A stretch of DNA of 64,000 bases from Sphingorhabdus rigui. Lineage in GTDB: Bacteria > Pseudomonadota > Alphaproteobacteria > Sphingomonadales > Sphingomonadaceae. The DNA lies in NCBI RefSeq assembly GCF_014196595.1, contig NZ_JACIEA010000001.1:560845-624844 (forward strand). The letters are read 5' to 3'. Below are positions 1 to 64,000 of this stretch, piece by piece (position 1 is the first letter of the stretch; every line of letters begins with the position of its first letter). The notes below the pieces were generated by a model. It was not told where the DNA came from and ran no database searches. It worked only from the letters and a program-made list of their open reading frames with translations. The translations under genes were made by a program, and so were the position numbers.

Positions 1-196
1 TCTCGACAACGCTGTCCGAAAAATGGCCAGTCATCAAAAGTTTGACGAGAGCCTTTTCCTCAACATGGATGAGTTCGGGTTCTTGCTTGTTGCCGTAAAT
101 GACGGCGGGCACTCGGTTTTGACGACGCAATTCGCGGGAGGCTCCCTTGCCGGCCGCATTGCGAGTCTCTGCCGACAATGTCAGCTGATCGCTCAT
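1..196 (-). CDS. rplY: 50S ribosomal protein L25 (bL25/Ctc), 5' part only
   Basis: The reverse strand encodes the first 65 residues of bL25, which binds 5S rRNA in the large ribosomal subunit; the rest lies beyond the left edge. The N-terminus has the family pattern [17 protein letters not shown] followed by VPAVIYG. The ATG at 196 is preceded by TTTGGAGAATAAAC, a good Shine-Dalgarno site at normal spacing. Many alphaproteobacterial L25 proteins carry an extra C-terminal TL5/Ctc domain, which cannot be checked here. The recognisable N-terminal motif makes the assignment firm despite truncation by the window. Confidence 0.9.
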
Positions 197-306
197 GTTT
201 ATTCTCCAAAAAAAGTTACCTTGCCGCCACGCCTCCAGGGATGACCATGCACGGCAAGCGCGCGCCTATATGCAGCTTATGCCAGAAAAGCAAGCTTCGT
301 GCGGAA

Positions 307-1083
307 TCAGAGCAACGCTTTGTAGAGGCTGAACATGCTTGTCGCGATCAGGACGATGCTGACGGCGAACAACAACATGCGTGGCTGGATTCGTTTGGCA
401 ACCATCGCGCCGAACGGAGCCGCCAGTAATCCGCCAAGCAACAGACCGCCGGTGACAACCGTAAACGCCTCTAGTCCAATCGTCAGGATGAAGGTCATCG
501 ACACGGCAACCGTCAGGAAAAACTCCGCTGTATTGACGGTGCCAATGGTTTTGCGGGGATCAGCGCCTTGGATCAGCAAGTTGGACGTAACGACCGGGCC
601 CCAGCCACCGCCACCCGATGCATCCAGAAAGCCGCCCACAAGACCAAGCGGCATCGTCACCTTGGGATCGCGGGGCTTGTGCTCATGGGTGAAGTCCCAT
701 GCCTTATACAGCAGGTAAAAGCCGATGAGCGTTAGATACCCCATGACAAACGGGCGCGCTGCCTCTGTATGGATATTCGCCAAAAGATACGCGCCGGTGC
801 AGCCGCCAATCACGCCCGGAATAGCGATGCGGGCAAACAGCTTCCAATCGACATTTTTGTGCAACACATGGCTGATGCCCGATGCGCCGGTCGTAAACAT
901 TTCGACAAAATGCACGCCAGCAGATGCGCGGGCAGGGGCAACGCCCATGACGCTGACCAACAATGTGCTGCAAATGACGCCAAACGCCATTCCAAGCGCG
1001 CCATCGACCAACTGCGCGGCAAAGCCGACCGCGACATAAGGCACGACGGCAGACCAATCGATATTGGCAATATAGTCAATCAT
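307..1083 (-). CDS. TauE/SafE (TSUP) family membrane transporter
   Basis: This 258-residue, strongly hydrophobic protein has about seven or eight predicted membrane spans and the usual length for the TSUP family, whose members export sulfite, sulfonates or other anions or sulfur compounds. Visible family features are the glycine-rich first repeat (QLVDGALGMAFG, around residue 24) and a second one (DASGGGGWGPV, around residue 154), the two-repeat pattern of TauE/SafE. The substrate cannot be read from the sequence. The Rrf2 regulator gene starts further upstream on the same strand, about 120 bp away, so co-regulation is possible but not shown. Confidence 0.85.
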   Translation of the reverse strand: MIDYIANIDWSAVVPYVAVGFAAQLVDGALGMAFGVICSTLLVSVMGVAPARASAGVHFVEMFTTGASGISHVLHKNVDWKLFARIAIPGVIGGCTGAYLLANIHTEAARPFVMGYLTLIGFYLLYKAWDFTHEHKPRDPKVTMPLGLVGGFLDASGGGGWGPVVTSNLLIQGADPRKTIGTVNTAEFFLTVAVSMTFILTIGLEAFTVVTGGLLLGGLLAAPFGAMVAKRIQPRMLLFAVSIVLIATSMFSLYKALL

Positions 1084-1206
1084 CCAAGTCTCGCCTTTTG
1101 CGCTGGAACAACGAATGCATAATCGGGAGTCCGTTCTTTGGCCACCGCTTTGTATCTCACGAATTTGTTTGGAGCGCCCAAGAATGTGTTTAGCGCGGTG
1201 AGTGGA

Positions 1207-1644
1207 TTATTCCGCAGCTTGTGCGAATGCCTCAGCATCAACATTATCGCACAGATTGATCCCGTCCAACAGGTCCGCGGTCTTGTCGCGTACCTGAAGC
1301 ATGAGTGCCCGGGTGCGGCAATTTTCTTCCTCGACGCAATTCTTGCATGTCTCATGCGCATAACGGCTGGCACAGGGGACCAAAGCCAAAGAACCGCGCA
1401 TGATGCGGATGAGGTCGCCATAGCTGATGTCGATGGGGGCCACGCCCAGCCAATATCCGCCGTCCTTGCCGCGTTGTGATGCGACCAGCCCCGAACGTGT
1501 CAGTTCGGATAAAATCACGGTCAGGAATTTGGGTGGAATCTTTTGTGCCTCGGCAATATCGGCGAGCTGCACAGGCCCTTTGCCGAAATGGTCCGCAAGA
1601 TGCTGCATGGCGCGTATCGCGTAGCGGGTTTTTTGGGACAGCAT
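1207..1644 (-). CDS. Rrf2 family transcriptional regulator with cysteine cluster
   Basis: This 145-residue protein belongs to the Rrf2 family of winged-helix DNA-binding regulators. It begins MLSQKTRYAIRAMQHLA and has the recognition-helix region IPPKFLTVILSELTRSGLV, followed by the wing GKDGGYWL. Four cysteines, at 91, 100, 103 and 109, lie where IscR, RirA and NsrR bind an Fe-S cluster, so cluster sensing is a reasonable inference, although the spacing is not exactly that of IscR. I chose the ATG at 1644 because the family homology begins there; an upstream in-frame start would add 44 unrelated residues. The gene is divergent from the TonB receptor and upstream of the TSUP exporter, suggesting control of iron or sulfur uptake functions. 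Confidence 0.88.
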   Translation of the reverse strand: MLSQKTRYAIRAMQHLADHFGKGPVQLADIAEAQKIPPKFLTVILSELTRSGLVASQRGKDGGYWLGVAPIDISYGDLIRIMRGSLALVPCASRYAHETCKNCVEEENCRTRALMLQVRDKTADLLDGINLCDNVDAEAFAQAAE

Positions 1645-1709
1645 TATTTGCTTTTGCGCCGGATGGCCTGTTTTTTCAACCCAGCAAGTAGACAAAGTAG
1701 CAATAGTTT

Positions 1710-1728
1710 GAATTTCGTGCCGAAATTC
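1710..1728. promoter_or_regulatory. Candidate operator, perfect 7-bp inverted repeat
   Basis: GAATTTC-GTGCC-GAAATTC is a perfect 7-bp-arm palindrome in the divergent region between the Rrf2 regulator and the TonB receptor. Its size and position suit a dimeric regulator site, and the Rrf2 protein encoded alongside is the obvious candidate. No binding evidence exists; this is inference from symmetry and location. Confidence 0.4.
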
Positions 1729-1757
1729 TGGTCGGTCGGCTTTCAAATGCAGTTGCA

Positions 1758-1786
1758 TTGCAAAAGGTGTCGGCATAGCGTGTTAT
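1758..1786 (+). promoter_or_regulatory. Candidate sigma70-type promoter of the TonB receptor gene
   Basis: TTGCAA (1758-1763) and TGTTAT (1781-1786) are separated by 17 bp and lie 45 bp before the receptor ATG. The predicted leader holds a 6-bp hairpin, GGCTCA-GGGG-TGAGCC (1796-1811), close to the ribosome binding region. Confidence 0.4.
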
Positions 1787-1830
1787 GGTAAACGAGGCTC
1801 AGGGGTGAGCCAAAATAACCGGGGGATAAT

Positions 1831-4785
1831 ATGAAACACTCAAAAACCGCGATTCTGTTGTTGGCGACGTGCCTGACCACGCCTGCCTTTGCGCAGGATG
1901 CATCGCCGCCAACCGCTGCTGAAACCGTGGATAATGGCGCCGCGATCATCGTAACGGGTTCGCGCATCAAGCAGGATCCGGCCAAGAGCGCGCTGCCGTT
2001 GCAGATTATCAGCACCGACGATCTGACACGCGAAGGCATTAATAGCCCTGAACAGCTCATCTCTTACCTGTCGACCAACGGTAATGGTGCGGACAACCTT
2101 GCGTCCAATGCGGACGTAACATCGGGTGCGCAGCGCGGCACCAACGGCCTGTCCGCAGCCAACTTGCGCGGTCAGGGTTCGGCATCGACATTGGTGCTGC
2201 TCAATGGACGCCGCGTCGCAGCGCACGGCCTGACGGGTTCAGCTGTTGATGTGAACCAAATTCCGATGGCCGCGCTTGAGCGCGTTGAAGTCCTAAAAGA
2301 CGGCGCGTCGGCTATTTACGGAACCGACGCCATTGGCGGTGTTATCAACTTCATCACCAAAACAAACTTCCAGGGTCTCGCGTTCAATACTTTCACGGAC
2401 ATGGCCGAAGCCGGCGGTGGCGCTATTTATCGTCTGTCGTCGACGGGTGGTTATGGCGATCTGAACGAAGACGGCTTTAACCTTTTGGCCACCGTTAGCA
2501 GAAGCGTCAGTAAAGCCCTGAATGGTTCGGATCGCAGCTTTGTTAACGGCAACCAGCCCAATCGCGGCCTTTCCGTCGACACACGTGGAACGCCAATTGC
2601 GACAGCGTTCGCCACAGGTTCAAATGCGCTGTTTGCGCCAACCGGTTCGCTTTTAAGCGGTGTTACCTTGCTTGAGGCTGGGGCAACTGTTCCGGCCACG
2701 GGTGGTATCAACATCCTCGATCTTCCCGGCGGCGCAGGTTGCGCATCCATGGATGGTGGCATGGCATATGATGACCAATTGTGGGCAAACACCTCGGCAC
2801 GTTTTGCCTGTGCTTGGGATACCGGCCGCGCCGCTGTTCTTCAGCAGCCATTGACCACGCTGACTTATTATGGACGCGCAACGGCGAAACTTGGCGACCA
2901 TCAATTTTACGCTGAAATCACTGGTTCAGACGCCGATTCATCGAAGCGTTTTTCGAACAACCAATATTCCGGCAACGCCACAACCTTGCCGTTATATTAC
3001 CCGCTGAATGCGACGACATCGGCGACGTATAATGATGTGTACAACAAGCTGGTCGCCGTTTTCCCGCAAATCGCCCCCAATTACGGCAAGCCGATTTCGT
3101 ATCGCTGGCGTTGTACGTCATGCGGTGTGCGTGAATATGAAACCAACACCAAAACATTGCGCGCAGGTTTGGGCGCCGAAGGTCCATTGTGGGATGGCTG
3201 GGATTATCGCGCTGGCGGTTCATACGCGCGCAGCCAATCGACGTCGGTATTGGGTACTGGCTACCATTATCGTGGAACCTTCGCCTCGGCAGCAGCAGCG
3301 GCTGCATCGGGTGTGACGGGCGCCGTATCTGGCGGCATTGATCCACGTGCACCAACCGCGCCCGGCGCAACGCAGCCTGGCATCGTTGGCCTGCTGAACA
3401 GCGGTATCCTGAACCCGTTTTCATTGACGCAATCTGATGCGGCACTTGCTGGACTGAAAGCCATTTCTGCCGAAGGCGTGACGCTGTACGGCGGTAAATA
3501 TGAAGTGAAGCAACTCGATGGTTCGATTTCCGGATCGCTGTTTGATTTGCCCGGTGGTACCGTTCAGGTCGCGCTTGGCGTGGATTATCGCCGCGAAACA
3601 TACAGCTTCAACGGTTCGCCAGCTGCCGTCACCGGAACGCCAGACATTTTCAACGTGGCCTTCGACAATAATAATGCGCTGACACCAAAGAATCGCACGG
3701 TTAAGGCGGCTTATGCTGAAGTTCTCGTGCCGGTTTTTGAAGCGCTTGAAGTAACCGGTGCCGTCCGTCTTGACGATTATAGCGGCTTTGGTTCGACGGT
3801 TAATCCGAAGATTTCGGCAAAGTACCGCCCGCTTGATTGGCTGATGTTCCGTGGGTCGTTCAATACGGGCTTCCGCGTTCCTGCGTTCAACCAGATTTTC
3901 AACGGCGTCACGCAATCGCCAAATCCTGGCAACACTTTGGTGGATCCAACCACCTGCGCAACGGGTGCGGTCAGCACGCTTCCGGGCTGTTCAGCGATTA
4001 CGCCAGAGACGCTTTCGGGCGGGAATCTCAACCTTGGACCAGAAACATCGCAGCAGCACAGCATTGGCGTTGTTTTGCAACCATCGAGCCATTTCAGTGC
4101 CTCGTTCGATTACTGGTCGATTGCAGTTGACGATACCATTGGTGCCCTGACGTTGCGTCAGTTGCTCGATAACATCAGCTACTTCCCTGATCGGGTGACC
4201 CGCACGAACAACATCATCACGCTCATCGACCTGCGCGCCGACAATATCGGGTCGCGCCGGACAGAAGGTCTTGAAGTTGCGCTGCGTGGGGGCGTGGATG
4301 TCTTGGGCGGCGTAATAAACGCTGGTCTGGACGGAACCTATCTGCTGAAAAAGCGTGAGAAGTTTCTGCCGTCGGCACCGTTCGGATCAAGCCTAATTGG
4401 TCAGTTCACCTTTGCAGGCGATTTGGGTCTCAAGTGGAAGCACAGCGCCTTTGTTTCGTTCACAAAGGATGACTTCACCTTCAACTTCTCGCAAATCTAT
4501 CGCGACGGTTACAAGAACCAAGCATTGCCCGGTATTGCCAATGGCACTGTCGTTCGCCCGGATTTCAACCCGATGGTGAAATCCTATGTCACGTATAACA
4601 CGTCGGTGAGCTTTGACCTTCTGAAGCAATATCGCCTGACCGCAGGCGTCCGGAACGTGTTCGACACTGATCCGCCATTTGCGATTACGTATGACAGCAA
4701 CACCGGTGCCGGCTCCAGCTGGGAACCACGCGTTGCTGACCCACGTGGACGGTCGTTCACATTGTCGATCGAAGCGAAGTTCTAA
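1831..4785 (+). CDS. TonB-dependent outer membrane receptor
   Basis: This 984-residue outer membrane receptor has a signal peptide (about residues 1-21, ending AFAQ), then a TonB-box/plug entry (AAIIVTGSRI, about 38-47), a plug with NLRGQGSASTLVLLNGRR and VEVLKDGASAIYGTDAIGG, and a long beta-barrel ending in phenylalanine (LSIEAKF), as outer membrane barrels do. The sequence resembles the large sphingomonad and Caulobacter receptor class that imports sugars, peptides or other compounds rather than a clear siderophore receptor. The substrate is unknown. An S66 peptidase gene starts 17 bp downstream on the same strand and is probably co-transcribed, hinting at a peptide or peptidoglycan-derived ligand. 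Confidence 0.93.
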   Translation: MKHSKTAILLLATCLTTPAFAQDASPPTAAETVDNGAAIIVTGSRIKQDPAKSALPLQIISTDDLTREGINSPEQLISYLSTNGNGADNLASNADVTSGAQRGTNGLSAANLRGQGSASTLVLLNGRRVAAHGLTGSAVDVNQIPMAALERVEVLKDGASAIYGTDAIGGVINFITKTNFQGLAFNTFTDMAEAGGGAIYRLSSTGGYGDLNEDGFNLLATVSRSVSKALNGSDRSFVNGNQPNRGLSVDTRGTPIATAFATGSNALFAPTGSLLSGVTLLEAGATVPATGGINILDLPGGAGCASMDGGMAYDDQLWANTSARFACAWDTGRAAVLQQPLTTLTYYGRATAKLGDHQFYAEITGSDADSSKRFSNNQYSGNATTLPLYYPLNATTSATYNDVYNKLVAVFPQIAPNYGKPISYRWRCTSCGVREYETNTKTLRAGLGAEGPLWDGWDYRAGGSYARSQSTSVLGTGYHYRGTFASAAAAAASGVTGAVSGGIDPRAPTAPGATQPGIVGLLNSGILNPFSLTQSDAALAGLKAISAEGVTLYGGKYEVKQLDGSISGSLFDLPGGTVQVALGVDYRRETYSFNGSPAAVTGTPDIFNVAFDNNNALTPKNRTVKAAYAEVLVPVFEALEVTGAVRLDDYSGFGSTVNPKISAKYRPLDWLMFRGSFNTGFRVPAFNQIFNGVTQSPNPGNTLVDPTTCATGAVSTLPGCSAITPETLSGGNLNLGPETSQQHSIGVVLQPSSHFSASFDYWSIAVDDTIGALTLRQLLDNISYFPDRVTRTNNIITLIDLRADNIGSRRTEGLEVALRGGVDVLGGVINAGLDGTYLLKKREKFLPSAPFGSSLIGQFTFAGDLGLKWKHSAFVSFTKDDFTFNFSQIYRDGYKNQALPGIANGTVVRPDFNPMVKSYVTYNTSVSFDLLKQYRLTAGVRNVFDTDPPFAITYDSNTGAGSSWEPRVADPRGRSFTLSIEAKF

Positions 4786-4802
4786 GCAAAGGAACGCCGG
4801 GT

Positions 4803-5852
4803 ATGGATATCAATGCAACTCGGCGGCAGATTATGGCGGGGCTGGCGGCAATGCTGTCGGCCCCACCGCTTTTGGCGGCTTCGCCTGAAGCAAAAGGCGC
4901 GCGTAAGCCATCGCGTTTGCGCGTCGGCGATACCGTCGGGCTTATTGAACCGGCGTCTGCCAGTGACGAGCCGTTCCAGATCCAGTTGGTTGAAGAAGCC
5001 ATCACCGCAATGGGGCTGAAGCCCAAACGGGCGCCGCATGTACTGAACCGCTACGGCTATCTTGCCGGGCAGGACAAGGACCGCGCGGCAGACATTAATG
5101 CGATGTTTGCGGACAAGGACGTGAAGGCGATATTTGCCGTGCGCGGCGGATGGGGCAGCGCACGGCTTCTGCCCTATCTCGATTGGAACATCATTCGCGC
5201 CAATCCCAAGCTGCTGACAGGCTTTAGCGACATCACCGCCCTCCACATGGCGATTGCGGCAAAGGGCGGTTTTGTGACCTTGCACGGGCCAAATGCGGGC
5301 AGCGCATGGGGCAAGTCATCATGGGACATATACCGCGAAATTGCCTTTGATGCGGGCACGCCCTTATTTGTTAATCCAGAGGGCGACGAGGACCGGCTGA
5401 CGCAGCGTCGCTGGCGCACACGCGTTTTGGGCACGGGCAGGGGCAAGGCGCAGGGGAAGCTGCTTGGCGGCAATCTCACCGTACTGACCGCGCTTGCCGG
5501 AACGCCGTATTTGCCCGATTTTTCTGGTGCCATCTTGTTCCTCGAAGATGTGGAAGAGGCGGAATATCGCATCGACCGCATGCTCACCCAATTGGGGCAG
5601 GCGGGCGTGCTTAAAAACTTGAAAGGCGTTGTCTTTGGTCAATGCACCGACTGCGTCAACAAGGGCACCAGCTACGGGGCGTTTACGTTGAATGATGTCC
5701 TCACCCAGCATTTGGGTGGCTTGGGCATTCCTGCGTATCAGGGGGCGTGGTTCGGGCATATCACCGACCAATTCACCTTGCCCGTTGGCGGCATGGCGGA
5801 AATTGACGCCGATGCCGGAACGCTGCGCTTGCTGGAGCCTGTCGTCGTTTAA
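4803..5852 (+). CDS. S66 family LD-carboxypeptidase (LdcA/MccF type), exported
   Basis: This 349-residue member of peptidase family S66 hydrolyses L,D peptide bonds in muropeptides (LdcA) or inactivates microcin C (MccF). It contains AVRGGWGSARLLPYLD (about residues 112-127) and GFSD (140-143), with Ser142 the likely nucleophile. A Glu-rich stretch FLEDVEEAEYRID follows near residue 247 and a His (FGHITDQF, about 318) completes the expected Ser-Glu-His set. The N-terminus, TRRQIMAGLAAML, looks like a twin-arginine or Sec signal, so the enzyme is probably periplasmic, unlike cytoplasmic E. coli LdcA. It follows the TonB receptor by 17 bp and overlaps the convergent CPBP gene by 4 bp. Confidence 0.9.
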   Translation: MDINATRRQIMAGLAAMLSAPPLLAASPEAKGARKPSRLRVGDTVGLIEPASASDEPFQIQLVEEAITAMGLKPKRAPHVLNRYGYLAGQDKDRAADINAMFADKDVKAIFAVRGGWGSARLLPYLDWNIIRANPKLLTGFSDITALHMAIAAKGGFVTLHGPNAGSAWGKSSWDIYREIAFDAGTPLFVNPEGDEDRLTQRRWRTRVLGTGRGKAQGKLLGGNLTVLTALAGTPYLPDFSGAILFLEDVEEAEYRIDRMLTQLGQAGVLKNLKGVVFGQCTDCVNKGTSYGAFTLNDVLTQHLGGLGIPAYQGAWFGHITDQFTLPVGGMAEIDADAGTLRLLEPVVV

Positions 5853-6574
5853 TTCAAAATTTGGGATATGACCAAAGCAAACGCATTGTTCGCCATGTGC
5901 AGGATGATGTTCGTGCGCAGCGATCCTGTGCGGTGGTAGAGATAACCAAAAGCGATGCTCAGCGACATCAATCCGGGGATGGCATAAAGCTGCATATGCA
6001 CGACCGCGAACAGGAATGATGACAGCAGGATTGCCGCCCAAAAAGGCACATATTTCGCAACCGCATTCTGCAGCATGCCCCGGAACAGCAATTCTTCGAC
6101 AATGGGCGCAGCAACCGCGATGGCAAAAAATATCGCGGCAATATTCACCGGCGTGCGCGGAATGGAGGCGAGGATTTTGGCCATTTCCTCCTGCATTTCG
6201 ACACCGGGGATGACATAGGTCGCGTAAATATAATTGAACGCCATGGCCGCCATAATCACAACGACCGCAAGCGTCGTTGCCTGACGCAGCGGGATTTTGC
6301 CAAAACTGTTCAGCCCCAATATCGCCATCCGCCCTTGCTTGCGCAGATACAGCCACATCAGGAACAATTGGACAATCGCCGCGGCAACAAGGCCGAAGAT
6401 AATGACGACAGGCATTGCATTGCTCGTTCCCGTCGCGGCCATGATGAGGCCCGTACACACCGCCTGCAGCACAAAATAGAGCAGGATAAACCCGGCGGTG
6501 GGCCAAAGACCCGGATAGTACGGGCTTTCCAGTGACCCGGCATGAGCGCCATCCGTGCGTTGCGTATTGTCCAT
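5849..6574 (-). CDS. CPBP family intramembrane glutamic endopeptidase
   Basis: This 241-residue membrane protein has about seven hydrophobic segments and the three CPBP (Rce1-like/Abi) motifs: EELLFRG (residues 160-166) with paired glutamates and an arginine, a histidine in FAVVHMQ (about 193), and a histidine in ILHMANNAF (about 226). Members are membrane-embedded proteases; bacterial substrates are mostly unknown, with roles reported in bacteriocin self-protection and signalling. The gene overlaps the 3' end of the convergent LD-carboxypeptidase gene by 4 bp. Catalytic residues appear intact. Confidence 0.9.
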   Translation of the reverse strand: MDNTQRTDGAHAGSLESPYYPGLWPTAGFILLYFVLQAVCTGLIMAATGTSNAMPVVIIFGLVAAAIVQLFLMWLYLRKQGRMAILGLNSFGKIPLRQATTLAVVVIMAAMAFNYIYATYVIPGVEMQEEMAKILASIPRTPVNIAAIFFAIAVAAPIVEELLFRGMLQNAVAKYVPFWAAILLSSFLFAVVHMQLYAIPGLMSLSIAFGYLYHRTGSLRTNIILHMANNAFALVISQILN

Positions 6575-6644
6575 TGCGATCCCGCCAAACGTTGAGGGCC
6601 CGAACGCATATCGTCAGGCCCTTACGCTTGTGACATATCAAAAC

Positions 6645-7598
6645 TTAATAGGCTACCCGCGTTGCGTTCAGGCCATAAGCAGGCAGCAGATTTTGAACGC
6701 TGGTCGGGCCAGCCAAATGCCCTGCGCCAACCGCCATGAATGTTACGCCGGGCTTTGCCATGCGCGCCGAAATCCATTTCGCCCAATTGGCATTCCGCTT
6801 CGTCAGCAGGGCGTCGTACAAGGTGCGGCTGGTCAGGCCCTCGTTCATGAGTTGGCCAAGGCTTTCGGTTTCGGCCGATGCCCACATGTCGACCATCTTG
6901 TCCATGCTGGTTCCCATATCATCAATCTGCTTTGCGGTTTCAACAAGAAACGCGACCTGTTCGGATTCGGGCAGGGTATCAAACACGCCCAATTGGAACG
7001 CCATCGTTTCCAAACCGGAAATTGGCTTTTTGGCGGCATTGGCTGCGGCCGTTAGCTGTTTTTCGACGCCGCTATTGGGATCAAATCCGGATCTTTGCAT
7101 CGCGATCAGGGACAGCGTTACCGCGGCTGCCCATGGATCGAACGGGTCAAGTGCCGCGGCGGGAAGGCCAAGCTTGCCCACTGCTGTTTCATAAACAGCG
7201 CGGTCCGCATCGTTCATTTTGGAACGCAATGTCTTGCCCTGTTGGTCCATCGCCAATTTGCCAAAAAGCGCTTGGCTTTCCGCTGCGGACGGTTCGACCA
7301 GTTCAAGGATGAGCTGATCCGATGTGTCAAAAGCGGCTTTGACGCCTTCGTCAAACCAACCAAGGCCTGGTTTCAAAATATGGATGGAACCGAACAGATA
7401 GACTGTGGTGTCTTCGTCCTTCACCACCCATAAAGCGGGGTCGACATCCTTGGTGGTAACGGCAGGAATTTTGACGGGGTCAAGCGCCTCGATTTTGGCG
7501 GGGGCCTCGGTTGGCGTGGTCTGCGCTGCGGCTGGCATTGCCCAGGCCAGCGCACATGTTGCTGTCGCGGCAAGCACGGACTTTAAACGTAAACGCAT
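6645..7598 (-). CDS. TraB/GumN family exported protein
   Basis: This 317-residue protein has a cleavable signal peptide (residues 1-25, ending MPAAAQ). The TraB/GumN signature is clear: TVYLFGSIHILKPG (about 65-78), then ILELVEPS, and a C-terminal AVGAGHLAGP. The family is thought to be related to Tiki-type metalloproteases, with the GxxH and GHL histidines as candidate metal ligands; the function of bacterial members is not established. The gene has its own Shine-Dalgarno (AAAGGAGAATATCT before the ATG) and no obvious operon partner. Confidence 0.88.
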   Translation of the reverse strand: MRLRLKSVLAATATCALAWAMPAAAQTTPTEAPAKIEALDPVKIPAVTTKDVDPALWVVKDEDTTVYLFGSIHILKPGLGWFDEGVKAAFDTSDQLILELVEPSAAESQALFGKLAMDQQGKTLRSKMNDADRAVYETAVGKLGLPAAALDPFDPWAAAVTLSLIAMQRSGFDPNSGVEKQLTAAANAAKKPISGLETMAFQLGVFDTLPESEQVAFLVETAKQIDDMGTSMDKMVDMWASAETESLGQLMNEGLTSRTLYDALLTKRNANWAKWISARMAKPGVTFMAVGAGHLAGPTSVQNLLPAYGLNATRVAY

Positions 7599-7652
7599 AG
7601 ATATTCTCCTTTAAGTCGCTGTCGCAACAACTGTATGTAAATATCTCCAATA

Positions 7653-8306
7653 TCAGCGATATTTCTTCCACGACCAGACAATGAGGGCAATGAAAGCCGT
7701 CATAAAATAAAGCGCGACACCATTGGGAGATGGCAAAATGCCACCCCGCCACAGCAACCACCAAACGGGCGCAACGAACCAGAAAGCGTAAATCGCGATC
7801 AGTGCGCCAGCGCGATAGGCAGCTTCCTCTTGTTCATCGACAACATGCTTGTGCCAGTAAAAGGTAATGGCAGGCAGGACGACGCCAATCGCACCCGCCA
7901 GAATGACCGCCAGCACGGGCGAAATCGGACCGCTTGCAAATAGGCTGGGTTCGTTTGCGGTGCCGATATTGTCGGTTAGAGCCAGCGCAAGGCCAATGAT
8001 CCCGCCAAAGATACCGCAACCCCAAATGATGCGATTGTTCAACCTCTCACGGCGCGGCCGGCGTTCACCGCTTTGCTTTGTTTGCTGAAACAACTTCCAG
8101 ATTAAAAAAGCGAGCAGCAGAATGACCGCAGCAAAGAGGTCCAATATCGAAACATCGAGCGTGGTGAGCGGACCGTCGCCTTGAGCATCGCGTTGCGAGA
8201 GATATCCCGAAATCGCGCCTGAGATCATGATAATTCCGATGCCTGAAAACATCATCCACATTCTGCGGCGTCCATTGTTGTTCGCCATGTCATCAGCGTC
8301 AGTCAT
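7653..8306 (-). CDS. Conserved membrane protein coupled to an XRE regulator
   Basis: This 217-residue protein of unknown function has about six predicted membrane spans, ending in a tryptophan-rich C-terminus (APVWWLLWRGG). I placed the start at 8306 because AAGGAGCGCACA precedes that ATG. This makes the gene overlap the preceding XRE regulator by 8 nt, a typical translationally coupled pair. Small XRE regulators followed by a multi-span membrane protein of this kind recur in bacteria and often act as a sensor or anti-regulator unit, but that role here is inference. No catalytic motif was recognised. Confidence 0.75.
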   Translation of the reverse strand: MTDADDMANNNGRRRMWMMFSGIGIIMISGAISGYLSQRDAQGDGPLTTLDVSILDLFAAVILLLAFLIWKLFQQTKQSGERRPRRERLNNRIIWGCGIFGGIIGLALALTDNIGTANEPSLFASGPISPVLAVILAGAIGVVLPAITFYWHKHVVDEQEEAAYRAGALIAIYAFWFVAPVWWLLWRGGILPSPNGVALYFMTAFIALIVWSWKKYR

Positions 8307-8511
8307 TGTGCGCTCCTTCAAATTCGTCATCGAAAATCTCCTCGATCGGCAATGCAAATAGCCGAGAAATCTTGAACGCCAGCGGCAGCGACGGGTCATA
8401 TTTCCCTGTCTCGATGGCATTGACCGCTTGGCGCGATACATCGAGATGCTCGCCCAAATCGGCTTGGCTCCAGCTCCGCATCGCGCGGAGAACTTTCAGC
8501 TGATTTTTCAT
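8299..8511 (-). CDS. XRE family HTH transcriptional regulator (small)
   Basis: This 70-residue protein is almost entirely one Cro/C1-type helix-turn-helix: LKVLRAMRSWSQADLGEHL, then VSRQAVNAIETGKYDPSL and PIEEIFDDEF, the usual form of the YozG-like small XRE regulators. It presumably represses its own promoter and the overlapping membrane-protein gene downstream. The stop codon lies inside the beginning of that gene. The assignment to family is firm; targets are unknown. Confidence 0.9.
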   Translation of the reverse strand: MKNQLKVLRAMRSWSQADLGEHLDVSRQAVNAIETGKYDPSLPLAFKISRLFALPIEEIFDDEFEGAHND

Positions 8512-8667
8512 GTCAGGTTATGATGTCTTTGTGTCATGGAAACCTTACTATTGCGATTCGCGCAATATGTCAACAACACCTTACATAATGCTATGCGTCA
8601 CTGACAAAACGGCGCGCGGGCTTTTCAGAACCTTGATTTAGCCGCCTATCTCCGCCAAGGGCTGGCC

Positions 8668-9555
8668 ATGTCCGACATCGCACCACTTAGTTTTCAGGAC
8701 CTGATCCTCACCCTCCATGATTATTGGGGCAAGCAAGGCTGCGCGATATTGCAGCCTTATGATATGGAAATGGGTGCCGGTACCTTCCACACCGCGACCA
8801 CTTTGCGCGCGCTTGGCCCTGATCCGTGGAATGCCGCATTTGTGCAGCCGTCGCGCCGCCCGACCGATGGGCGCTATGGCGAAAACCCCAACCGGCTCGG
8901 CGCCTATTATCAGTATCAGGTGATTTTGAAACCAAGCCCGCCGGACCTTCAGGAACTGTATCTGGGCTCGCTCAAGGCCATTGGCATTGATCCGTTGTTG
9001 CACGACATCCGCTTTGTCGAAGACGACTGGGAAAGCCCGACGCTGGGTGCATGGGGCCTTGGCTGGGAAGTCTGGTGTGACGGCATGGAGGTCACGCAGT
9101 TCACCTATTTCCAACAAATGGGCGGGTTTGATTGCAAGCCGGTCTCGGGCGAGTTGACCTATGGTCTGGAACGTCTGGCGATGTACATCCAGAACAAGGA
9201 TAGCATTTTCGACCTCGCGTATAACAATGCCACCGCGGATCGCCCGGCGATTACCTATGGCGATGTTTTCCGCGAAAACGAGCGGCAGATGAGCACCTAT
9301 CATTTTGAGGTTGCCGACACCGACATGCTGTTCGATGCCTTTAAAAAGGCGACTGCGGAGTGCGAAAACTGCCTCGAGCGCAGCCTACCCATTCCCGCTT
9401 ATGAACAGGCGATCAAGGCCAGCCACATCTTCAACATACTTCAGGCGCGCGGCGTGATTTCCGTGCAAGAACGCGCCAGCTATATGGGCCGCGTCCGCGA
9501 CCTCGCCAAAGGCAGCTGCCAGGCATGGATGGAAAAGAACGGATGGACGGCATGA
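8668..9555 (+). CDS. glyQ: Glycyl-tRNA synthetase alpha subunit
   Basis: This 295-residue protein matches the normal length of the catalytic alpha subunit of the bacterial alpha2beta2 glycyl-tRNA synthetase. It opens with [20 protein letters not shown] and contains the class II motifs around [20 protein letters not shown] and [11 protein letters not shown], then [20 protein letters not shown] split across motif 2-3. It charges tRNA-Gly in the cytoplasm together with GlyS. In most relatives glyS follows immediately; here a DUF559 gene has been placed between them, its ATG overlapping the glyQ stop (ATGA at 9552-9555). Confidence 0.97.
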
Positions 9556-10025
9556 TGGCGTCCACACAAAATCCTCCCCGAACCGGGGAGGGGGACCGCG
9601 CGAAGCGGGGTGGAGGGGGGGCTCAGCCCTTGCAACGCCCTGTCGTTTACAGCGCGCGCAAACTCCGCCGTGAAATGACTCTCCCTGAAGTCCTCCTTTG
9701 GGAACAATTGCGTGCTGGTAAGTTGGGCATGAAATTTCGTCGCCAACACCCAATCGGGCCGTACATCGCTGATTTTTATAGCGTGTCGGCAAAATTGGTT
9801 GTCGAGATTGATGGTGAGGCACATGACCGCGGGAACCATCCCCAGCGTGATGCGCTCCGCGACGCCGCCATGCAGGCTGCTGGTTTTAAGGTTCTTCGGA
9901 TTGCTGCCGTTGATGTGCTGAAGGATTTGGACACTGTGCTACAAACCATTTGCGCTTGGACTGATAGCCCCCTCCACCGTGCAAGCACGGTCCCCCTCCC
10001 CGCAGGCGGGGAGGATTTAGCATGA
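9552..10025 (+). CDS. DUF559 endonuclease-like protein in a repeat-flanked cassette
   Basis: This 157-residue protein carries a DUF559 domain, a restriction-endonuclease-like fold related to Vsr mismatch endonucleases. The core runs from about residue 36 ([20 protein letters not shown]) through [16 protein letters not shown] and [11 protein letters not shown] to AAGFKVLRI; the D and E-x-D residues fit the PD-(D/E)xK catalytic pattern. I chose the ATG at 9552, which overlaps the glyQ stop as ATGA; the gene's own stop overlaps the glyS ATG the same way. The N- and C-termini are translations of flanking inverted repeats, low in complexity and unlike usual DUF559 proteins. Its biological role is unknown; mobilisation of the repeats is a hypothesis. 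Confidence 0.85.
9570..9623 (+). repeat. Double-hairpin repeat, left copy flanking the DUF559 gene
   Basis: The element starts AATCCTCCCC, forms an outer hairpin CCTCCCC/GGGGAGG, then an inner hairpin CCGC-GCGAA-GCGG, and ends TGGAGGGGGGCT. It is the inverted counterpart of the copy at 9966-10019 and related to the pair inside glyS. It is entirely inside the DUF559 reading frame and encodes that protein's glycine/arginine-rich N-terminus. Confidence 0.85.
9966..10019 (-). repeat. Double-hairpin repeat, right copy flanking the DUF559 gene
   Basis: Read on the reverse strand, this copy starts AAATCCTCCCC and has the outer hairpin CCTCCCC/GGGGAGG, then the inner hairpin ACCGTGC-TT-GCACGGT and TGGAGGGGGCT, matching the left copy at 9570-9623 except in the inner stem. 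On the + strand its end, GGGGAGGATTTAGC, directly precedes the glyS ATG and therefore supplies the glyS Shine-Dalgarno sequence. Confidence 0.85.
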
Positions 10026-12211
10026 CCGATTTTCTGCTGGAACTTCGTTCTGAAGAAATCCCTGCGCGGATGCAGGTGAAGGCCAAGGAAGATTTGGCGC
10101 GCTTGTTCAACGACGCGCTGGCCAAGGCGGGGCTGGCTGCGGCTTCGGTTGAAACCTTTGCCACGCCGCGCCGCTTGGCGTTGATTGCGACGGGGTTACC
10201 GCTGGCGACAGACGCGGTTTCCGAAGAAACCAAAGGCCCAAAAGTCGGCGCGCCGCCGCAGGCGATGGAGGGTTTCCTTCGCAAAACCGGCCTTACAGAA
10301 GACCAGCTGATAGAACGCGATGGCGTGTATTTCGCGGTCGTAGAAAAGGCAGGGCGTCAGACCGCTGATGTTCTGGCTGAGGCGATTCCTGCGATTATTC
10401 GTGCGTTCCCGTGGCCAAAGTCACAACGCTGGGGCGCGGGGTCGGCTTCGACGGAAAGTCTGCGCTGGGTCCGCCCATTGCAAGGCATCGTCGCGATACT
10501 GGGCGATGATGTCGTGCCATGCGAAATCGAAGGCATCGTCAGCGGCACGGCGACGATGGGACATCGGTTCCACCACAGCGGCCCTGTCACTATTGGTAAC
10601 GCAGGCGACTATGCTGAAAAGCTCCGCAATGCCCATGTCCTCGTCCATTTCTCCGAACGCTGCGCGCTCATTCGCGACGGCGCAAAGGCGGCTGCGGCCG
10701 CCGCAGGGCTGACGTTGGTTGAGGATGAAGGCCTGGTCGTCGAAAATGCCGGGCTGACCGAATGGCCCGTGCCCATGCTTGGCCGTTTCGACCCCGCGTT
10801 TTTGGAAGTGCCGCAAGAAGTCATTCAGCTGACCGCGCGTGTGAACCAGAAATATTTTGTCTGTCACGACAGCGCGGGCAAGCTTGCCAACGCCTTTGTC
10901 TGCACGGCCAACATTGATGCGCATGACGGCGGCGCAGCGATTGTTGCGGGCAATGAAAAGGTGCTCGCCGCGCGCTTGTCCGATGCCAAATTCTTCTGGG
11001 AACAGGACCTGAAGGTTGCGTTGGACGATCAGGCCACGAAGCTTGCGCAGATCACGTTCCACGAAAAATTGGGCAGCGTCGCCGACAAGGTCGAACGCGT
11101 TGCCAAGCTGGCGCGCTGGTTGGTCGAAGAAGGCATTGTCAAATCCTCCCCGGAACGGGGAGGTGGCGCTCGCGAAGCGAGTGACGGAGGGGGGGCTTCG
11201 CCTTCTACGTCACGTGATGCCGCCAACCCCCTCCACCATCCTTCGGATGGTCCCCCTCCCCGTGCCGGGGAGGAATTAGCGGACCAAGCCGAACGCGCGG
11301 CGCGGCTGTGCAAGGCTGACCTCGTCACCGGCATGGTCGGTGAATTTCCCGAATTGCAGGGCCTTATGGGCGGTTACTACGCCCGCGCACAGGGCGAAGC
11401 GGATGCTGTCGCCGACGCGGTCCGCGACCATTACAAGCCAGTCGGGCAGGGCGACGATGTGCCCACCGCGCCGGTCACTGTGGCGGTGAGCTTGGCAGAT
11501 AAGCTTGATACGCTTGTCGGTTTCTTTACGGTCGGCGAAAAACCCACGGGCTCGAAAGATCCGTTTGCGCTTCGTCGTGCTGCTCTTTCCGTCATCCGTC
11601 TCATTACAGAAAATAACTATCGTCTCTCGTTGAAGAGAATGTTTGGGTTGGCATACGCGTTCCCTGCTTTAATTAAACCGTGGCCTGGAAGCAGCCCTAA
11701 CGATGAGCTCCTGAACTTCTTCGCCGACCGCCTCAAAGTCCAACAACGCGAAGCGGGTGTACGGCACGATTTGATTGATGCGGTGTTTAGCCTTGGCGGT
11801 GAGGATGATCTTGTCCGGCTGCTCGCGCGGGTGAACGCATTGCAGGCATATATCACGACAGCCGAAGGCGCGAATTTGTTGGCGGCGTATAAGCGCGCGG
11901 CGAACATATTGAAGGCAGCGGACGGTGTTGACGCCGCTGCACCCGCTCCGGCGGATTTGGTTGCTGAAGAGCGTGCGCTCCTCACCGCGCTCGACACCGC
12001 TGCACCCAATGCCGCGGCCGCCGTCGATGCCGAAGATTTCGAAGGCGCAATGGCGGCGCTTGCCAGCCTGCGCGCGCCCATCGATGCATTTTTTGACGGC
12101 GTGATGGTGAACGACGAAGACCCCGCTAAACGGGCGTTTCGTTTGGGCTTGCTGGCAAGGTTCCGCGATGCGGTTCACCGGGTTGCGGATTTTGCGAAAA
12201 TAGAAGGCTGA
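10022..12211 (+). CDS. glyS: Glycyl-tRNA synthetase beta subunit with an in-frame repeat insertion
   Basis: This is the beta subunit of glycyl-tRNA synthetase, needed for tRNA binding. It opens LLELRSEEIPARM, the family signature, and retains PFALRRAALSVIRLI and the C-terminal anticodon-binding region. At 729 residues it is longer than the roughly 680-690 typical of the family. The excess corresponds to residues about 374-419, encoded by a palindromic repeat pair at 11142-11278 and reading as a Gly/Pro/Ser-rich stretch with no counterpart in the family. The insertion is in frame, with no stop and intact flanks (ADKVERVAKLARWL before, AERAARLCKADLVT after), so the protein is probably functional with an extra surface loop. 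Confidence 0.96.
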   Translation: MTDFLLELRSEEIPARMQVKAKEDLARLFNDALAKAGLAAASVETFATPRRLALIATGLPLATDAVSEETKGPKVGAPPQAMEGFLRKTGLTEDQLIERDGVYFAVVEKAGRQTADVLAEAIPAIIRAFPWPKSQRWGAGSASTESLRWVRPLQGIVAILGDDVVPCEIEGIVSGTATMGHRFHHSGPVTIGNAGDYAEKLRNAHVLVHFSERCALIRDGAKAAAAAAGLTLVEDEGLVVENAGLTEWPVPMLGRFDPAFLEVPQEVIQLTARVNQKYFVCHDSAGKLANAFVCTANIDAHDGGAAIVAGNEKVLAARLSDAKFFWEQDLKVALDDQATKLAQITFHEKLGSVADKVERVAKLARWLVEEGIVKSSPERGGGAREASDGGGASPSTSRDAANPLHHPSDGPPPRAGEELADQAERAARLCKADLVTGMVGEFPELQGLMGGYYARAQGEADAVADAVRDHYKPVGQGDDVPTAPVTVAVSLADKLDTLVGFFTVGEKPTGSKDPFALRRAALSVIRLITENNYRLSLKRMFGLAYAFPALIKPWPGSSPNDELLNFFADRLKVQQREAGVRHDLIDAVFSLGGEDDLVRLLARVNALQAYITTAEGANLLAAYKRAANILKAADGVDAAAPAPADLVAEERALLTALDTAAPNAAAAVDAEDFEGAMAALASLRAPIDAFFDGVMVNDEDPAKRAFRLGLLARFRDAVHRVADFAKIEG
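11142..11278. repeat. Solo inverted pair of the double-hairpin repeat, inside glyS
   Basis: The left copy (11142-11197) starts AATCCTCCCC and has the inner hairpin CGCTCGC-GAA-GCGAGTG. After a spacer of about 27 bp, the right copy (11225-11278) is inverted, with inner hairpin ACCATCC-GAA-GGATGGT and the end TCCTCCCC on the reverse strand. The organisation is that of the DUF559 cassette with the nuclease gene missing. The element adds about 46 codons to glyS without a stop or frameshift. No clear target-site duplication is visible. Confidence 0.85.
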
Positions 12212-12253
12212 CGGTTTCTCCCCGGGAATGCTGACAGACAATAAGGACTTAGC

Positions 12254-14914
12254 ATGACCCAATATGTATTTCGTTTCGGTGGTGGTGTTTCGGACGGCGA
12301 TGAAACCGTTCGCGGCAACAAAAATATCCTTGGCGGCAAGGGTGCGAACCTTGACGGCATGGCGTCGATTGGATTGCCTGTCCCCCCCGGCTTTACGATC
12401 ACGACCGAGATGTGCACGGCCTATTACGCCAATGGCCAAAGCTTCCCCGACAGCGTGCGTGCAGAGGTTGCGGGCGGCCTTGCGCATATTGAACAGGTCA
12501 CCGGCAAAGCCTTTGGCGATGCGGCCAATCCGTTGCTCGTGTCCGTCCGCTCTGGCGCGCGTGTGTCGATGCCCGGGATGATGGATACCGTTTTAAATCT
12601 GGGACTTAACGACCAAACTGTAGAAGGTTTGGCAACATCCTCTGGCGATGCCCGCTTTGCGTGGGACAGCTATCGCCGCTTCATTCAGATGTATGCCGAT
12701 GTGGTGTTGGAACTGGATCATGGCGCATTTGAAGAAGCGCTTGAAATCGCCAAGGAAGACCAAGGCTATTATCTCGATACCGAGCTTTCGGCCGATGATC
12801 TGAAGGCGTTGGTGGCCGAATATAAGCGGCTGGTTCAGGCCGAATGGGGCAAGCCATTTCCGCAAGATGTGCATGACCAGTTGTGGGGCGCCGTTGGCGC
12901 TGTATTTGGTTCATGGGAATCCGACCGGGCAAAGGTCTATCGCCGCCTGAACAATATCCCCGGTGACTGGGGCACTGCGGTCAATGTGCAGGCGATGGTG
13001 TTCGGCAACATGGGCGAAACGTCCGCCACCGGCGTCGCCTTCACCCGCGATCCCGCAACGGGCGAGAATGCGTATTATGGCGAATATCTGATCAATGCCC
13101 AAGGCGAAGATGTTGTCGCGGGTATCCGTACCCCGCAATATCTGACCAAGGCGGCACGCGAGCGCGCGGGTGCCAAGCCCTTGTCGATGGAAGAAGCCAT
13201 GCCCGCGGTATATGCCGAACTGGCGCGCGTGTTCGACATCCTCGAAACGCATTATCGCGATATGCAGGATATCGAATTCACCGTTGAGCGTGAAAAATTG
13301 TGGATGCTGCAAACCCGCTCGGGCAAGCGCACGGCGAAGGCCGCGTTGAAAATCGCGGTTGATATGGCCGACGCTGGCCTCATCACCACGGACGAGGCTG
13401 TCCTGCGCGTGGACCCGATGGCGCTGGACCAATTGCTGCACCCGACGCTGGATCCCGATGCCGTGCGCGATGTGCTGACCTCTGGCCTGCCAGCTTCGCC
13501 CGGCGCAGCTTCGGGCAAAATCGTGTTTGACGCGGACACCGCCGACAAATGGAAAGAGCGCGGCGAGTCCGTCATTTTGGTGCGCGTTGAAACCAGTCCT
13601 GAAGACATTCACGGCATGCACGCCGCAACCGGCATACTGACCGCACGTGGCGGCATGACGAGCCATGCGGCGGTTGTCGCACGCGGCATGGGCCGTCCTT
13701 GCGTATCGGGGGCTGGCAGCCTTCAGATCGACGCAGCGGCCAAAACGCTGCGCATTGCCGGACGGACGCTGCATGAAGGCGATATCATCACGCTTGATGG
13801 TTCCACCGGCGAAGTGATGGCGGGGGAAGTCCCGACGTTGCAGCCTGAGCTGGTGGGTGATTTCGGCACGTTGATGGTCTGGGCCGATGCCGGCCGCCGG
13901 ATGAAAGTCCGCGCCAATGCCGAAACGCCATTGGATGCGCAAACGGCGCGCGATTTTGGCGCAGAAGGCATTGGCCTGTGCCGTACCGAGCATATGTTTT
14001 TTGATGCTGCACGCATTACCGCTGTGCGCCAGATGATCCTGGCGGACGATGAAAAGGGCCGCCGCGTTGCGCTCGACAAATTGCTGCCCGAACAGCGTAA
14101 GGACTTTACTGCCATTTTCGAAGTGATGGCTGGCCTTCCCGTCACCATCCGCTTGCTCGACCCGCCATTGCATGAATTCCTGCCACATCAGGAAAGCGAA
14201 TTTGCCGAGGTTGCTGCGGCTGCCGGTGTCGGTGTGGAAGTGTTGAAACAACGCGCGGCGGAACTGCACGAATTCAACCCGATGCTTGGCCATCGCGGGT
14301 GCCGCTTGGGCGTGACCTATCCTGAGATATACGAGATGCAGGCGCGCGCGATATTTGAAGCGGCCTGTTCATTGGCCGTTGCACCGGTTCCTGAAATCAT
14401 GATCCCGCTGGTTGGCACGCGCCGCGAGCTTGAGCTGATGAAGGATGTTGTCGACAAGGCTGCCGAAGCTGTCTTTGCCGAACAGGGCAAGCGCATCGAA
14501 TATCTGGTCGGCACGATGATCGAACTGCCGCGCGCCGCATTGATGGCCGATGAAATCGCTGAAGTCGGCAGCTTCTTCAGCTTTGGCACGAACGACCTGA
14601 CGCAGACCACATTGGGCGTCAGCCGCGATGATGCCGCACGGTTCCTGACGCATTATGTCGACAAGGGCATTTACGCCCGCGACCCGTTTGTCAGCTTGGA
14701 TGTTGAAGGCGTTGGCCAGCTGATCGAAATTGCCGCCAACAAAGGCCGCGCGACGCGTCCTGAAATCAAGCTTGGCATTTGCGGCGAACATGGCGGCGAT
14801 CCGGCGTCGATTGCCTTTTGTGAAAAGGTCGGCCTCGATTATGTCAGCGCCTCCCCCTATCGCGTGCCTATCGCGCGACTGGCGGCAGCGCAGGCGGCGC
14901 TTGCCAGAAAGTAA
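12254..14914 (+). CDS. ppdK: Pyruvate, phosphate dikinase
   Basis: This 886-residue enzyme interconverts pyruvate, ATP and phosphate with PEP, AMP and pyrophosphate. It has the expected length and three-domain order: an N-terminal ATP-grasp domain (GGKGANLDGMASIGLPVPPG near residue 28), the swivelling phosphohistidine domain with GGMTSHAAVVARGMG (His471 is the phosphorylated residue), and a C-terminal PEP/pyruvate barrel with GIGLCRTEHMF and the catalytic cysteine in GICGEHGGD (Cys843). The gene follows glyS by 42 bp. A PEP-generating role in gluconeogenesis or energy balance is the usual one in alphaproteobacteria. Confidence 0.97.
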   Translation: MTQYVFRFGGGVSDGDETVRGNKNILGGKGANLDGMASIGLPVPPGFTITTEMCTAYYANGQSFPDSVRAEVAGGLAHIEQVTGKAFGDAANPLLVSVRSGARVSMPGMMDTVLNLGLNDQTVEGLATSSGDARFAWDSYRRFIQMYADVVLELDHGAFEEALEIAKEDQGYYLDTELSADDLKALVAEYKRLVQAEWGKPFPQDVHDQLWGAVGAVFGSWESDRAKVYRRLNNIPGDWGTAVNVQAMVFGNMGETSATGVAFTRDPATGENAYYGEYLINAQGEDVVAGIRTPQYLTKAARERAGAKPLSMEEAMPAVYAELARVFDILETHYRDMQDIEFTVEREKLWMLQTRSGKRTAKAALKIAVDMADAGLITTDEAVLRVDPMALDQLLHPTLDPDAVRDVLTSGLPASPGAASGKIVFDADTADKWKERGESVILVRVETSPEDIHGMHAATGILTARGGMTSHAAVVARGMGRPCVSGAGSLQIDAAAKTLRIAGRTLHEGDIITLDGSTGEVMAGEVPTLQPELVGDFGTLMVWADAGRRMKVRANAETPLDAQTARDFGAEGIGLCRTEHMFFDAARITAVRQMILADDEKGRRVALDKLLPEQRKDFTAIFEVMAGLPVTIRLLDPPLHEFLPHQESEFAEVAAAAGVGVEVLKQRAAELHEFNPMLGHRGCRLGVTYPEIYEMQARAIFEAACSLAVAPVPEIMIPLVGTRRELELMKDVVDKAAEAVFAEQGKRIEYLVGTMIELPRAALMADEIAEVGSFFSFGTNDLTQTTLGVSRDDAARFLTHYVDKGIYARDPFVSLDVEGVGQLIEIAANKGRATRPEIKLGICGEHGGDPASIAFCEKVGLDYVSASPYRVPIARLAAAQAALARK

Positions 14915-14949
14915 TCTTTTGTTCTAACCTTCGTTCGAGGGAGAGCATT

Positions 14950-15525
14950 ATGAAAACATGGCACCGATTTGCGGCATGTATCGCATTGGGCTTAGTTGGC
15001 GGCGCGGCCTTTGCTGTGCATCAGGTTCGCGGCGATTACGCAGATAAGCAGGTCCACAACGGCCAATGGAGCGCGAATACCGATCAGGGAACCGCATCAG
15101 CCTCGGCTTTGACGCGCGCGAAGGTTGCACTGAACGGTCTTCTGGCATTGCCGGCCAAAGAGGCGATGTATTTTATCACCCGCACCGACAGCGAAGGGCG
15201 CCCTTTGGAAGGTCGCTGCACATATACTGTCACAGGCGGCGAGCTCGATGCGCGCTGGTGGAGCGTAACGCTTTACAAAGGCGAAGGCTGGCTTGTGAAA
15301 AATGCCGCGAACCGCTGGTCCGTCGCTGGCAATGCGCCAGCCCGTGACGCGCAAGGCAACTGGTCATTCACCGTTTCGCCAAATCCGACCGAAGGTGTCT
15401 GGCTGCCCACAGGACGGACGCCGCATTTTGATCTGACCTTGCGCACTTATCATCCGCGCGGCGCGTTGTTGAACGATCCCGCAAACGCGAAACTTCCCAC
15501 CGTTACCAGAGAGGCATGCGCATGA
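14950..15525 (+). CDS. DUF1214 domain protein
   Basis: This 191-residue protein has an N-terminal hydrophobic segment (about residues 8-23) that could be a signal anchor, followed by a DUF1214 beta-rich domain (for example WWSVTLYKGEGWLV and the C-terminal LTLRTYHPRGALL). The biochemical function of the domain is unknown. It is the first gene of a tight pair with a DUF1254 gene: the two overlap by ATGA at 15522-15525. In many bacteria these domains occur fused in one protein, so the pair likely works as a unit at the cell envelope. A GAGGGAGAG Shine-Dalgarno precedes the ATG. Confidence 0.85.
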   Translation: MKTWHRFAACIALGLVGGAAFAVHQVRGDYADKQVHNGQWSANTDQGTASASALTRAKVALNGLLALPAKEAMYFITRTDSEGRPLEGRCTYTVTGGELDARWWSVTLYKGEGWLVKNAANRWSVAGNAPARDAQGNWSFTVSPNPTEGVWLPTGRTPHFDLTLRTYHPRGALLNDPANAKLPTVTREACA

Positions 15526-16043
15526 TACGCAACTGGATGTTCCCTATCATCGCCGGACTGCTGGTGTCCGCGTTCGCATGGCAAGGCGTTTTGTTCGCGA
15601 CCCCCTATGCGCTGATGTCAAAAGCGATGGATGTTATCGGCGCGCGCGCGCCGGCAAACAGCTTTGCATTTGGCGCACTGGCAAACGCGGACAATCAACC
15701 GATTGTCCGGCCAAGTCCTGACCTTGTCTATTCGTCCTGCGTTTTTGATGTTTCAAAGGGGCCCGTGCTGGTCGATGTGGCGTCGGTACCGGGTCATTAT
15801 TGGTCGGTGAGCATATTTGACGCCCGTACCGATGTCGCCGCTGTCCGCAGCGACCGTGATACGGGTGGAAAGCGTGCCCGTCTTGCATTGATCAAAACCG
15901 GGCAGACTGCGCCACAGGGTTATGAGCCGGTAAGGTTGCAATATGATCGTGGCATTGCCTTGATCCGGATATTGCTCTCCAGCCCGGCCGAATATCCGGT
16001 TGTGGATGCCATCCGCAGAAAATCGACCTGCAAGCAGCTTTAA
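15522..16043 (+). CDS. DUF1254 domain protein
   Basis: This 173-residue protein has an N-terminal hydrophobic stretch (about residues 5-25) and DUF1254 features (DLVYSSCVFDVSKGP and GHYWSVSIFDARTD). I prefer the ATG at 15522 over the one at 15516 because it places GAGAGG at proper spacing and overlaps the stop of the preceding DUF1214 gene. Function is unknown; it probably forms a unit with its neighbour. It is shorter than stand-alone DUF1254 proteins, which are often fused to DUF1214, so the gene pair may be a split version of that fusion. Confidence 0.85.
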   Translation: MIRNWMFPIIAGLLVSAFAWQGVLFATPYALMSKAMDVIGARAPANSFAFGALANADNQPIVRPSPDLVYSSCVFDVSKGPVLVDVASVPGHYWSVSIFDARTDVAAVRSDRDTGGKRARLALIKTGQTAPQGYEPVRLQYDRGIALIRILLSSPAEYPVVDAIRRKSTCKQL

Positions 16044-16099
16044 GGTTCAAATTAGCTATTGCACAACGGAAGGCACCACCCTAATAGCCGCCTTCCAGT

Positions 16100-16176
16100 G
16101 CACCCGTAGCTCAGCTGGATAGAGCATCAGACTACGAATCTGAGGGCCGGGCGTTCGAATCGCTCCGGGTGCACCA
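16100..16176 (+). tRNA. tRNA-Arg (anticodon ACG)
   Basis: A complete cloverleaf is visible: acceptor stem GCACCCG pairs with CGGGTGC, D-stem GCTC/GAGC, anticodon stem TCAGA/TCTGA around the loop CTACGAA (anticodon ACG), T-arm GGGCG-TTCGAAT-CGCTC, and an encoded terminal CCA. The A34 of ACG is normally deaminated to inosine, reading CGU, CGC and CGA codons. Confidence 0.97.
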
Positions 16177-16210
16177 CTTTTCTTCTCTCTGAATACAGAG
16201 ACGCCTCACA

Positions 16211-16894
16211 ATGACCGCAAAATCCAAATCTGCCATCGTCCTCTTGTCCGGTGGCCTCGATTCAATGGTTGTTGCCGGCTTGGCGCGTGAGGCGGGCTAT
16301 GACCTTATCGCGCTGACCATCGATTATAACCAGCGTCACAGGATTGAGCTTGATAGTGCAGCGACCATCGCCGCGCATTTGGGGGCGATTGAACATATCG
16401 TCCTGCCGTTGGATCTGACACGCTTTGGCGGCTCCGCGCTGACCGCGGACATTGCTGTTCCCAAAGAGGGCGTTGAAGAAAACGCCATCCCCATCACTTA
16501 TGTGCCTGCGCGCAACACGATATTCCTTTCCTTATGCCTTGGCCTTGCCGAAGCACGCGGCGCGCGGGATTTGTGGATTGGCGTCAATGCGCTCGATTAT
16601 TCGGGCTATCCCGATTGCCGCCCGGAATTCATCCGCGCCTTTGAAGGCATGGCCAATTTGGCCACAAAGGCGGGTGTTGAGGGCGATCATTTCAGCGTCC
16701 ACACGCCGTTGCTGCACATGAGCAAGGCGGATATCGCCACGCAAGCGGCGCGGCTTGGCCTTGATGCGGGCATGAGCTGGTCCTGTTACGATCCTACGCC
16801 CGATAACAAAGCCTGTGGCCGCTGTGACAGTTGCCGTTTGCGGGCCAAGGGCTTTGCTGATGCGGGATTGCCCGACCCCACCGTTTACGCATGA
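16211..16894 (+). CDS. queC: 7-cyano-7-deazaguanine synthase
   Basis: This 227-residue enzyme makes preQ0 from 7-carboxy-7-deazaguanine, ammonia and ATP in the queuosine tRNA-modification pathway. It has the PP-loop motif LLSGGLDSMV at the N-terminus and the zinc-binding cysteines C-x9-C-x2-C-x2-C near the C-terminus (CYDP through CDSC). It overlaps queE by ATGA, so the two pathway steps are translationally coupled. Length and motifs are standard. Confidence 0.97.
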   Translation: MTAKSKSAIVLLSGGLDSMVVAGLAREAGYDLIALTIDYNQRHRIELDSAATIAAHLGAIEHIVLPLDLTRFGGSALTADIAVPKEGVEENAIPITYVPARNTIFLSLCLGLAEARGARDLWIGVNALDYSGYPDCRPEFIRAFEGMANLATKAGVEGDHFSVHTPLLHMSKADIATQAARLGLDAGMSWSCYDPTPDNKACGRCDSCRLRAKGFADAGLPDPTVYA

Positions 16895-17529
16895 GCTACG
16901 CGGTTAAAGAGATTTTCCTGACGCTTCAGGGCGAAGGCGTCCATGCGGGTCGCCGTGCGGTGTTTCTGCGTTTTGCCGGATGCAATTTGTGGACGGGCCG
17001 CGAAGAAGATCGCAGTTCAGCCATTTGCCAATTTTGCGATACCGATTTTGTCGGCATGAATGGCGAAAATGGCGGGCGTTATGACGCGGCTGACCTTGCG
17101 GCAAAAGTTGCGGCTTTGTGGGGTGAGGGCACGCAATCGCGCTATGTCGTGATAACCGGCGGCGAACCCATGTTGCAGGTCGATGATGCGATTATCGACG
17201 CATTGCATGCGCACGGGTTTCAGATCGCCATTGAAAGCAACGGCACTATCGCGGTCCATCCGGGCATTGATTGGGTCTGCATCAGCCCCAAGGCAGGATC
17301 CGACGTGGTCCAACATCATGGCGATGAACTGAAACTCGTCTGGCCGCAATTGGCGAGTGATGTGGACCGCATGGAGGAATGGCAATTTGCCCATTTCCTC
17401 ATCCAGCCCATGGATAAAGGCGACGCGGTGTTGAACGCGGCGAGCGTCGAGGAAGCGACACGCTTCGTCATGAACCGCCCAAAATGGCGCTTATCCTTGC
17501 AAAATCACAAGATTTTAGGGCTGCCATAG
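16891..17529 (+). CDS. queE: 7-carboxy-7-deazaguanine synthase
   Basis: This 212-residue radical SAM enzyme converts 6-carboxytetrahydropterin to 7-carboxy-7-deazaguanine, the step before QueC. It begins VKEIFLTLQGEGVHAGRR, typical of QueE, and binds its Fe-S cluster through cysteines 31, 46 and 49 in a C-x14-C-x2-C pattern, an expanded version of the radical SAM motif found in one QueE class. ITGGEPMLQ is also present. The start overlaps the queC stop by 4 nt. Confidence 0.96.
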   Translation: MSYAVKEIFLTLQGEGVHAGRRAVFLRFAGCNLWTGREEDRSSAICQFCDTDFVGMNGENGGRYDAADLAAKVAALWGEGTQSRYVVITGGEPMLQVDDAIIDALHAHGFQIAIESNGTIAVHPGIDWVCISPKAGSDVVQHHGDELKLVWPQLASDVDRMEEWQFAHFLIQPMDKGDAVLNAASVEEATRFVMNRPKWRLSLQNHKILGLP

Positions 17530-17600
17530 CGCTTGGTAAATATGCTTGAAACCTGTTCCCAAAGATGACAGTCTCATGACGGGAAGAGGAGAGCAGGAAA

Positions 17601-17948
17601 ATGGCAAAAGCCGAACAAGCGCAAATGCGCAGTTATAAAAGCTATGCAAAACGTATGTCCGACCATGTCGCCTTTGCGCTGGTGGTCTACACATTGGCAC
17701 TGATATTTTTGGTGACGCCCACCATTGAATCGCGTGGCACGTCGATTTTCCCTTATTTTGTCTTGGTCCTCTTTGTGGCTGCAGTCATTCCGCCATGCCG
17801 CAATATGGAGCGTCGCTGGCAGGCGCTGGATGCCGTTGCGTACGATAGTGAGGGTCTGCACACGCATTATGTCGCGGACCGGTTGAAGCTTTGGGCTGCT
17901 GCTGTGGCCATTCCGGCAATTTTGGCGGTTTTGTTCACGGTATTTTGA
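17601..17948 (+). CDS. Small conserved membrane protein
   Basis: This 115-residue protein of unknown function has three predicted membrane spans (about residues 24-42, 49-66 and 95-114) and a short polar segment between the second and third. A good Shine-Dalgarno (GGGAAGAGGAGAG) precedes the ATG. It lies alone between queE and the PmbA-type protease gene. I do not recognise a family. Confidence 0.65.
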   Translation: MAKAEQAQMRSYKSYAKRMSDHVAFALVVYTLALIFLVTPTIESRGTSIFPYFVLVLFVAAVIPPCRNMERRWQALDAVAYDSEGLHTHYVADRLKLWAAAVAIPAILAVLFTVF

Positions 17949-17994
17949 AAGCCGCTTGATTGACGCTGTAACGGCCCGCGCCTAAGCGGGAATC

Positions 17995-19341
17995 ATGCTT
18001 AAACCTCAAGAAGCGCTTGATCGCGCGCACAATCTCGTTTCCCAAGCCATTAAAGCCGGCGCCGATGCCGCCGATGCCGTATATGTGTGTGACGCATCTA
18101 CGGACGTTCAGGTGCGGCTGGGCCAGTTAGAGGATGTGGCCCGATCCGAAGGCGAAGACATTGGCTTGCGGGTTTTTGTCGGCCAGCGGTCGGCAACGAT
18201 TTCATCGTCCAACATGAACCCCGATATTCTGGCCGGCCTAGTTGCGCGCGCGATCGACATGGCGAAAGAAGCACCCGAAGACCAATATGCGGGCCTTGCG
18301 CCGCACGACCGGCTGCTCACGGGCGCAATTCCGGACTTCGACGGCGATGATGGCCAAGACCCCGATCCTGCACAGCTTCGCGCAGCAGCGCTTGAATGCG
18401 AAGATGCCGCACGCGCCGTTCCCGGCGTCACCAACAGCGAAGGCGCTGGCGCAAGTGCGTCGCGCTCGATCTTTGCGCTGGCCACCAGCCATGGCTTTGC
18501 AGGCGTGAAATCGGGATCAGGCTATGGCATATCGGCCAGCGTGCTATCGGGCGATGGCGATGCCAAGGAACGCGATTATGACTGGCGCTCGGCCCGGCAT
18601 CTTGCCGATCTCGCCAGCCCCGCCAGCGTCGGCACGCGTGCCGGTGAACGCGCCGTCAAGCGGTTGAACCCCGGCACCATCAAAAGCGGACAGATGCCCG
18701 TGGTCTTTGACCCGCGCGTTGGCAGTTCTTTTGTCGGGCATTTGCTGGGTGGGATTAGCGGCTCGGCCATTGCCCGCAAAACAAGCTTCCTGCTGGAATC
18801 GCTCGGCGCGCAATTGTTCGACAGCGGCATATCAATCATCGACAATCCGCATGTGCCGCGCGGGCTTGGGTCGCGCGCCTTTGATGGCGAAGGCCTGCCC
18901 ACCGCGCGCCGTGCGATCATTGAAAAGGGCGTTTTGACCGGCTGGTTGATGGAAAGCGCATCGGCGCGGCAATTGGGATTGGAACCCACCGGCCATGCGA
19001 GCCGCGGTGTGAGCGGAGCCCCCGGCGTCAGCCCATCGAACGTGCATTTGGAAGGCGGCAGTGTCAGCGTTGCCGAACTGATCGCGGACATCAAACATGG
19101 CGTTTACGTGCATGAACTGGCTGGGCAGGGCGTTAATCCTGTGACGGGCGATTATAGCCGCGGTGCCGCCGGTTTCCTGATCATCAATGGCGAAATTGCC
19201 GGACCCGTGAGCGAATTTACCATTGCCGGCAATTTGAAGGATATGTTTGCCGCGATGACCGCCGCGAACGATCTGGAATGGATCCGCAGCATTAATGTGC
19301 CCACCTTGCGGATCGACGGCATGATGATCGCAGGTGCCTGA
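17995..19341 (+). CDS. pmbA: TldD/PmbA family metalloprotease (PmbA/TldE type)
   Basis: This 448-residue protein matches the TldD/PmbA family in length and order. It begins with a helix-rich N-terminal domain and ends with a conserved segment including GASASRSIFALATSHGF, VVFDPRVGSSF and GDYSRGAAGFLI. PmbA (TldE) pairs with TldD to form a heterodimeric metalloprotease that trims peptides such as microcin B17 and processes CcdA; TldE lacks the zinc motif of TldD. No tldD is in this window. The 3' end overlaps the following CysQ-like gene by 8 nt. Confidence 0.92.
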   Translation: MLKPQEALDRAHNLVSQAIKAGADAADAVYVCDASTDVQVRLGQLEDVARSEGEDIGLRVFVGQRSATISSSNMNPDILAGLVARAIDMAKEAPEDQYAGLAPHDRLLTGAIPDFDGDDGQDPDPAQLRAAALECEDAARAVPGVTNSEGAGASASRSIFALATSHGFAGVKSGSGYGISASVLSGDGDAKERDYDWRSARHLADLASPASVGTRAGERAVKRLNPGTIKSGQMPVVFDPRVGSSFVGHLLGGISGSAIARKTSFLLESLGAQLFDSGISIIDNPHVPRGLGSRAFDGEGLPTARRAIIEKGVLTGWLMESASARQLGLEPTGHASRGVSGAPGVSPSNVHLEGGSVSVAELIADIKHGVYVHELAGQGVNPVTGDYSRGAAGFLIINGEIAGPVSEFTIAGNLKDMFAAMTAANDLEWIRSINVPTLRIDGMMIAGA

Positions 19342-20134
19342 ACGCCAGCTTGATAGAGACGCCGTCATCGCAGCCACGCAGGAAGCTGCGGCATTGGCGT
19401 TTGCCAGCTGGCGCGACGGCGCAGTGCCCGATGCCAAGGTGTGGGAAAAGAGCCGCGACAATTTCGTGAGCGAAATCGACATGGCCGTCGACGCGTTGCT
19501 GGCCACGCGTTTGCAAGCGATTTTGCCCGAGGCGGCATGGTTGTCCGAAGAGACGCTGGATGACCCAAAGCGGCTGGATGCGCGGCTGTTGTGGCTGGTC
19601 GACCCCATTGACGGCACCCGCGATTATGTGCGCGGACGCAGCGGATGGTGCGTGTCGGTTGCCTTGGTGGCCGATGGCATTCCGATCTTTGCGGTGATGG
19701 CCGCTCCGGCTGAAGACAAAATCTGGGTCGCTGCACGGGGCGAAGGCGTGACGTGCAACAATGCGCCGCTGTCGGGCAGCACGCGATTGGATTTCACCGG
19801 ATCACGCGTGCCCGCCGACGAATTGCCACGGCTGGATGTGGACCTTGTGACGGTGACCAAGCCCAACAGCATCGCAATGCGGATGACGATGGTCGCCTGT
19901 GACCGCGCCGATTTGGTCGCAACGCTGCGCTGGGGCAATGAATGGGACATCGCCGCTGCGCATCTCGTCGCGCAGGAAGCGGGCGCAGTCGTGACCGATG
20001 CGCTTGGCGGACCGATTTTATATAATAAGCGCAAGCCGTTGGATTTCGGCCTGATCTGCTGCGCGCCGGGGATACATGCGGCTGCGGTGGAGCGCTTGTC
20101 GGGGCGCGCGGCGCGGTTGTTAGCTGCGTCCTGA
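19334..20134 (+). CDS. Inositol monophosphatase family / CysQ-like 3'(2'),5'-bisphosphate nucleotidase
   Basis: This 266-residue protein has the metal-dependent phosphatase signature LVDPIDGTRDYVRG (about residues 94-107), an upstream glutamate (LSEETLD), and a C-terminal WGNEWDIAAAHLVAQEAGA. The 3'(2'),5'-bisphosphate nucleotidases remove phosphate from PAP made during sulfate assimilation; other members act on inositol monophosphate. The exact substrate is not decided by sequence alone. Translation begins at a GTG (19334) inside the end of the preceding PmbA gene. Confidence 0.88.
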   Translation: MPERQLDRDAVIAATQEAAALAFASWRDGAVPDAKVWEKSRDNFVSEIDMAVDALLATRLQAILPEAAWLSEETLDDPKRLDARLLWLVDPIDGTRDYVRGRSGWCVSVALVADGIPIFAVMAAPAEDKIWVAARGEGVTCNNAPLSGSTRLDFTGSRVPADELPRLDVDLVTVTKPNSIAMRMTMVACDRADLVATLRWGNEWDIAAAHLVAQEAGAVVTDALGGPILYNKRKPLDFGLICCAPGIHAAAVERLSGRAARLLAAS

Positions 20135-20186
20135 CTTTGGGCAGATGGCGCGTTGAGACCACTTCAGCGCCACGAATCCTTCGGCG

Positions 20187-21122
20187 CTAAACCCTCGCCC
20201 GCGTCCACAAAGCGTCGCGGTCCATATCACGCGGGTTGTTCGCAACAGCATCGACAAATGCCTTGCGCACCCAGCGAAACTTTTCAGGCCGGCTGGTGAA
20301 AATCCTTTGGTCCCACGCGTGGCTATCGGCGGCGCGGACTTTGCGCGCGATTTCGCCATAAATCCCTGCGGCGGATAGCACGGCCCAGCGTGCGCGCAGC
20401 GGCAGATGCGCCGCGCCGACACGTGCCGACGCTTCATATTGCTCGGCCTCGTCCGCCAGCCAACGGCCCATCAGCGCCAGTTTTTTGCGGTTATGCGGCT
20501 TCATATGCTCACCCGGCCCGATATCGAGCATCGCCAGCCAATCATCGGGCAAATAGCAACGTCCGGCGGCGTCATCTTCCGCAATATCCCGCGCAATGTT
20601 GGCGAGTTGAAAGGCGAGGCCAAGGTCGCAGGCGCGGTCGAGCGTGGCGTCATCATCCGCCGGAACGCCCATCACCACGGCCATCATCACGCCCACGGCG
20701 CCCGCAACATGGTAGCAATATTGGTACAGGTCGCTTTCGCGGCGGGGGTGCCAGTCGGCGGCATCCAGCGCGAAGCCTTCGATCACATCCTCTGCCATGC
20801 GCGCTGTAATGCCACATTCCCGCGCGACAACGCCCAGGCAGTCAAACGCAGGCTCACCTGAGGGCATGCCCGCCAGCGCTGTTGCGGTGAGCGTGCGAAT
20901 GGCGGCAAGGCTTTCCTGAGGGTCGGTGACCGCCGCCATCGCGCCGCCATGGTCTTGACCATCGGCCATATCATCGCATTTGCGGCACCACGCATACAAC
21001 AGCCAAACCCGCTCCCGCGTTATGCGGTCAAACAACCGGCTGGCGAAACGGAAGGACTTTGAACCCCGCGATATGCTGTCCTGCGCAAATTGAACAAGGG
21101 CAGGGCGATCAAATTCAGCCAC
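20187..21122 (-). CDS. crtB: Phytoene synthase
   Basis: This 311-residue enzyme condenses two geranylgeranyl diphosphates to phytoene, the first committed carotenoid step. It has the two aspartate-rich regions of the squalene/phytoene synthase family: YAWCRKCDDMADG (about residues 43-55) and QLANIARDIAEDD (about 178-190), plus RGSKSFRFASRLF near the N-terminus. It is the last gene of the crtY-crtI-LOG-crtB operon, 36 bp after the LOG gene. Confidence 0.95.
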   Translation of the reverse strand: MAEFDRPALVQFAQDSISRGSKSFRFASRLFDRITRERVWLLYAWCRKCDDMADGQDHGGAMAAVTDPQESLAAIRTLTATALAGMPSGEPAFDCLGVVARECGITARMAEDVIEGFALDAADWHPRRESDLYQYCYHVAGAVGVMMAVVMGVPADDDATLDRACDLGLAFQLANIARDIAEDDAAGRCYLPDDWLAMLDIGPGEHMKPHNRKKLALMGRWLADEAEQYEASARVGAAHLPLRARWAVLSAAGIYGEIARKVRAADSHAWDQRIFTSRPEKFRWVRKAFVDAVANNPRDMDRDALWTRARV

Positions 21123-21158
21123 GGCAAAAATCTGTGCAAGGGCTGATATGGGCGTGGT

Positions 21159-21740
21159 TCACAAATCGTCTGCTTTCATCTGAAAGATGGTCTTGTGCGG
21201 CACATAGGCGGCCATTTTGTCCAGCAAGCCGTCCAGCGTGTCATCAACGATCATGATTCCCGCATGTTGCGGCCGGATAAAGCCGACATCGATCATATTC
21301 TGGTTGAACGCGATAAGCTGATCATAAAAACCCGCAATGTTCAAAACGCCGACGGGTTTTTGATGATAGCCAAGCTGTGACCAGCTGATCGCTTCCCACA
21401 ATTCGTCCATCGTCCCGACACCGCCGGGAATGGTGATGAAGCCGTCGGACAGCTCGGTAAAGCGCGCCTTGCGTTCGTGCATACCCGAAACGACATGCAG
21501 TTCGGTGCAGCCCTTGTGCGCGACTTCAGCGCCGACCAGTGCTTCGGGGATGATGCCAATCACTTCGCCGCCTGCCGCAAGCGCGCTGTCGGCCACCGCC
21601 CCCATCAGCCCCAACCGGCCGCCGCCATAGACAACGCCAATGCCGCGTTCCGCCAGCATCTTTCCGACGCTGCGTGCAGCTTCGATATAAATGGGGTTAT
21701 CGGGCGTTGCCGAACCGCAATAGACCGCGAGCCGTTTCAC
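21159..21740 (-). CDS. LOG family protein (TIGR00730), inside the carotenoid operon
   Basis: This 193-residue Rossmann-fold protein has the LOG motif PGGVGTMDELWEA (about residues 103-115) and an N-terminal YCGS. LOG proteins are cytokinin riboside 5'-monophosphate phosphoribohydrolases; in bacteria they more generally hydrolyse nucleoside monophosphates and are often misnamed lysine decarboxylases. The start overlaps the crtI stop by 4 nt (21737-21740), so it is translated with the carotenoid genes. No pathway link to carotenoids is known to me; it may be a hitch-hiker. A second, larger LOG family gene lies at 59256-60122. Confidence 0.92.
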   Translation of the reverse strand: MKRLAVYCGSATPDNPIYIEAARSVGKMLAERGIGVVYGGGRLGLMGAVADSALAAGGEVIGIIPEALVGAEVAHKGCTELHVVSGMHERKARFTELSDGFITIPGGVGTMDELWEAISWSQLGYHQKPVGVLNIAGFYDQLIAFNQNMIDVGFIRPQHAGIMIVDDTLDGLLDKMAAYVPHKTIFQMKADDL

Positions 21741-23224
21741 TTATGTGCATCCTCCAGCATTAATGCAGCCGTTGCCTTTGCGCTGCCGACAACGCCGGGA
21801 ATGCCAGCGCCGGGGTGCGTACCTGCGCCAACGAAATACAGATTATGTATCGCATCATCGCGGTTGTGCGCACGCATATAGGCCGACTGCCACAAAACGG
21901 GTTCAAGGCTGAACGCGCTGCCCAAATGCGCCGAAAGGTCGCGGCCGAAATCGGCCGGTGTGTAATGGAACTGCGTCATGATCCGGCTGCGGATGTCGGG
22001 GATCAGGCGGCGTTCAAGCTCATCCAAAATCCGTTCCTTCAACGCTTCACCCACATCGCCATCCCAATCGAGCGGTGCTTTGCCCATATGCGCAACAGGC
22101 GCGAGGACATAAAATGTCGAGCAACCTTCGGGCGCAAGGCTTGGGTCCGTGACGGTTGGATGGTGCAGATATAGCGAGAAATCCTGCGGCAGGACGCCGT
22201 TTTTGTAAATGTCGTCCAGCAGGCCTTTGTAGCGTGGGCCAAACAGGATCATATGGTGCGGAATGCCCGGCCATGTGCCCTTAATGCCAAGGTGCAGAAC
22301 AAAAAGCGATGGTGACCAGCTTTTGCACCGCAGCGATTTGGTTGCGCGTTCGCCGCGTTTGTTGCTGGTCAACAAATCCTTGTAGGTGTGCATCAGGTCG
22401 CCATTGGACGCCGCCATGTCGCAGTCCATACGCCAGCCTGATTTGGTACGCACGCCAATGACCTTGTCACCGCGTGTTTCGATTTCTTCGACGGGATCAC
22501 CCAGGCGGATCGTTCCGCCGAGCCGCTCAAAATGCGTTACCATTGCGGCGACAAGCCGGTTGGTGCCGCCCTTGGCAAACCAGACCCCACCCTCTTTTTC
22601 GATGGTGTGGATGAGCGCGTAGATCGCGCTGGTGCTCATCGGGTTTCCGCCCACGAGCAATGTGTGGAATGACAAAGCTTCGCGCAGCTTTTCGTCTTTC
22701 ACATAAGACGAAACGATCGAATAAACCGAGCGCCATGCCTGATATTTCATCAAAGCTGGCGCCGCCTTGATCATCGATGCGAAGTCGAGGAACGCGACGG
22801 AACCGAGTTTTTGGTAGCCCTCTTTGAACACACCCTTCGAATATTCGAGGAACTTGCGATAGCCCTCAACATCGTCGGGGTTCAGCTTTTCGATTTCGGC
22901 TTTCAGGCCGGGTGCGTCATTTGAATAATCGAAGTTCGTGCCATCGGGCCAGTTCAACCGGTAGAACGGGAACACGGGCATCAATTCCACGTCGTCCGAC
23001 ATTTTATGGCCGGACAGCGACCATAATTCTTCCAGACATGGCGGGTCGGTGATGACCGTTGGCCCACCGTCAAAGGTAAAGCCGTCCTTTTCCCAATAAT
23101 AGCCGCGGCCGCCGGGCTTATCGCGCGCTTCGATAATCGTCGTGGAGATGCCTGCAGATTGAAGCCGCATTGCAAGCGCAAGGCCGCCAAATCCGGCACC
23201 AATAATCGCTGCTGTCTTCGTCAT
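21737..23224 (-). CDS. crtI: Phytoene desaturase
   Basis: This 495-residue FAD enzyme converts phytoene to lycopene by successive desaturations. The N-terminal FAD fold is clear (AAIIGAGFGGLALAMRLQ), followed by EARDKPGGRGYYWEKDGF, and the C-terminal signature GAGTHPGAGIPGVVGSAKA near residue 470. Length is typical of bacterial CrtI. It overlaps crtY upstream and the LOG gene downstream by 4 nt each. Confidence 0.96.
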   Translation of the reverse strand: MTKTAAIIGAGFGGLALAMRLQSAGISTTIIEARDKPGGRGYYWEKDGFTFDGGPTVITDPPCLEELWSLSGHKMSDDVELMPVFPFYRLNWPDGTNFDYSNDAPGLKAEIEKLNPDDVEGYRKFLEYSKGVFKEGYQKLGSVAFLDFASMIKAAPALMKYQAWRSVYSIVSSYVKDEKLREALSFHTLLVGGNPMSTSAIYALIHTIEKEGGVWFAKGGTNRLVAAMVTHFERLGGTIRLGDPVEEIETRGDKVIGVRTKSGWRMDCDMAASNGDLMHTYKDLLTSNKRGERATKSLRCKSWSPSLFVLHLGIKGTWPGIPHHMILFGPRYKGLLDDIYKNGVLPQDFSLYLHHPTVTDPSLAPEGCSTFYVLAPVAHMGKAPLDWDGDVGEALKERILDELERRLIPDIRSRIMTQFHYTPADFGRDLSAHLGSAFSLEPVLWQSAYMRAHNRDDAIHNLYFVGAGTHPGAGIPGVVGSAKATAALMLEDAHK

Positions 23225-24390
23225 TTCTTCTTGCTCCGGATTGCGGTGATGGCTTTCCCTATGGGAATGGGCGGCTTGCCAATCAGGATGCGCGCCTTAT
23301 CACTATTGCTGCTATTCCCAGCATAAAAGCGTTCAATCAATCCGGGTTTTAGCCTGTAGAAACGTTCTAATATTTTATATCGGTCGCGGCCTTCGGCGCC
23401 GCGGAACAGCATCCGGTTGAGTATCCGGAAAAATCTGCCCTTGTTCCAATGGTCCTGCGCACGCTGGCGCAGAACAAGATTGAGCTTGTCGCCGTCAAGA
23501 TCGGGCTGCTCTGCAATGAAAATGGCGTTGCGCACGGCGTCGGGCAGTGAATAGCTGGTCACCGGCTGAAAAAATGCACCGCGCGCGCCGGCCTTTGCCG
23601 TGCGGCCACTGCCGCTTGCCCAATAGCTTTCCAGATCGCCGCCCATCACGACGGGCAGGACGCCATTTTCTTCGCGCAGGACGCGCTCGACTTTCCAGCC
23701 TTGTTCATCCGCATAAGCCGCAATCCGTTGACGCAGGATGCGGGGGTCCAAATCGGGCTTGTCGCTGTAATAGGTGTCTTCGATAAACAGCTTGTCCATC
23801 CCAAAGGGCAGGACATAGACAAAGCGATAGCCATCATGCTGGTCCACCGTGGCGTCCATGACGATGGGTTTTGTAAGATTGTGGGGCTCCGACAATTGCA
23901 TCAGCTGGCCGGTAAATTTCTGCCAGCCGCAATCGAGATGGTTCAGGTCGCCCGCGCCCCGCGCGTCAATCACGCCGCCGGCGTTAATACGCTGCGCGCC
24001 GTCGAGAACCACAAGCCTAGGCGAGACCGCCTTTACTTCACGGCCAAGCATCAAGGATGATGCCGGCAGGTTCTTGCGCAGCACCCAGTCGAGCCGTTCG
24101 GACTCAATCGTGTAATAAATATTGTCGAGCGTGCGGCTGTGTGCGGGGAATTTGACGTCATAACCCGACCAGCCATAGGTCACCAATGGCGCAGTCAGCC
24201 AACGATGCTCGGGCAATATGTCGCTCGCAAAAAAGCTCCAAATATGGTTGCCGCCAAAGCTGTCGCCTTGTTCAATCAGGACGATTTTCAATTCGGGCCG
24301 CATTTTTGCAAGGGCGAGCGCGATGAGCCCGCCTGCAAGACCGCCGCCGACAATAGCCAAATCGCATTTGATATTTTCGCGTATCACCAT
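23221..24390 (-). CDS. crtY: Lycopene beta-cyclase (CrtY type)
   Basis: This 389-residue flavoprotein cyclises the ends of lycopene to give beta-carotene. The N-terminal dinucleotide-binding fold is CDLAIVGGGLAGGLIALALA-like (about residues 8-27), followed by GDSFGGNHIWSFF, a CrtY hallmark, and DARGAGDL further on. It is the first gene of the operon; its stop overlaps the crtI ATG. The 145-bp region upstream, shared with the divergent MBL gene, probably holds the operon promoter. Confidence 0.94.
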   Translation of the reverse strand: MVIRENIKCDLAIVGGGLAGGLIALALAKMRPELKIVLIEQGDSFGGNHIWSFFASDILPEHRWLTAPLVTYGWSGYDVKFPAHSRTLDNIYYTIESERLDWVLRKNLPASSLMLGREVKAVSPRLVVLDGAQRINAGGVIDARGAGDLNHLDCGWQKFTGQLMQLSEPHNLTKPIVMDATVDQHDGYRFVYVLPFGMDKLFIEDTYYSDKPDLDPRILRQRIAAYADEQGWKVERVLREENGVLPVVMGGDLESYWASGSGRTAKAGARGAFFQPVTSYSLPDAVRNAIFIAEQPDLDGDKLNLVLRQRAQDHWNKGRFFRILNRMLFRGAEGRDRYKILERFYRLKPGLIERFYAGNSSNSDKARILIGKPPIPIGKAITAIRSKKK

Positions 24391-24550
24391 CCGGCCCTAG
24401 CGCAGCCATTTTACAAGGGGAAGGCTTCTGCCAAGGTAATGCACAGCTTTATGTGCAGCGACTGGGCCGCGCACCGACGTCGGCATCATTTTCCTATATG
24501 CTAAGGGTATCAAAAACGCGTACGTACGTCGTCAAATGGGAGAAATTATC
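24391..24550. promoter_or_regulatory. Divergent promoter region of the carotenoid operon and MBL gene
   Basis: This intergenic segment contains three small symmetric sequences: GCACA-N6-TGTGC (24441-24456), the palindrome CCGACGTCGG (24474-24483) and an ACGTACGT-rich stretch (24521-24530). They could be operators for the crtY operon or the divergent hydrolase gene. I cannot identify a regulator and see no convincing core promoter. Confidence 0.3.
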
Positions 24551-25612
24551 ATGCGGAAGAAATGGCTTTTGGCTGTCCTTGGCGGGCTGGTCGTTGCGGG
24601 CGGTGCGGCATATCTAAAACGTGACGCACTGGCGATGGCGCTGATCGCGCTGGCTGCCGACAGTGCGATGTCGCGCAATGTCATGGCGGAATTGCCCGCA
24701 AATGCCCTGCATGTCGGATTTTGCGGCACGGGTTCGCCCCTGCCAAACCGTGACCGCGCTGCCGCGTGTACCGTTGTGATCGCCGGTGGCCGGTTGTTCA
24801 TATTCGACATGGGTGAAGGCTCGGGCAAAACCCTATCCCTCATGGGGATGCCGCTCGATAAGATTGAAGGCGTGTGGCTGACGCATTTACACAGCGACCA
24901 TTTCGAAGGCCTTGGCCCCTTCACGCTGCAGCGTTGGGCAGGGACGAGCGCGAAAACACCGCTGCCTGTGTCTGGCCCTGAAGGCGTCACCGAAATCACC
25001 GATGGGCTGAATGCGGCGTACCGGATTGATTCAACCTACCGCATTGCCCACCATGGCACCGCCGTCGTGCCGCCATCGGGTTTTGGCATGACGGGCAAGG
25101 CGATCCAGCCGGGCGTGGTCTATGATGCCAATGACGTGCGCATTACCGCGTTTGCGGTAGACCATGATCCGATCAAGCCCGCCTTTGGCTATCGCGTCGA
25201 TTATAAGGGCCGCAGCGTCACGATATCGGGTGACACTGCGTTCACGCCTGCGCTTGCCAAAGCAGCCAAGGGTTCGGATTTGTACGTCAGCGAACTGCTG
25301 TCCCCGCGCATGGTCGATATCCTCGCCAGCAGCGCGCAAAAGGCGGGCATGATAAACCGGGCCAAAATCTTCGATGATATCCAGAATTACCATATCAGCC
25401 CCGAACAAGCCGCCGATGTGGCAAAGGCGTCCGGCGCGGGCATGTTGGCATTCACGCATATCGTCCCGTCGGTGCCGAAGCCTTTCGAATTCGCGCTGAT
25501 TGGTGATGCCGCCAGCCGGTATAAGGGGCCAATTAAGGTCATGCATGATGGCGACTTAATCAGCATTTCCGGTCCCGGCGATTTCGAAACGCGCAATTTG
25601 CTAAACCGATAG
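24551..25612 (+). CDS. Membrane-anchored MBL-fold metallo-hydrolase
   Basis: This 353-residue protein has one N-terminal hydrophobic segment (LLAVLGGLVVAGGAAYL, about 5-21) that should anchor or export it. A metallo-beta-lactamase fold follows, with the zinc motif LTHLHSDHFEG (about 114-124), GDTAF (about 228) and the later DHD and HIV histidines, which resemble the RNase Z/arylsulfatase group of this superfamily. I start at the ATG at 24551, where GGGAGAA lies at proper distance, rather than 15 nt upstream. The substrate is unknown. It is divergent from the carotenoid operon and followed by a hydroxylase gene. Confidence 0.88.
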   Translation: MRKKWLLAVLGGLVVAGGAAYLKRDALAMALIALAADSAMSRNVMAELPANALHVGFCGTGSPLPNRDRAAACTVVIAGGRLFIFDMGEGSGKTLSLMGMPLDKIEGVWLTHLHSDHFEGLGPFTLQRWAGTSAKTPLPVSGPEGVTEITDGLNAAYRIDSTYRIAHHGTAVVPPSGFGMTGKAIQPGVVYDANDVRITAFAVDHDPIKPAFGYRVDYKGRSVTISGDTAFTPALAKAAKGSDLYVSELLSPRMVDILASSAQKAGMINRAKIFDDIQNYHISPEQAADVAKASGAGMLAFTHIVPSVPKPFEFALIGDAASRYKGPIKVMHDGDLISISGPGDFETRNLLNR

Positions 25613-25633
25613 CATAAGGGCTAAAGGCGGCAG

Positions 25634-26377
25634 ATGAGCTCATGGCTAATCTTGCTTTTATCAACACTGGCGATGACGGCGATTGTTGGCGTTCGCTATC
25701 TGGTCGTCAGCGGTGCTTTTGCATGGGCGACGAAATTGCGCGAGCCGGGCCTTTATCGGGGCCTTGACCAACAAATCCGCCGCGAAATCGGCTGGAGCCT
25801 CGCCAGTGCCGCGATTTATGGCATTCCTGCAGGTGTCGTCGCTTGGGGATGGGATAATCTCGGCTGGACGTTGATTTACCGCGATGCCGGCGATTACCCT
25901 TTTTGGTATCTGCCGCTGTCGGTGTTCCTATATCTGTTTGCGCACGACACATGGTTCTATTGGACACACCGGCTGATGCACCGCCCGTTTTGGTTCAAGG
26001 CCGCGCACGCTGTCCATCATGAAAGCCGCCCGCCGACCGCATGGGCGGCCATGTCCTTCCATCCGTGGGAGGCATTGTCGGGCGCGTTCGTTATACCGTT
26101 TTTGGTATTCGTCATTCCCATTCATGTTGCGTCTTTGGGCGTCGTGCTATCGGTGATGACAATCATGGGCGTTACCAACCATATGGGCTGGGAATGTTTC
26201 CCGAAATTCATCGTCAACGGCACATTAGGGCAGTGGCTGATAACAGCGACGCATCATCAAAAACATCACGACGCATATCGGGGGAATTATGGGCTATATT
26301 TCAGGTTTTGGGATAAAATGTGCGGCACTGACCTTGGTCTCGGCCATTGGGATCGCAACCTTAAGCGGCGCAGTTGA
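25634..26377 (+). CDS. Sterol desaturase/fatty acid hydroxylase family membrane enzyme
   Basis: This 247-residue membrane di-iron enzyme carries the histidine clusters of the family: HDTWFYWTHRLMHR (about 107-120), HAVHHES (about 130) and TATHHQKHH (about 212), with several membrane spans between. Such enzymes hydroxylate or desaturate sterols, fatty acids or carotenoid rings. Next to crtY-crtI-crtB a carotenoid-ring hydroxylase (CrtG- or CrtZ-like) is plausible but unproven. Its 3' end overlaps the next gene by 89 nt in another frame. Confidence 0.87.
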   Translation: MSSWLILLLSTLAMTAIVGVRYLVVSGAFAWATKLREPGLYRGLDQQIRREIGWSLASAAIYGIPAGVVAWGWDNLGWTLIYRDAGDYPFWYLPLSVFLYLFAHDTWFYWTHRLMHRPFWFKAAHAVHHESRPPTAWAAMSFHPWEALSGAFVIPFLVFVIPIHVASLGVVLSVMTIMGVTNHMGWECFPKFIVNGTLGQWLITATHHQKHHDAYRGNYGLYFRFWDKMCGTDLGLGHWDRNLKRRS

Positions 26378-26762
26378 AGCCGCGCCCGCAACCGCGACGA
26401 TTGATATAAACATCTCCGGCTTGCGCAGTATGAAGGGCAATGTGCTTGTCTGCGTGACCGCCAATCCGCGCTTCTTCCCCGATTGCGGCAAGGATCCAAA
26501 AGGTTTGAAGACCAGTATATCCGCGCGCGATGCCGCAAATGTATCTTTTACGGGTATCGCAAAGGGCACATATGCGGTCGCGTTGGTGCATGATGAAAAT
26601 GCCAACAACAAAATGGATATGGCCATTTTCTTGCCCAAAGAAGGCTTTGGCTTTTCCCGCAATCCGGTGATTGTCGCGGGCCCGCCCAAGTTTAAGGCCG
26701 CAGCGTTTGAGGTTGATACCGCCGCCGTCACCCAGCGGGTAAAGATGAAATATATGCTGTAA
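26289..26762 (+). CDS. Exported DUF2141 protein
   Basis: This 157-residue protein has a signal peptide (about residues 1-30, ending VEAAPA) and a DUF2141 domain with the typical VHDENANNKMDM and GFGFSRNPV segments. Its function is unknown; the family is frequent beside carotenoid genes in sphingomonads. The ATG follows ATCGGGGGAATT, a good Shine-Dalgarno. The whole signal peptide is encoded inside the 3' end of the hydroxylase gene in another frame, and no later start would leave one, so the 89-nt overlap seems genuine. Confidence 0.85.
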   Translation: MGYISGFGIKCAALTLVSAIGIATLSGAVEAAPATATIDINISGLRSMKGNVLVCVTANPRFFPDCGKDPKGLKTSISARDAANVSFTGIAKGTYAVALVHDENANNKMDMAIFLPKEGFGFSRNPVIVAGPPKFKAAAFEVDTAAVTQRVKMKYML

Positions 26763-26821
26763 CGGCCCGGTCGTGCGCTGCGGCGGAACTTTCTGACATG
26801 CCTTAACGAGTTGGAAATCAT

Positions 26822-27292
26822 GTGCGGGTCATAATGGGCTTCTCTGCAAATAGGGCACCCAATATGATTCCGTCGCACGACCAGTTTACCTCCAGTTCCC
26901 CGCAACCTGCGTCCGCAACCGCCGCCGATGCGCCGCGCGCACGCACGCGTGAGGCGCGCTTGAGCTGGATTGGATCGAAGCTGGCGCAACTGATCGACGT
27001 TGAAGCCGCCCAGCTTGATGCCCTGCACCACCGTATCTGGATGCGGATATTGCAAAGCGGCCTTGAACCCGCCGCACCGCGCAATGAAACCGATCAGCTG
27101 GCGATCCACATCCTTGCGGTCGCAACATTGGCCGACGATGTCGCGTCGAAAGACGGGCCACAGGCCGCAATGGCCGCCGTCATGCAAGCGAGCGGCAAAA
27201 CCCTTGAACCGGGGCTTGCGGAAAAATTCCTACACCTTGCAAATTCGCCCATATTCTGGAGGGCGCTGCAATCGGATGTTGCTGCGGCTTAG
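26822..27292 (+). CDS. Hypothetical protein, possible HD-GYP-like fragment
   Basis: This open frame of 156 residues has a low-complexity N-terminus and a helix-rich C-terminal part that ends EKFLHLANSPIFWRALQSD, weakly reminiscent of the tail of HD-GYP phosphodiesterases; no HD or GYP motif is present. The start is uncertain: a GTG at 26822, or ATGs at 26834 or 26864. It lies between the DUF2141 gene and the convergent di-haem protein gene. Treat it as a probable but unrecognised gene. Confidence 0.5.
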   Translation: MRVIMGFSANRAPNMIPSHDQFTSSSPQPASATAADAPRARTREARLSWIGSKLAQLIDVEAAQLDALHHRIWMRILQSGLEPAAPRNETDQLAIHILAVATLADDVASKDGPQAAMAAVMQASGKTLEPGLAEKFLHLANSPIFWRALQSDVAAA

Positions 27293-27317
27293 CGCGCTAA
27301 ATTGCAGTTGCCCGGCA

Positions 27318-28532
27318 TCACTTCTTAAACGGGTCGCTGAATTTTGCGTCGGTGGTCAGGCTGCCGTCGTTTAGTGTGAGCAGGAATGCCACTAAAGCGG
27401 CCTTTTCATTCGCCGTGAGGTTCAACCGCAACGGTGCTCCGCCTGGTGTTTTTAGCCTATTGTCCAATGCCGGACCATTTTGGATACCGCTGTTGTAATG
27501 CTCTATCACTTGCTCAAGTGTCGAAAATCTTCCGTCGTGCATGAACGCTCTCGATAGTCCAACATTCTTCAGCGACGGTGATTTGAATATGACCGTTTCG
27601 TTTGCGTCCAACCCATTGCTGAGCGAATTGGCGGCCAATCCAAATGTTGGCGGTTGATGACACGCCGCACAACCGGCCCCGCCTTGACCCGGGCCAGTCA
27701 TAAACAATTGATGCCCCAATTCCTCTGATGCCGAAAATCCGGGCAACGGCGCATTGAGGTTCCGGTTCTGTGCGGTGGCACTAAACACCTGCGCATATGC
27801 TGTGTCCCAACGGCTGGCGGAGGAAATCATCGATCGGGCGAACTGGGCCAATGCCTGCTGAATTCTCGCCTCGGTGATCGCGGCATTGCCGAAGGCGAGC
27901 GTGAACAGGTCCGGATAATAGGTTGATGCCGCCAACTTGGTGAGCAAGGCGTTTATCCCGCCATGCGCGCTGTCAAAGCCCATTTCGATGGGGTGGGTAA
28001 TGGGCTGGGTGACTTGCAATTCCAACGAGGCCGCCCGTTTGTCCCAGAACATGGTGCCAGGGCGATAATATTTGATGTTGCCCAGCCGCATGGCGTGGGC
28101 GCTGGTAAAAGCTGTGCCCGAAAAGCCGGTGCTAAATCGTCTAGGGTCATCAAATCCATTGGCCTGTTGATGGCAGGACGCACATGCCGTCGTATCGTTT
28201 ACGCTCAATCTTTTGTCGTAAAACAGCACCCGGCCAAGCGTTGCCACCCAGTCGCTCACCGGATTGTTGTTCGGTGTGTTGTCCAATGGCGCGACGGTGG
28301 CATCGTAATAAGCGGGTAAGACGGGGTTTGCGTAATTGTCGAGCCTGCTGACATCGATGGTTGTGAAGTCAACTATCCCAGATACCGGCGGCGGGGGCGG
28401 CGGAGTAGTGGGCGTTACCGCGACCGTGACAGGAGGCGTTGCCCCACTGGTGGTCGTATCCCCGCCACAGCCAGTCAGCACTAGGCTGATCGGAAAAACG
28501 ATCCCCAAAGCGGTTGGAATAATCTTTCGCAT
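27318..28532 (-). CDS. Di-haem cytochrome c peroxidase/MauG family lipoprotein
   Basis: This 404-residue protein has an N-terminal lipobox (SLVLTGC, Cys about 22), so it is probably a lipoprotein rather than a soluble periplasmic enzyme, followed by a Pro/Thr-rich linker. Two CxxCH haem-binding motifs are present: CASCHQ (about 117) and CAACHQ (about 290). The rest resembles the bacterial cytochrome c peroxidase/MauG family, with FYDKRLS and the C-terminal LNLTANEKAALVAFLLTL. It may reduce peroxide or oxidise another substrate; the electron donor is unknown. No partner gene is adjacent. Confidence 0.9.
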   Translation of the reverse strand: MRKIIPTALGIVFPISLVLTGCGGDTTTSGATPPVTVAVTPTTPPPPPPVSGIVDFTTIDVSRLDNYANPVLPAYYDATVAPLDNTPNNNPVSDWVATLGRVLFYDKRLSVNDTTACASCHQQANGFDDPRRFSTGFSGTAFTSAHAMRLGNIKYYRPGTMFWDKRAASLELQVTQPITHPIEMGFDSAHGGINALLTKLAASTYYPDLFTLAFGNAAITEARIQQALAQFARSMISSASRWDTAYAQVFSATAQNRNLNAPLPGFSASEELGHQLFMTGPGQGGAGCAACHQPPTFGLAANSLSNGLDANETVIFKSPSLKNVGLSRAFMHDGRFSTLEQVIEHYNSGIQNGPALDNRLKTPGGAPLRLNLTANEKAALVAFLLTLNDGSLTTDAKFSDPFKK

Positions 28533-28728
28533 ATCTCAACCCTTTGTATATTTTAAAGAACGTAGAACACCGAGCCGTATCAGCGTCAATGCTTGTTTGT
28601 ATTTGATTTTATGAACAATGTTTGAACAATAATGACGTTGGCGGATTACCCGCACCATTTTGTCGTGCATCATTGCCGTCGCGATATTCATCCTGCTGGA
28701 CTGATACGCTTCGCGCGCCTATTACGTC

Positions 28729-30721
<1,993 letters not shown>

Positions 30722-30737
30722 GGTTTAATCGGCGCGG

Positions 30738-31706
30738 CTAACCGCCAATCGCTTCCTCGATCCACACACGTGCATCGGGGAAGCTGCGCTCTACCTCTGG
30801 CAAGTCGTTGACGCACAGAAACTTGATCGCGTCACGCTCCGCCCCGCGCAGATAGCCACTGACATCGTCGGCGGTCCATTGGCCATGCGCGCCGACGGCA
30901 ATATGCAGATAATCGCGCGTGTCCAATATCGCGGCGCTGCCATCGGCAAGGCAGGCATGGTTATGCAGGCTTTGCGGCAGGAACTGCGCGGTGTCGCGAA
31001 AGCGATAGCTGGCGTTGTGCGCAAATTCGGCCGCGTAGGTCACACATAAATCCGCCATCACCGAACGCTGCATCGGGTGCACGACATGCGCGCTTTCGAA
31101 CACATGGTCGGCGCTATAGCCAATCATCTGCGCGGCGTTAATCTGGTTAAAATGGTTCAGCAGGCTGGCCTCATCCCGGCTCGCGCCACAGGCCGCCAGA
31201 TCGCTATGGTCGGTCCATTTGCCGCGCAGCACGGGGCCATCGCCGGCAAAGAAATCCGACGGCGTAACCGGCGCGGTCAGGAAGACGTCATCATTGAAAT
31301 ATAAGAAATGTTCGGCCAGCCCGGGGATGCGCCACAACATGGTTTCAATCGACAGCGAATTGAACGTCGGCAACGCATCATGGGCCCCGTCAAAGATGTC
31401 GCGATGGTCAACGATGCTGATCTTCGCCGCAAATTCGGTCGGCAGTTGCGTGATTTGCGGAATTTGATTGTCGGTGACGATCCATATCCGCCGCACCCAC
31501 GGCGCATTGTTGGCGATGGAACGCACGCAGTAATTTAGCTCGTCACTGCAGACCCAGCGATGGGGGTTGGTGCCATTATCGTGGAGCGGCGCACGCGCAA
31601 AAGCATCCGCCTCCGCCTTGGCCTCTGCCAAATAGAAATCCCGTTGTGCCTTATGCGCGGGGTCCGCCCCGTCGACCCACGTAATGACTGCATCGACCTC
31701 TATCAT
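30738..31706 (-). CDS. Stealth family phosphotransferase (capsule-type hexose-1-phosphate transferase)
   Basis: This 322-residue protein has the Stealth conserved regions: CR1 VDAVITWVDGADPAH at the N-terminus, then RWVCSDELNYCVRSI, and CR2 FNSLSIETMLWRIPGLAEHF with YFNDDVFL. Family members transfer sugar-1-phosphate from nucleotide sugars to build phosphodiester-linked exopolysaccharides. The gene stands alone, convergent with thiC, with no other capsule genes near it. Substrate is unknown. Confidence 0.9.
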   Translation of the reverse strand: MIEVDAVITWVDGADPAHKAQRDFYLAEAKAEADAFARAPLHDNGTNPHRWVCSDELNYCVRSIANNAPWVRRIWIVTDNQIPQITQLPTEFAAKISIVDHRDIFDGAHDALPTFNSLSIETMLWRIPGLAEHFLYFNDDVFLTAPVTPSDFFAGDGPVLRGKWTDHSDLAACGASRDEASLLNHFNQINAAQMIGYSADHVFESAHVVHPMQRSVMADLCVTYAAEFAHNASYRFRDTAQFLPQSLHNHACLADGSAAILDTRDYLHIAVGAHGQWTADDVSGYLRGAERDAIKFLCVNDLPEVERSFPDARVWIEEAIGG

Positions 31707-31963
31707 TCACCCACACGTCACGCCCAAGTTTGTGCCGCTTTAGGTTTATGCAGCGGTTTTGGGAAATGTAAAATCTTTGGGGGATGGGGAGGGGCGTGAT
31801 GACGGTCACGGTCATGTGCGTTTGGCCGTTGTAGCAACGGATTGTGACATTCTATGTCCAAGTGAACAGTATCGATAAAATTAACGAATAATTACCGTAA
31901 TTTATTAAACATTTTTTCATTAAAAATAATGATGTTCAAAATGATAAAATAAGGAGAGCGCAA

Positions 31964-32110
31964 TTGTCTATTATTCGTCGTTCTCTTGGAATTTTTATTG
32001 CGCCGATCATGCTTCCTGATGCTGCCGACGCCATGTGTGCGGAGACCGGCGCCCGAAGCGAGGACAACCCGGCCGCGCGCTATATGGGCGCTGGTGATCG
32101 GGCAGCATGA
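31964..32110 (+). CDS. Short ORF whose C-terminus copies the end of ThiC
   Basis: A 48-codon frame starts with TTG, preceded at good spacing by AAGGAGAGCGCAA. It begins MSIIRRSLGIFIAP, weakly signal-like, and ends YMGAGDRAA, matching the ThiC terminus [10 protein letters not shown] in the same frame; the DNA of the last 45 bp is a near copy of the thiC 3' end. It may be a small real gene or a leftover of recombination. No function is proposed. Confidence 0.35.
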   Translation: MSIIRRSLGIFIAPIMLPDAADAMCAETGARSEDNPAARYMGAGDRAA

Positions 32111-32113
32111 TTA
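32069..32113 (+). repeat. Imperfect direct copy of the thiC 3' end
   Basis: The sequence CCGGCCGCG...TATATGGGCGCTGG...CAGCATGATTA repeats thiC 30675-30720 in the same orientation with a few substitutions and single-base indels. It reads in the same frame as in thiC. It may be an attachment-site-like duplication or a relic of a transferred thiC end. Confidence 0.75.
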
Positions 32114-32204
32114 AAAGGCCGCCAAAAGTTGGAATGAAGGTAAAATTTCCATTTTTGAACACCAATTTATTACATGAAATCGATTTTGTATTGGGGGATT
32201 AGAT

Positions 32205-33437
32205 TTGGGAAAAGTGCCGCATCAAGTATTCACGCCAAAGTCATTTGAAGTAAATAACTCAATGTATGTGCGTAGGGCTGAGCTGGAAACTCGCCTTATT
32301 GACGCGTTTCCCTCAAACAAGTTCATTGTAATCCATGGTGAGAGTGGGAACGGAAAGACTTGGCTGTTTAAAAAAGTTTTTGCTGACGCAGACGTCTTTT
32401 ACGAGGTAGTTAACTTGGGAAATGCGTCGGGTGCGGATAGCCTCGACAAAGCATTCTTAGTGAAACTTGGAGAATGGGGTTCAAAACAGAAAATTTCTGA
32501 GGGCACTGCTTCCAGTGCAGGCGCCAGGCCGATGGGAGTGGGTGTTGATCACCGTCTCGATACTTCAACTTCATACGCGGCAAAAAGCCCGTTTCATCAT
32601 CTTGTTGAAGAAGTAAGACGTAGAGCCGGAAACGATCACAGGTGCGCGATTATTTTCGATAATTTTGAGGCAATAGTCGATAATTCTAAATTAATTCAAG
32701 AACTGGCTGGCATCATACTGAATGCCGATGATGAGTCATTTGCAAAGTACGATGTGCAGCTAGTGATAGTCGGCACGCCCACAAACCTAAAACAAACTAT
32801 CGTACAGCTGTCCAAATCGGCACCCGTCGCAAATAGACTCGTTGAAATTCCAGAGGTTGCAAGAATGTCGTCCGACGAAGCTGCGCAGTTAATGGAACAG
32901 GGCTTTGTGAATGAGCTAGGATTGGTTTTTGATCATGATGTAGATAAAGAATCAGTATTCAATGAAATTGCTTGGAATACAGACCGGATTGCCCAGCACA
33001 TTCAAGAGCTTTGTCTTTTGATTGCCCAGGAAGCCAATCGGAACGATAGTAAAATCTCCAAATCTGTATTTGATAAAGCGACCGAGACGTGGGTGAATGA
33101 TACGCTGTCAGCTGATATTGCTACGATACATGGCTCTATGAATGCGCGAGACACACGGATAGGGCGAAAGAATCAAGCACTCTATGCGCTTGGCCAGTGT
33201 AAACTCGAGGACTTTAAGTATACTGACATTGAAGCCATTTTAAGAAAGCACTTCGATGTTGGAGGCGCCACATTGAATATTGCGCAAATCTTATCTGGAT
33301 TTGCGGACGAAACAAATCCAATAATTACACGTAATCCGCAAGCTGATGCTTGGAGATTTGTTTCTCCCAAGTATAGGATGGCTATTAGGGCGCTGTTAAA
33401 AAAGGAATCGGACGGTCGAATATCATTGCAGATGTAG
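32205..33437 (+). CDS. P-loop ATPase of AAA/STAND type, unknown role
   Basis: This 410-residue protein has a Walker A motif in VIHGESGNGKTWLF (about 43-56) and a Walker B in CAIIFDNFEA (about 145-154), followed by an arginine-rich, helix-dominated C-terminal half, as in AAA or STAND NTPases. It starts at a TTG (32205) behind GGGGGATT; an ATG 57 nt downstream is an alternative. It sits in AT-rich DNA with codon use unlike its neighbours, so it is likely acquired. No effector domain is recognised; an antiphage or regulatory role is only a guess. Confidence 0.85.
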   Translation: MGKVPHQVFTPKSFEVNNSMYVRRAELETRLIDAFPSNKFIVIHGESGNGKTWLFKKVFADADVFYEVVNLGNASGADSLDKAFLVKLGEWGSKQKISEGTASSAGARPMGVGVDHRLDTSTSYAAKSPFHHLVEEVRRRAGNDHRCAIIFDNFEAIVDNSKLIQELAGIILNADDESFAKYDVQLVIVGTPTNLKQTIVQLSKSAPVANRLVEIPEVARMSSDEAAQLMEQGFVNELGLVFDHDVDKESVFNEIAWNTDRIAQHIQELCLLIAQEANRNDSKISKSVFDKATETWVNDTLSADIATIHGSMNARDTRIGRKNQALYALGQCKLEDFKYTDIEAILRKHFDVGGATLNIAQILSGFADETNPIITRNPQADAWRFVSPKYRMAIRALLKKESDGRISLQM

Positions 33438-33456
33438 TTCAGGCAGAATTTCAATT

Positions 33457-33508
33457 GCGGTGACACGTACGATATACGCTAATTATTGACTGCGCCTCGC
33501 CGGGGACC
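33457..33508 (+). repeat. Direct repeat, left copy around the ClpP-fold gene
   Basis: This 52-bp sequence, containing GTGACAC, ATATAC, TATTGAC and CGCCGGGG, aligns without gaps to 34821-34872, 40 of 52 positions identical. It lies just after the ATPase gene. Confidence 0.75.
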
Positions 33509-33674
33509 GTTTCAAGCCTTCCGCAAAGCCCAACGTAATTTGAACCTGCCACCCTAATTTTAGCTGCGCATTTAATTCACACAGCCATAAACGTCGGCAG
33601 ATCCAGAGTAGTCCGTGTTAAACATTTGGAAACAGGATAATATTAAGTTTTTTTTGATCTATCGGAGATGTCTC

Positions 33675-34790
33675 ATGCGAGTTTCAGTCGTTTTTAAATT
33701 GGCGAGCTGTCTTGTTGCGTTATTTGCTCCGTCGGTCATAAATGCTGCAAAGATTGAGACCAAAGAGTATGATGGCATAAATTTTGTTATTATATCTGGA
33801 GAGATTTCTCTCGACGACGACAAAAGGTTCAATCGTATAGCGGCCGTTTTTGATGACGCTGTGGTGCTGCTCGACAGTAATGGCGGAGCCACCATTTCTG
33901 CGTTGAAAATCGGCGAGTCTATTAGACTAAAAGGCTATTCTACCTATGTAAGCGATTCCAACACTTGCGTTTCCGCGTGTGCTTTGATCTGGCTCGCCGG
34001 CTCGCCGCGTATGTTAGATGAAGGTGCAAGCGTTGGGTTTCACGCAACCTATACAGATACTGATGGTAGGAAGTTAGAGTCAGGCTATGGGAATGCTTTG
34101 GTAGGGCGCTATCTTACACTGCTCAACTTGCCAGAGAAAACCGTTCTCTTTGCGACATCGGCATCTCCTGAAAATTTGAACTCGCTAACAGCCCGCAACT
34201 ATTCGGGCCTCGGTATCGATGTCAAAGTTATAAAGGCGACGCCAGAATCTGACCCCGTTATAGAATCAGTTCCCCCGCCCGTTGTTAGAACGGTTTCGAC
34301 GCCTCCTCCCGCTAAGCTTGCGAGTCCACAAGTGTCACTTTGGAAAAATGTGGGCCTATGGACCATTCGCGTGGACCACACTTTGAACGAGGGTTGCTTT
34401 GCATTATCGGACTATGGAAAATATGGTTTCCGCGTCGGATTCGAACAGGCGGACACTTTAGTGAGTTATGCGTTGCTCGCGGGAACTGAGTGGAAATCGC
34501 TCAAGGAGAATGAGAAATATCAGCTTTCTCTAACATTCGACGGAGAAACACCTTGGACTGGTAATGCTACAGGGATCAAACTAGGCAACATAGTTGGACT
34601 GAGGATGAATATATCGGACGACAAATTCTGGCAGGAATTCGTTAAATCTCAGTCTTTGCGTGTTGATTATGACGGTTCCTTTCTTGTGAATTTGAGAATT
34701 AAAGGAAGTAAGAACGCATTCGACGAGATTATTAAATGTCAAAAGAGTCAGATTATTTCCCGGCGCAAAACAGACCCATTTGATAAGTAA
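33675..34790 (+). CDS. Exported ClpP/crotonase-fold protein (COG3904-like)
   Basis: This 371-residue protein has a signal peptide (about 1-24, ending NAAK). The middle resembles the ClpP-like COG3904 periplasmic proteins: VVLLDSNGGATISALKIGE (about 67-85), then TCVSACALIWLAG with a likely active-site serine in the SAC motif, and GASVGFHATY. A separate C-terminal domain follows a proline/threonine linker (about 200-225). I chose the ATG at 33675, behind CGGAGATGTCTC, rather than an upstream frame extension. It lies between two direct repeats in AT-rich DNA and is likely foreign. The substrate is unknown. Confidence 0.8.
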   Translation: MRVSVVFKLASCLVALFAPSVINAAKIETKEYDGINFVIISGEISLDDDKRFNRIAAVFDDAVVLLDSNGGATISALKIGESIRLKGYSTYVSDSNTCVSACALIWLAGSPRMLDEGASVGFHATYTDTDGRKLESGYGNALVGRYLTLLNLPEKTVLFATSASPENLNSLTARNYSGLGIDVKVIKATPESDPVIESVPPPVVRTVSTPPPAKLASPQVSLWKNVGLWTIRVDHTLNEGCFALSDYGKYGFRVGFEQADTLVSYALLAGTEWKSLKENEKYQLSLTFDGETPWTGNATGIKLGNIVGLRMNISDDKFWQEFVKSQSLRVDYDGSFLVNLRIKGSKNAFDEIIKCQKSQIISRRKTDPFDK

Positions 34791-34820
34791 TACAGAGAGC
34801 TGTCGCAAAATTCCGGAATT

Positions 34821-34872
34821 ACCGTGACACTCACCATATACCCCAAATATTGACCGCGCCGCGCCGGGGGCA
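34821..34872 (+). repeat. Direct repeat, right copy around the ClpP-fold gene
   Basis: This is the second copy of the 52-bp repeat (see 33457-33508), with GTGACAC, ATATAC, TATTGAC and CGCCGGGG at the same spacing. Together the copies bracket the ClpP-fold gene and mark the right border of the AT-rich island. Confidence 0.75.
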
Positions 34873-34949
34873 CGCAATGGCTTGCCCCCGTTTTGCTCCC
34901 CAAAAAAACAACTTTCCTACATGGTCCGCTTTATGTTTCTGTTGCGGAC

Positions 34950-35450
34950 ATGACAGATGCATCGCCGCCCGATCCAAACCCCGCCCCAAACGCCGCCCCA
35001 AACCCTGACGCTGGTTCCGATGCGGATTTTGACGATCTGTTGGCCTTTGCCCCTGTGCCGATGCAGCGCCGCCGTGCCGATGGGTGGAGCGCGGATCGGC
35101 AGCGGCGTTTTATCACCGCTTTGTCGGTCATGGGGGCGGTTGGCCCGGCGGCGCGGGCGGTGGGCATGGGGCGGGCTTCGGCCTATCGCTTGCGCGAACG
35201 GGCAGGGGCGGCTGGCTTTGCCGAGGCGTGGGACATTGCGATTGCCTGTGGCGCGGACCTGCAATTTCACACCGCGCTGGATCAGGCGATTAACGGCGTC
35301 ACCACGGTGCGCGTGATGCGCGGCGGGACGGTTGAGGTTGTGAATGCGCCCGACCGCAAGGTTTTGAACGCGGCGTTATTGTCCAAGACCCGCCTGTCTG
35401 CGGCGCTTTCGGCGCAGGCGCAGGCGGTTAAAGCGACAAGGGAGACATAA
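34950..35450 (+). CDS. HTH-domain hypothetical protein of sphingomonads
   Basis: This 166-residue protein starts with an Ala/Pro-rich, probably disordered stretch. It then has a helix-turn-helix-like region WSADRQRRFITALSVMGAVG followed by AARAVGMGRASAYRLRERA, typical of a small sphingomonad family that resembles phage terminase small subunits or regulators. The function is not known. The start is uncertain: an ATG at 34950 is assumed; an upstream TTG at 34893 would extend it. Confidence 0.65.
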   Translation: MTDASPPDPNPAPNAAPNPDAGSDADFDDLLAFAPVPMQRRRADGWSADRQRRFITALSVMGAVGPAARAVGMGRASAYRLRERAGAAGFAEAWDIAIACGADLQFHTALDQAINGVTTVRVMRGGTVEVVNAPDRKVLNAALLSKTRLSAALSAQAQAVKATRET

Positions 35451-35570
35451 AAAATGCGTGGCGTGGTGGCTTTTGTCGCTTTTGGCGTGCGCCATATTGC
35501 GATGGCTTTATATACCAAGGCCATGGATTTTCGGCATCATGGCCATCAACCCCATAAGGATTTACATATC

Positions 35571-36140
35571 ATGCGGCGCATTTCCTCGCTTCTCATCCTC
35601 GCTGCCGCTGCGGTCACCCCCGCCGCCGCCTTTGCCCAGCCTGCGCCAGTGGATATCGCCGCCGCGCGCGCCGCATTGACGGGGACATGGTCGGGGAAGT
35701 TGGAATATCTGGATTACACCGCCAACAAATGGTTCGGCATTCCGGTCAGCACGCAGATTGAGGATCAGGGCGACGGCGCGACCATCATCCGAAAGTCCGA
35801 CTTTGACGATGGGCCAAAGGTCGGGAATGTGCGGATTACCACGATCGAGCTGTTCGATCCGGCGGCAGCTACGGTGACCGCGGGGACATTTCGCAAGGGC
35901 CGCAGCGTCGATATATTTACCTATGCGGTGCGATTTGACGGCACGCCCGCCGATGCAACGCATTGGACGATGGTTGAAGAGGCGCTGGGGAAGGATGATG
36001 ACCGCCCCGCAATGCTGCGCCTGACGACCACGCGCGATGGCGACAGCATCGAAACGATAAAGCAGATTGATTTTCAGGATGATGACAAGGCCGAATGGAT
36101 CACGCGCAACCGGACGCGGCTTTCGCGGATTGGTGGTTGA
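35571..36140 (+). CDS. Exported protein of unknown function
   Basis: This 189-residue protein has a clear signal peptide (about 1-22, ending AAAFAQ) and a mature part with alternating beta-like segments (GTWSGKLEYLDYTANKW), resembling periplasmic lipocalin-like domains but not assigned. The ATG at 35571 is chosen because AAGGATTTACATATC precedes it and the signal peptide starts there; the open frame extends further upstream. No family is recognised. Confidence 0.7.
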   Translation: MRRISSLLILAAAAVTPAAAFAQPAPVDIAAARAALTGTWSGKLEYLDYTANKWFGIPVSTQIEDQGDGATIIRKSDFDDGPKVGNVRITTIELFDPAAATVTAGTFRKGRSVDIFTYAVRFDGTPADATHWTMVEEALGKDDDRPAMLRLTTTRDGDSIETIKQIDFQDDDKAEWITRNRTRLSRIGG

Positions 36141-36215
36141 GGAATGGCTGGCATAACCCCCGATCCGCGTTATGTTGCGCGCGACCTAATCATCACCCAC
36201 AGAGGTTGAACCATC

Positions 36216-36506
36216 ATGACGAAGCCCAAAAATCCCAGCTGGTTTGACATTTCTATGGATGCCTTCGCGCTTGCGGCGGAATCCAACATGGTGATTGCGG
36301 CGCGCTTGGGCAGTCTGGCGCTTGGCGGGCCAAATGCGGTGCGCGAGGCGGAGCGGATGGTGAGCGAAAAGGTCGCGGCCAACATGACGCTTGGCGCGGA
36401 CCTGATGACCGGCAAGCACGGGCTTACCCCCGAAAGCATGGTCAGCGGCAGTATTGACCATTATGCCAAGCATGTGGCCGCGAACCGCAAACGGCTTTTG
36501 GGCTAA
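36216..36506 (+). CDS. Small hypothetical protein, possibly phasin-like
   Basis: This 96-residue, helix-prone protein (SWFDISMDAFALAAESNMVI at residues 8-27) has alternating small and charged residues reminiscent of phasin or antifreeze-like sequences, but without a defined motif. GAGGTTGAACC precedes the ATG. The gene stands between the exported protein and cspA; no function can be assigned. Confidence 0.6.
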   Translation: MTKPKNPSWFDISMDAFALAAESNMVIAARLGSLALGGPNAVREAERMVSEKVAANMTLGADLMTGKHGLTPESMVSGSIDHYAKHVAANRKRLLG

Positions 36507-36573
36507 AGCGGGCGGCTGAACACCGGCGAAAATGGCGGGAAAGCAGGGGAAAAGCGGGATTCGACCTTGTTAT

Positions 36574-36602
36574 TTGCTAATAGCGTAAATTAGGCGTATA
36601 AC
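36574..36602 (+). promoter_or_regulatory. Candidate promoter of cspA with a long leader
   Basis: TTGCTA (36574-36579) and TATAAC (36597-36602) are 17 bp apart. The implied transcript would have a leader of about 140 nt before the cspA ATG, as is typical for cold-shock genes, whose long 5' UTRs act as temperature-responsive structures. Confidence 0.5.
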
Positions 36603-36748
36603 CCCAACACGCTATCGTCGACCGCGACGGAATTTGAGGCGCGTATCTGATGAAATAAGCGGAGCGTGCAACGTTTTTCCCAACACGACTTGGCTACCCA
36701 CTTGGCGCTGTTGCCCGGTGGTCACCTGTTTCGTGAAAGGAACATATT

Positions 36749-36958
36749 ATGCCTACTGGCACCGTAAAATTCTTCAATGCCGATAAAGGCTATGGCTTTA
36801 TTGCACCCGATGGTGGTGGCGATGACAGCTTCGTGCACATCTCGGCTGTTCAAGCTGCTGGCATGCACTCGCTCGACAAAGAGCAGCGCGTAAATTTCGA
36901 AGTCGAAATTGGCCGCAACGGTAAAGCTTCGGCTGTAAATCTTTCAGCTGCTGATTAA
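36749..36958 (+). CDS. cspA: Cold shock domain protein
   Basis: This 69-residue single cold-shock domain has both RNA-binding motifs: KGYGFIAPDGG (RNP1) and DSFVHISAV (RNP2), beginning PTGTVKFFNADKG. It binds single-stranded nucleic acids and acts as an RNA chaperone. AAAGGAACATATT precedes the ATG, a long leader lies upstream and a strong terminator follows. Confidence 0.95.
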   Translation: MPTGTVKFFNADKGYGFIAPDGGGDDSFVHISAVQAAGMHSLDKEQRVNFEVEIGRNGKASAVNLSAAD

Positions 36959-36980
36959 TCAGCGCTAAGGTTTGAAAAAA

Positions 36981-37007
36981 GGGCTGCCGAAAGGCGGCCC
37001 TTTTTTT
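36981..37007 (+). terminator. Rho-independent terminator after cspA
   Basis: GGGCTGCC-GAAA-GGCGGCCC forms an 8-bp stem with a GNRA-type tetraloop followed by seven T residues, a textbook intrinsic terminator 23 bp after the cspA stop. Confidence 0.9.
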
Positions 37008-37048
37008 GTGCGCGGCGATTGGCGGCCAATTCAGCACCGCTTGGATCA

Positions 37049-37363
37049 TCAGCGTTTCCGGACAAACTCCGCCCGCAGCACGAGGCCCTTGATGCCGTCA
37101 AACCGGCAGTCGATCTCTTGTGAGTCACCAGTCAAGCGGATGGATTTGATAAGCGTTCCGCGCTTCAATGTCTGGCCCGCACCCTTTACGGTCAGGTCCT
37201 TGATCAACGTGACCTGGTCGCCGTCGGCCAGAATATTGCCAACCGCGTCACGGACCTCAACTGCGCCGTCCTGTTCGGATTTGGCATTGGCTTCCGCCGC
37301 GCTGATCCATTCGCCAGATGCCTCGTCGTAGACATATTCGTCGCCAGTTCCGTCCGTCATCAT
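37049..37363 (-). CDS. PhnA/YjdM domain protein
   Basis: This 104-residue protein carries the PhnA C-terminal domain with the characteristic VRDAVGNILADGDQV, TLIKDLTVKGAGQTLKRGT and IDCRFDGIKGLVLRAEFV. The family is named alkylphosphonate utilisation operon protein, but its biochemical role is not well defined. The N-terminal zinc-ribbon of full-length PhnA/YjdM is missing here; the segment before the domain is short and lacks paired cysteines. The gene is convergent with cspA. Confidence 0.88.
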   Translation of the reverse strand: MMTDGTGDEYVYDEASGEWISAAEANAKSEQDGAVEVRDAVGNILADGDQVTLIKDLTVKGAGQTLKRGTLIKSIRLTGDSQEIDCRFDGIKGLVLRAEFVRKR

Positions 37364-37475
37364 TCAATCCCCGTTTTGATATTGTCACGCCATAGCGCCA
37401 ATTACGCGCGCGCGAAAGCCAGTTGCAATTTGCAACGATGTCAGTAAGATTTTTCGCGATAGAGTGGAGAGTCAT

Positions 37476-38993
37476 ATGGCGCAGGCTGAAACGGTTGTAG
37501 ATGTATTGATTGTAGGCGCTGGTTTATCCGGCATTGGTGCGGCGGCGCATCTGACCATGCAATGCCCCAATAAAAGCTATGCCATTGTCGAACAGCGCGC
37601 TGACATGGGCGGCACGTGGGATCTCTTCCGTTACCCCGGCATCCGGTCGGACTCGGACATGCATACCTTGGGATACCGCTTCAAACCGTGGCTGCATGAA
37701 AAAACAATCGCTGACGGCCCATCTATTCACGAATATGTGCACGAAACGGCTGATGAATATGGCATCGCGCCGCATATCCATTTTGGGCACAAGGTGGTCT
37801 CGGCAAATTGGTCGAGCCCCGATGCGCGCTGGCATGTAACCGCCAAGGCTGTGGACGGTGGCGAGGAACGGCGCTTTGCCGCGCGCTTCCTGTTCATGTG
37901 CGCCGGTTATTATGACTATGATCAGGGCTATAAGCCCGATTTCCCGGGCGAAGCTGACTTTGGTGGTCAGATCGTCCACCCGCAGCATTGGCCCGAGGGG
38001 CTGGACTATAGCGGTAAGAAGGTAACGGTTATCGGTTCGGGCGCCACCGCGGTGACCATTGTGCCGGTGATGGCGCAGCAAGGCGCGCAGGTGACGATGC
38101 TACAGCGTTCGCCGACCTATATGGTCTCGCGTCCTGCGATTGACCCCTTCTCCAAATTTGTTCGCAAAATCATGCCGGAAAAGCTGGCTTATGCGCTGAC
38201 GCGCTGGCGCAACATTAACATGCAGCGGTTCACTTATTGGTATGCCCGCCGCAATCCAGCGAAGCTCGGCGAAAAGCTGGTCAACATGGCACGCGAAGCG
38301 CTGCCGGCCTCAGTGGATGTCGATACGCATTTCGTGCCGAAATATGGCCCATGGGAACAGCGCCTGTGTCTGATTCCCGATAGCGACATGTTCACCGCTA
38401 TCAGCGAGGGCAAGGCGGAGGTCGTGACGGACCATATCGACCATTTCACCAAGACGGGTATTCAGCTGAAGTCCGGCAAGCATATTGAATCCGATATCGT
38501 GATCACTGCGACCGGTCTGAACCTTGTCACTATGGGCAAGACAGCCATCAGCGTGGACGGTGAAGCCGTCAATTTTGGCGAGCATTTCAATTATAAGGGC
38601 GTGATGTTCAACGACATTCCGAACTTCGCCAGCGTCTTTGGCTACATCAACGCATCATGGACGCTAAAGACCGATATCGTTGCCGATTATGTCTGCCGCT
38701 TGTTGTGGAAAATGGATGACAAAAACGCGCTGGTTGCAACCCCGCATCTTGATGATCCGGATATGCCCAAGTTGCCATTTGTGACGGACTTTAGCTCAGG
38801 TTATTTTGCACGCAGTTTTGACAAGCTGCCCAAGAACGGGGACCGCCATCCATGGCGCGTGCTGCAAGATTACGCCGCTGAAAAGAAAATCCTGACCCAA
38901 GATCCTGTGGACGACGGTGTCATGGTCTTTTCGGCACCGCATTTCGCAGCCTCCCATAACGAGAATGCGGAAACGCTGATCGCAGCCGAGTAA
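37476..38993 (+). CDS. Flavin-containing monooxygenase (Baeyer-Villiger type)
   Basis: This 505-residue protein has an N-terminal FAD-binding GAGLSGIGAAAHL (about 13-25), then MGGTWDLFRYPGIRSDSDMH, as in Baeyer-Villiger monooxygenases of the FMO superfamily. A second NADP-binding fold is marked by VIGSGATAVTIVP (about 186), with the family fingerprint near VHPQHWPEG just before it. It may oxygenate ketones; the substrate is unknown. I start at the ATG at 37476, behind GGAGAGTCAT, rather than the earlier GTG. No partner genes are adjacent. Confidence 0.9.
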   Translation: MAQAETVVDVLIVGAGLSGIGAAAHLTMQCPNKSYAIVEQRADMGGTWDLFRYPGIRSDSDMHTLGYRFKPWLHEKTIADGPSIHEYVHETADEYGIAPHIHFGHKVVSANWSSPDARWHVTAKAVDGGEERRFAARFLFMCAGYYDYDQGYKPDFPGEADFGGQIVHPQHWPEGLDYSGKKVTVIGSGATAVTIVPVMAQQGAQVTMLQRSPTYMVSRPAIDPFSKFVRKIMPEKLAYALTRWRNINMQRFTYWYARRNPAKLGEKLVNMAREALPASVDVDTHFVPKYGPWEQRLCLIPDSDMFTAISEGKAEVVTDHIDHFTKTGIQLKSGKHIESDIVITATGLNLVTMGKTAISVDGEAVNFGEHFNYKGVMFNDIPNFASVFGYINASWTLKTDIVADYVCRLLWKMDDKNALVATPHLDDPDMPKLPFVTDFSSGYFARSFDKLPKNGDRHPWRVLQDYAAEKKILTQDPVDDGVMVFSAPHFAASHNENAETLIAAE

Positions 38994-39014
38994 CACCCGA
39001 AGGTGGGGCCTATA

Positions 39015-39605
39015 TCAGCCCTCCCTATTGCGAACCGTCGCGGCAACGCGGCGGGTTTCAATGGTGGCCTCTGGCGCGATGATATGTGTGCGGTTGCGAA
39101 CCACCCAAATAAGTAACGCGAGCCCGGCCAGTGCAGCAAAGGCAACCGCCATCAGCGCGTAGCTGGTGTAGCGTTTCATATCTTGCGTGTGCCCGACAAT
39201 TTCGGGCGCTTTGTCGGTGGTCGTGACATCCCAATATTCGATCATTGGCTTGTTGCGGTACCGGACCACGCGCACTTCCGACGTAACCCATATTTTGCCA
39301 TGCTGAGCAGCGAACGTCAGATAGGCCCCGGACCCTTGATGCTGTTGAATGGCCGGAGCCAGTCGTGGCGCATTCTTCAAAAGTTGCGACATTTCGGCAA
39401 ACTGCACGCGGCTATCGTCAATGAAGCCCGGGGCGACATATTTTTCGGCCGCCTTTTGGTCTCCGCGCCGCACAGCCTCATAAGAAGGCTTAACAACTGC
39501 GGTGATTTCCTCGGGCACCGGCGGACGTGCGTTGGTTGAGCGGTTACATGCCGATAAGCCGAATGCTGCGATCGACATAATGAACAAAAGAAAAATACGT
39601 GACAT
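39015..39605 (-). CDS. Putative lipoprotein with C-terminal membrane helix
   Basis: This 196-residue protein starts with a signal ending in LSAC, a lipobox (Cys about 20), and has one additional hydrophobic helix near the C-terminus (about residues 152-172, ALMAVAFAALAGLALLIWVV). The middle part (about 25-145) shows no recognised motif. The ATG at 39605 gives the signal directly at the N-terminus. It is divergent from the leucyl aminopeptidase gene across 48 bp. Unusually, a lipoprotein with a second membrane anchor would span the inner membrane; an uncleaved signal is also possible. Confidence 0.7.
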   Translation of the reverse strand: MSRIFLLFIMSIAAFGLSACNRSTNARPPVPEEITAVVKPSYEAVRRGDQKAAEKYVAPGFIDDSRVQFAEMSQLLKNAPRLAPAIQQHQGSGAYLTFAAQHGKIWVTSEVRVVRYRNKPMIEYWDVTTTDKAPEIVGHTQDMKRYTSYALMAVAFAALAGLALLIWVVRNRTHIIAPEATIETRRVAATVRNREG

Positions 39606-39653
39606 TTCTGAATTATCTCCCGTTCCCCGCCTATTGCCGCTATCGCAGCCATT

Positions 39654-41042
39654 ATGCGTTATGACGATCTGATCCAACCTGACAACGGCCAACCGGCCAC
39701 ACCAATCCACATAGTCGATAAAAATGGCTTTGTGTCATGGCTTGCTGCGCAACCTGACCCTGTCCGCACGGCTGTAAAAGCACAGAAGTTTGAAGGTAGC
39801 GTAAACGACAGTGCGATACTTCCCGGCGATAAGCCCGGGGAATGGGCTGTCGTCGCCGGTGTGGCTGATGCTTCCGCGCTTGGCGTTTGGAACCTGGCCA
39901 AGCTATCGGACATTCTGCCCGAGGGGAGCTATCGCTTGTTGGATGCCGACGCTGGTGACGCGATGCTTGGGTGGATGCTTGGTCAGTATCGCTACCATGA
40001 ATATCTCAGCGAGCCGAAAGTAACCGGCGCGCGCGTACTGCTCGTGCGTGAACCCGGCAAGATCCATAATATCGTGCTTCAGGCGCGCGCCACGGCGCTG
40101 GTGCGCGATCTGGTCAACCGTCCGGCGGGTGACCTTGGTCCCGATGCGCTTGAGGCTGAGGCTAAGCGCATCGCCAAGGCGCATAAGGCAGATGTGACAG
40201 TGACAGCAGGCGAAGCGTTGGAAGCGGGCTTCCCGCTCATCCATGCTGTCGGCAAAGCAGCGGCGCGCGAACATGCCCCGCGGCTGATTGAGGTGGAATG
40301 GGGCGACCCACGCCACCCACGCATCGCGATTGTGGGCAAAGGCATAACGTTCGACAGCGGTGGTCTTGATATCAAACCGGCGAGCGGCATGCGCCTGATG
40401 AAAAAGGATATGGGCGGCGCTGCCCATGCGCTTGCGCTGGCCGAGCTTATCATGGCTGCGCATTTGCCGGTACGCTTGCATATGCTCGTCGCTGCTGCTG
40501 AAAACAGCATATCGGGCAATGCTATGCGGCCCGGCGATATCATTAAAAGCCGCAAGGGCATTACGGTTGAAATCGACAACACCGATGCGGAAGGGCGCCT
40601 TGTGCTTGCCGACGCGTTGACCAAAGCGGTTGAGGATACGCCCGAACTTATCGTCGATTTCGCGACGCTGACCGGCGCAGCGCGCGTTGCCTTGGGTCCT
40701 GATTTGCCGGCAATGTTCAGCAATGATGATGCCGCAGCCGACGCGTTAATCGCAGCGTCAAAGGCGCAGGCTGACCCGCTGTGGCGGATGCCATTATGGG
40801 CACCTTATATGGAGCTTTTGGATAGCGATATCGCGGACATGACAAACAGCGGCGGGGCTTTTGCCGGCGCAGTAACGGCGGCGCTCTTTATGCAGAAATT
40901 CGTTCCTGATGATGTGCCTTGGGTGCATCTGGACACCTTTGCATGGCGACCAACGAATAAGCCTGGCAGGCCAAAGGGCGGCGAAGCCCTTGGATTACGC
41001 GCCGTCTTCGGCTATCTGGCGGACAAATATCCGGCACGTTAG
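39654..41042 (+). CDS. M17 family leucyl aminopeptidase
   Basis: This 462-residue protein belongs to the M17 di-zinc aminopeptidases. It contains the conserved KGITFDSGGLDIKPASGM (about residues 229-246) and the signature NTDAEGRLVLADAL (about 310-323), which include metal ligands and the catalytic lysine and arginine. It removes N-terminal residues in the cytoplasm. The gene is probably co-transcribed with the NlpC/P60 gene 37 bp downstream, a peptidase pairing that suggests peptide or muropeptide turnover. Confidence 0.93.
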   Translation: MRYDDLIQPDNGQPATPIHIVDKNGFVSWLAAQPDPVRTAVKAQKFEGSVNDSAILPGDKPGEWAVVAGVADASALGVWNLAKLSDILPEGSYRLLDADAGDAMLGWMLGQYRYHEYLSEPKVTGARVLLVREPGKIHNIVLQARATALVRDLVNRPAGDLGPDALEAEAKRIAKAHKADVTVTAGEALEAGFPLIHAVGKAAAREHAPRLIEVEWGDPRHPRIAIVGKGITFDSGGLDIKPASGMRLMKKDMGGAAHALALAELIMAAHLPVRLHMLVAAAENSISGNAMRPGDIIKSRKGITVEIDNTDAEGRLVLADALTKAVEDTPELIVDFATLTGAARVALGPDLPAMFSNDDAAADALIAASKAQADPLWRMPLWAPYMELLDSDIADMTNSGGAFAGAVTAALFMQKFVPDDVPWVHLDTFAWRPTNKPGRPKGGEALGLRAVFGYLADKYPAR

Positions 41043-41079
41043 GGTGCCGAACATGTTACATTTTTGGGGGCGTAAGTAG

Positions 41080-41979
41080 TTGGCAGACGGACACATGGGG
41101 GCGGGGAAGCGGCCCATCTATACATTGAGTGGTCACAGCCTTGTCGGAGACAAGCGCACAACGCCCATTCGCGGGGATCTTGCCGACATCAGTCTGGCCG
41201 GAAAACTGTTCGCGCCGCATTACGCCGTGCCGATGCTGCGCACGGGCATTGCGCCCGTGACCGAAATTCATGCTGAGGCGCACGCCACATCGATGCCCGT
41301 CAGCGCGTTAATGCATGGTGAGGAGTTCGCCGTGCTTGATGTCGCAGGCGAATGGGCGTGGGGATATTGCCTGCACGACAATTATCTGGGTTATGTCCGT
41401 TTTGCCGAGCTTGGCGATGATTTTGACGCCACGCATATCGTCAGCGCGCCTGCGACATTGCTGGTTTCTGCACCATCGACAAAGGCGCAGGTGCTGGCGC
41501 GCTACCCCATGGGTGCGCAGTTGCTTTGCGGCAGCCCAAGCGAATGCGGCAACTATCTGGCCTGCGAAAACGGTTTTGTGCCATTGGCCCATTTGTCCGA
41601 AATCGGACGCGTTGCTGCATCACCCGCAGATTTGGCAGAACAGCTGATCGGCACGCCCTACAGCTGGGGTGGACGCAGCGGCGACGCCATTGATTGCTCG
41701 GGCCTTGTGCAGTTGGTGTTCGGAATGAAGGGGCATATGCCCCCACGCGATGCCGATATGCAGCAGGCAGAATTTGGCGAAGAACTGGCCGACGGCGATG
41801 CGTTGCAGCGCGGCGATCTGGTGTTCTTCCCCGGCCATGTTGGTATCATGGCCGATGCCGAAAACATCATCCACGCCAATGGCACCGCGATGGCGGTCAG
41901 CGTTGAACCACTGGCAGATGCTGCAGCACGCTTTGCCGAGCATGATGCGGCGATTGTTGCGCGTAAGCGGGTAAGATGA
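41080..41979 (+). CDS. NlpC/P60 family cysteine peptidase with SH3-like N-terminus
   Basis: This 299-residue protein has a C-terminal NlpC/P60 domain: GTPYSWGGRSGDAIDCSGLV (Cys about 207 nucleophile), followed by GDLVFFPGHVGIM with the histidine and a later asparagine/histidine (NIIHANG). The N-terminal half resembles the bacterial SH3 domains common in these cell-wall peptidases. It likely cleaves gamma-D-glutamyl-diaminopimelate bonds of muropeptides. No signal peptide is visible, suggesting a cytoplasmic recycling role. The TTG at 41080 is taken as the start; an ATG lies five codons later. Confidence 0.9.
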   Translation: MADGHMGAGKRPIYTLSGHSLVGDKRTTPIRGDLADISLAGKLFAPHYAVPMLRTGIAPVTEIHAEAHATSMPVSALMHGEEFAVLDVAGEWAWGYCLHDNYLGYVRFAELGDDFDATHIVSAPATLLVSAPSTKAQVLARYPMGAQLLCGSPSECGNYLACENGFVPLAHLSEIGRVAASPADLAEQLIGTPYSWGGRSGDAIDCSGLVQLVFGMKGHMPPRDADMQQAEFGEELADGDALQRGDLVFFPGHVGIMADAENIIHANGTAMAVSVEPLADAAARFAEHDAAIVARKRVR

Positions 41980-42002
41980 CCATTACTTTGGTCTTGGCCC
42001 GA

Positions 42003-42130
42003 ACCGTAGCCCTGAGCAGCAGTTGCGCAGCAACTGCGTCTGTCGAAGGGTGCTTCAAGGTTTGCGCTGCCGCCGATACCCACCCTTCGACGGGCGCGGT
42101 CGCTGCGCGCCCGCTGCTCAGGGCTACGGT
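42003..42130. repeat. Inverted pair of palindromic repeats upstream of argC
   Basis: The left arm begins ACCGTAGCCCTGAGCAGC and ends GTCGAAGGGTG; the right arm (42081-42130) is its inverted counterpart, CACCCTTCGAC through GCTCAGGGCTACGGT. Each arm carries an inner hairpin of different sequence (AGTTGC/GCAACT on the left; GGGCGCG-type on the right), and the spacer is about 28 bp. Similar elements are common in sphingomonad genomes. Confidence 0.8.
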
Positions 42131-42153
42131 CTTATTTGAGCGGGTGATGTGAG

Positions 42154-43092
42154 ATGACAAAGAGTATCTTCATCGACGGCGCATCAGGCACCACCGGCCT
42201 TGAAATCGCGGACCGGCTCGCTGGCCGCGCGGAATTTACGCTCATCACGCTTGATGATGACAAACGCAAAGACCCCGCTGCAAAACGTGAGGCATTGAAC
42301 GACGCCGACTTTGTCATTCTGTGCTTGCCCGACGATGCCGCAAAAGAGGCGGTGGCAATGACGACGTCGAGCCACACGCGGATCATCGACGCATCGACTG
42401 CGCATCGTGTGAACCCAAACTGGGCCTATGGCTTCCCCGAATATCGCACTGGCCAGCATGAACGCATTGCCAATGCGCGCCTTGTTAGCAACCCCGGTTG
42501 CTACCCCACCGGCTTTTTGGGGCTGGTCGCACCCTTGGTCGCTGCCGGATTGATCCCCGCAGACTGGCCCTACAGCGTCAACGCGGTGTCGGGCTATTCG
42601 GGCGGCGGCAAAGCATTGATTGAACGGTTCGAAGGCGGCGACGGCGCAGACATCGGCTTTCGCACCTATGGCCTTGATCTGAACCACAAGCATGTCGCCG
42701 AAATGCAGCAACATGCAGGGCTCGGCTTAGCCCCGATATTCTCACCCGCCGTAGTGCGCGCGTTCCGTGGCATGGTGGTCGAAATACCGCTGCCCATCTC
42801 GGTTATGCCCGGCAGCGATGACCCTGACGAAATGCGCGCGGCCTTGTCGCTACATTATGCCAAATCGCCCGTCGTGAAAGTGCACGAAGATGCGCCGCCA
42901 GCCGAACTGCTGATCCGCGCCGACCAAGCACCTTCCGACAGGCTTGACCTCTACGTCCTCGGCTCACCTGACGGCGCCCAAGTCCGGTTGCTGGCGATGC
43001 TCGACAATCTCGGCAAAGGCGCAAGCGGGGCGGCTGTTCAGAACCTAAACATCATGGCCGGATTGGACGAGACGATTGGGTTGCGGTTGTAA
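42154..43092 (+). CDS. argC: N-acetyl-gamma-glutamyl-phosphate reductase (short, type 2)
   Basis: This 312-residue enzyme reduces N-acetylglutamyl-phosphate to the semialdehyde in arginine biosynthesis. It begins with an NADP-binding FIDGASGTTGLEIADRL and has the catalytic cysteine in SNPGCYPTGFLGL (Cys116). The length fits the shorter type 2 AGPR, found in many proteobacteria, rather than the roughly 345-residue type 1. It is alone here, without argB or argJ. Confidence 0.95.
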   Translation: MTKSIFIDGASGTTGLEIADRLAGRAEFTLITLDDDKRKDPAAKREALNDADFVILCLPDDAAKEAVAMTTSSHTRIIDASTAHRVNPNWAYGFPEYRTGQHERIANARLVSNPGCYPTGFLGLVAPLVAAGLIPADWPYSVNAVSGYSGGGKALIERFEGGDGADIGFRTYGLDLNHKHVAEMQQHAGLGLAPIFSPAVVRAFRGMVVEIPLPISVMPGSDDPDEMRAALSLHYAKSPVVKVHEDAPPAELLIRADQAPSDRLDLYVLGSPDGAQVRLLAMLDNLGKGASGAAVQNLNIMAGLDETIGLRL

Positions 43093-43116
43093 GCGCGACA
43101 ATTGGATAGAAAACGG

Positions 43117-43194
43117 CGTCACCCTGAACTTGTTTCAGGGTCTTAATTCGACAACGTGCAAAAAGTAAGATGCTGAAACGCGTTCAGCATGACG
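43117..43194. repeat. Inverted pair of palindromic repeats between argC and map
   Basis: The left unit CGTCACCCTGAACTTG continues TTTCAGGG; the right unit (43169-43194) is its inverted variant (CGTCATGCTGAAC on the reverse strand). The spacer is about 26 bp. Placed between convergent genes, the hairpins may also end transcription. Confidence 0.75.
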
Positions 43195-43205
43195 TGCTAG
43201 CGACC

Positions 43206-44033
43206 TCAATAAGGCGGCTGATGCCATCCCTTGGGGCTGCTCGTAAATATTTCGCAGCCGTCTTCGGTGATGCCGATGCTGTGTTCGAACTGTGCGCTCA
43301 ATGAACGGTCGCGCGTGACGGCCGTCCAGCCATCGTCGAGGACTTTGCCGGCGGCCTTGCCGATGTTGATCATTGGTTCGATGGTGAAGATCATGCCGGG
43401 ACGGAGCTCTGGCCCAGTGCCGGGGCGGCCGACATGGACGATTTCAGGGGCATCGTGGAATAATTGGCCAAGGCCATGGCCGCAGAAATCGCGCACGACG
43501 CCATAGCGGTGCTTTTCGGCGTGGGTCTGGATCGCGTGGCCAATGTCGCCGACGCGGTTGCCGGGCTTGGCGGCTTCAATGCCGAGCATCAGGCATTCAT
43601 AGGTCACGTCGACCAAGCGTTTTGCCTTTACCGGCACGTCGCCGACGAGGAACATGCGGCTGGTGTCGCCATGCCAGCCATTTAATTGCGGCGTGACGTC
43701 GATGTTGACGATGTCGCCGTCCTTTAGCTTCTTGTCCGACGGAATGCCGTGGCAAATGACATGGTTGATCGAAATGCAGCAGCTGTGCGTGTAACCGCGA
43801 TAGCCCAAGGTTGCGGGCACGGCGCCGCCGCGTATCGTCATCTCGCGGACGATATCGTCCAGTTCTTCGGTGCTGACCCCCGGCACGACATGCGGCACCA
43901 ATGCATCAAGGATTTCGGCGGCCAAGCGGCCAGCCTTGCGCATGCCTTCAAAGCCTTCGGCCCCGTGCAATTTGATGACCCCATCGCGGGCCTGCATCGC
44001 CTCTTCGGGCGTAACGCGTACATATTGTTCCAT
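43206..44033 (-). CDS. map: Methionine aminopeptidase, type I
   Basis: This 275-residue type I enzyme removes the initiator methionine from nascent proteins. Metal-ligand motifs are visible: YTHSCCISINHVICHGIP (His about 99), DGDIVNIDVTPQLNGWHGD with the paired aspartates, GHGLGQLFHD and FTIEPMI. I start at the ATG at 44033, which gives the normal MEQYVRVTPEEAM beginning; a TTG 18 nt upstream would extend it. It is divergent from the CinA-like gene. Confidence 0.95.
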   Translation of the reverse strand: MEQYVRVTPEEAMQARDGVIKLHGAEGFEGMRKAGRLAAEILDALVPHVVPGVSTEELDDIVREMTIRGGAVPATLGYRGYTHSCCISINHVICHGIPSDKKLKDGDIVNIDVTPQLNGWHGDTSRMFLVGDVPVKAKRLVDVTYECLMLGIEAAKPGNRVGDIGHAIQTHAEKHRYGVVRDFCGHGLGQLFHDAPEIVHVGRPGTGPELRPGMIFTIEPMINIGKAAGKVLDDGWTAVTRDRSLSAQFEHSIGITEDGCEIFTSSPKGWHQPPY

Positions 44034-44095
44034 GCGGGCGATATAAGGCAATAATCCGCACTTTGCGAGGGGGTGAATTATGCTATCGCGTGCTT

Positions 44096-44854
44096 ATGAC
44101 AGATTCCCGCATATATACCGCAGCGCTTGTAATCATCGGCGACGAGATCCTCTCTGGCCGAACACAGGACAAAAACGTTAGCCAGATTGCGCTTTGGCTC
44201 AATATTCAAGGCATTCGCTTACGCGAAGTGCGCGTGGTGGCCGATGACATGGATGCCATTATAGAGGCGGTGAACCTCTTGCGGGCACGCAATGACTATC
44301 TGTTCACCACCGGCGGCATTGGCCCAACGCATGATGACATCACGGTTGACGCGATCGCAGCTGCGCTCGGCGTCGATGTTGTTATTCATCCAGAGGCAAG
44401 TGCCGTCCTGCATGCATATTATGAAACACGTGGCGGCATTAACCCGGGCCGCCTGCGCATGGCGCGTGTGCCCGATGGCGCTGACCTTATTCCCAACAAG
44501 ATGTCGGGCGCGCCCGGCATTCGCCACGGCAACATCTTCATCATGGCTGGCGTGCCGCATATCACTGCCGGAATGTTGGATGCCCTGACGGGTACATTGG
44601 AGGGTGGCGCGCCCTTGTTGTCACAACAAATCGGTTGCTGGGTGGCCGAAAGCGAAGTTGCCAAATTGTTGGGTGATACCGAAAAGCAGCATGAAGGTTG
44701 TCAGATCGGCAGCTACCCATTTTTCCGCGAAGGCAAGGTCGGGGCGAACTTCGTTGTCCGGACAACCGATGCAGGCCAGCTCGCCAAATGCATCGAAGCG
44801 CTAAAGTTTGGCTTGCACGGCTTAGGCTATGATACCGTCGATGGTGGAATTTAA
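44096..44854 (+). CDS. CinA N-terminal (molybdopterin-binding-like) domain protein
   Basis: This 252-residue protein is the molybdopterin-binding-type domain of CinA alone: ALVIIGDEILSGRTQDKN at the N-terminus and FTTGGIGPTHDDITVDAIA (about 68-86). Full CinA also has a C-terminal nicotinamide-nucleotide amidase domain, which is absent. The N-terminal domain acts as an ADP-ribose pyrophosphatase in characterised CinA proteins. The start is placed at the ATG at 44096, where homology begins, though no strong Shine-Dalgarno is seen. Confidence 0.9.
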   Translation: MTDSRIYTAALVIIGDEILSGRTQDKNVSQIALWLNIQGIRLREVRVVADDMDAIIEAVNLLRARNDYLFTTGGIGPTHDDITVDAIAAALGVDVVIHPEASAVLHAYYETRGGINPGRLRMARVPDGADLIPNKMSGAPGIRHGNIFIMAGVPHITAGMLDALTGTLEGGAPLLSQQIGCWVAESEVAKLLGDTEKQHEGCQIGSYPFFREGKVGANFVVRTTDAGQLAKCIEALKFGLHGLGYDTVDGGI

Positions 44855-44914
44855 GCGCAGGTTCGTCAGCTCGTTCATGTGCAGTCAAGCCTTCGTTCCG
44901 TTATGGGGATTGTA

Positions 44915-47791
44915 ATGCGCAAATTCACTCAATCGCTCGCTTTGGCAGCTCTGCTGCTCTCCACCGCCGCATACGCACAAAATGTTGCGCCTGCCGCAAC
45001 GGTCGCGGCAAAGGCGGCGCCAGTTCCATGGCTGTACGAAGGCAGCGACGTACCTGTTGACGACACTTGGACCTTTGGCGTTTTGCCCAATGGGCTGCGT
45101 TATGCGGTGAAGAAAAATGATGTGCCTGCGGGGCAGGTGTCCATTCGTGTGCGAATAGATGCCGGCGCGCTGCATGAAAATAATGACGAGCAAGGCTTTG
45201 CCCATCTGATCGAACATTTGTCCTTCCGTGGATCGACCTTTGTGCCCGACGGTGAGGCCAAGCGTATTTGGCAAAGGTTTGGCGTCACCTTTGGCAGCGA
45301 CAGCAACGCGCAGACGACCCCGACGCAAACGGTCTACAAGCTCGACCTGCCCAATGCGACGCCCGAAAAGCTGGACGAGTCGGTCAAAATCATTTCGGGC
45401 ATGATCCGCAATCCGCGTATCTCGCCCAGTGCCTTATATGCCGAACGCGCCATTGTCCTTGCGGAGCTGCGCGAAAATAGCGGCGCGCAAATGGTCTATA
45501 GCGATGCGTTGCGTCAGCACGCATTTCAGGGGCAGCGGCTGGCAAACCGGTCGACGATCGGCACGCCTGAAACATTGCAGGCGTCCGACGCCTTGCGTCT
45601 GAGCGCATTTCATGACCGCTGGTATCGGCCCGAAAACGCAGTCGTCGTGATGGCCGGCGATATGGAACCCGCGCAACTGGCCAATCTGGTGCAGAAATAT
45701 TTCAACGACTGGAAAGGGAAGGGCGCCCGCGCGCCAGAGCCTGCCTTTGGCGACCCAACACCCCAAGGTACGCCGACACGCGTACTGATTGAACCAACAT
45801 TGCCCACCACCGTCAGCATTGCTTACTTGCGCCCCTGGCGGAAAGTTAACGATACGATTGCGTATAATGAGCAGTTGTTGATTGACGCCCTTGCGCTTCA
45901 GATCATCAATCGCAGGCTTGAGGTGCAGGCGCGCAGTGGCGGCAATTATCTGTTCGCTGAAATCGCGCAGGAAGATATTTCGCGCACCGCGGACGCGACT
46001 TTGGTGTCCGTCACCCCCGTTGGCGACAAATGGGAAGCGGCAACGCGGGACGTCCGCGCCGTTATCGCCGATGCCATTGCCACGCCACCATCGGTTGCGG
46101 ATATCGAGCGTGAGAAAACGCTTTTCGGAAATGCGTTGCGCACAATGCTCGACAGCTATCCGTTTGAAGCCGCCGCGAAGCAAGCGGACGATATCGTCAA
46201 TGCCGTGGATATTCGGGAAACGGTGGCCGCGCCCAAAACGGTCGTTCAGGTCTATGAGGGCATGAAGGACAAGTTTACGCCGCAGCGGCTGCTGGCGTCG
46301 ACCCAAAAGCTGTTCATAGCGGACGCGACACGGTTAATGTTGTCGTCACCCGCGCCGATAGCGGACGCAGACAATCGTGCGATTGCCGCATTGAACGCCG
46401 TCGTATCGGCAAATACGACTGCGCGTTTATCCGAAAACACTCTTGGCTTTGCGGCGTTGCCGAAGCTTGGCGCTCCCGGCAAGTTGGTGAGCGAGGAAAC
46501 AATCTCGCGCTTGCAGATGACCCGGCTTGAACTGTCGAACGGCGTGCGGGCGTTGCTGTATCCGAACAAGGCCGAAAGCGGCCAGATTCGCGTGCTCGTC
46601 CGTTTTGGCCGCGGCTACCAAGCCGTTACCCCTGACAATGGCAGCTTGCTGTGGGCAGGGCCGATCGTCTTGCCGGAAAATGGCATTGGCAACCTCAAGC
46701 GCACGGAAATTGACCAGATGGTCAATGGGCGGCGCATTGAACTCAATTTCTCCATTGATGATGATGCATTCCAGTTTGGCGCAAATACGCGGCCTGATGA
46801 CCTTGCGGATCAGTTGACGTTGATTGCCACAAAGATCGAGCATCCCGGTTGGGACCCGGCGCCGGTTGAACGGGCAAAGGCGCTCGCGACGTCGGGTTAT
46901 GCGAGTTTCGAAATGTCGGCGACCTCCGTGTTGCAGCGCGATCTGGAATATCTGCTGCGCAACAATGATCCACGTTGGAAAGCTGCGGCACCGGCGGACG
47001 TTGCGAAAGTCGATGCCGCAAAGTTCGAAGCATATTGGACGCCACTGATGGCGCAGGGACCCGTTGAAGTTCTTCTCTTTGGGGACTTCGAAAAGGCCGC
47101 GGCGGTTGCGGCGTTGGAAAAAAGCTTTGGTGCTTTGTCGCCGCGCGCACCTATGCCCGTAGCGGCAGCGGCGCGCGATGTCCGTTTCCCAGCGCCGACC
47201 GCGACCCCCATAAGGCTGACGCATCGCGGCGCGCGTGATCAGGCGGCGGCGGTGATGGCATGGCCCACCGGCGGCGGAATTGCTGGCATCAGCGAAGGAC
47301 GGCAGCTGGAAACATTAGCCGCGATTTTCCGTGACCGGTTGTTTGAGAAATTCCGTGCGGAGCAGGCAGCAAGCTACAGTCCCGACATGGCGGCCAATTG
47401 GCCCGTCGATTTCAACAGCGGTGGATATTTGATGGCCTATACCCAGGTCAAACCAACCGACGTTGACCGCTTTTTTGCATTCGCGGATTCGGTTGCAGCG
47501 GATTTAATCGCCCATCCCGTGAGCGCCGATGAACTGCAGCGAGCGGTTGAGCCGACAAAGCAAGCCATTGAGCGCGCCGCGTCAGGCAACACATTTTGGC
47601 TCAACCAGCTTAAGGGGTCGACATATGATCCTGAACGCTTCGCGGCACTGGGGACGCTGTACAGTGATTACAACAGCGTGACGCCCGAGATCTTGCAAGC
47701 ACTCGCGAAACGCTATTTCGTCAAGGATAAGGCGTGGAAACTTGTCGTCGCGCCTCAATCGGCGAATGCAGACGCTGCAACCTCGCGCTGA
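44915..47791 (+). CDS. Exported M16 family zinc metalloprotease
   Basis: This 958-residue protein has a signal peptide (about 1-22, ending AAYAQ) and two tandem M16 halves. The N-terminal half bears the inverted zinc motif HLIEHLSFRG (about 100-109) and the downstream glutamate region (ALYAERAIVLAEL), so it is catalytic; a second, degenerate half follows (FGRGYQAV, LTLIATKIEHPGWDP). Such pitrilysin-type enzymes degrade peptides in the periplasm. I chose the ATG at 44915, behind GGGGATTGTA, to place the signal peptide at the N-terminus. Confidence 0.93.
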   Translation: MRKFTQSLALAALLLSTAAYAQNVAPAATVAAKAAPVPWLYEGSDVPVDDTWTFGVLPNGLRYAVKKNDVPAGQVSIRVRIDAGALHENNDEQGFAHLIEHLSFRGSTFVPDGEAKRIWQRFGVTFGSDSNAQTTPTQTVYKLDLPNATPEKLDESVKIISGMIRNPRISPSALYAERAIVLAELRENSGAQMVYSDALRQHAFQGQRLANRSTIGTPETLQASDALRLSAFHDRWYRPENAVVVMAGDMEPAQLANLVQKYFNDWKGKGARAPEPAFGDPTPQGTPTRVLIEPTLPTTVSIAYLRPWRKVNDTIAYNEQLLIDALALQIINRRLEVQARSGGNYLFAEIAQEDISRTADATLVSVTPVGDKWEAATRDVRAVIADAIATPPSVADIEREKTLFGNALRTMLDSYPFEAAAKQADDIVNAVDIRETVAAPKTVVQVYEGMKDKFTPQRLLASTQKLFIADATRLMLSSPAPIADADNRAIAALNAVVSANTTARLSENTLGFAALPKLGAPGKLVSEETISRLQMTRLELSNGVRALLYPNKAESGQIRVLVRFGRGYQAVTPDNGSLLWAGPIVLPENGIGNLKRTEIDQMVNGRRIELNFSIDDDAFQFGANTRPDDLADQLTLIATKIEHPGWDPAPVERAKALATSGYASFEMSATSVLQRDLEYLLRNNDPRWKAAAPADVAKVDAAKFEAYWTPLMAQGPVEVLLFGDFEKAAAVAALEKSFGALSPRAPMPVAAAARDVRFPAPTATPIRLTHRGARDQAAAVMAWPTGGGIAGISEGRQLETLAAIFRDRLFEKFRAEQAASYSPDMAANWPVDFNSGGYLMAYTQVKPTDVDRFFAFADSVAADLIAHPVSADELQRAVEPTKQAIERAASGNTFWLNQLKGSTYDPERFAALGTLYSDYNSVTPEILQALAKRYFVKDKAWKLVVAPQSANADAATSR

Positions 47792-47830
47792 CGCTCCTTT
47801 TGTCCTGACAATCCGCTTAGGCAGAAAGCG

Positions 47831-49132
47831 TCAAAGCACATATTTGGATAGGTCGGTGTCTTTTGCGATGCCCGATAGCTGCTTGTGCACATAGTCCGCG
47901 TCGATGACGATTACGTCACCCTTGCGGTCTTCGGCATCGAAGCTGATATCTTCTAACAGCTTTTCCATAACGGTTTGCAGCCGCCGCGCACCGATATTCT
48001 CAACGGTCGAGTTCACATCCACCGCAATGCGCGCGATGGCATCAATCGCATCGTCGCTAAATTCGAGCGTGACCTCTTCAGTCGCCAGTAACGCCGTATA
48101 TTGCTGCGGCAAATTGGCGCGGGTTTCCGAGAGGATACGGACGAAATCGGCATGTTCCAATGCGCGCAATTCAACACGGATGGGCAGACGGCCCTGCAGT
48201 TCAGGCAGCATGTCGCTTGGCTTTGAAATGTGGAATGCGCCTGATGCGATAAACAGCACATGGTCGGTTTTCATTGGGCCATATTTGGTCGCCACTGTCG
48301 TGCCTTCAATCAATGGCAGCAGATCGCGCTGGACGCCTTCACGGCTGACGGATCCACCGCGCACGTCCGACACGGCAATCTTGTCGATCTCGTCGAGGAA
48401 TACGATGCCATTGGCTTCCGCGTCCGCCAAAGCTGCGCGGTTGACGTCGTCTTGATCAAGGCGCTTTTCGGATTCTTCCTCGACCAGCTTGTTCCAAGCG
48501 TCGGGGACTTTCATTTTGCGGCGTTTCAGATTGTCTTTGCCAAAGGCTTTGCCCATCATTTCGCCAAGGTTGATCATGCCGACATTGCCGCCCATGCCGG
48601 GAATTTCCATCGGCGTGGTCGGGCTGTCTGATACCTCAATCTCGATTTCGACATCATCCATGTGACGATCACGAATGCGCTGGCGAAATGCCTCGCGCGT
48701 GGCTTCGCTGGCGGTATCGCCCGCCAATGGCTTCAGAATCCGTTCCATCGCTGCGGCTTCGGCGGCCTCACGCACATGTTCGCGGCGGCGTTCTTTCTCA
48801 AGACGAACAGCCTCTTCAGCCAGGTCACGGGCGATCTGCTCAACGTCCCGACCGACATAGCCAACTTCGGTGAACTTGGTCGCTTCGACCTTGATAAACG
48901 GCGCATCCGCAAGCTTGGCGAGGCGGCGCGATATCTCGGTCTTGCCGCAGCCCGTGGGGCCAATCATCAGGATGTTTTTTGGCGTCACCTCATCGCGCAA
49001 ATCCGCGCCGAGACGCTGGCGGCGCCAGCGATTGCGCAGTGCCACAGCCACAGCACGTTTCGCGTCGGCCTGGCCAATAATATGTTCGTCGAGAGCAGCC
49101 ACAATGGCTTTGGGTGTCAGAGCGTTTTTCAT
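47831..49132 (-). CDS. hslU: ATP-dependent protease ATPase subunit HslU
   Basis: This 433-residue AAA+ unfoldase feeds substrates into HslV. It has the Walker A motif [11 protein letters not shown] (about 57-67), the HslU segment [14 protein letters not shown], Walker [13 protein letters not shown], and a C-terminal end ([14 protein letters not shown]) that docks into HslV and is nearly invariant in the family. It lies 47 bp downstream of hslV in the same operon. Confidence 0.97.
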
Positions 49133-49179
49133 TACTGCCTAGATGGGAAGTTGCTGTTGCCGTTCAAGTGACGCGCAGG

Positions 49180-49746
49180 TTATGCCGCGCTATCCAACGT
49201 CTCAATCGTCAGTTGATCGTTGGTGTATACACAGATTTCAGCCGCGATTTTCATGGCATGACGCGCCATTTTATCGGCATCTGCCTCATAATCCGCAAGT
49301 GCCCGTGCTGCTGACAATGCGTAATTACCGCCAGACCCAATCGCTGCGATGCCATCATTTGGTTCAAGCACATCGCCATTGCCAGTGAGGATCAATGTCA
49401 CGTCTTTGTCAGCGACAATCATCATCGCTTCCAAATTGCGCAGATATTTATCGGTGCGCCAATCCTTGGCCAATTCCACCGCAGCGCGCATCAATTGGCC
49501 GCGATGCTGCTCCAGCTTGCGCTCAAGTCGTTCGAACAGCGTAAATGCATCGGCGGTCGCGCCAGCAAAGCCACCAATGACGGATCCGTCATGCAGCTGA
49601 CGAACCTTCTTGGCATTGGGCTTCATGACCGTTTGGCCCATGGACACTTGGCCATCACCAGCGATGACAACTTTGCCGTTTTTGCGCACAGACAATATGG
49701 TGGTGCCGTACCAAGTGGACGGATTTCCGTGAGAGTGATTTTCCAT
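49180..49746 (-). CDS. hslV: ATP-dependent protease peptidase subunit HslV
   Basis: This 188-residue proteasome-like threonine protease is processed to expose its catalytic threonine in [14 protein letters not shown] (Thr15). It also shows [14 protein letters not shown] and [17 protein letters not shown]. It forms a dodecamer capped by HslU. Standard length; co-transcribed with hslU. Confidence 0.97.
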
Positions 49747-49789
49747 TTTTTGGATATGGGTCGATTGAAGCCAAAGCGCAAGAGAGGGC

Positions 49790-50794
49790 TTAGGCGCTTT
49801 GAATATCTGTCAGGCGGCGTTCCCATGCGAGCGCGTGCTGGACGATTTGGTCCAGATTGTCGAAGCGTGGTTCCCAGCCAAAGCGATCCTTGATCGCCCT
49901 ATTGTCAGAAATCAGTGAGTCAGGATCTCCGGCGCGTCGGCCTTCCATTTTGCGGTCCAATTTCTTGTTGGTCACGCGGTCGACAGCATCAAGGACTTGC
50001 ATCACCGAATAGCCATGGCCGTATCCGCAATTGAGCGTGTGGCTGCGCGCCGGGTCGGCGACAAGTGCTTCAAGCGCGATGACGTGCGCCGCAGCAAGGT
50101 CGCTGACATGGATGTAATCGCGAACGCCCGTCCCGTCTTCGGTCGCATAGTCAGTGCCGAAAACGCTAACGCTATCGCGCTTGCCAAGGGCAGCTTCAAC
50201 CGCGATTTTTAGCAAATGTGTTGCGCCAACAGTGGACTGACCCGAGCGCGCAAGTGGATCTGCACCCGCGACATTGAAATAACGCAGCGCGCAATAGTTG
50301 AAATCATGTGCCGCCGCGACATCGCGCAACATCATTTCAGTCATCAATTTCGACGTTCCGTACGGATTGATGGGCTTGGTTGCCATATCTTCGCGCACCG
50401 GGCTGGTTTCGGGGATGCCATATGTCGCCGCGGTCGACGAAAAAATCATGTGTTTGACGCCGGATGAAACGGCCGTCTCAATCAAACTGCGGCTTTTTGC
50501 GGTATTATTGTTGTAATATTTGAGCGGGTTCTCAACAGATTCCGGCACAACCACCGATCCCGCAAAGTGCATGATCGCGTCGATATGTTCATCGCGAATG
50601 ATGCTTTCGACCAAAACGGAATCGCTGATGTCGCCGTAATAGAATCTGGCGTCTTCAGCCACGGCCCAACGGAAGCCCGTTACCAGATTATCGATAACAA
50701 CAGGGCGATGACCAGCGTCGATTAAAGCGAGCACGGCGTGGCTGCCAATATATCCAGCGCCTCCAGTCACCAAGACGTTGAGCTTTTGTCCCAT
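49790..50794 (-). CDS. galE: UDP-glucose 4-epimerase
   Basis: This 334-residue short-chain dehydrogenase interconverts UDP-glucose and UDP-galactose. It has the NAD motif [16 protein letters not shown] at residues 8-23, [14 protein letters not shown], and the active-site tyrosine/lysine in [11 protein letters not shown] use the ATG at 50794, since the segment upstream in the same frame has no family similarity. It follows hslV by 43 bp on the same strand. Confidence 0.95.
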
Positions 50795-50826
50795 GATAGC
50801 ATTCCCGTTATTATGATTGCCGACAC

Positions 50827-50871
50827 GTCCGGAATCCGTGCCATAATCTAATGTGTCTCTATTTTCCGGAC
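50827..50871. promoter_or_regulatory. Spaced inverted repeat in the galE/nitrilase divergent region
   Basis: GTCCGGAA (50827-50834) and TTCCGGAC (50864-50871) are perfect 8-bp arms separated by 29 bp, upstream of galE. They could be paired operator half-sites or a leader hairpin; nothing decides between these. Confidence 0.3.
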
Positions 50872-50964
50872 TGTTGCATTTTTCATTCAATACTGCGAAC
50901 CATTTTGGATGGCCATGTTTCTTCAAAATCATGCTGCGGTTGGTTGCGGTAACGGCGGTATTCC

Positions 50965-51792
50965 GTGCGCGTAGCGGTGCACCAGATGACGAGTGGTGTT
51001 TTGCCAGCGACGAACGTTTCTGAGATGGTCGGGGCGATCGAAGCGGCTGCGCAGGGCGGGGCCGCCATGTATTTTGCGCCCGAAATGTCGATAATGATCA
51101 ACCGAAGGCGCGACGAAGCGCGCTTGCACATATGTGAAGAGGCGCAGACCGAATCGATTGGACGGATCGCTGAAGCTGCATATCGCAATAATATATGGGT
51201 TCACTTGGGATCTCTTCCGGTGGTGCATGGTGCCGGGCCACAACTCGCGAACCGCAGCATCGTCATCTCGGCTAATGGCGAAAATATCGCGCGCTATGAC
51301 AAAATCCATTTGTTTGATGTGGATTTGAAATCCGGCGAAAGTTGGCGCGAGTCTTCGGCCTATGTCGGAGGGGAAAACCCCGTAATCGTGGACACGCCAT
51401 TGGGACGAATGGGGCTCGCGGTTTGCTACGATATGCGTTTTCCAGACTTGTTCAGCGCTTATGCAAAAGCGGGCGTCGATATCATCACGCTGCCGTCGGC
51501 ATTTACAGTGCCCACAGGCGCGGCGCACTGGCACGCGTTGCTGCGGGCACGCGCGATTGAAAGCGAATGTTTCGTGATTGCAGCAGCACAATGCGGGGCA
51601 CATGAAGATGGCCGTGAGACGTACGGCCATTCACTTGTGGTCGATCCTTGGGGAGAGGTCGTCCTTGATATGGGAAGCACGCCCGGGCTCGCTTTTGTTG
51701 ATTTGAATCTCGATAAAATTGCGGAAGTTCGGCAGCAAATTCCCGTGCATCAAAACCGCCGCGCAATCGCCGAACCCAGATTTTGCGAATAG
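50965..51792 (+). CDS. Nitrilase/omega-amidase family carbon-nitrogen hydrolase (Nit type)
   Basis: This 275-residue enzyme has the nitrilase-superfamily triad: Glu in YFAPEMSI (about 39), Lys in YDKIHLFDVD (about 114) and Cys in AVCYDMRFPDLF (about 154). It resembles the Nit1/Nit2 group, which includes deaminated glutathione amidases. A GTG at 50965 is taken as the start; the first residues RVAVHQMTSG match the family N-terminus. Confidence 0.92.
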   Translation: MRVAVHQMTSGVLPATNVSEMVGAIEAAAQGGAAMYFAPEMSIMINRRRDEARLHICEEAQTESIGRIAEAAYRNNIWVHLGSLPVVHGAGPQLANRSIVISANGENIARYDKIHLFDVDLKSGESWRESSAYVGGENPVIVDTPLGRMGLAVCYDMRFPDLFSAYAKAGVDIITLPSAFTVPTGAAHWHALLRARAIESECFVIAAAQCGAHEDGRETYGHSLVVDPWGEVVLDMGSTPGLAFVDLNLDKIAEVRQQIPVHQNRRAIAEPRFCE

Positions 51793-51813
51793 AATGACCG
51801 CGAGCATTTCGGA

Positions 51814-52029
51814 ATGAGCAGCTTTACCCTGATGAATTGGCAAGACCATTTTTGGACAGCTTTGTCCGCGGCCTCGGCATTGCTGGTGCTGATTAGCAGT
51901 GTTGCGGACCGGCGGCGCCATAAACGGACAAAACTTGATCAAGTCGGTATAATGCCCTGGACCGGCATTACAGTGTTTTCCGTGCTGATTACGGTATTGG
52001 CAGCCGCGTTGGCGATTAAAGGGGCTTAG
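51814..52029 (+). CDS. Small membrane protein
   Basis: This 71-residue protein has two hydrophobic stretches (about 13-28 and 49-68) separated by a basic loop (DRRRHKRTK). It begins 21 bp after the nitrilase-family gene and is probably co-transcribed. The stop TAG is part of a large palindrome (52027-52070). No family is recognised. Confidence 0.6.
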   Translation: MSSFTLMNWQDHFWTALSAASALLVLISSVADRRRHKRTKLDQVGIMPWTGITVFSVLITVLAAALAIKGA

Positions 52030-52070
52030 GGTCAGGACCTATTAAATGCACCTAATAGGTCCTGACCCTA
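52027..52070. repeat. Perfect 18-bp-arm palindrome joining two convergent genes
   Basis: TAGGGTCAGGACCTATTA (52027-52044) and its exact reverse complement (52053-52070) flank an 8-nt loop. The left TAG is the stop of the small membrane protein and the right one the stop of cpaF on the other strand. It may serve as a two-way terminator, and its core (AGGTCCTGACCC) resembles REP-type repeat sequences. Confidence 0.85.
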
Positions 52071-53600
52071 GCCGAGGCACGCCTCAAGAAACGGCTGGTC
52101 AAATCCGAACTGCCGTGCCTTTTCCAGCGTATAGGGACGAACGCCACCCGCGACCCACTCACCGTGGATTTTGCCGTCAGCGTCTTCGTCGCGATATTCA
52201 AATTTGAACAGATCCTGCGTAACAATAACGTCCCCTTCCATCCCGATTACCTCGGTAATCTGGGTGGTGCGACGTGAACCATCACGCAGACGCTTCACCT
52301 GAACGATGAGGTCGACCGATTCCGCAATTTGCCGCGAAATGGCTTCCTTGGGTATTTTGATGTCGCCCATCATGATCATATTTTCCATACGACCCAAGCA
52401 CTCGCGCGGGTTGTTGGCGTGGAGCGTACACATGGATCCATCATGACCGGTGTTCATTGCGGCGAGGAGGTCGAAACACTCCGCGCCACGAATTTCCCCC
52501 AAGATGATCCGGTCAGGGCGCATACGCAGTGCGTTCTTCACAAGGTCGCCGATGGTGATCGCGCCATCGCCCTCCAAGTTCGGAGGGCGCGTTTCAAGCG
52601 GGAGCCAATGCGGCTGTTGAAGACGGAGTTCGGCTGCATCTTCAATCGTCAAAACGCGCTCGCCGGGGTCAATCATTTTCGACAAAGCATTCAGCATCGT
52701 CGTTTTACCTGAGCCCGTACCGCCCGAAATGACGATATTCATCCGGCTTGCGCCAGCAATTTTCAATGCCGTTGCCATAGGTTCGCTCATCGAACCAAAG
52801 CCCTTCAACATGTCGATCGTGATTGGCTTTTCGGAAAATTTACGAATTGAGATGGCGGTGCCGCGCAGCGACAGCGGCGGAACAATAACGTTCACGCGGC
52901 TACCGTCTTTCAATCGGGCATCGGCCAAAGGTGTGGTTTGGTCGACGCGGCGACCGACTTGGTTCACGATGCGCTGCGCGATCTGGAACAAATGCTCTTC
53001 GTCACGAAACTGGATCGGCGCAATCTGCAGCTTTCCCTTTTTTTCGATATAGGTCTGCAACGGGCCATTGACCATGATATCGGTAATGTCCGGATCGCTG
53101 AGTAATTCCTCCAATGGACCGAAGCCGAGCAGTTCGTCGACGAGCACTTTTTCCAACGCAAATTGTTCGCGGCGGTTCAGCGTCAGCTTGAGTTCGGCCA
53201 GCACTTCAAGAATGATCGGACGGAACTCTTCGGTCAGCTCTTCTTTATTCAGCGATGCCGCCGCTTCGGGGTCCACACGCTCCAAAAGGCGCGGGAGAAC
53301 CTGTTCTTTGATTTTGTGTACCGACGCTTCAAAGCCTTGGGGGCCTTCATCGACTGGTGCCGCGTTGTTTGCACGGTCGGACAAGCGCGACATCGCTTCC
53401 TGCATTGCGGTTTGTGGACCGCCATTGCTGCCGCCGGGTAAGTTTGCCGTTTCAATAGGAGGAAATTGTTCGCCACCGCCCGTCGTTTGCGGGTAATCTG
53501 GCTGTTGCGTAATCGGGGGCCCGCCACCGGTCATGGGGCGCGCCACGCCAAATGATGGGCGCCCTACAGACAAGCCTGGCTTTTTCCCAAATGCGCTCAC
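52068..53600 (-). CDS. cpaF: CpaF/TadA type II/IV secretion ATPase
   Basis: This 510-residue ATPase powers assembly of Flp/Tad pili. The N-terminal 90 residues are Gly/Pro-rich and low in complexity, then come DPEAAASLNKEEL, FGPLEELLSDPDITDIMVNG (about 170), Walker A in SGGTGSGKTTMLNAL (about 290) and EIRGAECFDLLAAMNTGHDG. A GTG at 53600 is the likely start; the segment upstream is not family sequence. No other tad/cpa genes are visible here, so it is an isolated or separately located member of the set. Confidence 0.92.
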   Translation of the reverse strand: MSAFGKKPGLSVGRPSFGVARPMTGGGPPITQQPDYPQTTGGGEQFPPIETANLPGGSNGGPQTAMQEAMSRLSDRANNAAPVDEGPQGFEASVHKIKEQVLPRLLERVDPEAAASLNKEELTEEFRPIILEVLAELKLTLNRREQFALEKVLVDELLGFGPLEELLSDPDITDIMVNGPLQTYIEKKGKLQIAPIQFRDEEHLFQIAQRIVNQVGRRVDQTTPLADARLKDGSRVNVIVPPLSLRGTAISIRKFSEKPITIDMLKGFGSMSEPMATALKIAGASRMNIVISGGTGSGKTTMLNALSKMIDPGERVLTIEDAAELRLQQPHWLPLETRPPNLEGDGAITIGDLVKNALRMRPDRIILGEIRGAECFDLLAAMNTGHDGSMCTLHANNPRECLGRMENMIMMGDIKIPKEAISRQIAESVDLIVQVKRLRDGSRRTTQITEVIGMEGDVIVTQDLFKFEYRDEDADGKIHGEWVAGGVRPYTLEKARQFGFDQPFLEACLG

Positions 53601-53765
53601 GCTATCCCGCTCCGATATTCTATGGACTAAGGATTTCTGGCTACCGACAAATGGTGAATAAATCGGTAACAGTTTGCTTTTATTGGGTTGCCCGACAAAG
53701 ATTTCTGCCGCTTTGCATTCCCGGCAAACACTTTTAAGGGGGGCACGGTAATCGAGGGAAATCCA

Positions 53766-54647
53766 GTGCATGCATCGTCGGCCCGATCGGGTCTTTTATA
53801 TGCCGTTTGCGGCTTTGCTCTTTTGTCATTGGGCGATGCGGTGATCAAATCGATTGCCGGTGCCTGGCCCGGTACTGCCGTGGCGGCGCTGCGCTATTCG
53901 ATCGGTGCGCTGGGCTTGGGCACATTGTTGTACCTTAAGGAAGGCAGGCAGGGATTTGCTTTGCCCATGCCCAAAGTTCAGATCCTGCGCGGATTTGCAG
54001 TGGCCATGGCCACCATCTGTTTCTTTTTGTCGATCTTCGTCATGCCCTTGGCTGAGGCTACGGCAATTGGTTTTACGAGCCCGATGATCACGGCGGTCTT
54101 GAGTGCGATTTTTCTGCATGAACGGACGAATGTGACCAAATGGACGGCCACATTTATTGCGTTTGGCGGAGTTCTTCTCATCATGCGGCCCAATGTTGCC
54201 GAACTGGGTTGGGTTGCTTTGTTGCCGCTCGCAGCGGCCATGTCGATGGCGCTTTTGATGATTGGCAATCGCGCCGTCGCGGGCGCGGGGACACCGATTT
54301 TGATGCAATTTCTGGTCGCGTCGCTTGCGGTGCCATTCATCCTGACCGCAGCGATTTTGGGTCATTTTTCGGGCGTTCCGACATTGCATATAGGTATGCC
54401 GGACTGGACCATCGTGGCGCGCTGTGCCGTCGTTGCGGTCACCGCTAGCTTTGCGCATTGGTTGATTTTTATGGCAACGACCCGCGCGTCGGCTGCGGAA
54501 ATAGCGCCGATGACATATGTCCAGTTGTTGATGGCACTCGCGCTCGGCATATTGGTTTTTGGCGATTGGCCAGACATGACATCGCTGGCCGGGTCCGCGA
54601 TCATTATCGCCAGCGGTCTTCTTTTGTGGCGCAAGTCGCGTGCATAG
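53766..54647 (+). CDS. EamA/DMT superfamily transporter
   Basis: This 293-residue protein has ten predicted membrane spans in two EamA repeats (for example ATAIGFTSPMITAVLSAIFL for the first and ASAAEIAPMTYVQLLMALAL for the second), a normal drug/metabolite transporter layout. A GTG at 53766, behind GAGGGAAATCCA, is the preferred start. The substrate is unknown. It is divergent from cpaF. Confidence 0.88.
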   Translation: MHASSARSGLLYAVCGFALLSLGDAVIKSIAGAWPGTAVAALRYSIGALGLGTLLYLKEGRQGFALPMPKVQILRGFAVAMATICFFLSIFVMPLAEATAIGFTSPMITAVLSAIFLHERTNVTKWTATFIAFGGVLLIMRPNVAELGWVALLPLAAAMSMALLMIGNRAVAGAGTPILMQFLVASLAVPFILTAAILGHFSGVPTLHIGMPDWTIVARCAVVAVTASFAHWLIFMATTRASAAEIAPMTYVQLLMALALGILVFGDWPDMTSLAGSAIIIASGLLLWRKSRA

Positions 54648-54737
54648 TTCCACCGCAATCGCGTGCAAAATGGGTGCCAATAGCGTCGCTGCAAATTAGG
54701 AAAAGACTTGGTCAAAACGGGCTGCTATCGCTCCGCC

Positions 54738-57554
54738 ATGTCAGACCAAAAGCATCTCTATCTCGTCGATGGCTCCGCCTATATTTTCCGGGCCTATCAC
54801 CGGCTGCCCCCGCTTACCAATAAACATGGCGAGCCGGTCGGTGCGGTATATGGCTATACGACCATGCTGTGGAAACTGGCGGACGACCTCAACCAAGCGG
54901 ATGGTCCAACACATATGGCTGTTGTCCTCGATAAATCGAGCCAGTCATTCCGCAACCGTATCTATGACCAATATAAGGCGCACAGGCCCGACCCGCCTGA
55001 GGATTTAAGACCCCAATTCCCGATGATCCGGGATGCGACACGGGCGTTTTCTTTGCCGCTGGTGGAAGAGGATGATGTCGAGGCTGATGACATGATCGCA
55101 AGCTATGCGCGCGCCGCTTCCGCCGCCGGCTGGCATGTGACCATCGTCAGCAGCGACAAGGACCTGATGCAGTTGGTGGAACCATGCATCGACATGTTCG
55201 ACACGATGAAAAACGAACGTATCCGCGCCGAGGAAGTATACGAAAAATTTGGTGTCGAGCCCGACAGGGTTGGCGATGTACTGGCGCTGATGGGCGATAG
55301 CGTCGACAATGTGCCGGGTGTCCCTGGCGTCGGGCCAAAGACCGCGACGAAGCTTATTCAGGAATATGGTGACCTTGAAAGCGTCTTGGCCGCCGCACCT
55401 TCCATGAAGCCCTCCAAAATGCGCGATAACTTGATTGAGCATGCGGAAAAGGCGCGTCTGTCCAAAGTGCTGGTGACTTTGAAAGAAGATTGCCCGCTGC
55501 CCATCGCGATTGAAGACATGACGTTGGGAGCGATTCCCGAAGAACCACTCGTTGCGTTTTTGGAGCATCACGGTTTCAACTCGCTTTTGAAACGCATCGG
55601 CCATGTCGCAAATACCGCTGCCGCCAATAAAGCGATTGCCGGCAACCCGAAGGCCGCAAGCAAGGGCGATGGCCCCGTGTCCGCGCCGACAGCGGGGGCC
55701 GCAGCGTTGCCGCCTGCCATGCCCAAAATTGATGTGTCGACCTATGAATGCGTCACGGATGTTACTCGGCTGGATCATTGGATTTCCCGCGCCCGTGAAA
55801 CAGGGACTTTGGGTTTCGACACCGAAACAGACAGTTTGCAAGCCGCGAGCGCCAATCTTGTGGGCTTCAGCCTAGCGGTAGCCCCGGGGGAGGCATGTTA
55901 TGTCCCGCTGGCACATGGCGGCACCGATATGTTCGCGGAAAAACCGGTTCAGATCGCATTGGACGTTGCGTTGCAACGGTTGCGTCCACTGCTCAGCGAC
56001 CCAAGCGTGCTGAAAATTGGCCAAAATCTGAAATATGACATGTCGGTGTTGGCGCGGCATGATGTGCGCATAACGCCGTACGATGACACGATGGTTATGA
56101 GCTTTGCCTTGGATGCAGGCCGTCAGTTGCATGGCATGGACGAGCTCGCCAAAACGCATTTGGGGCATGAATGCATCTCTTATAAAAGCGTCACCGGAAC
56201 CGGCAAAAGCCAGATTGGTTTTGCCGCCGTCCCGCTGTCTGACGCGACCTGCTATGCGGCGGAAGATGCCGATGTGACGTTGCGGCTGTGGCACCACCTA
56301 AAGTTACGGCTGAGCCCTGAAAAGGCGACCAGCGTCTATGAACTGGTTGACCGCCCGCTTGTTCCCGTCCTGTCGCAGATGGAATGCTTAGGCATTAAAG
56401 TCGACCGGACGGTTCTTGCTCGATTGTCGTCCGAATTCGCCGCGCAAATGGAACTGCTCGAAAAGGAAATTCACGGCCTCGCCGGACAGCCGTTTACGAT
56501 CGGTAGCCCACAGCAGTTGGGCGAAATCCTGTTTGGAAAAATGGGCTATAAGGGCGGTAAAAAGGGTAAATCGGGGCAATATTCGACCGATGTGACCGTG
56601 TTGGAAGATCTGGCGGGGCAGGGCATCGACATTGCACGCAAGGTTCTCGATTGGCGGCAATTGGCGAAACTGAAATCAACCTATACCGACAGCCTGCAGC
56701 AGCAGATTGATCCCAAAACCGGCCGTGTGCACACAAGTTATAGCCTGGTCGGCGCGCAAACGGGGCGGCTGTCATCGACCGATCCGAACTTGCAGAATAT
56801 CCCCATTCGTACCGAAACGGGTCGCCAGATCCGGGATGCTTTTGTGGCCGAACCCGGCAATGTGATCCTGTCTGCCGACTATAGCCAAATCGAGCTCCGG
56901 CTCGCGGCGCATTTCGCGGATGTGGAACCCTTGCGCGATGCCTTTGAAAAGGGTGAAGACATTCATGCGCGCACCGCATTGGAGCTGTTCGGCGAAGTAA
57001 ACCGCGACACGCGTGGCCGGGCCAAGACCATCAACTTTTCGATTCTATATGGCATTTCCCGCTGGGGACTTTCGAAGCGTTTGGAATCCACCCCTGAAGA
57101 AGCGCAGGCGCTTATCGACGCATATTTCCAACGTTTCCCGGGCATTTCGAACTATATTCAGGAAACCATGGCCACGGTCCGCGAATGCGGGCATTCGACG
57201 ACCTTGTTCGGCCGGAAAACATGGTTTCCGCGCATATCGTCGCCCAATCAGGCAGAACGGCAGGGCAGTGAACGCGCTGCAATCAATGCGCCGATTCAGG
57301 GGACAAGTGCTGACATCATCAAGCGCGCGATGGTGCAAATGGGGCCGGCGTTGAAAGCCGCTGGCCTAGGCCATGTGAAGATGTTGCTGCAGGTGCATGA
57401 CGAACTCGTATTTGAACTGCCAGAGGCGGATGTTGCCGCGGCAAGTGACGTCATCCGCGCGATTATGGCGGGAGCGGCCGAACCTTTGGTGAAGCTCACC
57501 GTCCCGCTCGGTATCGAAATCGGCACGGGGCCAAGCTGGGGTGCGGCGCACTAA
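54738..57554 (+). CDS. polA: DNA polymerase I
   Basis: This 938-residue polymerase has all three domains: 5'-3' exonuclease (LYLVDGSAYIFRAYH, residues 5-19, and VEADDMIASYAR about 116), 3'-5' proofreading exonuclease with LGFDTETDSLQA (about 357) intact, and the polymerase domain with SADYSQIELRLAAH (about 713), AKTINFSILYG and LLQVHDELVFE. It fills Okazaki gaps and repairs DNA. The ATG at 54738 is chosen because homology begins there. Confidence 0.97.
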   Translation: MSDQKHLYLVDGSAYIFRAYHRLPPLTNKHGEPVGAVYGYTTMLWKLADDLNQADGPTHMAVVLDKSSQSFRNRIYDQYKAHRPDPPEDLRPQFPMIRDATRAFSLPLVEEDDVEADDMIASYARAASAAGWHVTIVSSDKDLMQLVEPCIDMFDTMKNERIRAEEVYEKFGVEPDRVGDVLALMGDSVDNVPGVPGVGPKTATKLIQEYGDLESVLAAAPSMKPSKMRDNLIEHAEKARLSKVLVTLKEDCPLPIAIEDMTLGAIPEEPLVAFLEHHGFNSLLKRIGHVANTAAANKAIAGNPKAASKGDGPVSAPTAGAAALPPAMPKIDVSTYECVTDVTRLDHWISRARETGTLGFDTETDSLQAASANLVGFSLAVAPGEACYVPLAHGGTDMFAEKPVQIALDVALQRLRPLLSDPSVLKIGQNLKYDMSVLARHDVRITPYDDTMVMSFALDAGRQLHGMDELAKTHLGHECISYKSVTGTGKSQIGFAAVPLSDATCYAAEDADVTLRLWHHLKLRLSPEKATSVYELVDRPLVPVLSQMECLGIKVDRTVLARLSSEFAAQMELLEKEIHGLAGQPFTIGSPQQLGEILFGKMGYKGGKKGKSGQYSTDVTVLEDLAGQGIDIARKVLDWRQLAKLKSTYTDSLQQQIDPKTGRVHTSYSLVGAQTGRLSSTDPNLQNIPIRTETGRQIRDAFVAEPGNVILSADYSQIELRLAAHFADVEPLRDAFEKGEDIHARTALELFGEVNRDTRGRAKTINFSILYGISRWGLSKRLESTPEEAQALIDAYFQRFPGISNYIQETMATVRECGHSTTLFGRKTWFPRISSPNQAERQGSERAAINAPIQGTSADIIKRAMVQMGPALKAAGLGHVKMLLQVHDELVFELPEADVAAASDVIRAIMAGAAEPLVKLTVPLGIEIGTGPSWGAAH

Positions 57555-57584
57555 GGCGCCGCCGCCCTGGGCATTTAAGCCCGC

Positions 57585-58478
57585 TCAGCCGCGATTGCGC
57601 GTTTGTACATATGTGCCGAGCAGGCGGACCGAGTTGCAATGAAAGCGCAGTTCATCCAGCGCACGGTCAACCGCTGCGTCACCCGGTGCACCTTCGATAT
57701 CCGCGAAGAATTCGGTTGCGGCAAAGCTTGCGCCATTTTGATAGCTTTCCAGCTTCGTCATATTGACGCCATTGGTCGCAAAGCCGCCCATCGCCTTGTA
57801 TAAGGCTGCAGGGACGTTCTTCACTTCAAAGATGAGCGTTGTCATCAACGTGCCCGTCACCCCGGTGTTGCTGACGGGTTCACGCGATAACACGACAAAC
57901 CGCGTCGTATTGCTCGCATCATCCTGAACCCCGTCGTTGATCGGGACCAAGCCATACAGATCAGCGGCGATTGGCGGCGCTATGGCGGCGGCCGAGGCGT
58001 CATCATTGGCGGCAACAAAAGCCGCCGCCGCGGCCGTGTCTGCATAAGCGACAGGAATGATGCCGTGTGAACGCAGATAATGGCGGCATTGGCCAAGCGC
58101 CTGTGGGTGGCTCATGGCTGTTTTCAATTCTGCATCGGCGGATTTCGCCATAAGGCAGTGGCGGATCGGCATGAAATGTTCGGCGATGATGCTGAGCCCA
58201 GATTCCGGCAGAAGAAAATGGATGTCCGCCACGCGGCCGTGCAGTGAATTTTCTATCGGAATGATTGCCCTGGCTGCAGACCCGTCTTTCACGGCATCAA
58301 TGGCATCTTCGAACGAGAAACAGGGCAGGGGCAAGCAATCCGCATCATATTCCAACGCAGCAAGATGGGAATTTGCGCCGGGCGCACCTTGAAAGGCAAT
58401 CGCTTTTGCAGGCTGTTCATTGGCGGCAAAAGTCATGTTTCGGACAAGTGCGAGTGCGGGTTCGGGGTAACTGTTCAT
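57585..58478 (-). CDS. pheA: Prephenate dehydratase (monofunctional)
   Basis: This 297-residue enzyme makes phenylpyruvate from prephenate for phenylalanine synthesis. It shows the dehydratase segments IAFQGAPGANSHLAAL, AIIPIENSLHGRVADIHFLL and DDASNTTRFVVLSRE (the TRF motif), followed by a C-terminal ACT domain (NVPAALYKAMGGFATNGVNM and KLES) that binds phenylalanine for feedback inhibition. There is no chorismate mutase domain. The gene is convergent with polA. Confidence 0.95.
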   Translation of the reverse strand: MNSYPEPALALVRNMTFAANEQPAKAIAFQGAPGANSHLAALEYDADCLPLPCFSFEDAIDAVKDGSAARAIIPIENSLHGRVADIHFLLPESGLSIIAEHFMPIRHCLMAKSADAELKTAMSHPQALGQCRHYLRSHGIIPVAYADTAAAAAFVAANDDASAAAIAPPIAADLYGLVPINDGVQDDASNTTRFVVLSREPVSNTGVTGTLMTTLIFEVKNVPAALYKAMGGFATNGVNMTKLESYQNGASFAATEFFADIEGAPGDAAVDRALDELRFHCNSVRLLGTYVQTRNRG

Positions 58479-58624
58479 ATGGCCATCGCGATAGGATAGC
58501 GAAACTTATCCGGCAAGTCTGGAATTGGACACTTGCACGGCCTTACCGACACTATTAGAGGGGCGTGAGAATCCGGCTGTCACACCGACGCCGGCTTAAA
58601 ACCGAACTTCAGGGCTGATAACCA

Positions 58625-59245
58625 ATGGATGATCGTAGTAACACAATTGCAGGCTGGGTTTTGGCAGGCGGCATCGTCGCGCTAGGGCTAAGTATCGTCT
58701 CGGGCATGTACTTCCACGGTGAAGCACCTGAAAAAGAAGGTTTTGCAGTTGCAGCGGAAGCTGGCGGCGAAGCCGGTGGTGCCGCAGCTGTGCCGATTGC
58801 AACATTGCTTGCCACTGCTGATGTTGCAAAGGGCGAAGCGGTTTTCAAAAAATGCGCAGCTTGCCATACCGTTGCGCAAGGTGGACCAAATGGAATTGGT
58901 CCAAATCTTTGGGCCGCGATGGGTAAACCGCACGGCCATGTTGCAGGCTTTTCCTATTCGGATGCACTGAAAAGCGTTCCCGGCAACTGGGACTTCGAAG
59001 GCATGGACAAGTGGCTTGCCAACCCTAAGAAATATGCGCCGGGCACAAAGATGACTTTTGCTGGCTTGGGTAACCCCGAAGAACGCGCAAATTTGATCGC
59101 GTATCTCAATGCGCAGGGTTCAAACCTGCCGTTGCCAGCGCCACCCGCGGCCGATGCTGCCGCTGCAGCGCCTGCGGATGCAGCAACGGCCGCGCCAACG
59201 GCTGATGCCGCAGCGCCGGCACCTGCTGCACCTGCTGCAAAGTAA
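58625..59245 (+). CDS. cycM: Membrane-anchored cytochrome c (CycM type)
   Basis: This 206-residue c-type cytochrome has an uncleaved N-terminal anchor (AGWVLAGGIVALGLSIVSG, about 9-27), one haem site (KKCAACHTV, CxxCH about 77-81) and a methionine ligand in GTKMTFAGL. The C-terminal 35 residues are an Ala/Pro-rich tail, low in complexity. Such membrane-bound cytochromes c552 carry electrons between the bc1 complex and oxidases in alphaproteobacteria. Confidence 0.93.
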   Translation: MDDRSNTIAGWVLAGGIVALGLSIVSGMYFHGEAPEKEGFAVAAEAGGEAGGAAAVPIATLLATADVAKGEAVFKKCAACHTVAQGGPNGIGPNLWAAMGKPHGHVAGFSYSDALKSVPGNWDFEGMDKWLANPKKYAPGTKMTFAGLGNPEERANLIAYLNAQGSNLPLPAPPAADAAAAAPADAATAAPTADAAAPAPAAPAAK

Positions 59246-59255
59246 TCAGTTTAAT

Positions 59256-60122
59256 TCAGTTTGAGACTTCGTAGAAATCGCAGATAGCATTCCATGCTTC
59301 GTCTGCGGTTTCTACAAACTGGAAAAGTTCCAGATCAGGCGGGCTGATGACGCCCTCGAGCATAAGCTCCTCAAAATTCACAACACGGTTCCAAAATTCG
59401 CGACCAAATAGCAGGATCGGCATCTTCTTGATCTTGCCGGTTTGGACAAGCGTGAGCAGTTCGAAGAATTCGTCGAACGTACCAAATCCGCCGGGGAACA
59501 CCGCTACTGCACGTGCGCGCAGCAAGAAGTGCATTTTGCGCAACGCGAAATAGTGGAACTGGAAACTCAATCGCGGCGTCACAAACAGATTTGGTGCCTG
59601 TTCATGCGGAAGCACAATATTCAGGCCAATGGATTCCGCACCAACGTCATGCGCGCCGCGGTTGGCGGCTTCCATGATGGATGGGCCTCCGCCCGAACAA
59701 ACGACGAAGTGGCGTCGACCTTCTTCGTCCGTCACATTGGCCTGTCCCGCCAGTTGCGCAAGATGACGGGCTTCGCCATAGAAACGCGACTTTTCTTTCA
59801 TGCGTTCGGCGATGATTTTTGACCGCTCGTCGGTTGCAGCCGCAATCAAGGCATCTGCAGCGTCGGGTTCTGGAATGCGCGCAGAGCCGTAGATCACCAA
59901 CATGGATCCGATGTGCGCTTCGTCCAGCAGCATTTCGGTTTTGAGCAGTTCCAGTTGGAAACGGACGGGGCGCAAATCCTCACGCAACAGGAAGTCGGTG
60001 TCCTGAAATGCGAGCCGGTAAGACTTGCTTTGCGTTTGTGGGGTGGAGAGTTGCTTTTCAGCAAAGTCCGCTTCTTGTTGTGCTTTGTAGAAGCGGCGAT
60101 CGTTAATTTTTGTGTCTGTCAT
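59256..60122 (-). CDS. LOG family protein, large form (TIGR00730)
   Basis: This 288-residue protein has the LOG motif PGGFGTFDEFFELL (about 208-221) after a long N-terminal region, and VVCSGGGPSIMEAANRGA as in the longer AMP nucleosidase-like/LOG proteins of proteobacteria. It probably cleaves nucleoside monophosphates at the N-glycosidic bond. The ATG at 60122 is chosen; it is the second LOG family gene in the window. The extensin-family gene lies 73 bp upstream on the same strand. Confidence 0.9.
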   Translation of the reverse strand: MTDTKINDRRFYKAQQEADFAEKQLSTPQTQSKSYRLAFQDTDFLLREDLRPVRFQLELLKTEMLLDEAHIGSMLVIYGSARIPEPDAADALIAAATDERSKIIAERMKEKSRFYGEARHLAQLAGQANVTDEEGRRHFVVCSGGGPSIMEAANRGAHDVGAESIGLNIVLPHEQAPNLFVTPRLSFQFHYFALRKMHFLLRARAVAVFPGGFGTFDEFFELLTLVQTGKIKKMPILLFGREFWNRVVNFEELMLEGVISPPDLELFQFVETADEAWNAICDFYEVSN

Positions 60123-60160
60123 TACCCTGCATATAGGGTGCAAGTGGGGGTTCTGCCACC

Positions 60161-60209
60161 CCTCATCGGCAAAAGCCCCTCATCGGCAAAAGCCCTTATC
60201 GGCAAAAGG
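60161..60209. repeat. 17-bp tandem repeat at the end of the extensin-family gene
   Basis: The unit CCTCATCGGCAAAAGCC occurs twice exactly, followed by a partial third copy (CTTATCGGCAAAAGG). The third copy is the 3' end of the coding sequence itself (its complement encodes F-C-R-stop), so the repeats are downstream duplications of that end. Confidence 0.85.
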
Positions 60210-60855
60210 ACGTGCCGTTGCGCATCGATCGGGCCATGTCCAAGTGGAAATGGTTTGCATGTGCGCTGTTATAATCGGGGCCAAGCACAGTGCCGAACCG
60301 TTTGCAGGCTGACTGGTGCAGGCGGCGCAGGAAAGCGCGTTCTTCGCTTGATCCGTTCCACCCTGCGAGCACGGACACGCGGCGGCCATCGCGCAAAACG
60401 AACGCGGAGACATCGACGGCGTTGGCAAAGGCATGTTCGGATAATTTGCCGGAACGCATCCCATATATGTTCCGGCAATTGAACGTGCCCATTGTCTCGA
60501 TACGGACGACCTCAGCGCCCAAATACTGCTTCGCTGCCGGGCGAACGGCGTAGCGTGCCCAATCGGTAAAGTTGGCGGCTAGCGGGCAAGTCATCGCCCC
60601 CAAATTGGTTGTCGCCGTCCCAAAATCCATGACTTTGATCGTGTCGATCGTGCGGCACCCGCCGTCAAAACTTTTGTTGGGCAAACCAGCAAAGCGGACT
60701 GACTTTTCTTTTAATCCTGCCATGCACTGCCGCGCATTTTCCGTTGTTGCGTTTGCACCCGTGCGTGTCGTTTTCGGGGCCTCGCGCGCGCTGCACGACG
60801 CCAATAGCAGCGCGCTCACGACAAGCAGAATTCTTGGAGCAGTGACGACGGCCAT
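60196..60855 (-). CDS. Extensin-like C-terminal domain lipoprotein
   Basis: This 219-residue protein has a lipobox (LLLASC, Cys about 21) and an extensin-like domain with SEHAFANAVDVSAFVL (about 143-158) and HANHFHLDM (about 199-207), including a metal-binding set of histidines and aspartate related to D-Ala-D-Ala peptidases. It is probably an envelope peptidoglycan enzyme; substrate is unproven. Its 3' end lies in a short tandem repeat. Confidence 0.85.
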   Translation of the reverse strand: MAVVTAPRILLVVSALLLASCSAREAPKTTRTGANATTENARQCMAGLKEKSVRFAGLPNKSFDGGCRTIDTIKVMDFGTATTNLGAMTCPLAANFTDWARYAVRPAAKQYLGAEVVRIETMGTFNCRNIYGMRSGKLSEHAFANAVDVSAFVLRDGRRVSVLAGWNGSSEERAFLRRLHQSACKRFGTVLGPDYNSAHANHFHLDMARSMRNGTSFCR

Positions 60856-60989
60856 GTAAAATGTAATAGCAAAATCTCACCGGTGTGCAGCCCCAAATCG
60901 ACCAAATGGGAGCCGTATGGCGGCAAAGGCGTGGATATTGATACAATTTCCGCGTTGCGCACAGTGGCGCGCGCGATTATCGCGAATGC

Positions 60990-61577
60990 ATGTTGCGAAT
61001 CATTCTTAATAAGAAGCCGGTGTTTTGGATATTGCTGTCTTTGCCAGCGATATTGATGATGCGCAGCTTTTATGTCGGTGACCGCATCGCGATGGATATG
61101 CTGCATCCAACAGGCGAATGGTCTGCGCGCTTCATGATTGTCGCAATGATTTTAAGTCCGTTGCTGTCGTTGCTGGGGCCACGGCCCTGGCTTAGCTGGC
61201 TGATCCAGCGCCGCCGTGCGCTGGGCGTCGCAGCGTTCGCTTATGCGCTGCTCCATCTGGCTTTCTACCTCATCGATATGGGCAATATTGACGACATTAT
61301 CGCCGAGTTTCTGGCGCTGGGTATCTGGACAGGATGGGCAGCCATGCTGCTGTTTATTCCGCTCGCGCTGACCAGTAATGATGCATCGATGCGCGCGCTG
61401 AAAGCGGGATGGAAGCGGCTGCAACGCCTTGTGTATCCCGCTGCAGTGCTTGTTCTGGTACACTGGATATTCATCCACAACAATCTAGGCCCTGCGCTCG
61501 TTCATTTCGCCCCATTGGCCTTGCTCGTGGCGGCACGCTTTTTCCTCCCCCGTAAATCTGCATTTAAAGGAGCATGA
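60990..61577 (+). CDS. msrQ: MsrQ-like haem-binding membrane protein (ferric reductase-like)
   Basis: This 195-residue protein has six hydrophobic segments and histidines in suitable positions for haem (LLHLAFYLID, VHWIFIHNN), as in the MsrPQ periplasmic methionine sulfoxide reductase membrane subunit, which passes electrons to MsrP. No msrP is adjacent; instead a PepSY-like gene overlaps its 3' end. The symbol is therefore tentative. Confidence 0.8.
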   Translation: MLRIILNKKPVFWILLSLPAILMMRSFYVGDRIAMDMLHPTGEWSARFMIVAMILSPLLSLLGPRPWLSWLIQRRRALGVAAFAYALLHLAFYLIDMGNIDDIIAEFLALGIWTGWAAMLLFIPLALTSNDASMRALKAGWKRLQRLVYPAAVLVLVHWIFIHNNLGPALVHFAPLALLVAARFFLPRKSAFKGA

Positions 61578-61894
61578 ATATGCGTTTATTGACCTCACTT
61601 TCACTGGCCGCAGCAACCGCACTTGCTGTCGCATCGGTACCGGCATCGGCAACCGGCGTTATCACCTGCAAGGCCGGACCGGTTTCGGGTTGGAAAAGCC
61701 AACAGGCACTTACCGATAAGCTTACCAAAGAAGGCTGGACCGTCCGCAAAGCAAGGGTCGATGGCGGTTGTTATGAAGTATATGGCACAACGCCAGAAGG
61801 CGACCGCGTCGAAGCCTATTTCCACCCTGTAACGCTGGAGAAATTATATGTTGGTCGCCGCGGCGAAGTTTTGTTTCGCAAGGCCGGTTACTGA
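61574..61894 (+). CDS. Exported PepSY-like protein
   Basis: This 106-residue protein has a signal peptide (about 1-26, ending PASA) and a PepSY-like mature part (LTKEGWTVRKARVDGGCYEVYG and PVTLEKLYVGRRG, each shortened here to its core). PepSY domains act as inhibitory or sensing modules at the envelope. The start overlaps the preceding MsrQ-like gene by ATGA, so the two are coupled. The first or the third codon (ATG at 61580) could be used. Confidence 0.8.
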   Translation: MNMRLLTSLSLAAATALAVASVPASATGVITCKAGPVSGWKSQQALTDKLTKEGWTVRKARVDGGCYEVYGTTPEGDRVEAYFHPVTLEKLYVGRRGEVLFRKAGY

Positions 61895-61913
61895 TCACAT
61901 TTTGCGATAGTCG

Positions 61914-61941
61914 TTGACAAAACCGGGGCTGCGCTTAAACG
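61914..61941 (+). promoter_or_regulatory. Candidate promoter of the serC leader
   Basis: TTGACA (61914-61919) is a consensus -35 box. A weaker -10-like TAAACG (61936-61941) follows after 16 bp. A transcript from here would start near 61948 and carry the serC leader. Confidence 0.4.
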
Positions 61942-61997
61942 CGGCTCCGGGCCACGCGGTCCCAACGCCGCGCTGCTCTCTGCAAGGAGAAGCTTAC
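61942..61997 (+). ncRNA. serC-type leader RNA (candidate)
   Basis: The segment before serC contains GGGCCACGCGGTCCC, a small hairpin, then CGCCGCGCTGCTCTCTGC close to the AAGGAGA Shine-Dalgarno. Placement and composition match the alphaproteobacterial serC RNA motif, a conserved leader of unknown ligand. The identification is from memory of the motif, not a search. Confidence 0.55.
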
Positions 61998-63122
61998 ATG
62001 ACTATAGTACCCCCCGCCGTTAAACCGGCGCGTCCATATTTTTCCTCCGGCCCCTGTGCGAAACCGCCAGGCTGGAGCCCCGAAAAACTTCAAACCGAAT
62101 CGCTTGGCCGTTCGCATCGTGCGAAAATCGGCAAATCGCGCCTTCAACTGGCGATCGACCTGATGCGCGAAGTGCTTCAGGTGCCTGACACGCATCGCAT
62201 TGGCATTGTCCCCGGTTCGGACACCGGCGCAATCGAAATGGCGATGTGGACCATGCTTGGCGCTCGCCCGGTCACGATGATGGCGTGGGAAAGCTTTGGT
62301 GAGGGCTGGGTCACAGACGTCAACAAGCAGCTCAAGCTGAATGCGACAATCATGAACGCCCCATATGGCGAAATTCCTGACTTGAACGCGGTAGATTTTT
62401 CCAACGACGTGGTTTTCACATGGAACGGCACCACTTCAGGTGCGCGCGTTCCAAATGGTGACTGGATTGCCGACGACCGTGAAGGGCTGACCTTCAACGA
62501 TGCGACGTCGGCGGTGTTTGCCTATGATATGCCATGGGACAAGCTGGATGTCACAACGTTCAGCTGGCAAAAAGTGCTCGGCGGTGAAGGTGCGCATGGC
62601 GTGCTCATTCTCGGACCGCGCGCTGTTGAACGGCTTGAAAATTACACCCCGGCATGGCCGCTTCCAAAAGTTTTCCGCTTGATGTCGAAAGGCGCACTCG
62701 CCGAAGGCATTTTCAAGGGCGAGACGATTAACACGCCATCGATGCTTGCGGTGGAAGATGTGATCTTCGCGCTTGAGTGGGCGAAGACCGTTGGCGGTTT
62801 GCAGGGGCTTATGGCCCGCAGCAATGCCAATGCTGCTGCGCTCGCAAAAATCGTTGAGGCACGTGACTATCTCGGTTTTCTTGCCGCTGATCCTGCTATT
62901 CGGTCAACGACGTCGGTGTGCCTGACCGTTGAGGGTGCGGACGAAGCGATGATCAAGAAAATGGCGTCACTGCTTGAGGCGGAAGATGCGGCTTATGACA
63001 TCGCCGGATATCGCGATGCCCCTGCGGGCCTGCGTATTTGGTGCGGCGCCACTGTCGACACCGCAGATATTGAAGCGCTCGGCCCTTGGCTCGATTGGGC
63101 TTATCAGAAAGCCAAAGCGTAA
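61998..63122 (+). CDS. serC: Phosphoserine aminotransferase
   Basis: This 374-residue PLP enzyme makes phosphoserine from 3-phosphohydroxypyruvate and glutamate. It begins with VKPARPYFSSGPCAKPPGW, typical of the alphaproteobacterial form, and binds PLP at the lysine of TFSWQKVLGGEGAHGV (about 193). An AAGGAGAAGC Shine-Dalgarno precedes the ATG at 61998. serA follows 128 bp downstream, so the first two steps of serine synthesis lie together. Confidence 0.97.
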   Translation: MTIVPPAVKPARPYFSSGPCAKPPGWSPEKLQTESLGRSHRAKIGKSRLQLAIDLMREVLQVPDTHRIGIVPGSDTGAIEMAMWTMLGARPVTMMAWESFGEGWVTDVNKQLKLNATIMNAPYGEIPDLNAVDFSNDVVFTWNGTTSGARVPNGDWIADDREGLTFNDATSAVFAYDMPWDKLDVTTFSWQKVLGGEGAHGVLILGPRAVERLENYTPAWPLPKVFRLMSKGALAEGIFKGETINTPSMLAVEDVIFALEWAKTVGGLQGLMARSNANAAALAKIVEARDYLGFLAADPAIRSTTSVCLTVEGADEAMIKKMASLLEAEDAAYDIAGYRDAPAGLRIWCGATVDTADIEALGPWLDWAYQKAKA

Positions 63123-63133
63123 ATCCCACCCGT

Positions 63134-63224
63134 GCGATTCCCGCGAATAGGGGAATCCGTGAACGCACATGTCCGCGCAAGCCGACAGTCCAGAATATGG
63201 ATCCCCGATCAAATCGGGGATGAC
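63134..63224. repeat. Inverted pair of palindromic repeats between serC and serA
   Basis: The left unit has GATTCCC-N8-GGGAATCC (63136-63158); the right unit, GGATCCCCGATCAAATCGGG (63199 onwards), is its inverted relative, CGTCATCCCC on the reverse strand, about 40 bp away. The motif is widespread in alphaproteobacteria. It separates serC from serA and might modulate readthrough. Confidence 0.7.
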
Positions 63225-63250
63225 GACAAAAGACATATAGGAATTTCAAA

Positions 63251-64000
63251 ATGACCAAACCACGCGTACTTATCTCCGACAAGATGGATCCCAACGCTGC
63301 GAAGATTTTCGCAGAACGCGGCTGTGACGTTGATGTCATTACCGACAAAAGCCCTGAAGAGCTCGCCGCCATCATCGGCGATTATGACGGCCTTGCCATT
63401 CGCAGCTCAACCAAGGTCACAAAGGCCATCCTCGACGCGGCAACCAATTTGAAGGTTATTGGCCGTGCGGGCATCGGCGTTGACAATGTGGATATCCCGA
63501 ACGCCTCGGCAAAGGGCGTTGTCGTCATGAACACGCCGTTCGGCAACTCGATCACCACCGCCGAGCATGCGATTGCATTGATGTTCGCACTGGCGCGCCA
63601 ATTGCCCGAAGCAAATGCGCAGACACAGGCTGGCCTCTGGCCGAAAAACGGCTTCATGGGCATTGAAGTCACCGGCAAGACGCTTGGCCTGATCGGCGCA
63701 GGGAACATCGGTTCCATCGTTGCAAGCCGCGCGCTTGGCCTGCGTATGAAGGTCGTTGCCTTTGACCCGTTCCTGACGGCGGAACGCGCCATTGAAATGG
63801 GCGTGGAAAAGGCGGACTTGGACACGCTGCTGGCCAAGGCTGATTTCATTACCTTGCACACGCCGCTGACCGATCAGACGCGCAACATCCTGTCCAAAGA
63901 AAATCTGGCGAAAACCAAAAAGGGTGTGCGCATCATCAACTGCGCGCGCGGCGGCTTGGTTGATGAAGCCGCGTTGAAAGAAGCGTTGGACAGCGGCCAA
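63251..64000 (+). CDS. serA: D-3-phosphoglycerate dehydrogenase, 5' part
   Basis: The first 250 codons of the NAD-dependent enzyme that opens serine biosynthesis; the gene continues past the right edge. It begins PRVLISDKMDPNAAKIF, includes VIGRAGIGVDNVDI and a nucleotide-binding GLIGAGNIGSIVASRALGL (about 147-165), and reaches INCARGGLVDEAAL near the end. Nothing abnormal is seen. The expected later regulatory domains (ASB/ACT) cannot be checked. Confidence 0.95.
   Translation, partial: MTKPRVLISDKMDPNAAKIFAERGCDVDVITDKSPEELAAIIGDYDGLAIRSSTKVTKAILDAATNLKVIGRAGIGVDNVDIPNASAKGVVVMNTPFGNSITTAEHAIALMFALARQLPEANAQTQAGLWPKNGFMGIEVTGKTLGLIGAGNIGSIVASRALGLRMKVVAFDPFLTAERAIEMGVEKADLDTLLAKADFITLHTPLTDQTRNILSKENLAKTKKGVRIINCARGGLVDEAALKEALDSGQ

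Follow-up and report, generated by a model that had tools for sequence, protein, structure and literature searches.

A DUF559 nuclease gene between inverted double-hairpin repeats as a candidate mobile unit of sphingomonad genomes

The glyQ-glyS junction of Sphingorhabdus rigui

In the window, the whole 64,000-nucleotide stretch of Sphingorhabdus rigui DNA analysed here, the genes glyQ (8668-9555) and glyS (10022-12211) enclose an open reading frame for a protein with DUF559, a domain of unknown function in Pfam. The domain match (PF04480, E 4.1e-31) spans positions 9651-9953 of the window, the frame reads through both of the structured units at its ends, and its stop codon overlaps the glyS start (ATGA). 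A sequence-only reading had described inverted double-hairpin repeats at both ends of this gene and a related pair without the gene inside glyS, and both are indeed present with the following boundaries.

9552..10025, + strand: DUF559 nuclease reading frame; start ATG at 9552, alternative upstream start at 9525
9569..9620, + strand: left end unit; AAATCCTCCCC palindrome, hairpin 2 with variable stem, G-rich tail (hairpin 1 at 9573-9591, hairpin 2 at 9595-9611)
9966..10019, - strand: right end unit, inverted; hairpin 2 at 9976-9991, hairpin 1 palindrome at 9995-10014, GGGGAGGATTT end
10008..10021, + strand: Shine-Dalgarno-like GGGGAGG with a 7-nt spacer, from direct sequence reading; the glyS ATG is at 10022
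9550..9555, + strand: candidate 6-bp target duplication, left copy GCATGA
10020..10025, + strand: candidate target duplication, right copy GCATGA
11141..11278, no strand assigned: gene-less inverted pair (short form), lying within glyS and keeping its frame; its two palindromes span 11145-11163 and 11255-11273

The two end units are inverted relative to each other and have a common layout, in which a CCTCCCC...GGGGAGG palindrome comes first, then another hairpin whose stem varies, and last a G-rich tail facing inward. Upon folding, each cassette end unit gives two hairpins (z -2.9 and -3.8), and the pair inside glyS folds as single-stranded DNA with a z of -6.7. The right cassette end may supply glyS with its Shine-Dalgarno-like sequence. 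The exact palindrome CCTCCCC-N3-12-GGGGAGG occurs five times in the 2.47-Mb genome, four of them inside the window, and the backwards-read version of the pattern does not occur in the genome; the palindrome counts, together with the flank test across genomes given below, reject a chance or purely local repeat. The other DUF559 gene found in this genome (L001, G000:C1:1248919) lies between yqeY and dnaG and is also flanked by inverted hairpins, which are of a different sequence type. CGTC-headed hairpins are absent from the DUF559 cassette of the window. Two further elements of the window are an ordinary TPP riboswitch (RF00059, 28727-28832) and, at 43117-43193, two CGTC-type hairpins (CGTCACCCTGAACTTGTTTCAGGGTC...) that face each other in inverted orientation with no gene between them.

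With respect to the protein, DUF559 has the fold of the EDxHD/Vsr superfamily and lies close to Vsr and a homing endonuclease in both structure and sequence, in agreement with the Vsr-related nuclease fold proposed from the sequence alone; in the underlying structure-comparison list the absence of a family is uninformative. Throughout 83 DUF559 proteins the residues E25, E64 and H70 are invariant and D53 and D66 are present in at least 90%, a set which we take to be the EDxHD motif. The DUF559 nuclease family is, to our knowledge, not known as a transposase. Of the open-access papers found on DUF559, alone or in combination with palindromic or inverted repeats or with transposases, none was about repeats as judged by title and start of abstract, and no DUF559-linked repeats appeared in the open-access literature listed on repeats in sphingomonads, repeats in Caulobacter and REP-associated transposases.

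Inverted flanks and hairpin structure across genomes

Of the 149 family genomes, 127 contain PF04480, with one to ten matches each. For the flank test, the 250-nt flanks of each gene were searched for their best inverted match, which was set against 9203 background windows of the same geometry. In 80 family regions with 81 DUF559 genes, which like 40 regions from the phylum come from the best-scoring matches listed and are not a random sample, the inverted-repeat score exceeded the 99th percentile for 68 genes and the 99.9th for 55, while 13 of the 81 had no inverted flanks above the 99th percentile; direct repeats, scored identically, gave 30/81 and 13/81. Within a second set of 80 named loci, found via similarity to DUF559 proteins with A-type ends (the type of the window), 71 of 79 exceeded the 99th percentile, and A arms stood on both sides at 38/79 loci versus 0/3897 windows. 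Short flanks led to the loss of one locus from the 82 of the family set, one from the 80 of the named set and one from the 76 of the GIY-YIG set discussed below. The expectation that such repeats flank DUF559 genes elsewhere above chance thus holds in both sets. The ends fall into several types, with arms such as CCTCCCC, CCCCTCCC, CCCTCTCCC and CCTTCTCC, and mostly consist of a palindrome and an inward tail.

Beyond the family, inverted flanks above the 99th percentile were obtained for 10 of 21 DUF559 genes from other alphaproteobacteria and 11 of 20 from other proteobacterial classes, the remaining 20 of these 41 showing none above that threshold. Inverted flanks are present at DUF559 of Sphingobium sp. 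RAC03; those of the Escherichia coli, Neisseria gonorrhoeae and Photobacterium genes are not above the 99th percentile, and N. gonorrhoeae has direct repeats instead (score 87). Of seven named plasmid loci, six score higher than all background windows taken from the locus itself, including those of Novosphingobium sp. THN1, Sphingomonas parapaucimobilis (by a small margin for L304), Sinorhizobium meliloti and a Deinococcus; the Methylobacterium aquaticum locus falls short of this. Outside Proteobacteria, inverted DUF559 flanks were noticed at L309 (Deinococcus sp. NW-56) and at L386, on a contig of a Chloroflexi metagenome-assembled genome that may be misbinned.

An ORF-boundary control rejects the possibility that other reading frames are equally flanked, as strong inverted flanks were found for 57 of 132 DUF559 frames versus 13 of 1568 other frames of the same loci, the former being a low estimate because ORF boundaries often swallow the repeats.

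The hairpin structure of the end units is constrained and its stems co-vary. Of 115 units, 108 have a complete inner stem in hairpin 2, compared with a mean of 40.5 and a maximum of 52 when halves were swapped between units (1000 trials). Among 40 distinct 46-nt units, 47 cells were changed on both sides of a pair versus 11.6 in shuffles, and the covariation score of 0.241 stands against 0.075 in shuffles (0/500 as high), while sliding the partners gave no more than 0.045; only 5 of the 15 pairs in this count can vary, since the search pattern itself fixed the other 10. Two weaker covariation measures were less extreme, with 29 and 7 shuffles out of 500 attaining the observed values.

Size classes, dose and sites of insertion

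Among full A units, counted in the first 115 units of a list with a limited number per genome so that totals are at least those given, 26 neighbours lie less than 1 kb apart: 23 are tail-to-tail, the other three share one orientation, and head-to-head pairs are absent. Two size classes make up the tail-to-tail pairs, with 16 spans of 102-177 nt, seven of 442-484 nt and none between. Pairs were then chosen for fetching by span: DUF559 lies inside all seven long full-unit pairs (one, in G033, was known beforehand) and inside none of the ten short pairs fetched, and two of three long palindrome-only pairs hold it as well. One of the ten fetched long-span pairs, L291, was considered as a long cassette devoid of DUF559 and proved to be two neighbouring short pairs. 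Among half-units of types A, B and C in the 80 regions, 41 of 52 neighbours are tail-to-tail, of which 14 are gene-less (92-159 nt) and 27 enclose DUF559 (414-529 nt). The remaining 11 comprise six gene-less head-to-head neighbours and five in the same orientation, four of the latter with DUF559.

The number of repeats follows the number of nucleases, a correlation that the sequence-only reading had proposed as a check. DUF559 number and A-palindrome number correlate across the 149 genomes with a Spearman coefficient of 0.63, uncorrected for genome size or phylogeny; at least ten A palindromes occur in 55 of 127 genomes with a DUF559 match and in 0 of 22 without, in which the count never exceeds 8. 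Full A units were found in 58/127 genomes with DUF559 and, the unit list being limited per genome, in 1/22 without (G135, 77% complete). Neither an absence of association elsewhere nor an equal frequency of the repeats in relatives lacking DUF559, either of which would speak against the proposal, was seen.

These data bear on the rival explanation that a different enzyme, a RAYT/Y1 or IS transposase, mobilizes the repeats and that DUF559 is merely cargo caught between two repeats. The Y1 transposase of RAYT type (PF01797) has matches in 24 of the 149 relatives and is commoner where repeats are abundant, in 11 of 22 genomes with at least 50 A palindromes versus 13 of the other 127, and for this reason a helper role of Y1 is possible. 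As a sole mover it is disfavoured, as 29 of the 43 genomes with at least 20 A palindromes have no Y1_Tnp match, and neither has the genome of the window, while DUF559 is present in all 43. The occupation of every long full-unit pair by DUF559 and the persistence of the association across several repeat types likewise argue against mere cargo.

The same holds for the pairing of solo repeats with particular nucleases. In each of two genomes, G053 and G129, one DUF559 copy pairs with one family of solo pairs, the members of which (six compared in each) are a median 82% alike with flanks 55-56% alike. When compared with 24 solo ends, L480 in G053 matches at 40 positions of 40 on one strand and 36 on the other, and L482 in G129 at 39 and 38; none of the other copies examined (L076, L283, L483 and L484 of five in G053, L481 of two in G129) scores above 24. 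When repeat type is mapped onto a tree of the proteins of 68 flanked copies, it changes 17 times versus 27.7 times upon shuffling (0/200), with types B and C clustering and type D not. DUF559 proteins that are 60-80% identical (76 pairs) have a median repeat similarity of 0.78 versus approximately 0.4 for more distant pairs, and over all pairs protein identity and repeat similarity correlate weakly (Mantel test, 0.18, the highest of 999 permutations being 0.17). In part, the match of type and protein merely says that ends and gene travel together. We regard the cargo explanation as unlikely.

Occupation of the sites is patchy. Within the genus, the DUF559 cassette at glyQ-glyS is restricted to the window and L129. 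The junction is exactly empty in L124, the glyQ of which is 99% identical, so that junctions without the cassette, as sought by the sequence-only reading, do exist and place the insertion; GCATGA is single in this allele and flanks the insert as two copies. Five others, L128 and L131-L134, have glyQ and glyS joined without insert, and in L130 the junction is reduced to one hairpin. L123, L125, L126 and L127 carry an A end and a CGTC-type pair where the DUF559 cassette would be, and elements of the two systems thus appear to nest in or replace each other at these junctions. The yqeY-dnaG junction holds DUF559 at four loci (L253, L255, L258, L268), one hairpin in L254 and merely 4 nt in eight. 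The interior site in glyS is without insert in most relatives read, with an A pair in the window and in L126. A target duplication corresponding to GCATGA was not found at the lspA site, nor was one common to all sites found. At the Sphingobium site, extra sequence beside the cassette precluded a clean boundary; for pntAA-pntAB and sufB-sufC, the best relatives sought through plasmids for empty sites were 66-76% identical.

Two side observations concern recurrent use of sites. The same in-frame position of glyS carries other hairpin families in L123-L125 and L143, and by direct reading an A pair seems to sit there also in L295, which belongs to another genus. B-type DUF559 cassettes are found at yqeY-dnaG in several genera (L001 and relatives L253-L274; L049, L057, L059, L075, L076) and occupy separate regions of the protein tree, as in a hot spot or an old insertion.

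Altogether, 163 DUF559 loci resolve into 114 two-sided contexts. By motif, certain junctions recur across genera, namely pntAA-pntAB (19/81) and glyQ-glyS (6/81), and recurrent positions of this kind are not predicted by free transposition alone. Another rival explanation is that DUF559 is a free-standing homing endonuclease of the EDxHD type which cuts the empty junction allele, whereupon repair copies the cassette in and the repeats are mere borders. A-type ends, however, do not differ between sites, the contexts are as numerous as stated, identity among the pntAA-pntAB proteins (median 53.5%) barely exceeds that of all other pairs (52.6%), and homing alone would not make the many gene-less pairs, all of which renders this explanation more doubtful still than cargo. 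That DUF559 is a Vsr-like repair enzyme in the service of the host, with the hairpins as terminators or mRNA stabilizers of its gene, finds a precedent in the Caulobacter DUF559 protein VsrA, which has been connected with DNA damage and with the methylation of cytosine (PMC12907096, in extract), but is highly improbable in view of units that are also gene-less, in inverted pairs and even inside coding sequence, and of copies patchy within one genus.

Proposed working and relation to known systems

The reading that we favour, and consider fairly probable by analogy, is that of a DUF559-encoding mobile unit with a non-autonomous short form, working in the manner of REPIN/RAYT with a nuclease of the Vsr/homing-endonuclease type. 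The insert between glyQ and glyS would be one copy of a mobile unit of approximately 440-450 nt, a DUF559 gene between inverted structured end units, and the short pairs of approximately 100-180 nt, such as that in glyS, would be non-autonomous copies with the same ends. The end units are predicted to fold into hairpins once the DNA is single-stranded, and the nuclease, which has the Vsr/EDxHD fold, may recognize its own end type and cut at or near it, upon which the freed unit or a copy would be inserted at a new place. Operon junctions would be frequent targets, and there the right end could also provide a ribosome-binding site. The sequences themselves show the association, the gene-bearing and gene-less forms with their sizes, the constraint on the hairpins, the match of a single nuclease copy to a single solo family in each of two genomes, and patchy sites with one exactly empty allele; cutting, the strand chemistry and an action of DUF559 in trans on short pairs would be further parts of this scheme. 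In housekeeping operons the elements seem to be tolerated through supply of a ribosome-binding site or through insertion in frame. The RAYT-like mobilizer role proposed by the sequence-only reading is supported by these results; we infer that the nuclease itself moves the repeats, its activity being the best explanation given the RAYT analogy and since no other cargo or constant partner appeared. If DUF559 does so, an annotated but mute gene family would turn into a class of mobile element, and a new way of moving bacterial repeats may be at hand.

A second nuclease came to light in the ORF-boundary control, in which two frames without DUF559 but with strong inverted flanks are stand-alone GIY-YIG nucleases with CGTC-type hairpin borders.

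L060, 13494-13836: GIY-YIG reading frame (PF01541)
L104, 6431-6785: GIY-YIG reading frame

The L060 protein has matches in 106 of the 149 genomes. Inverted CGTC hairpins stand on both sides of 52 of 75 GIY-YIG genes with complete flanks versus 15 of 2628 background windows, the loci (L392-L467) being drawn from the better-scoring matches (batches of 22/29, 15/20 and 13/20, and 2/6 named loci); pyrimidine palindromes on both sides were found at 0/75. DUF559 genes show the reverse, with CGTC hairpins on both sides at 1/207 and pyrimidine palindromes at 130/207, which excludes DUF559 as the partner of CGTC REPs; a looser CGTC motif is present on one side only at 26/207. The two of six named GIY-YIG loci with CGTC hairpins on both sides are those of N. 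gonorrhoeae and Azospirillum lipoferum, the latter at sufB-sufC, which in S. parapaucimobilis is occupied by DUF559. At the loci of S. meliloti and of Novosphingobium aromaticivorans the flanks are inverted but were not accepted by the CGTC test, and those of Photobacterium and Rhizobium tumorigenes have no inverted flanks.

From its position between these hairpins, GIY-YIG is the obvious candidate mover of CGTC REPs and so a named, testable one for how they spread. Whether two unrelated families of homing-endonuclease type serve as dedicated movers of two large alphaproteobacterial repeat classes, DUF559 (EDxHD/Vsr) of the pyrimidine double hairpins and GIY-YIG of the CGTC REPs, appears to us evenly balanced. 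If true, both would be transposition systems with a lone nuclease as sole enzyme, and we know of no lone nuclease of such kind that is the only transposition enzyme elsewhere. According to PMC3733652, a dedicated enzyme has been described for GTAG REPs and CGTC REPs are without a transposase of their own; GIY is not mentioned there.

Among known systems, the EDxHD homing endonucleases (I-Bth0305I) and Vsr differ from DUF559, which is bounded by inverted hairpins and has many insertion contexts. An Rfam gathering scan of the window gave only a tRNA and the TPP riboswitch and hence no intron, although free-standing homing endonucleases also exist (PMC3943268). Pairs of insertion sequences and MITEs resemble the present case in combining a longer gene-bearing form with a short form through common terminal inverted repeats. 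Here the enclosed gene belongs to a nuclease family not known as a transposase, and the candidate duplication GCATGA at glyQ-glyS has no counterpart at lspA, so that no consistent target duplication was found. CGTC REPs (dRS3 and some RPE) are palindromic, mostly inverted dimers, frequent in alphaproteobacteria and sometimes inside genes (PMC3733652, in part); the DUF559-linked units are likewise palindromic, in inverted pairs and sometimes intragenic, but the enzyme flanked by CGTC REPs is GIY-YIG and not DUF559. The closest parallel is REPIN/RAYT, in which a single-gene enzyme lies between inverted palindromic repeats and short inverted doublets of the same repeat are abundant (PMC3116915, in extract). 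The DUF559 system is not a RAYT, because the enclosed gene is PF04480 with the Vsr/EDxHD fold and not an HUH/Y1 transposase (PF01797), and because the repeats are pyrimidine-type double hairpins, the units of the window beginning as given above, that lack the GTAG tag by which such REPs are defined (PMC3733652, in part). Like the REPtrons, it nevertheless consists of a gene flanked by an inverted repeat and of free inverted doublets of that repeat.
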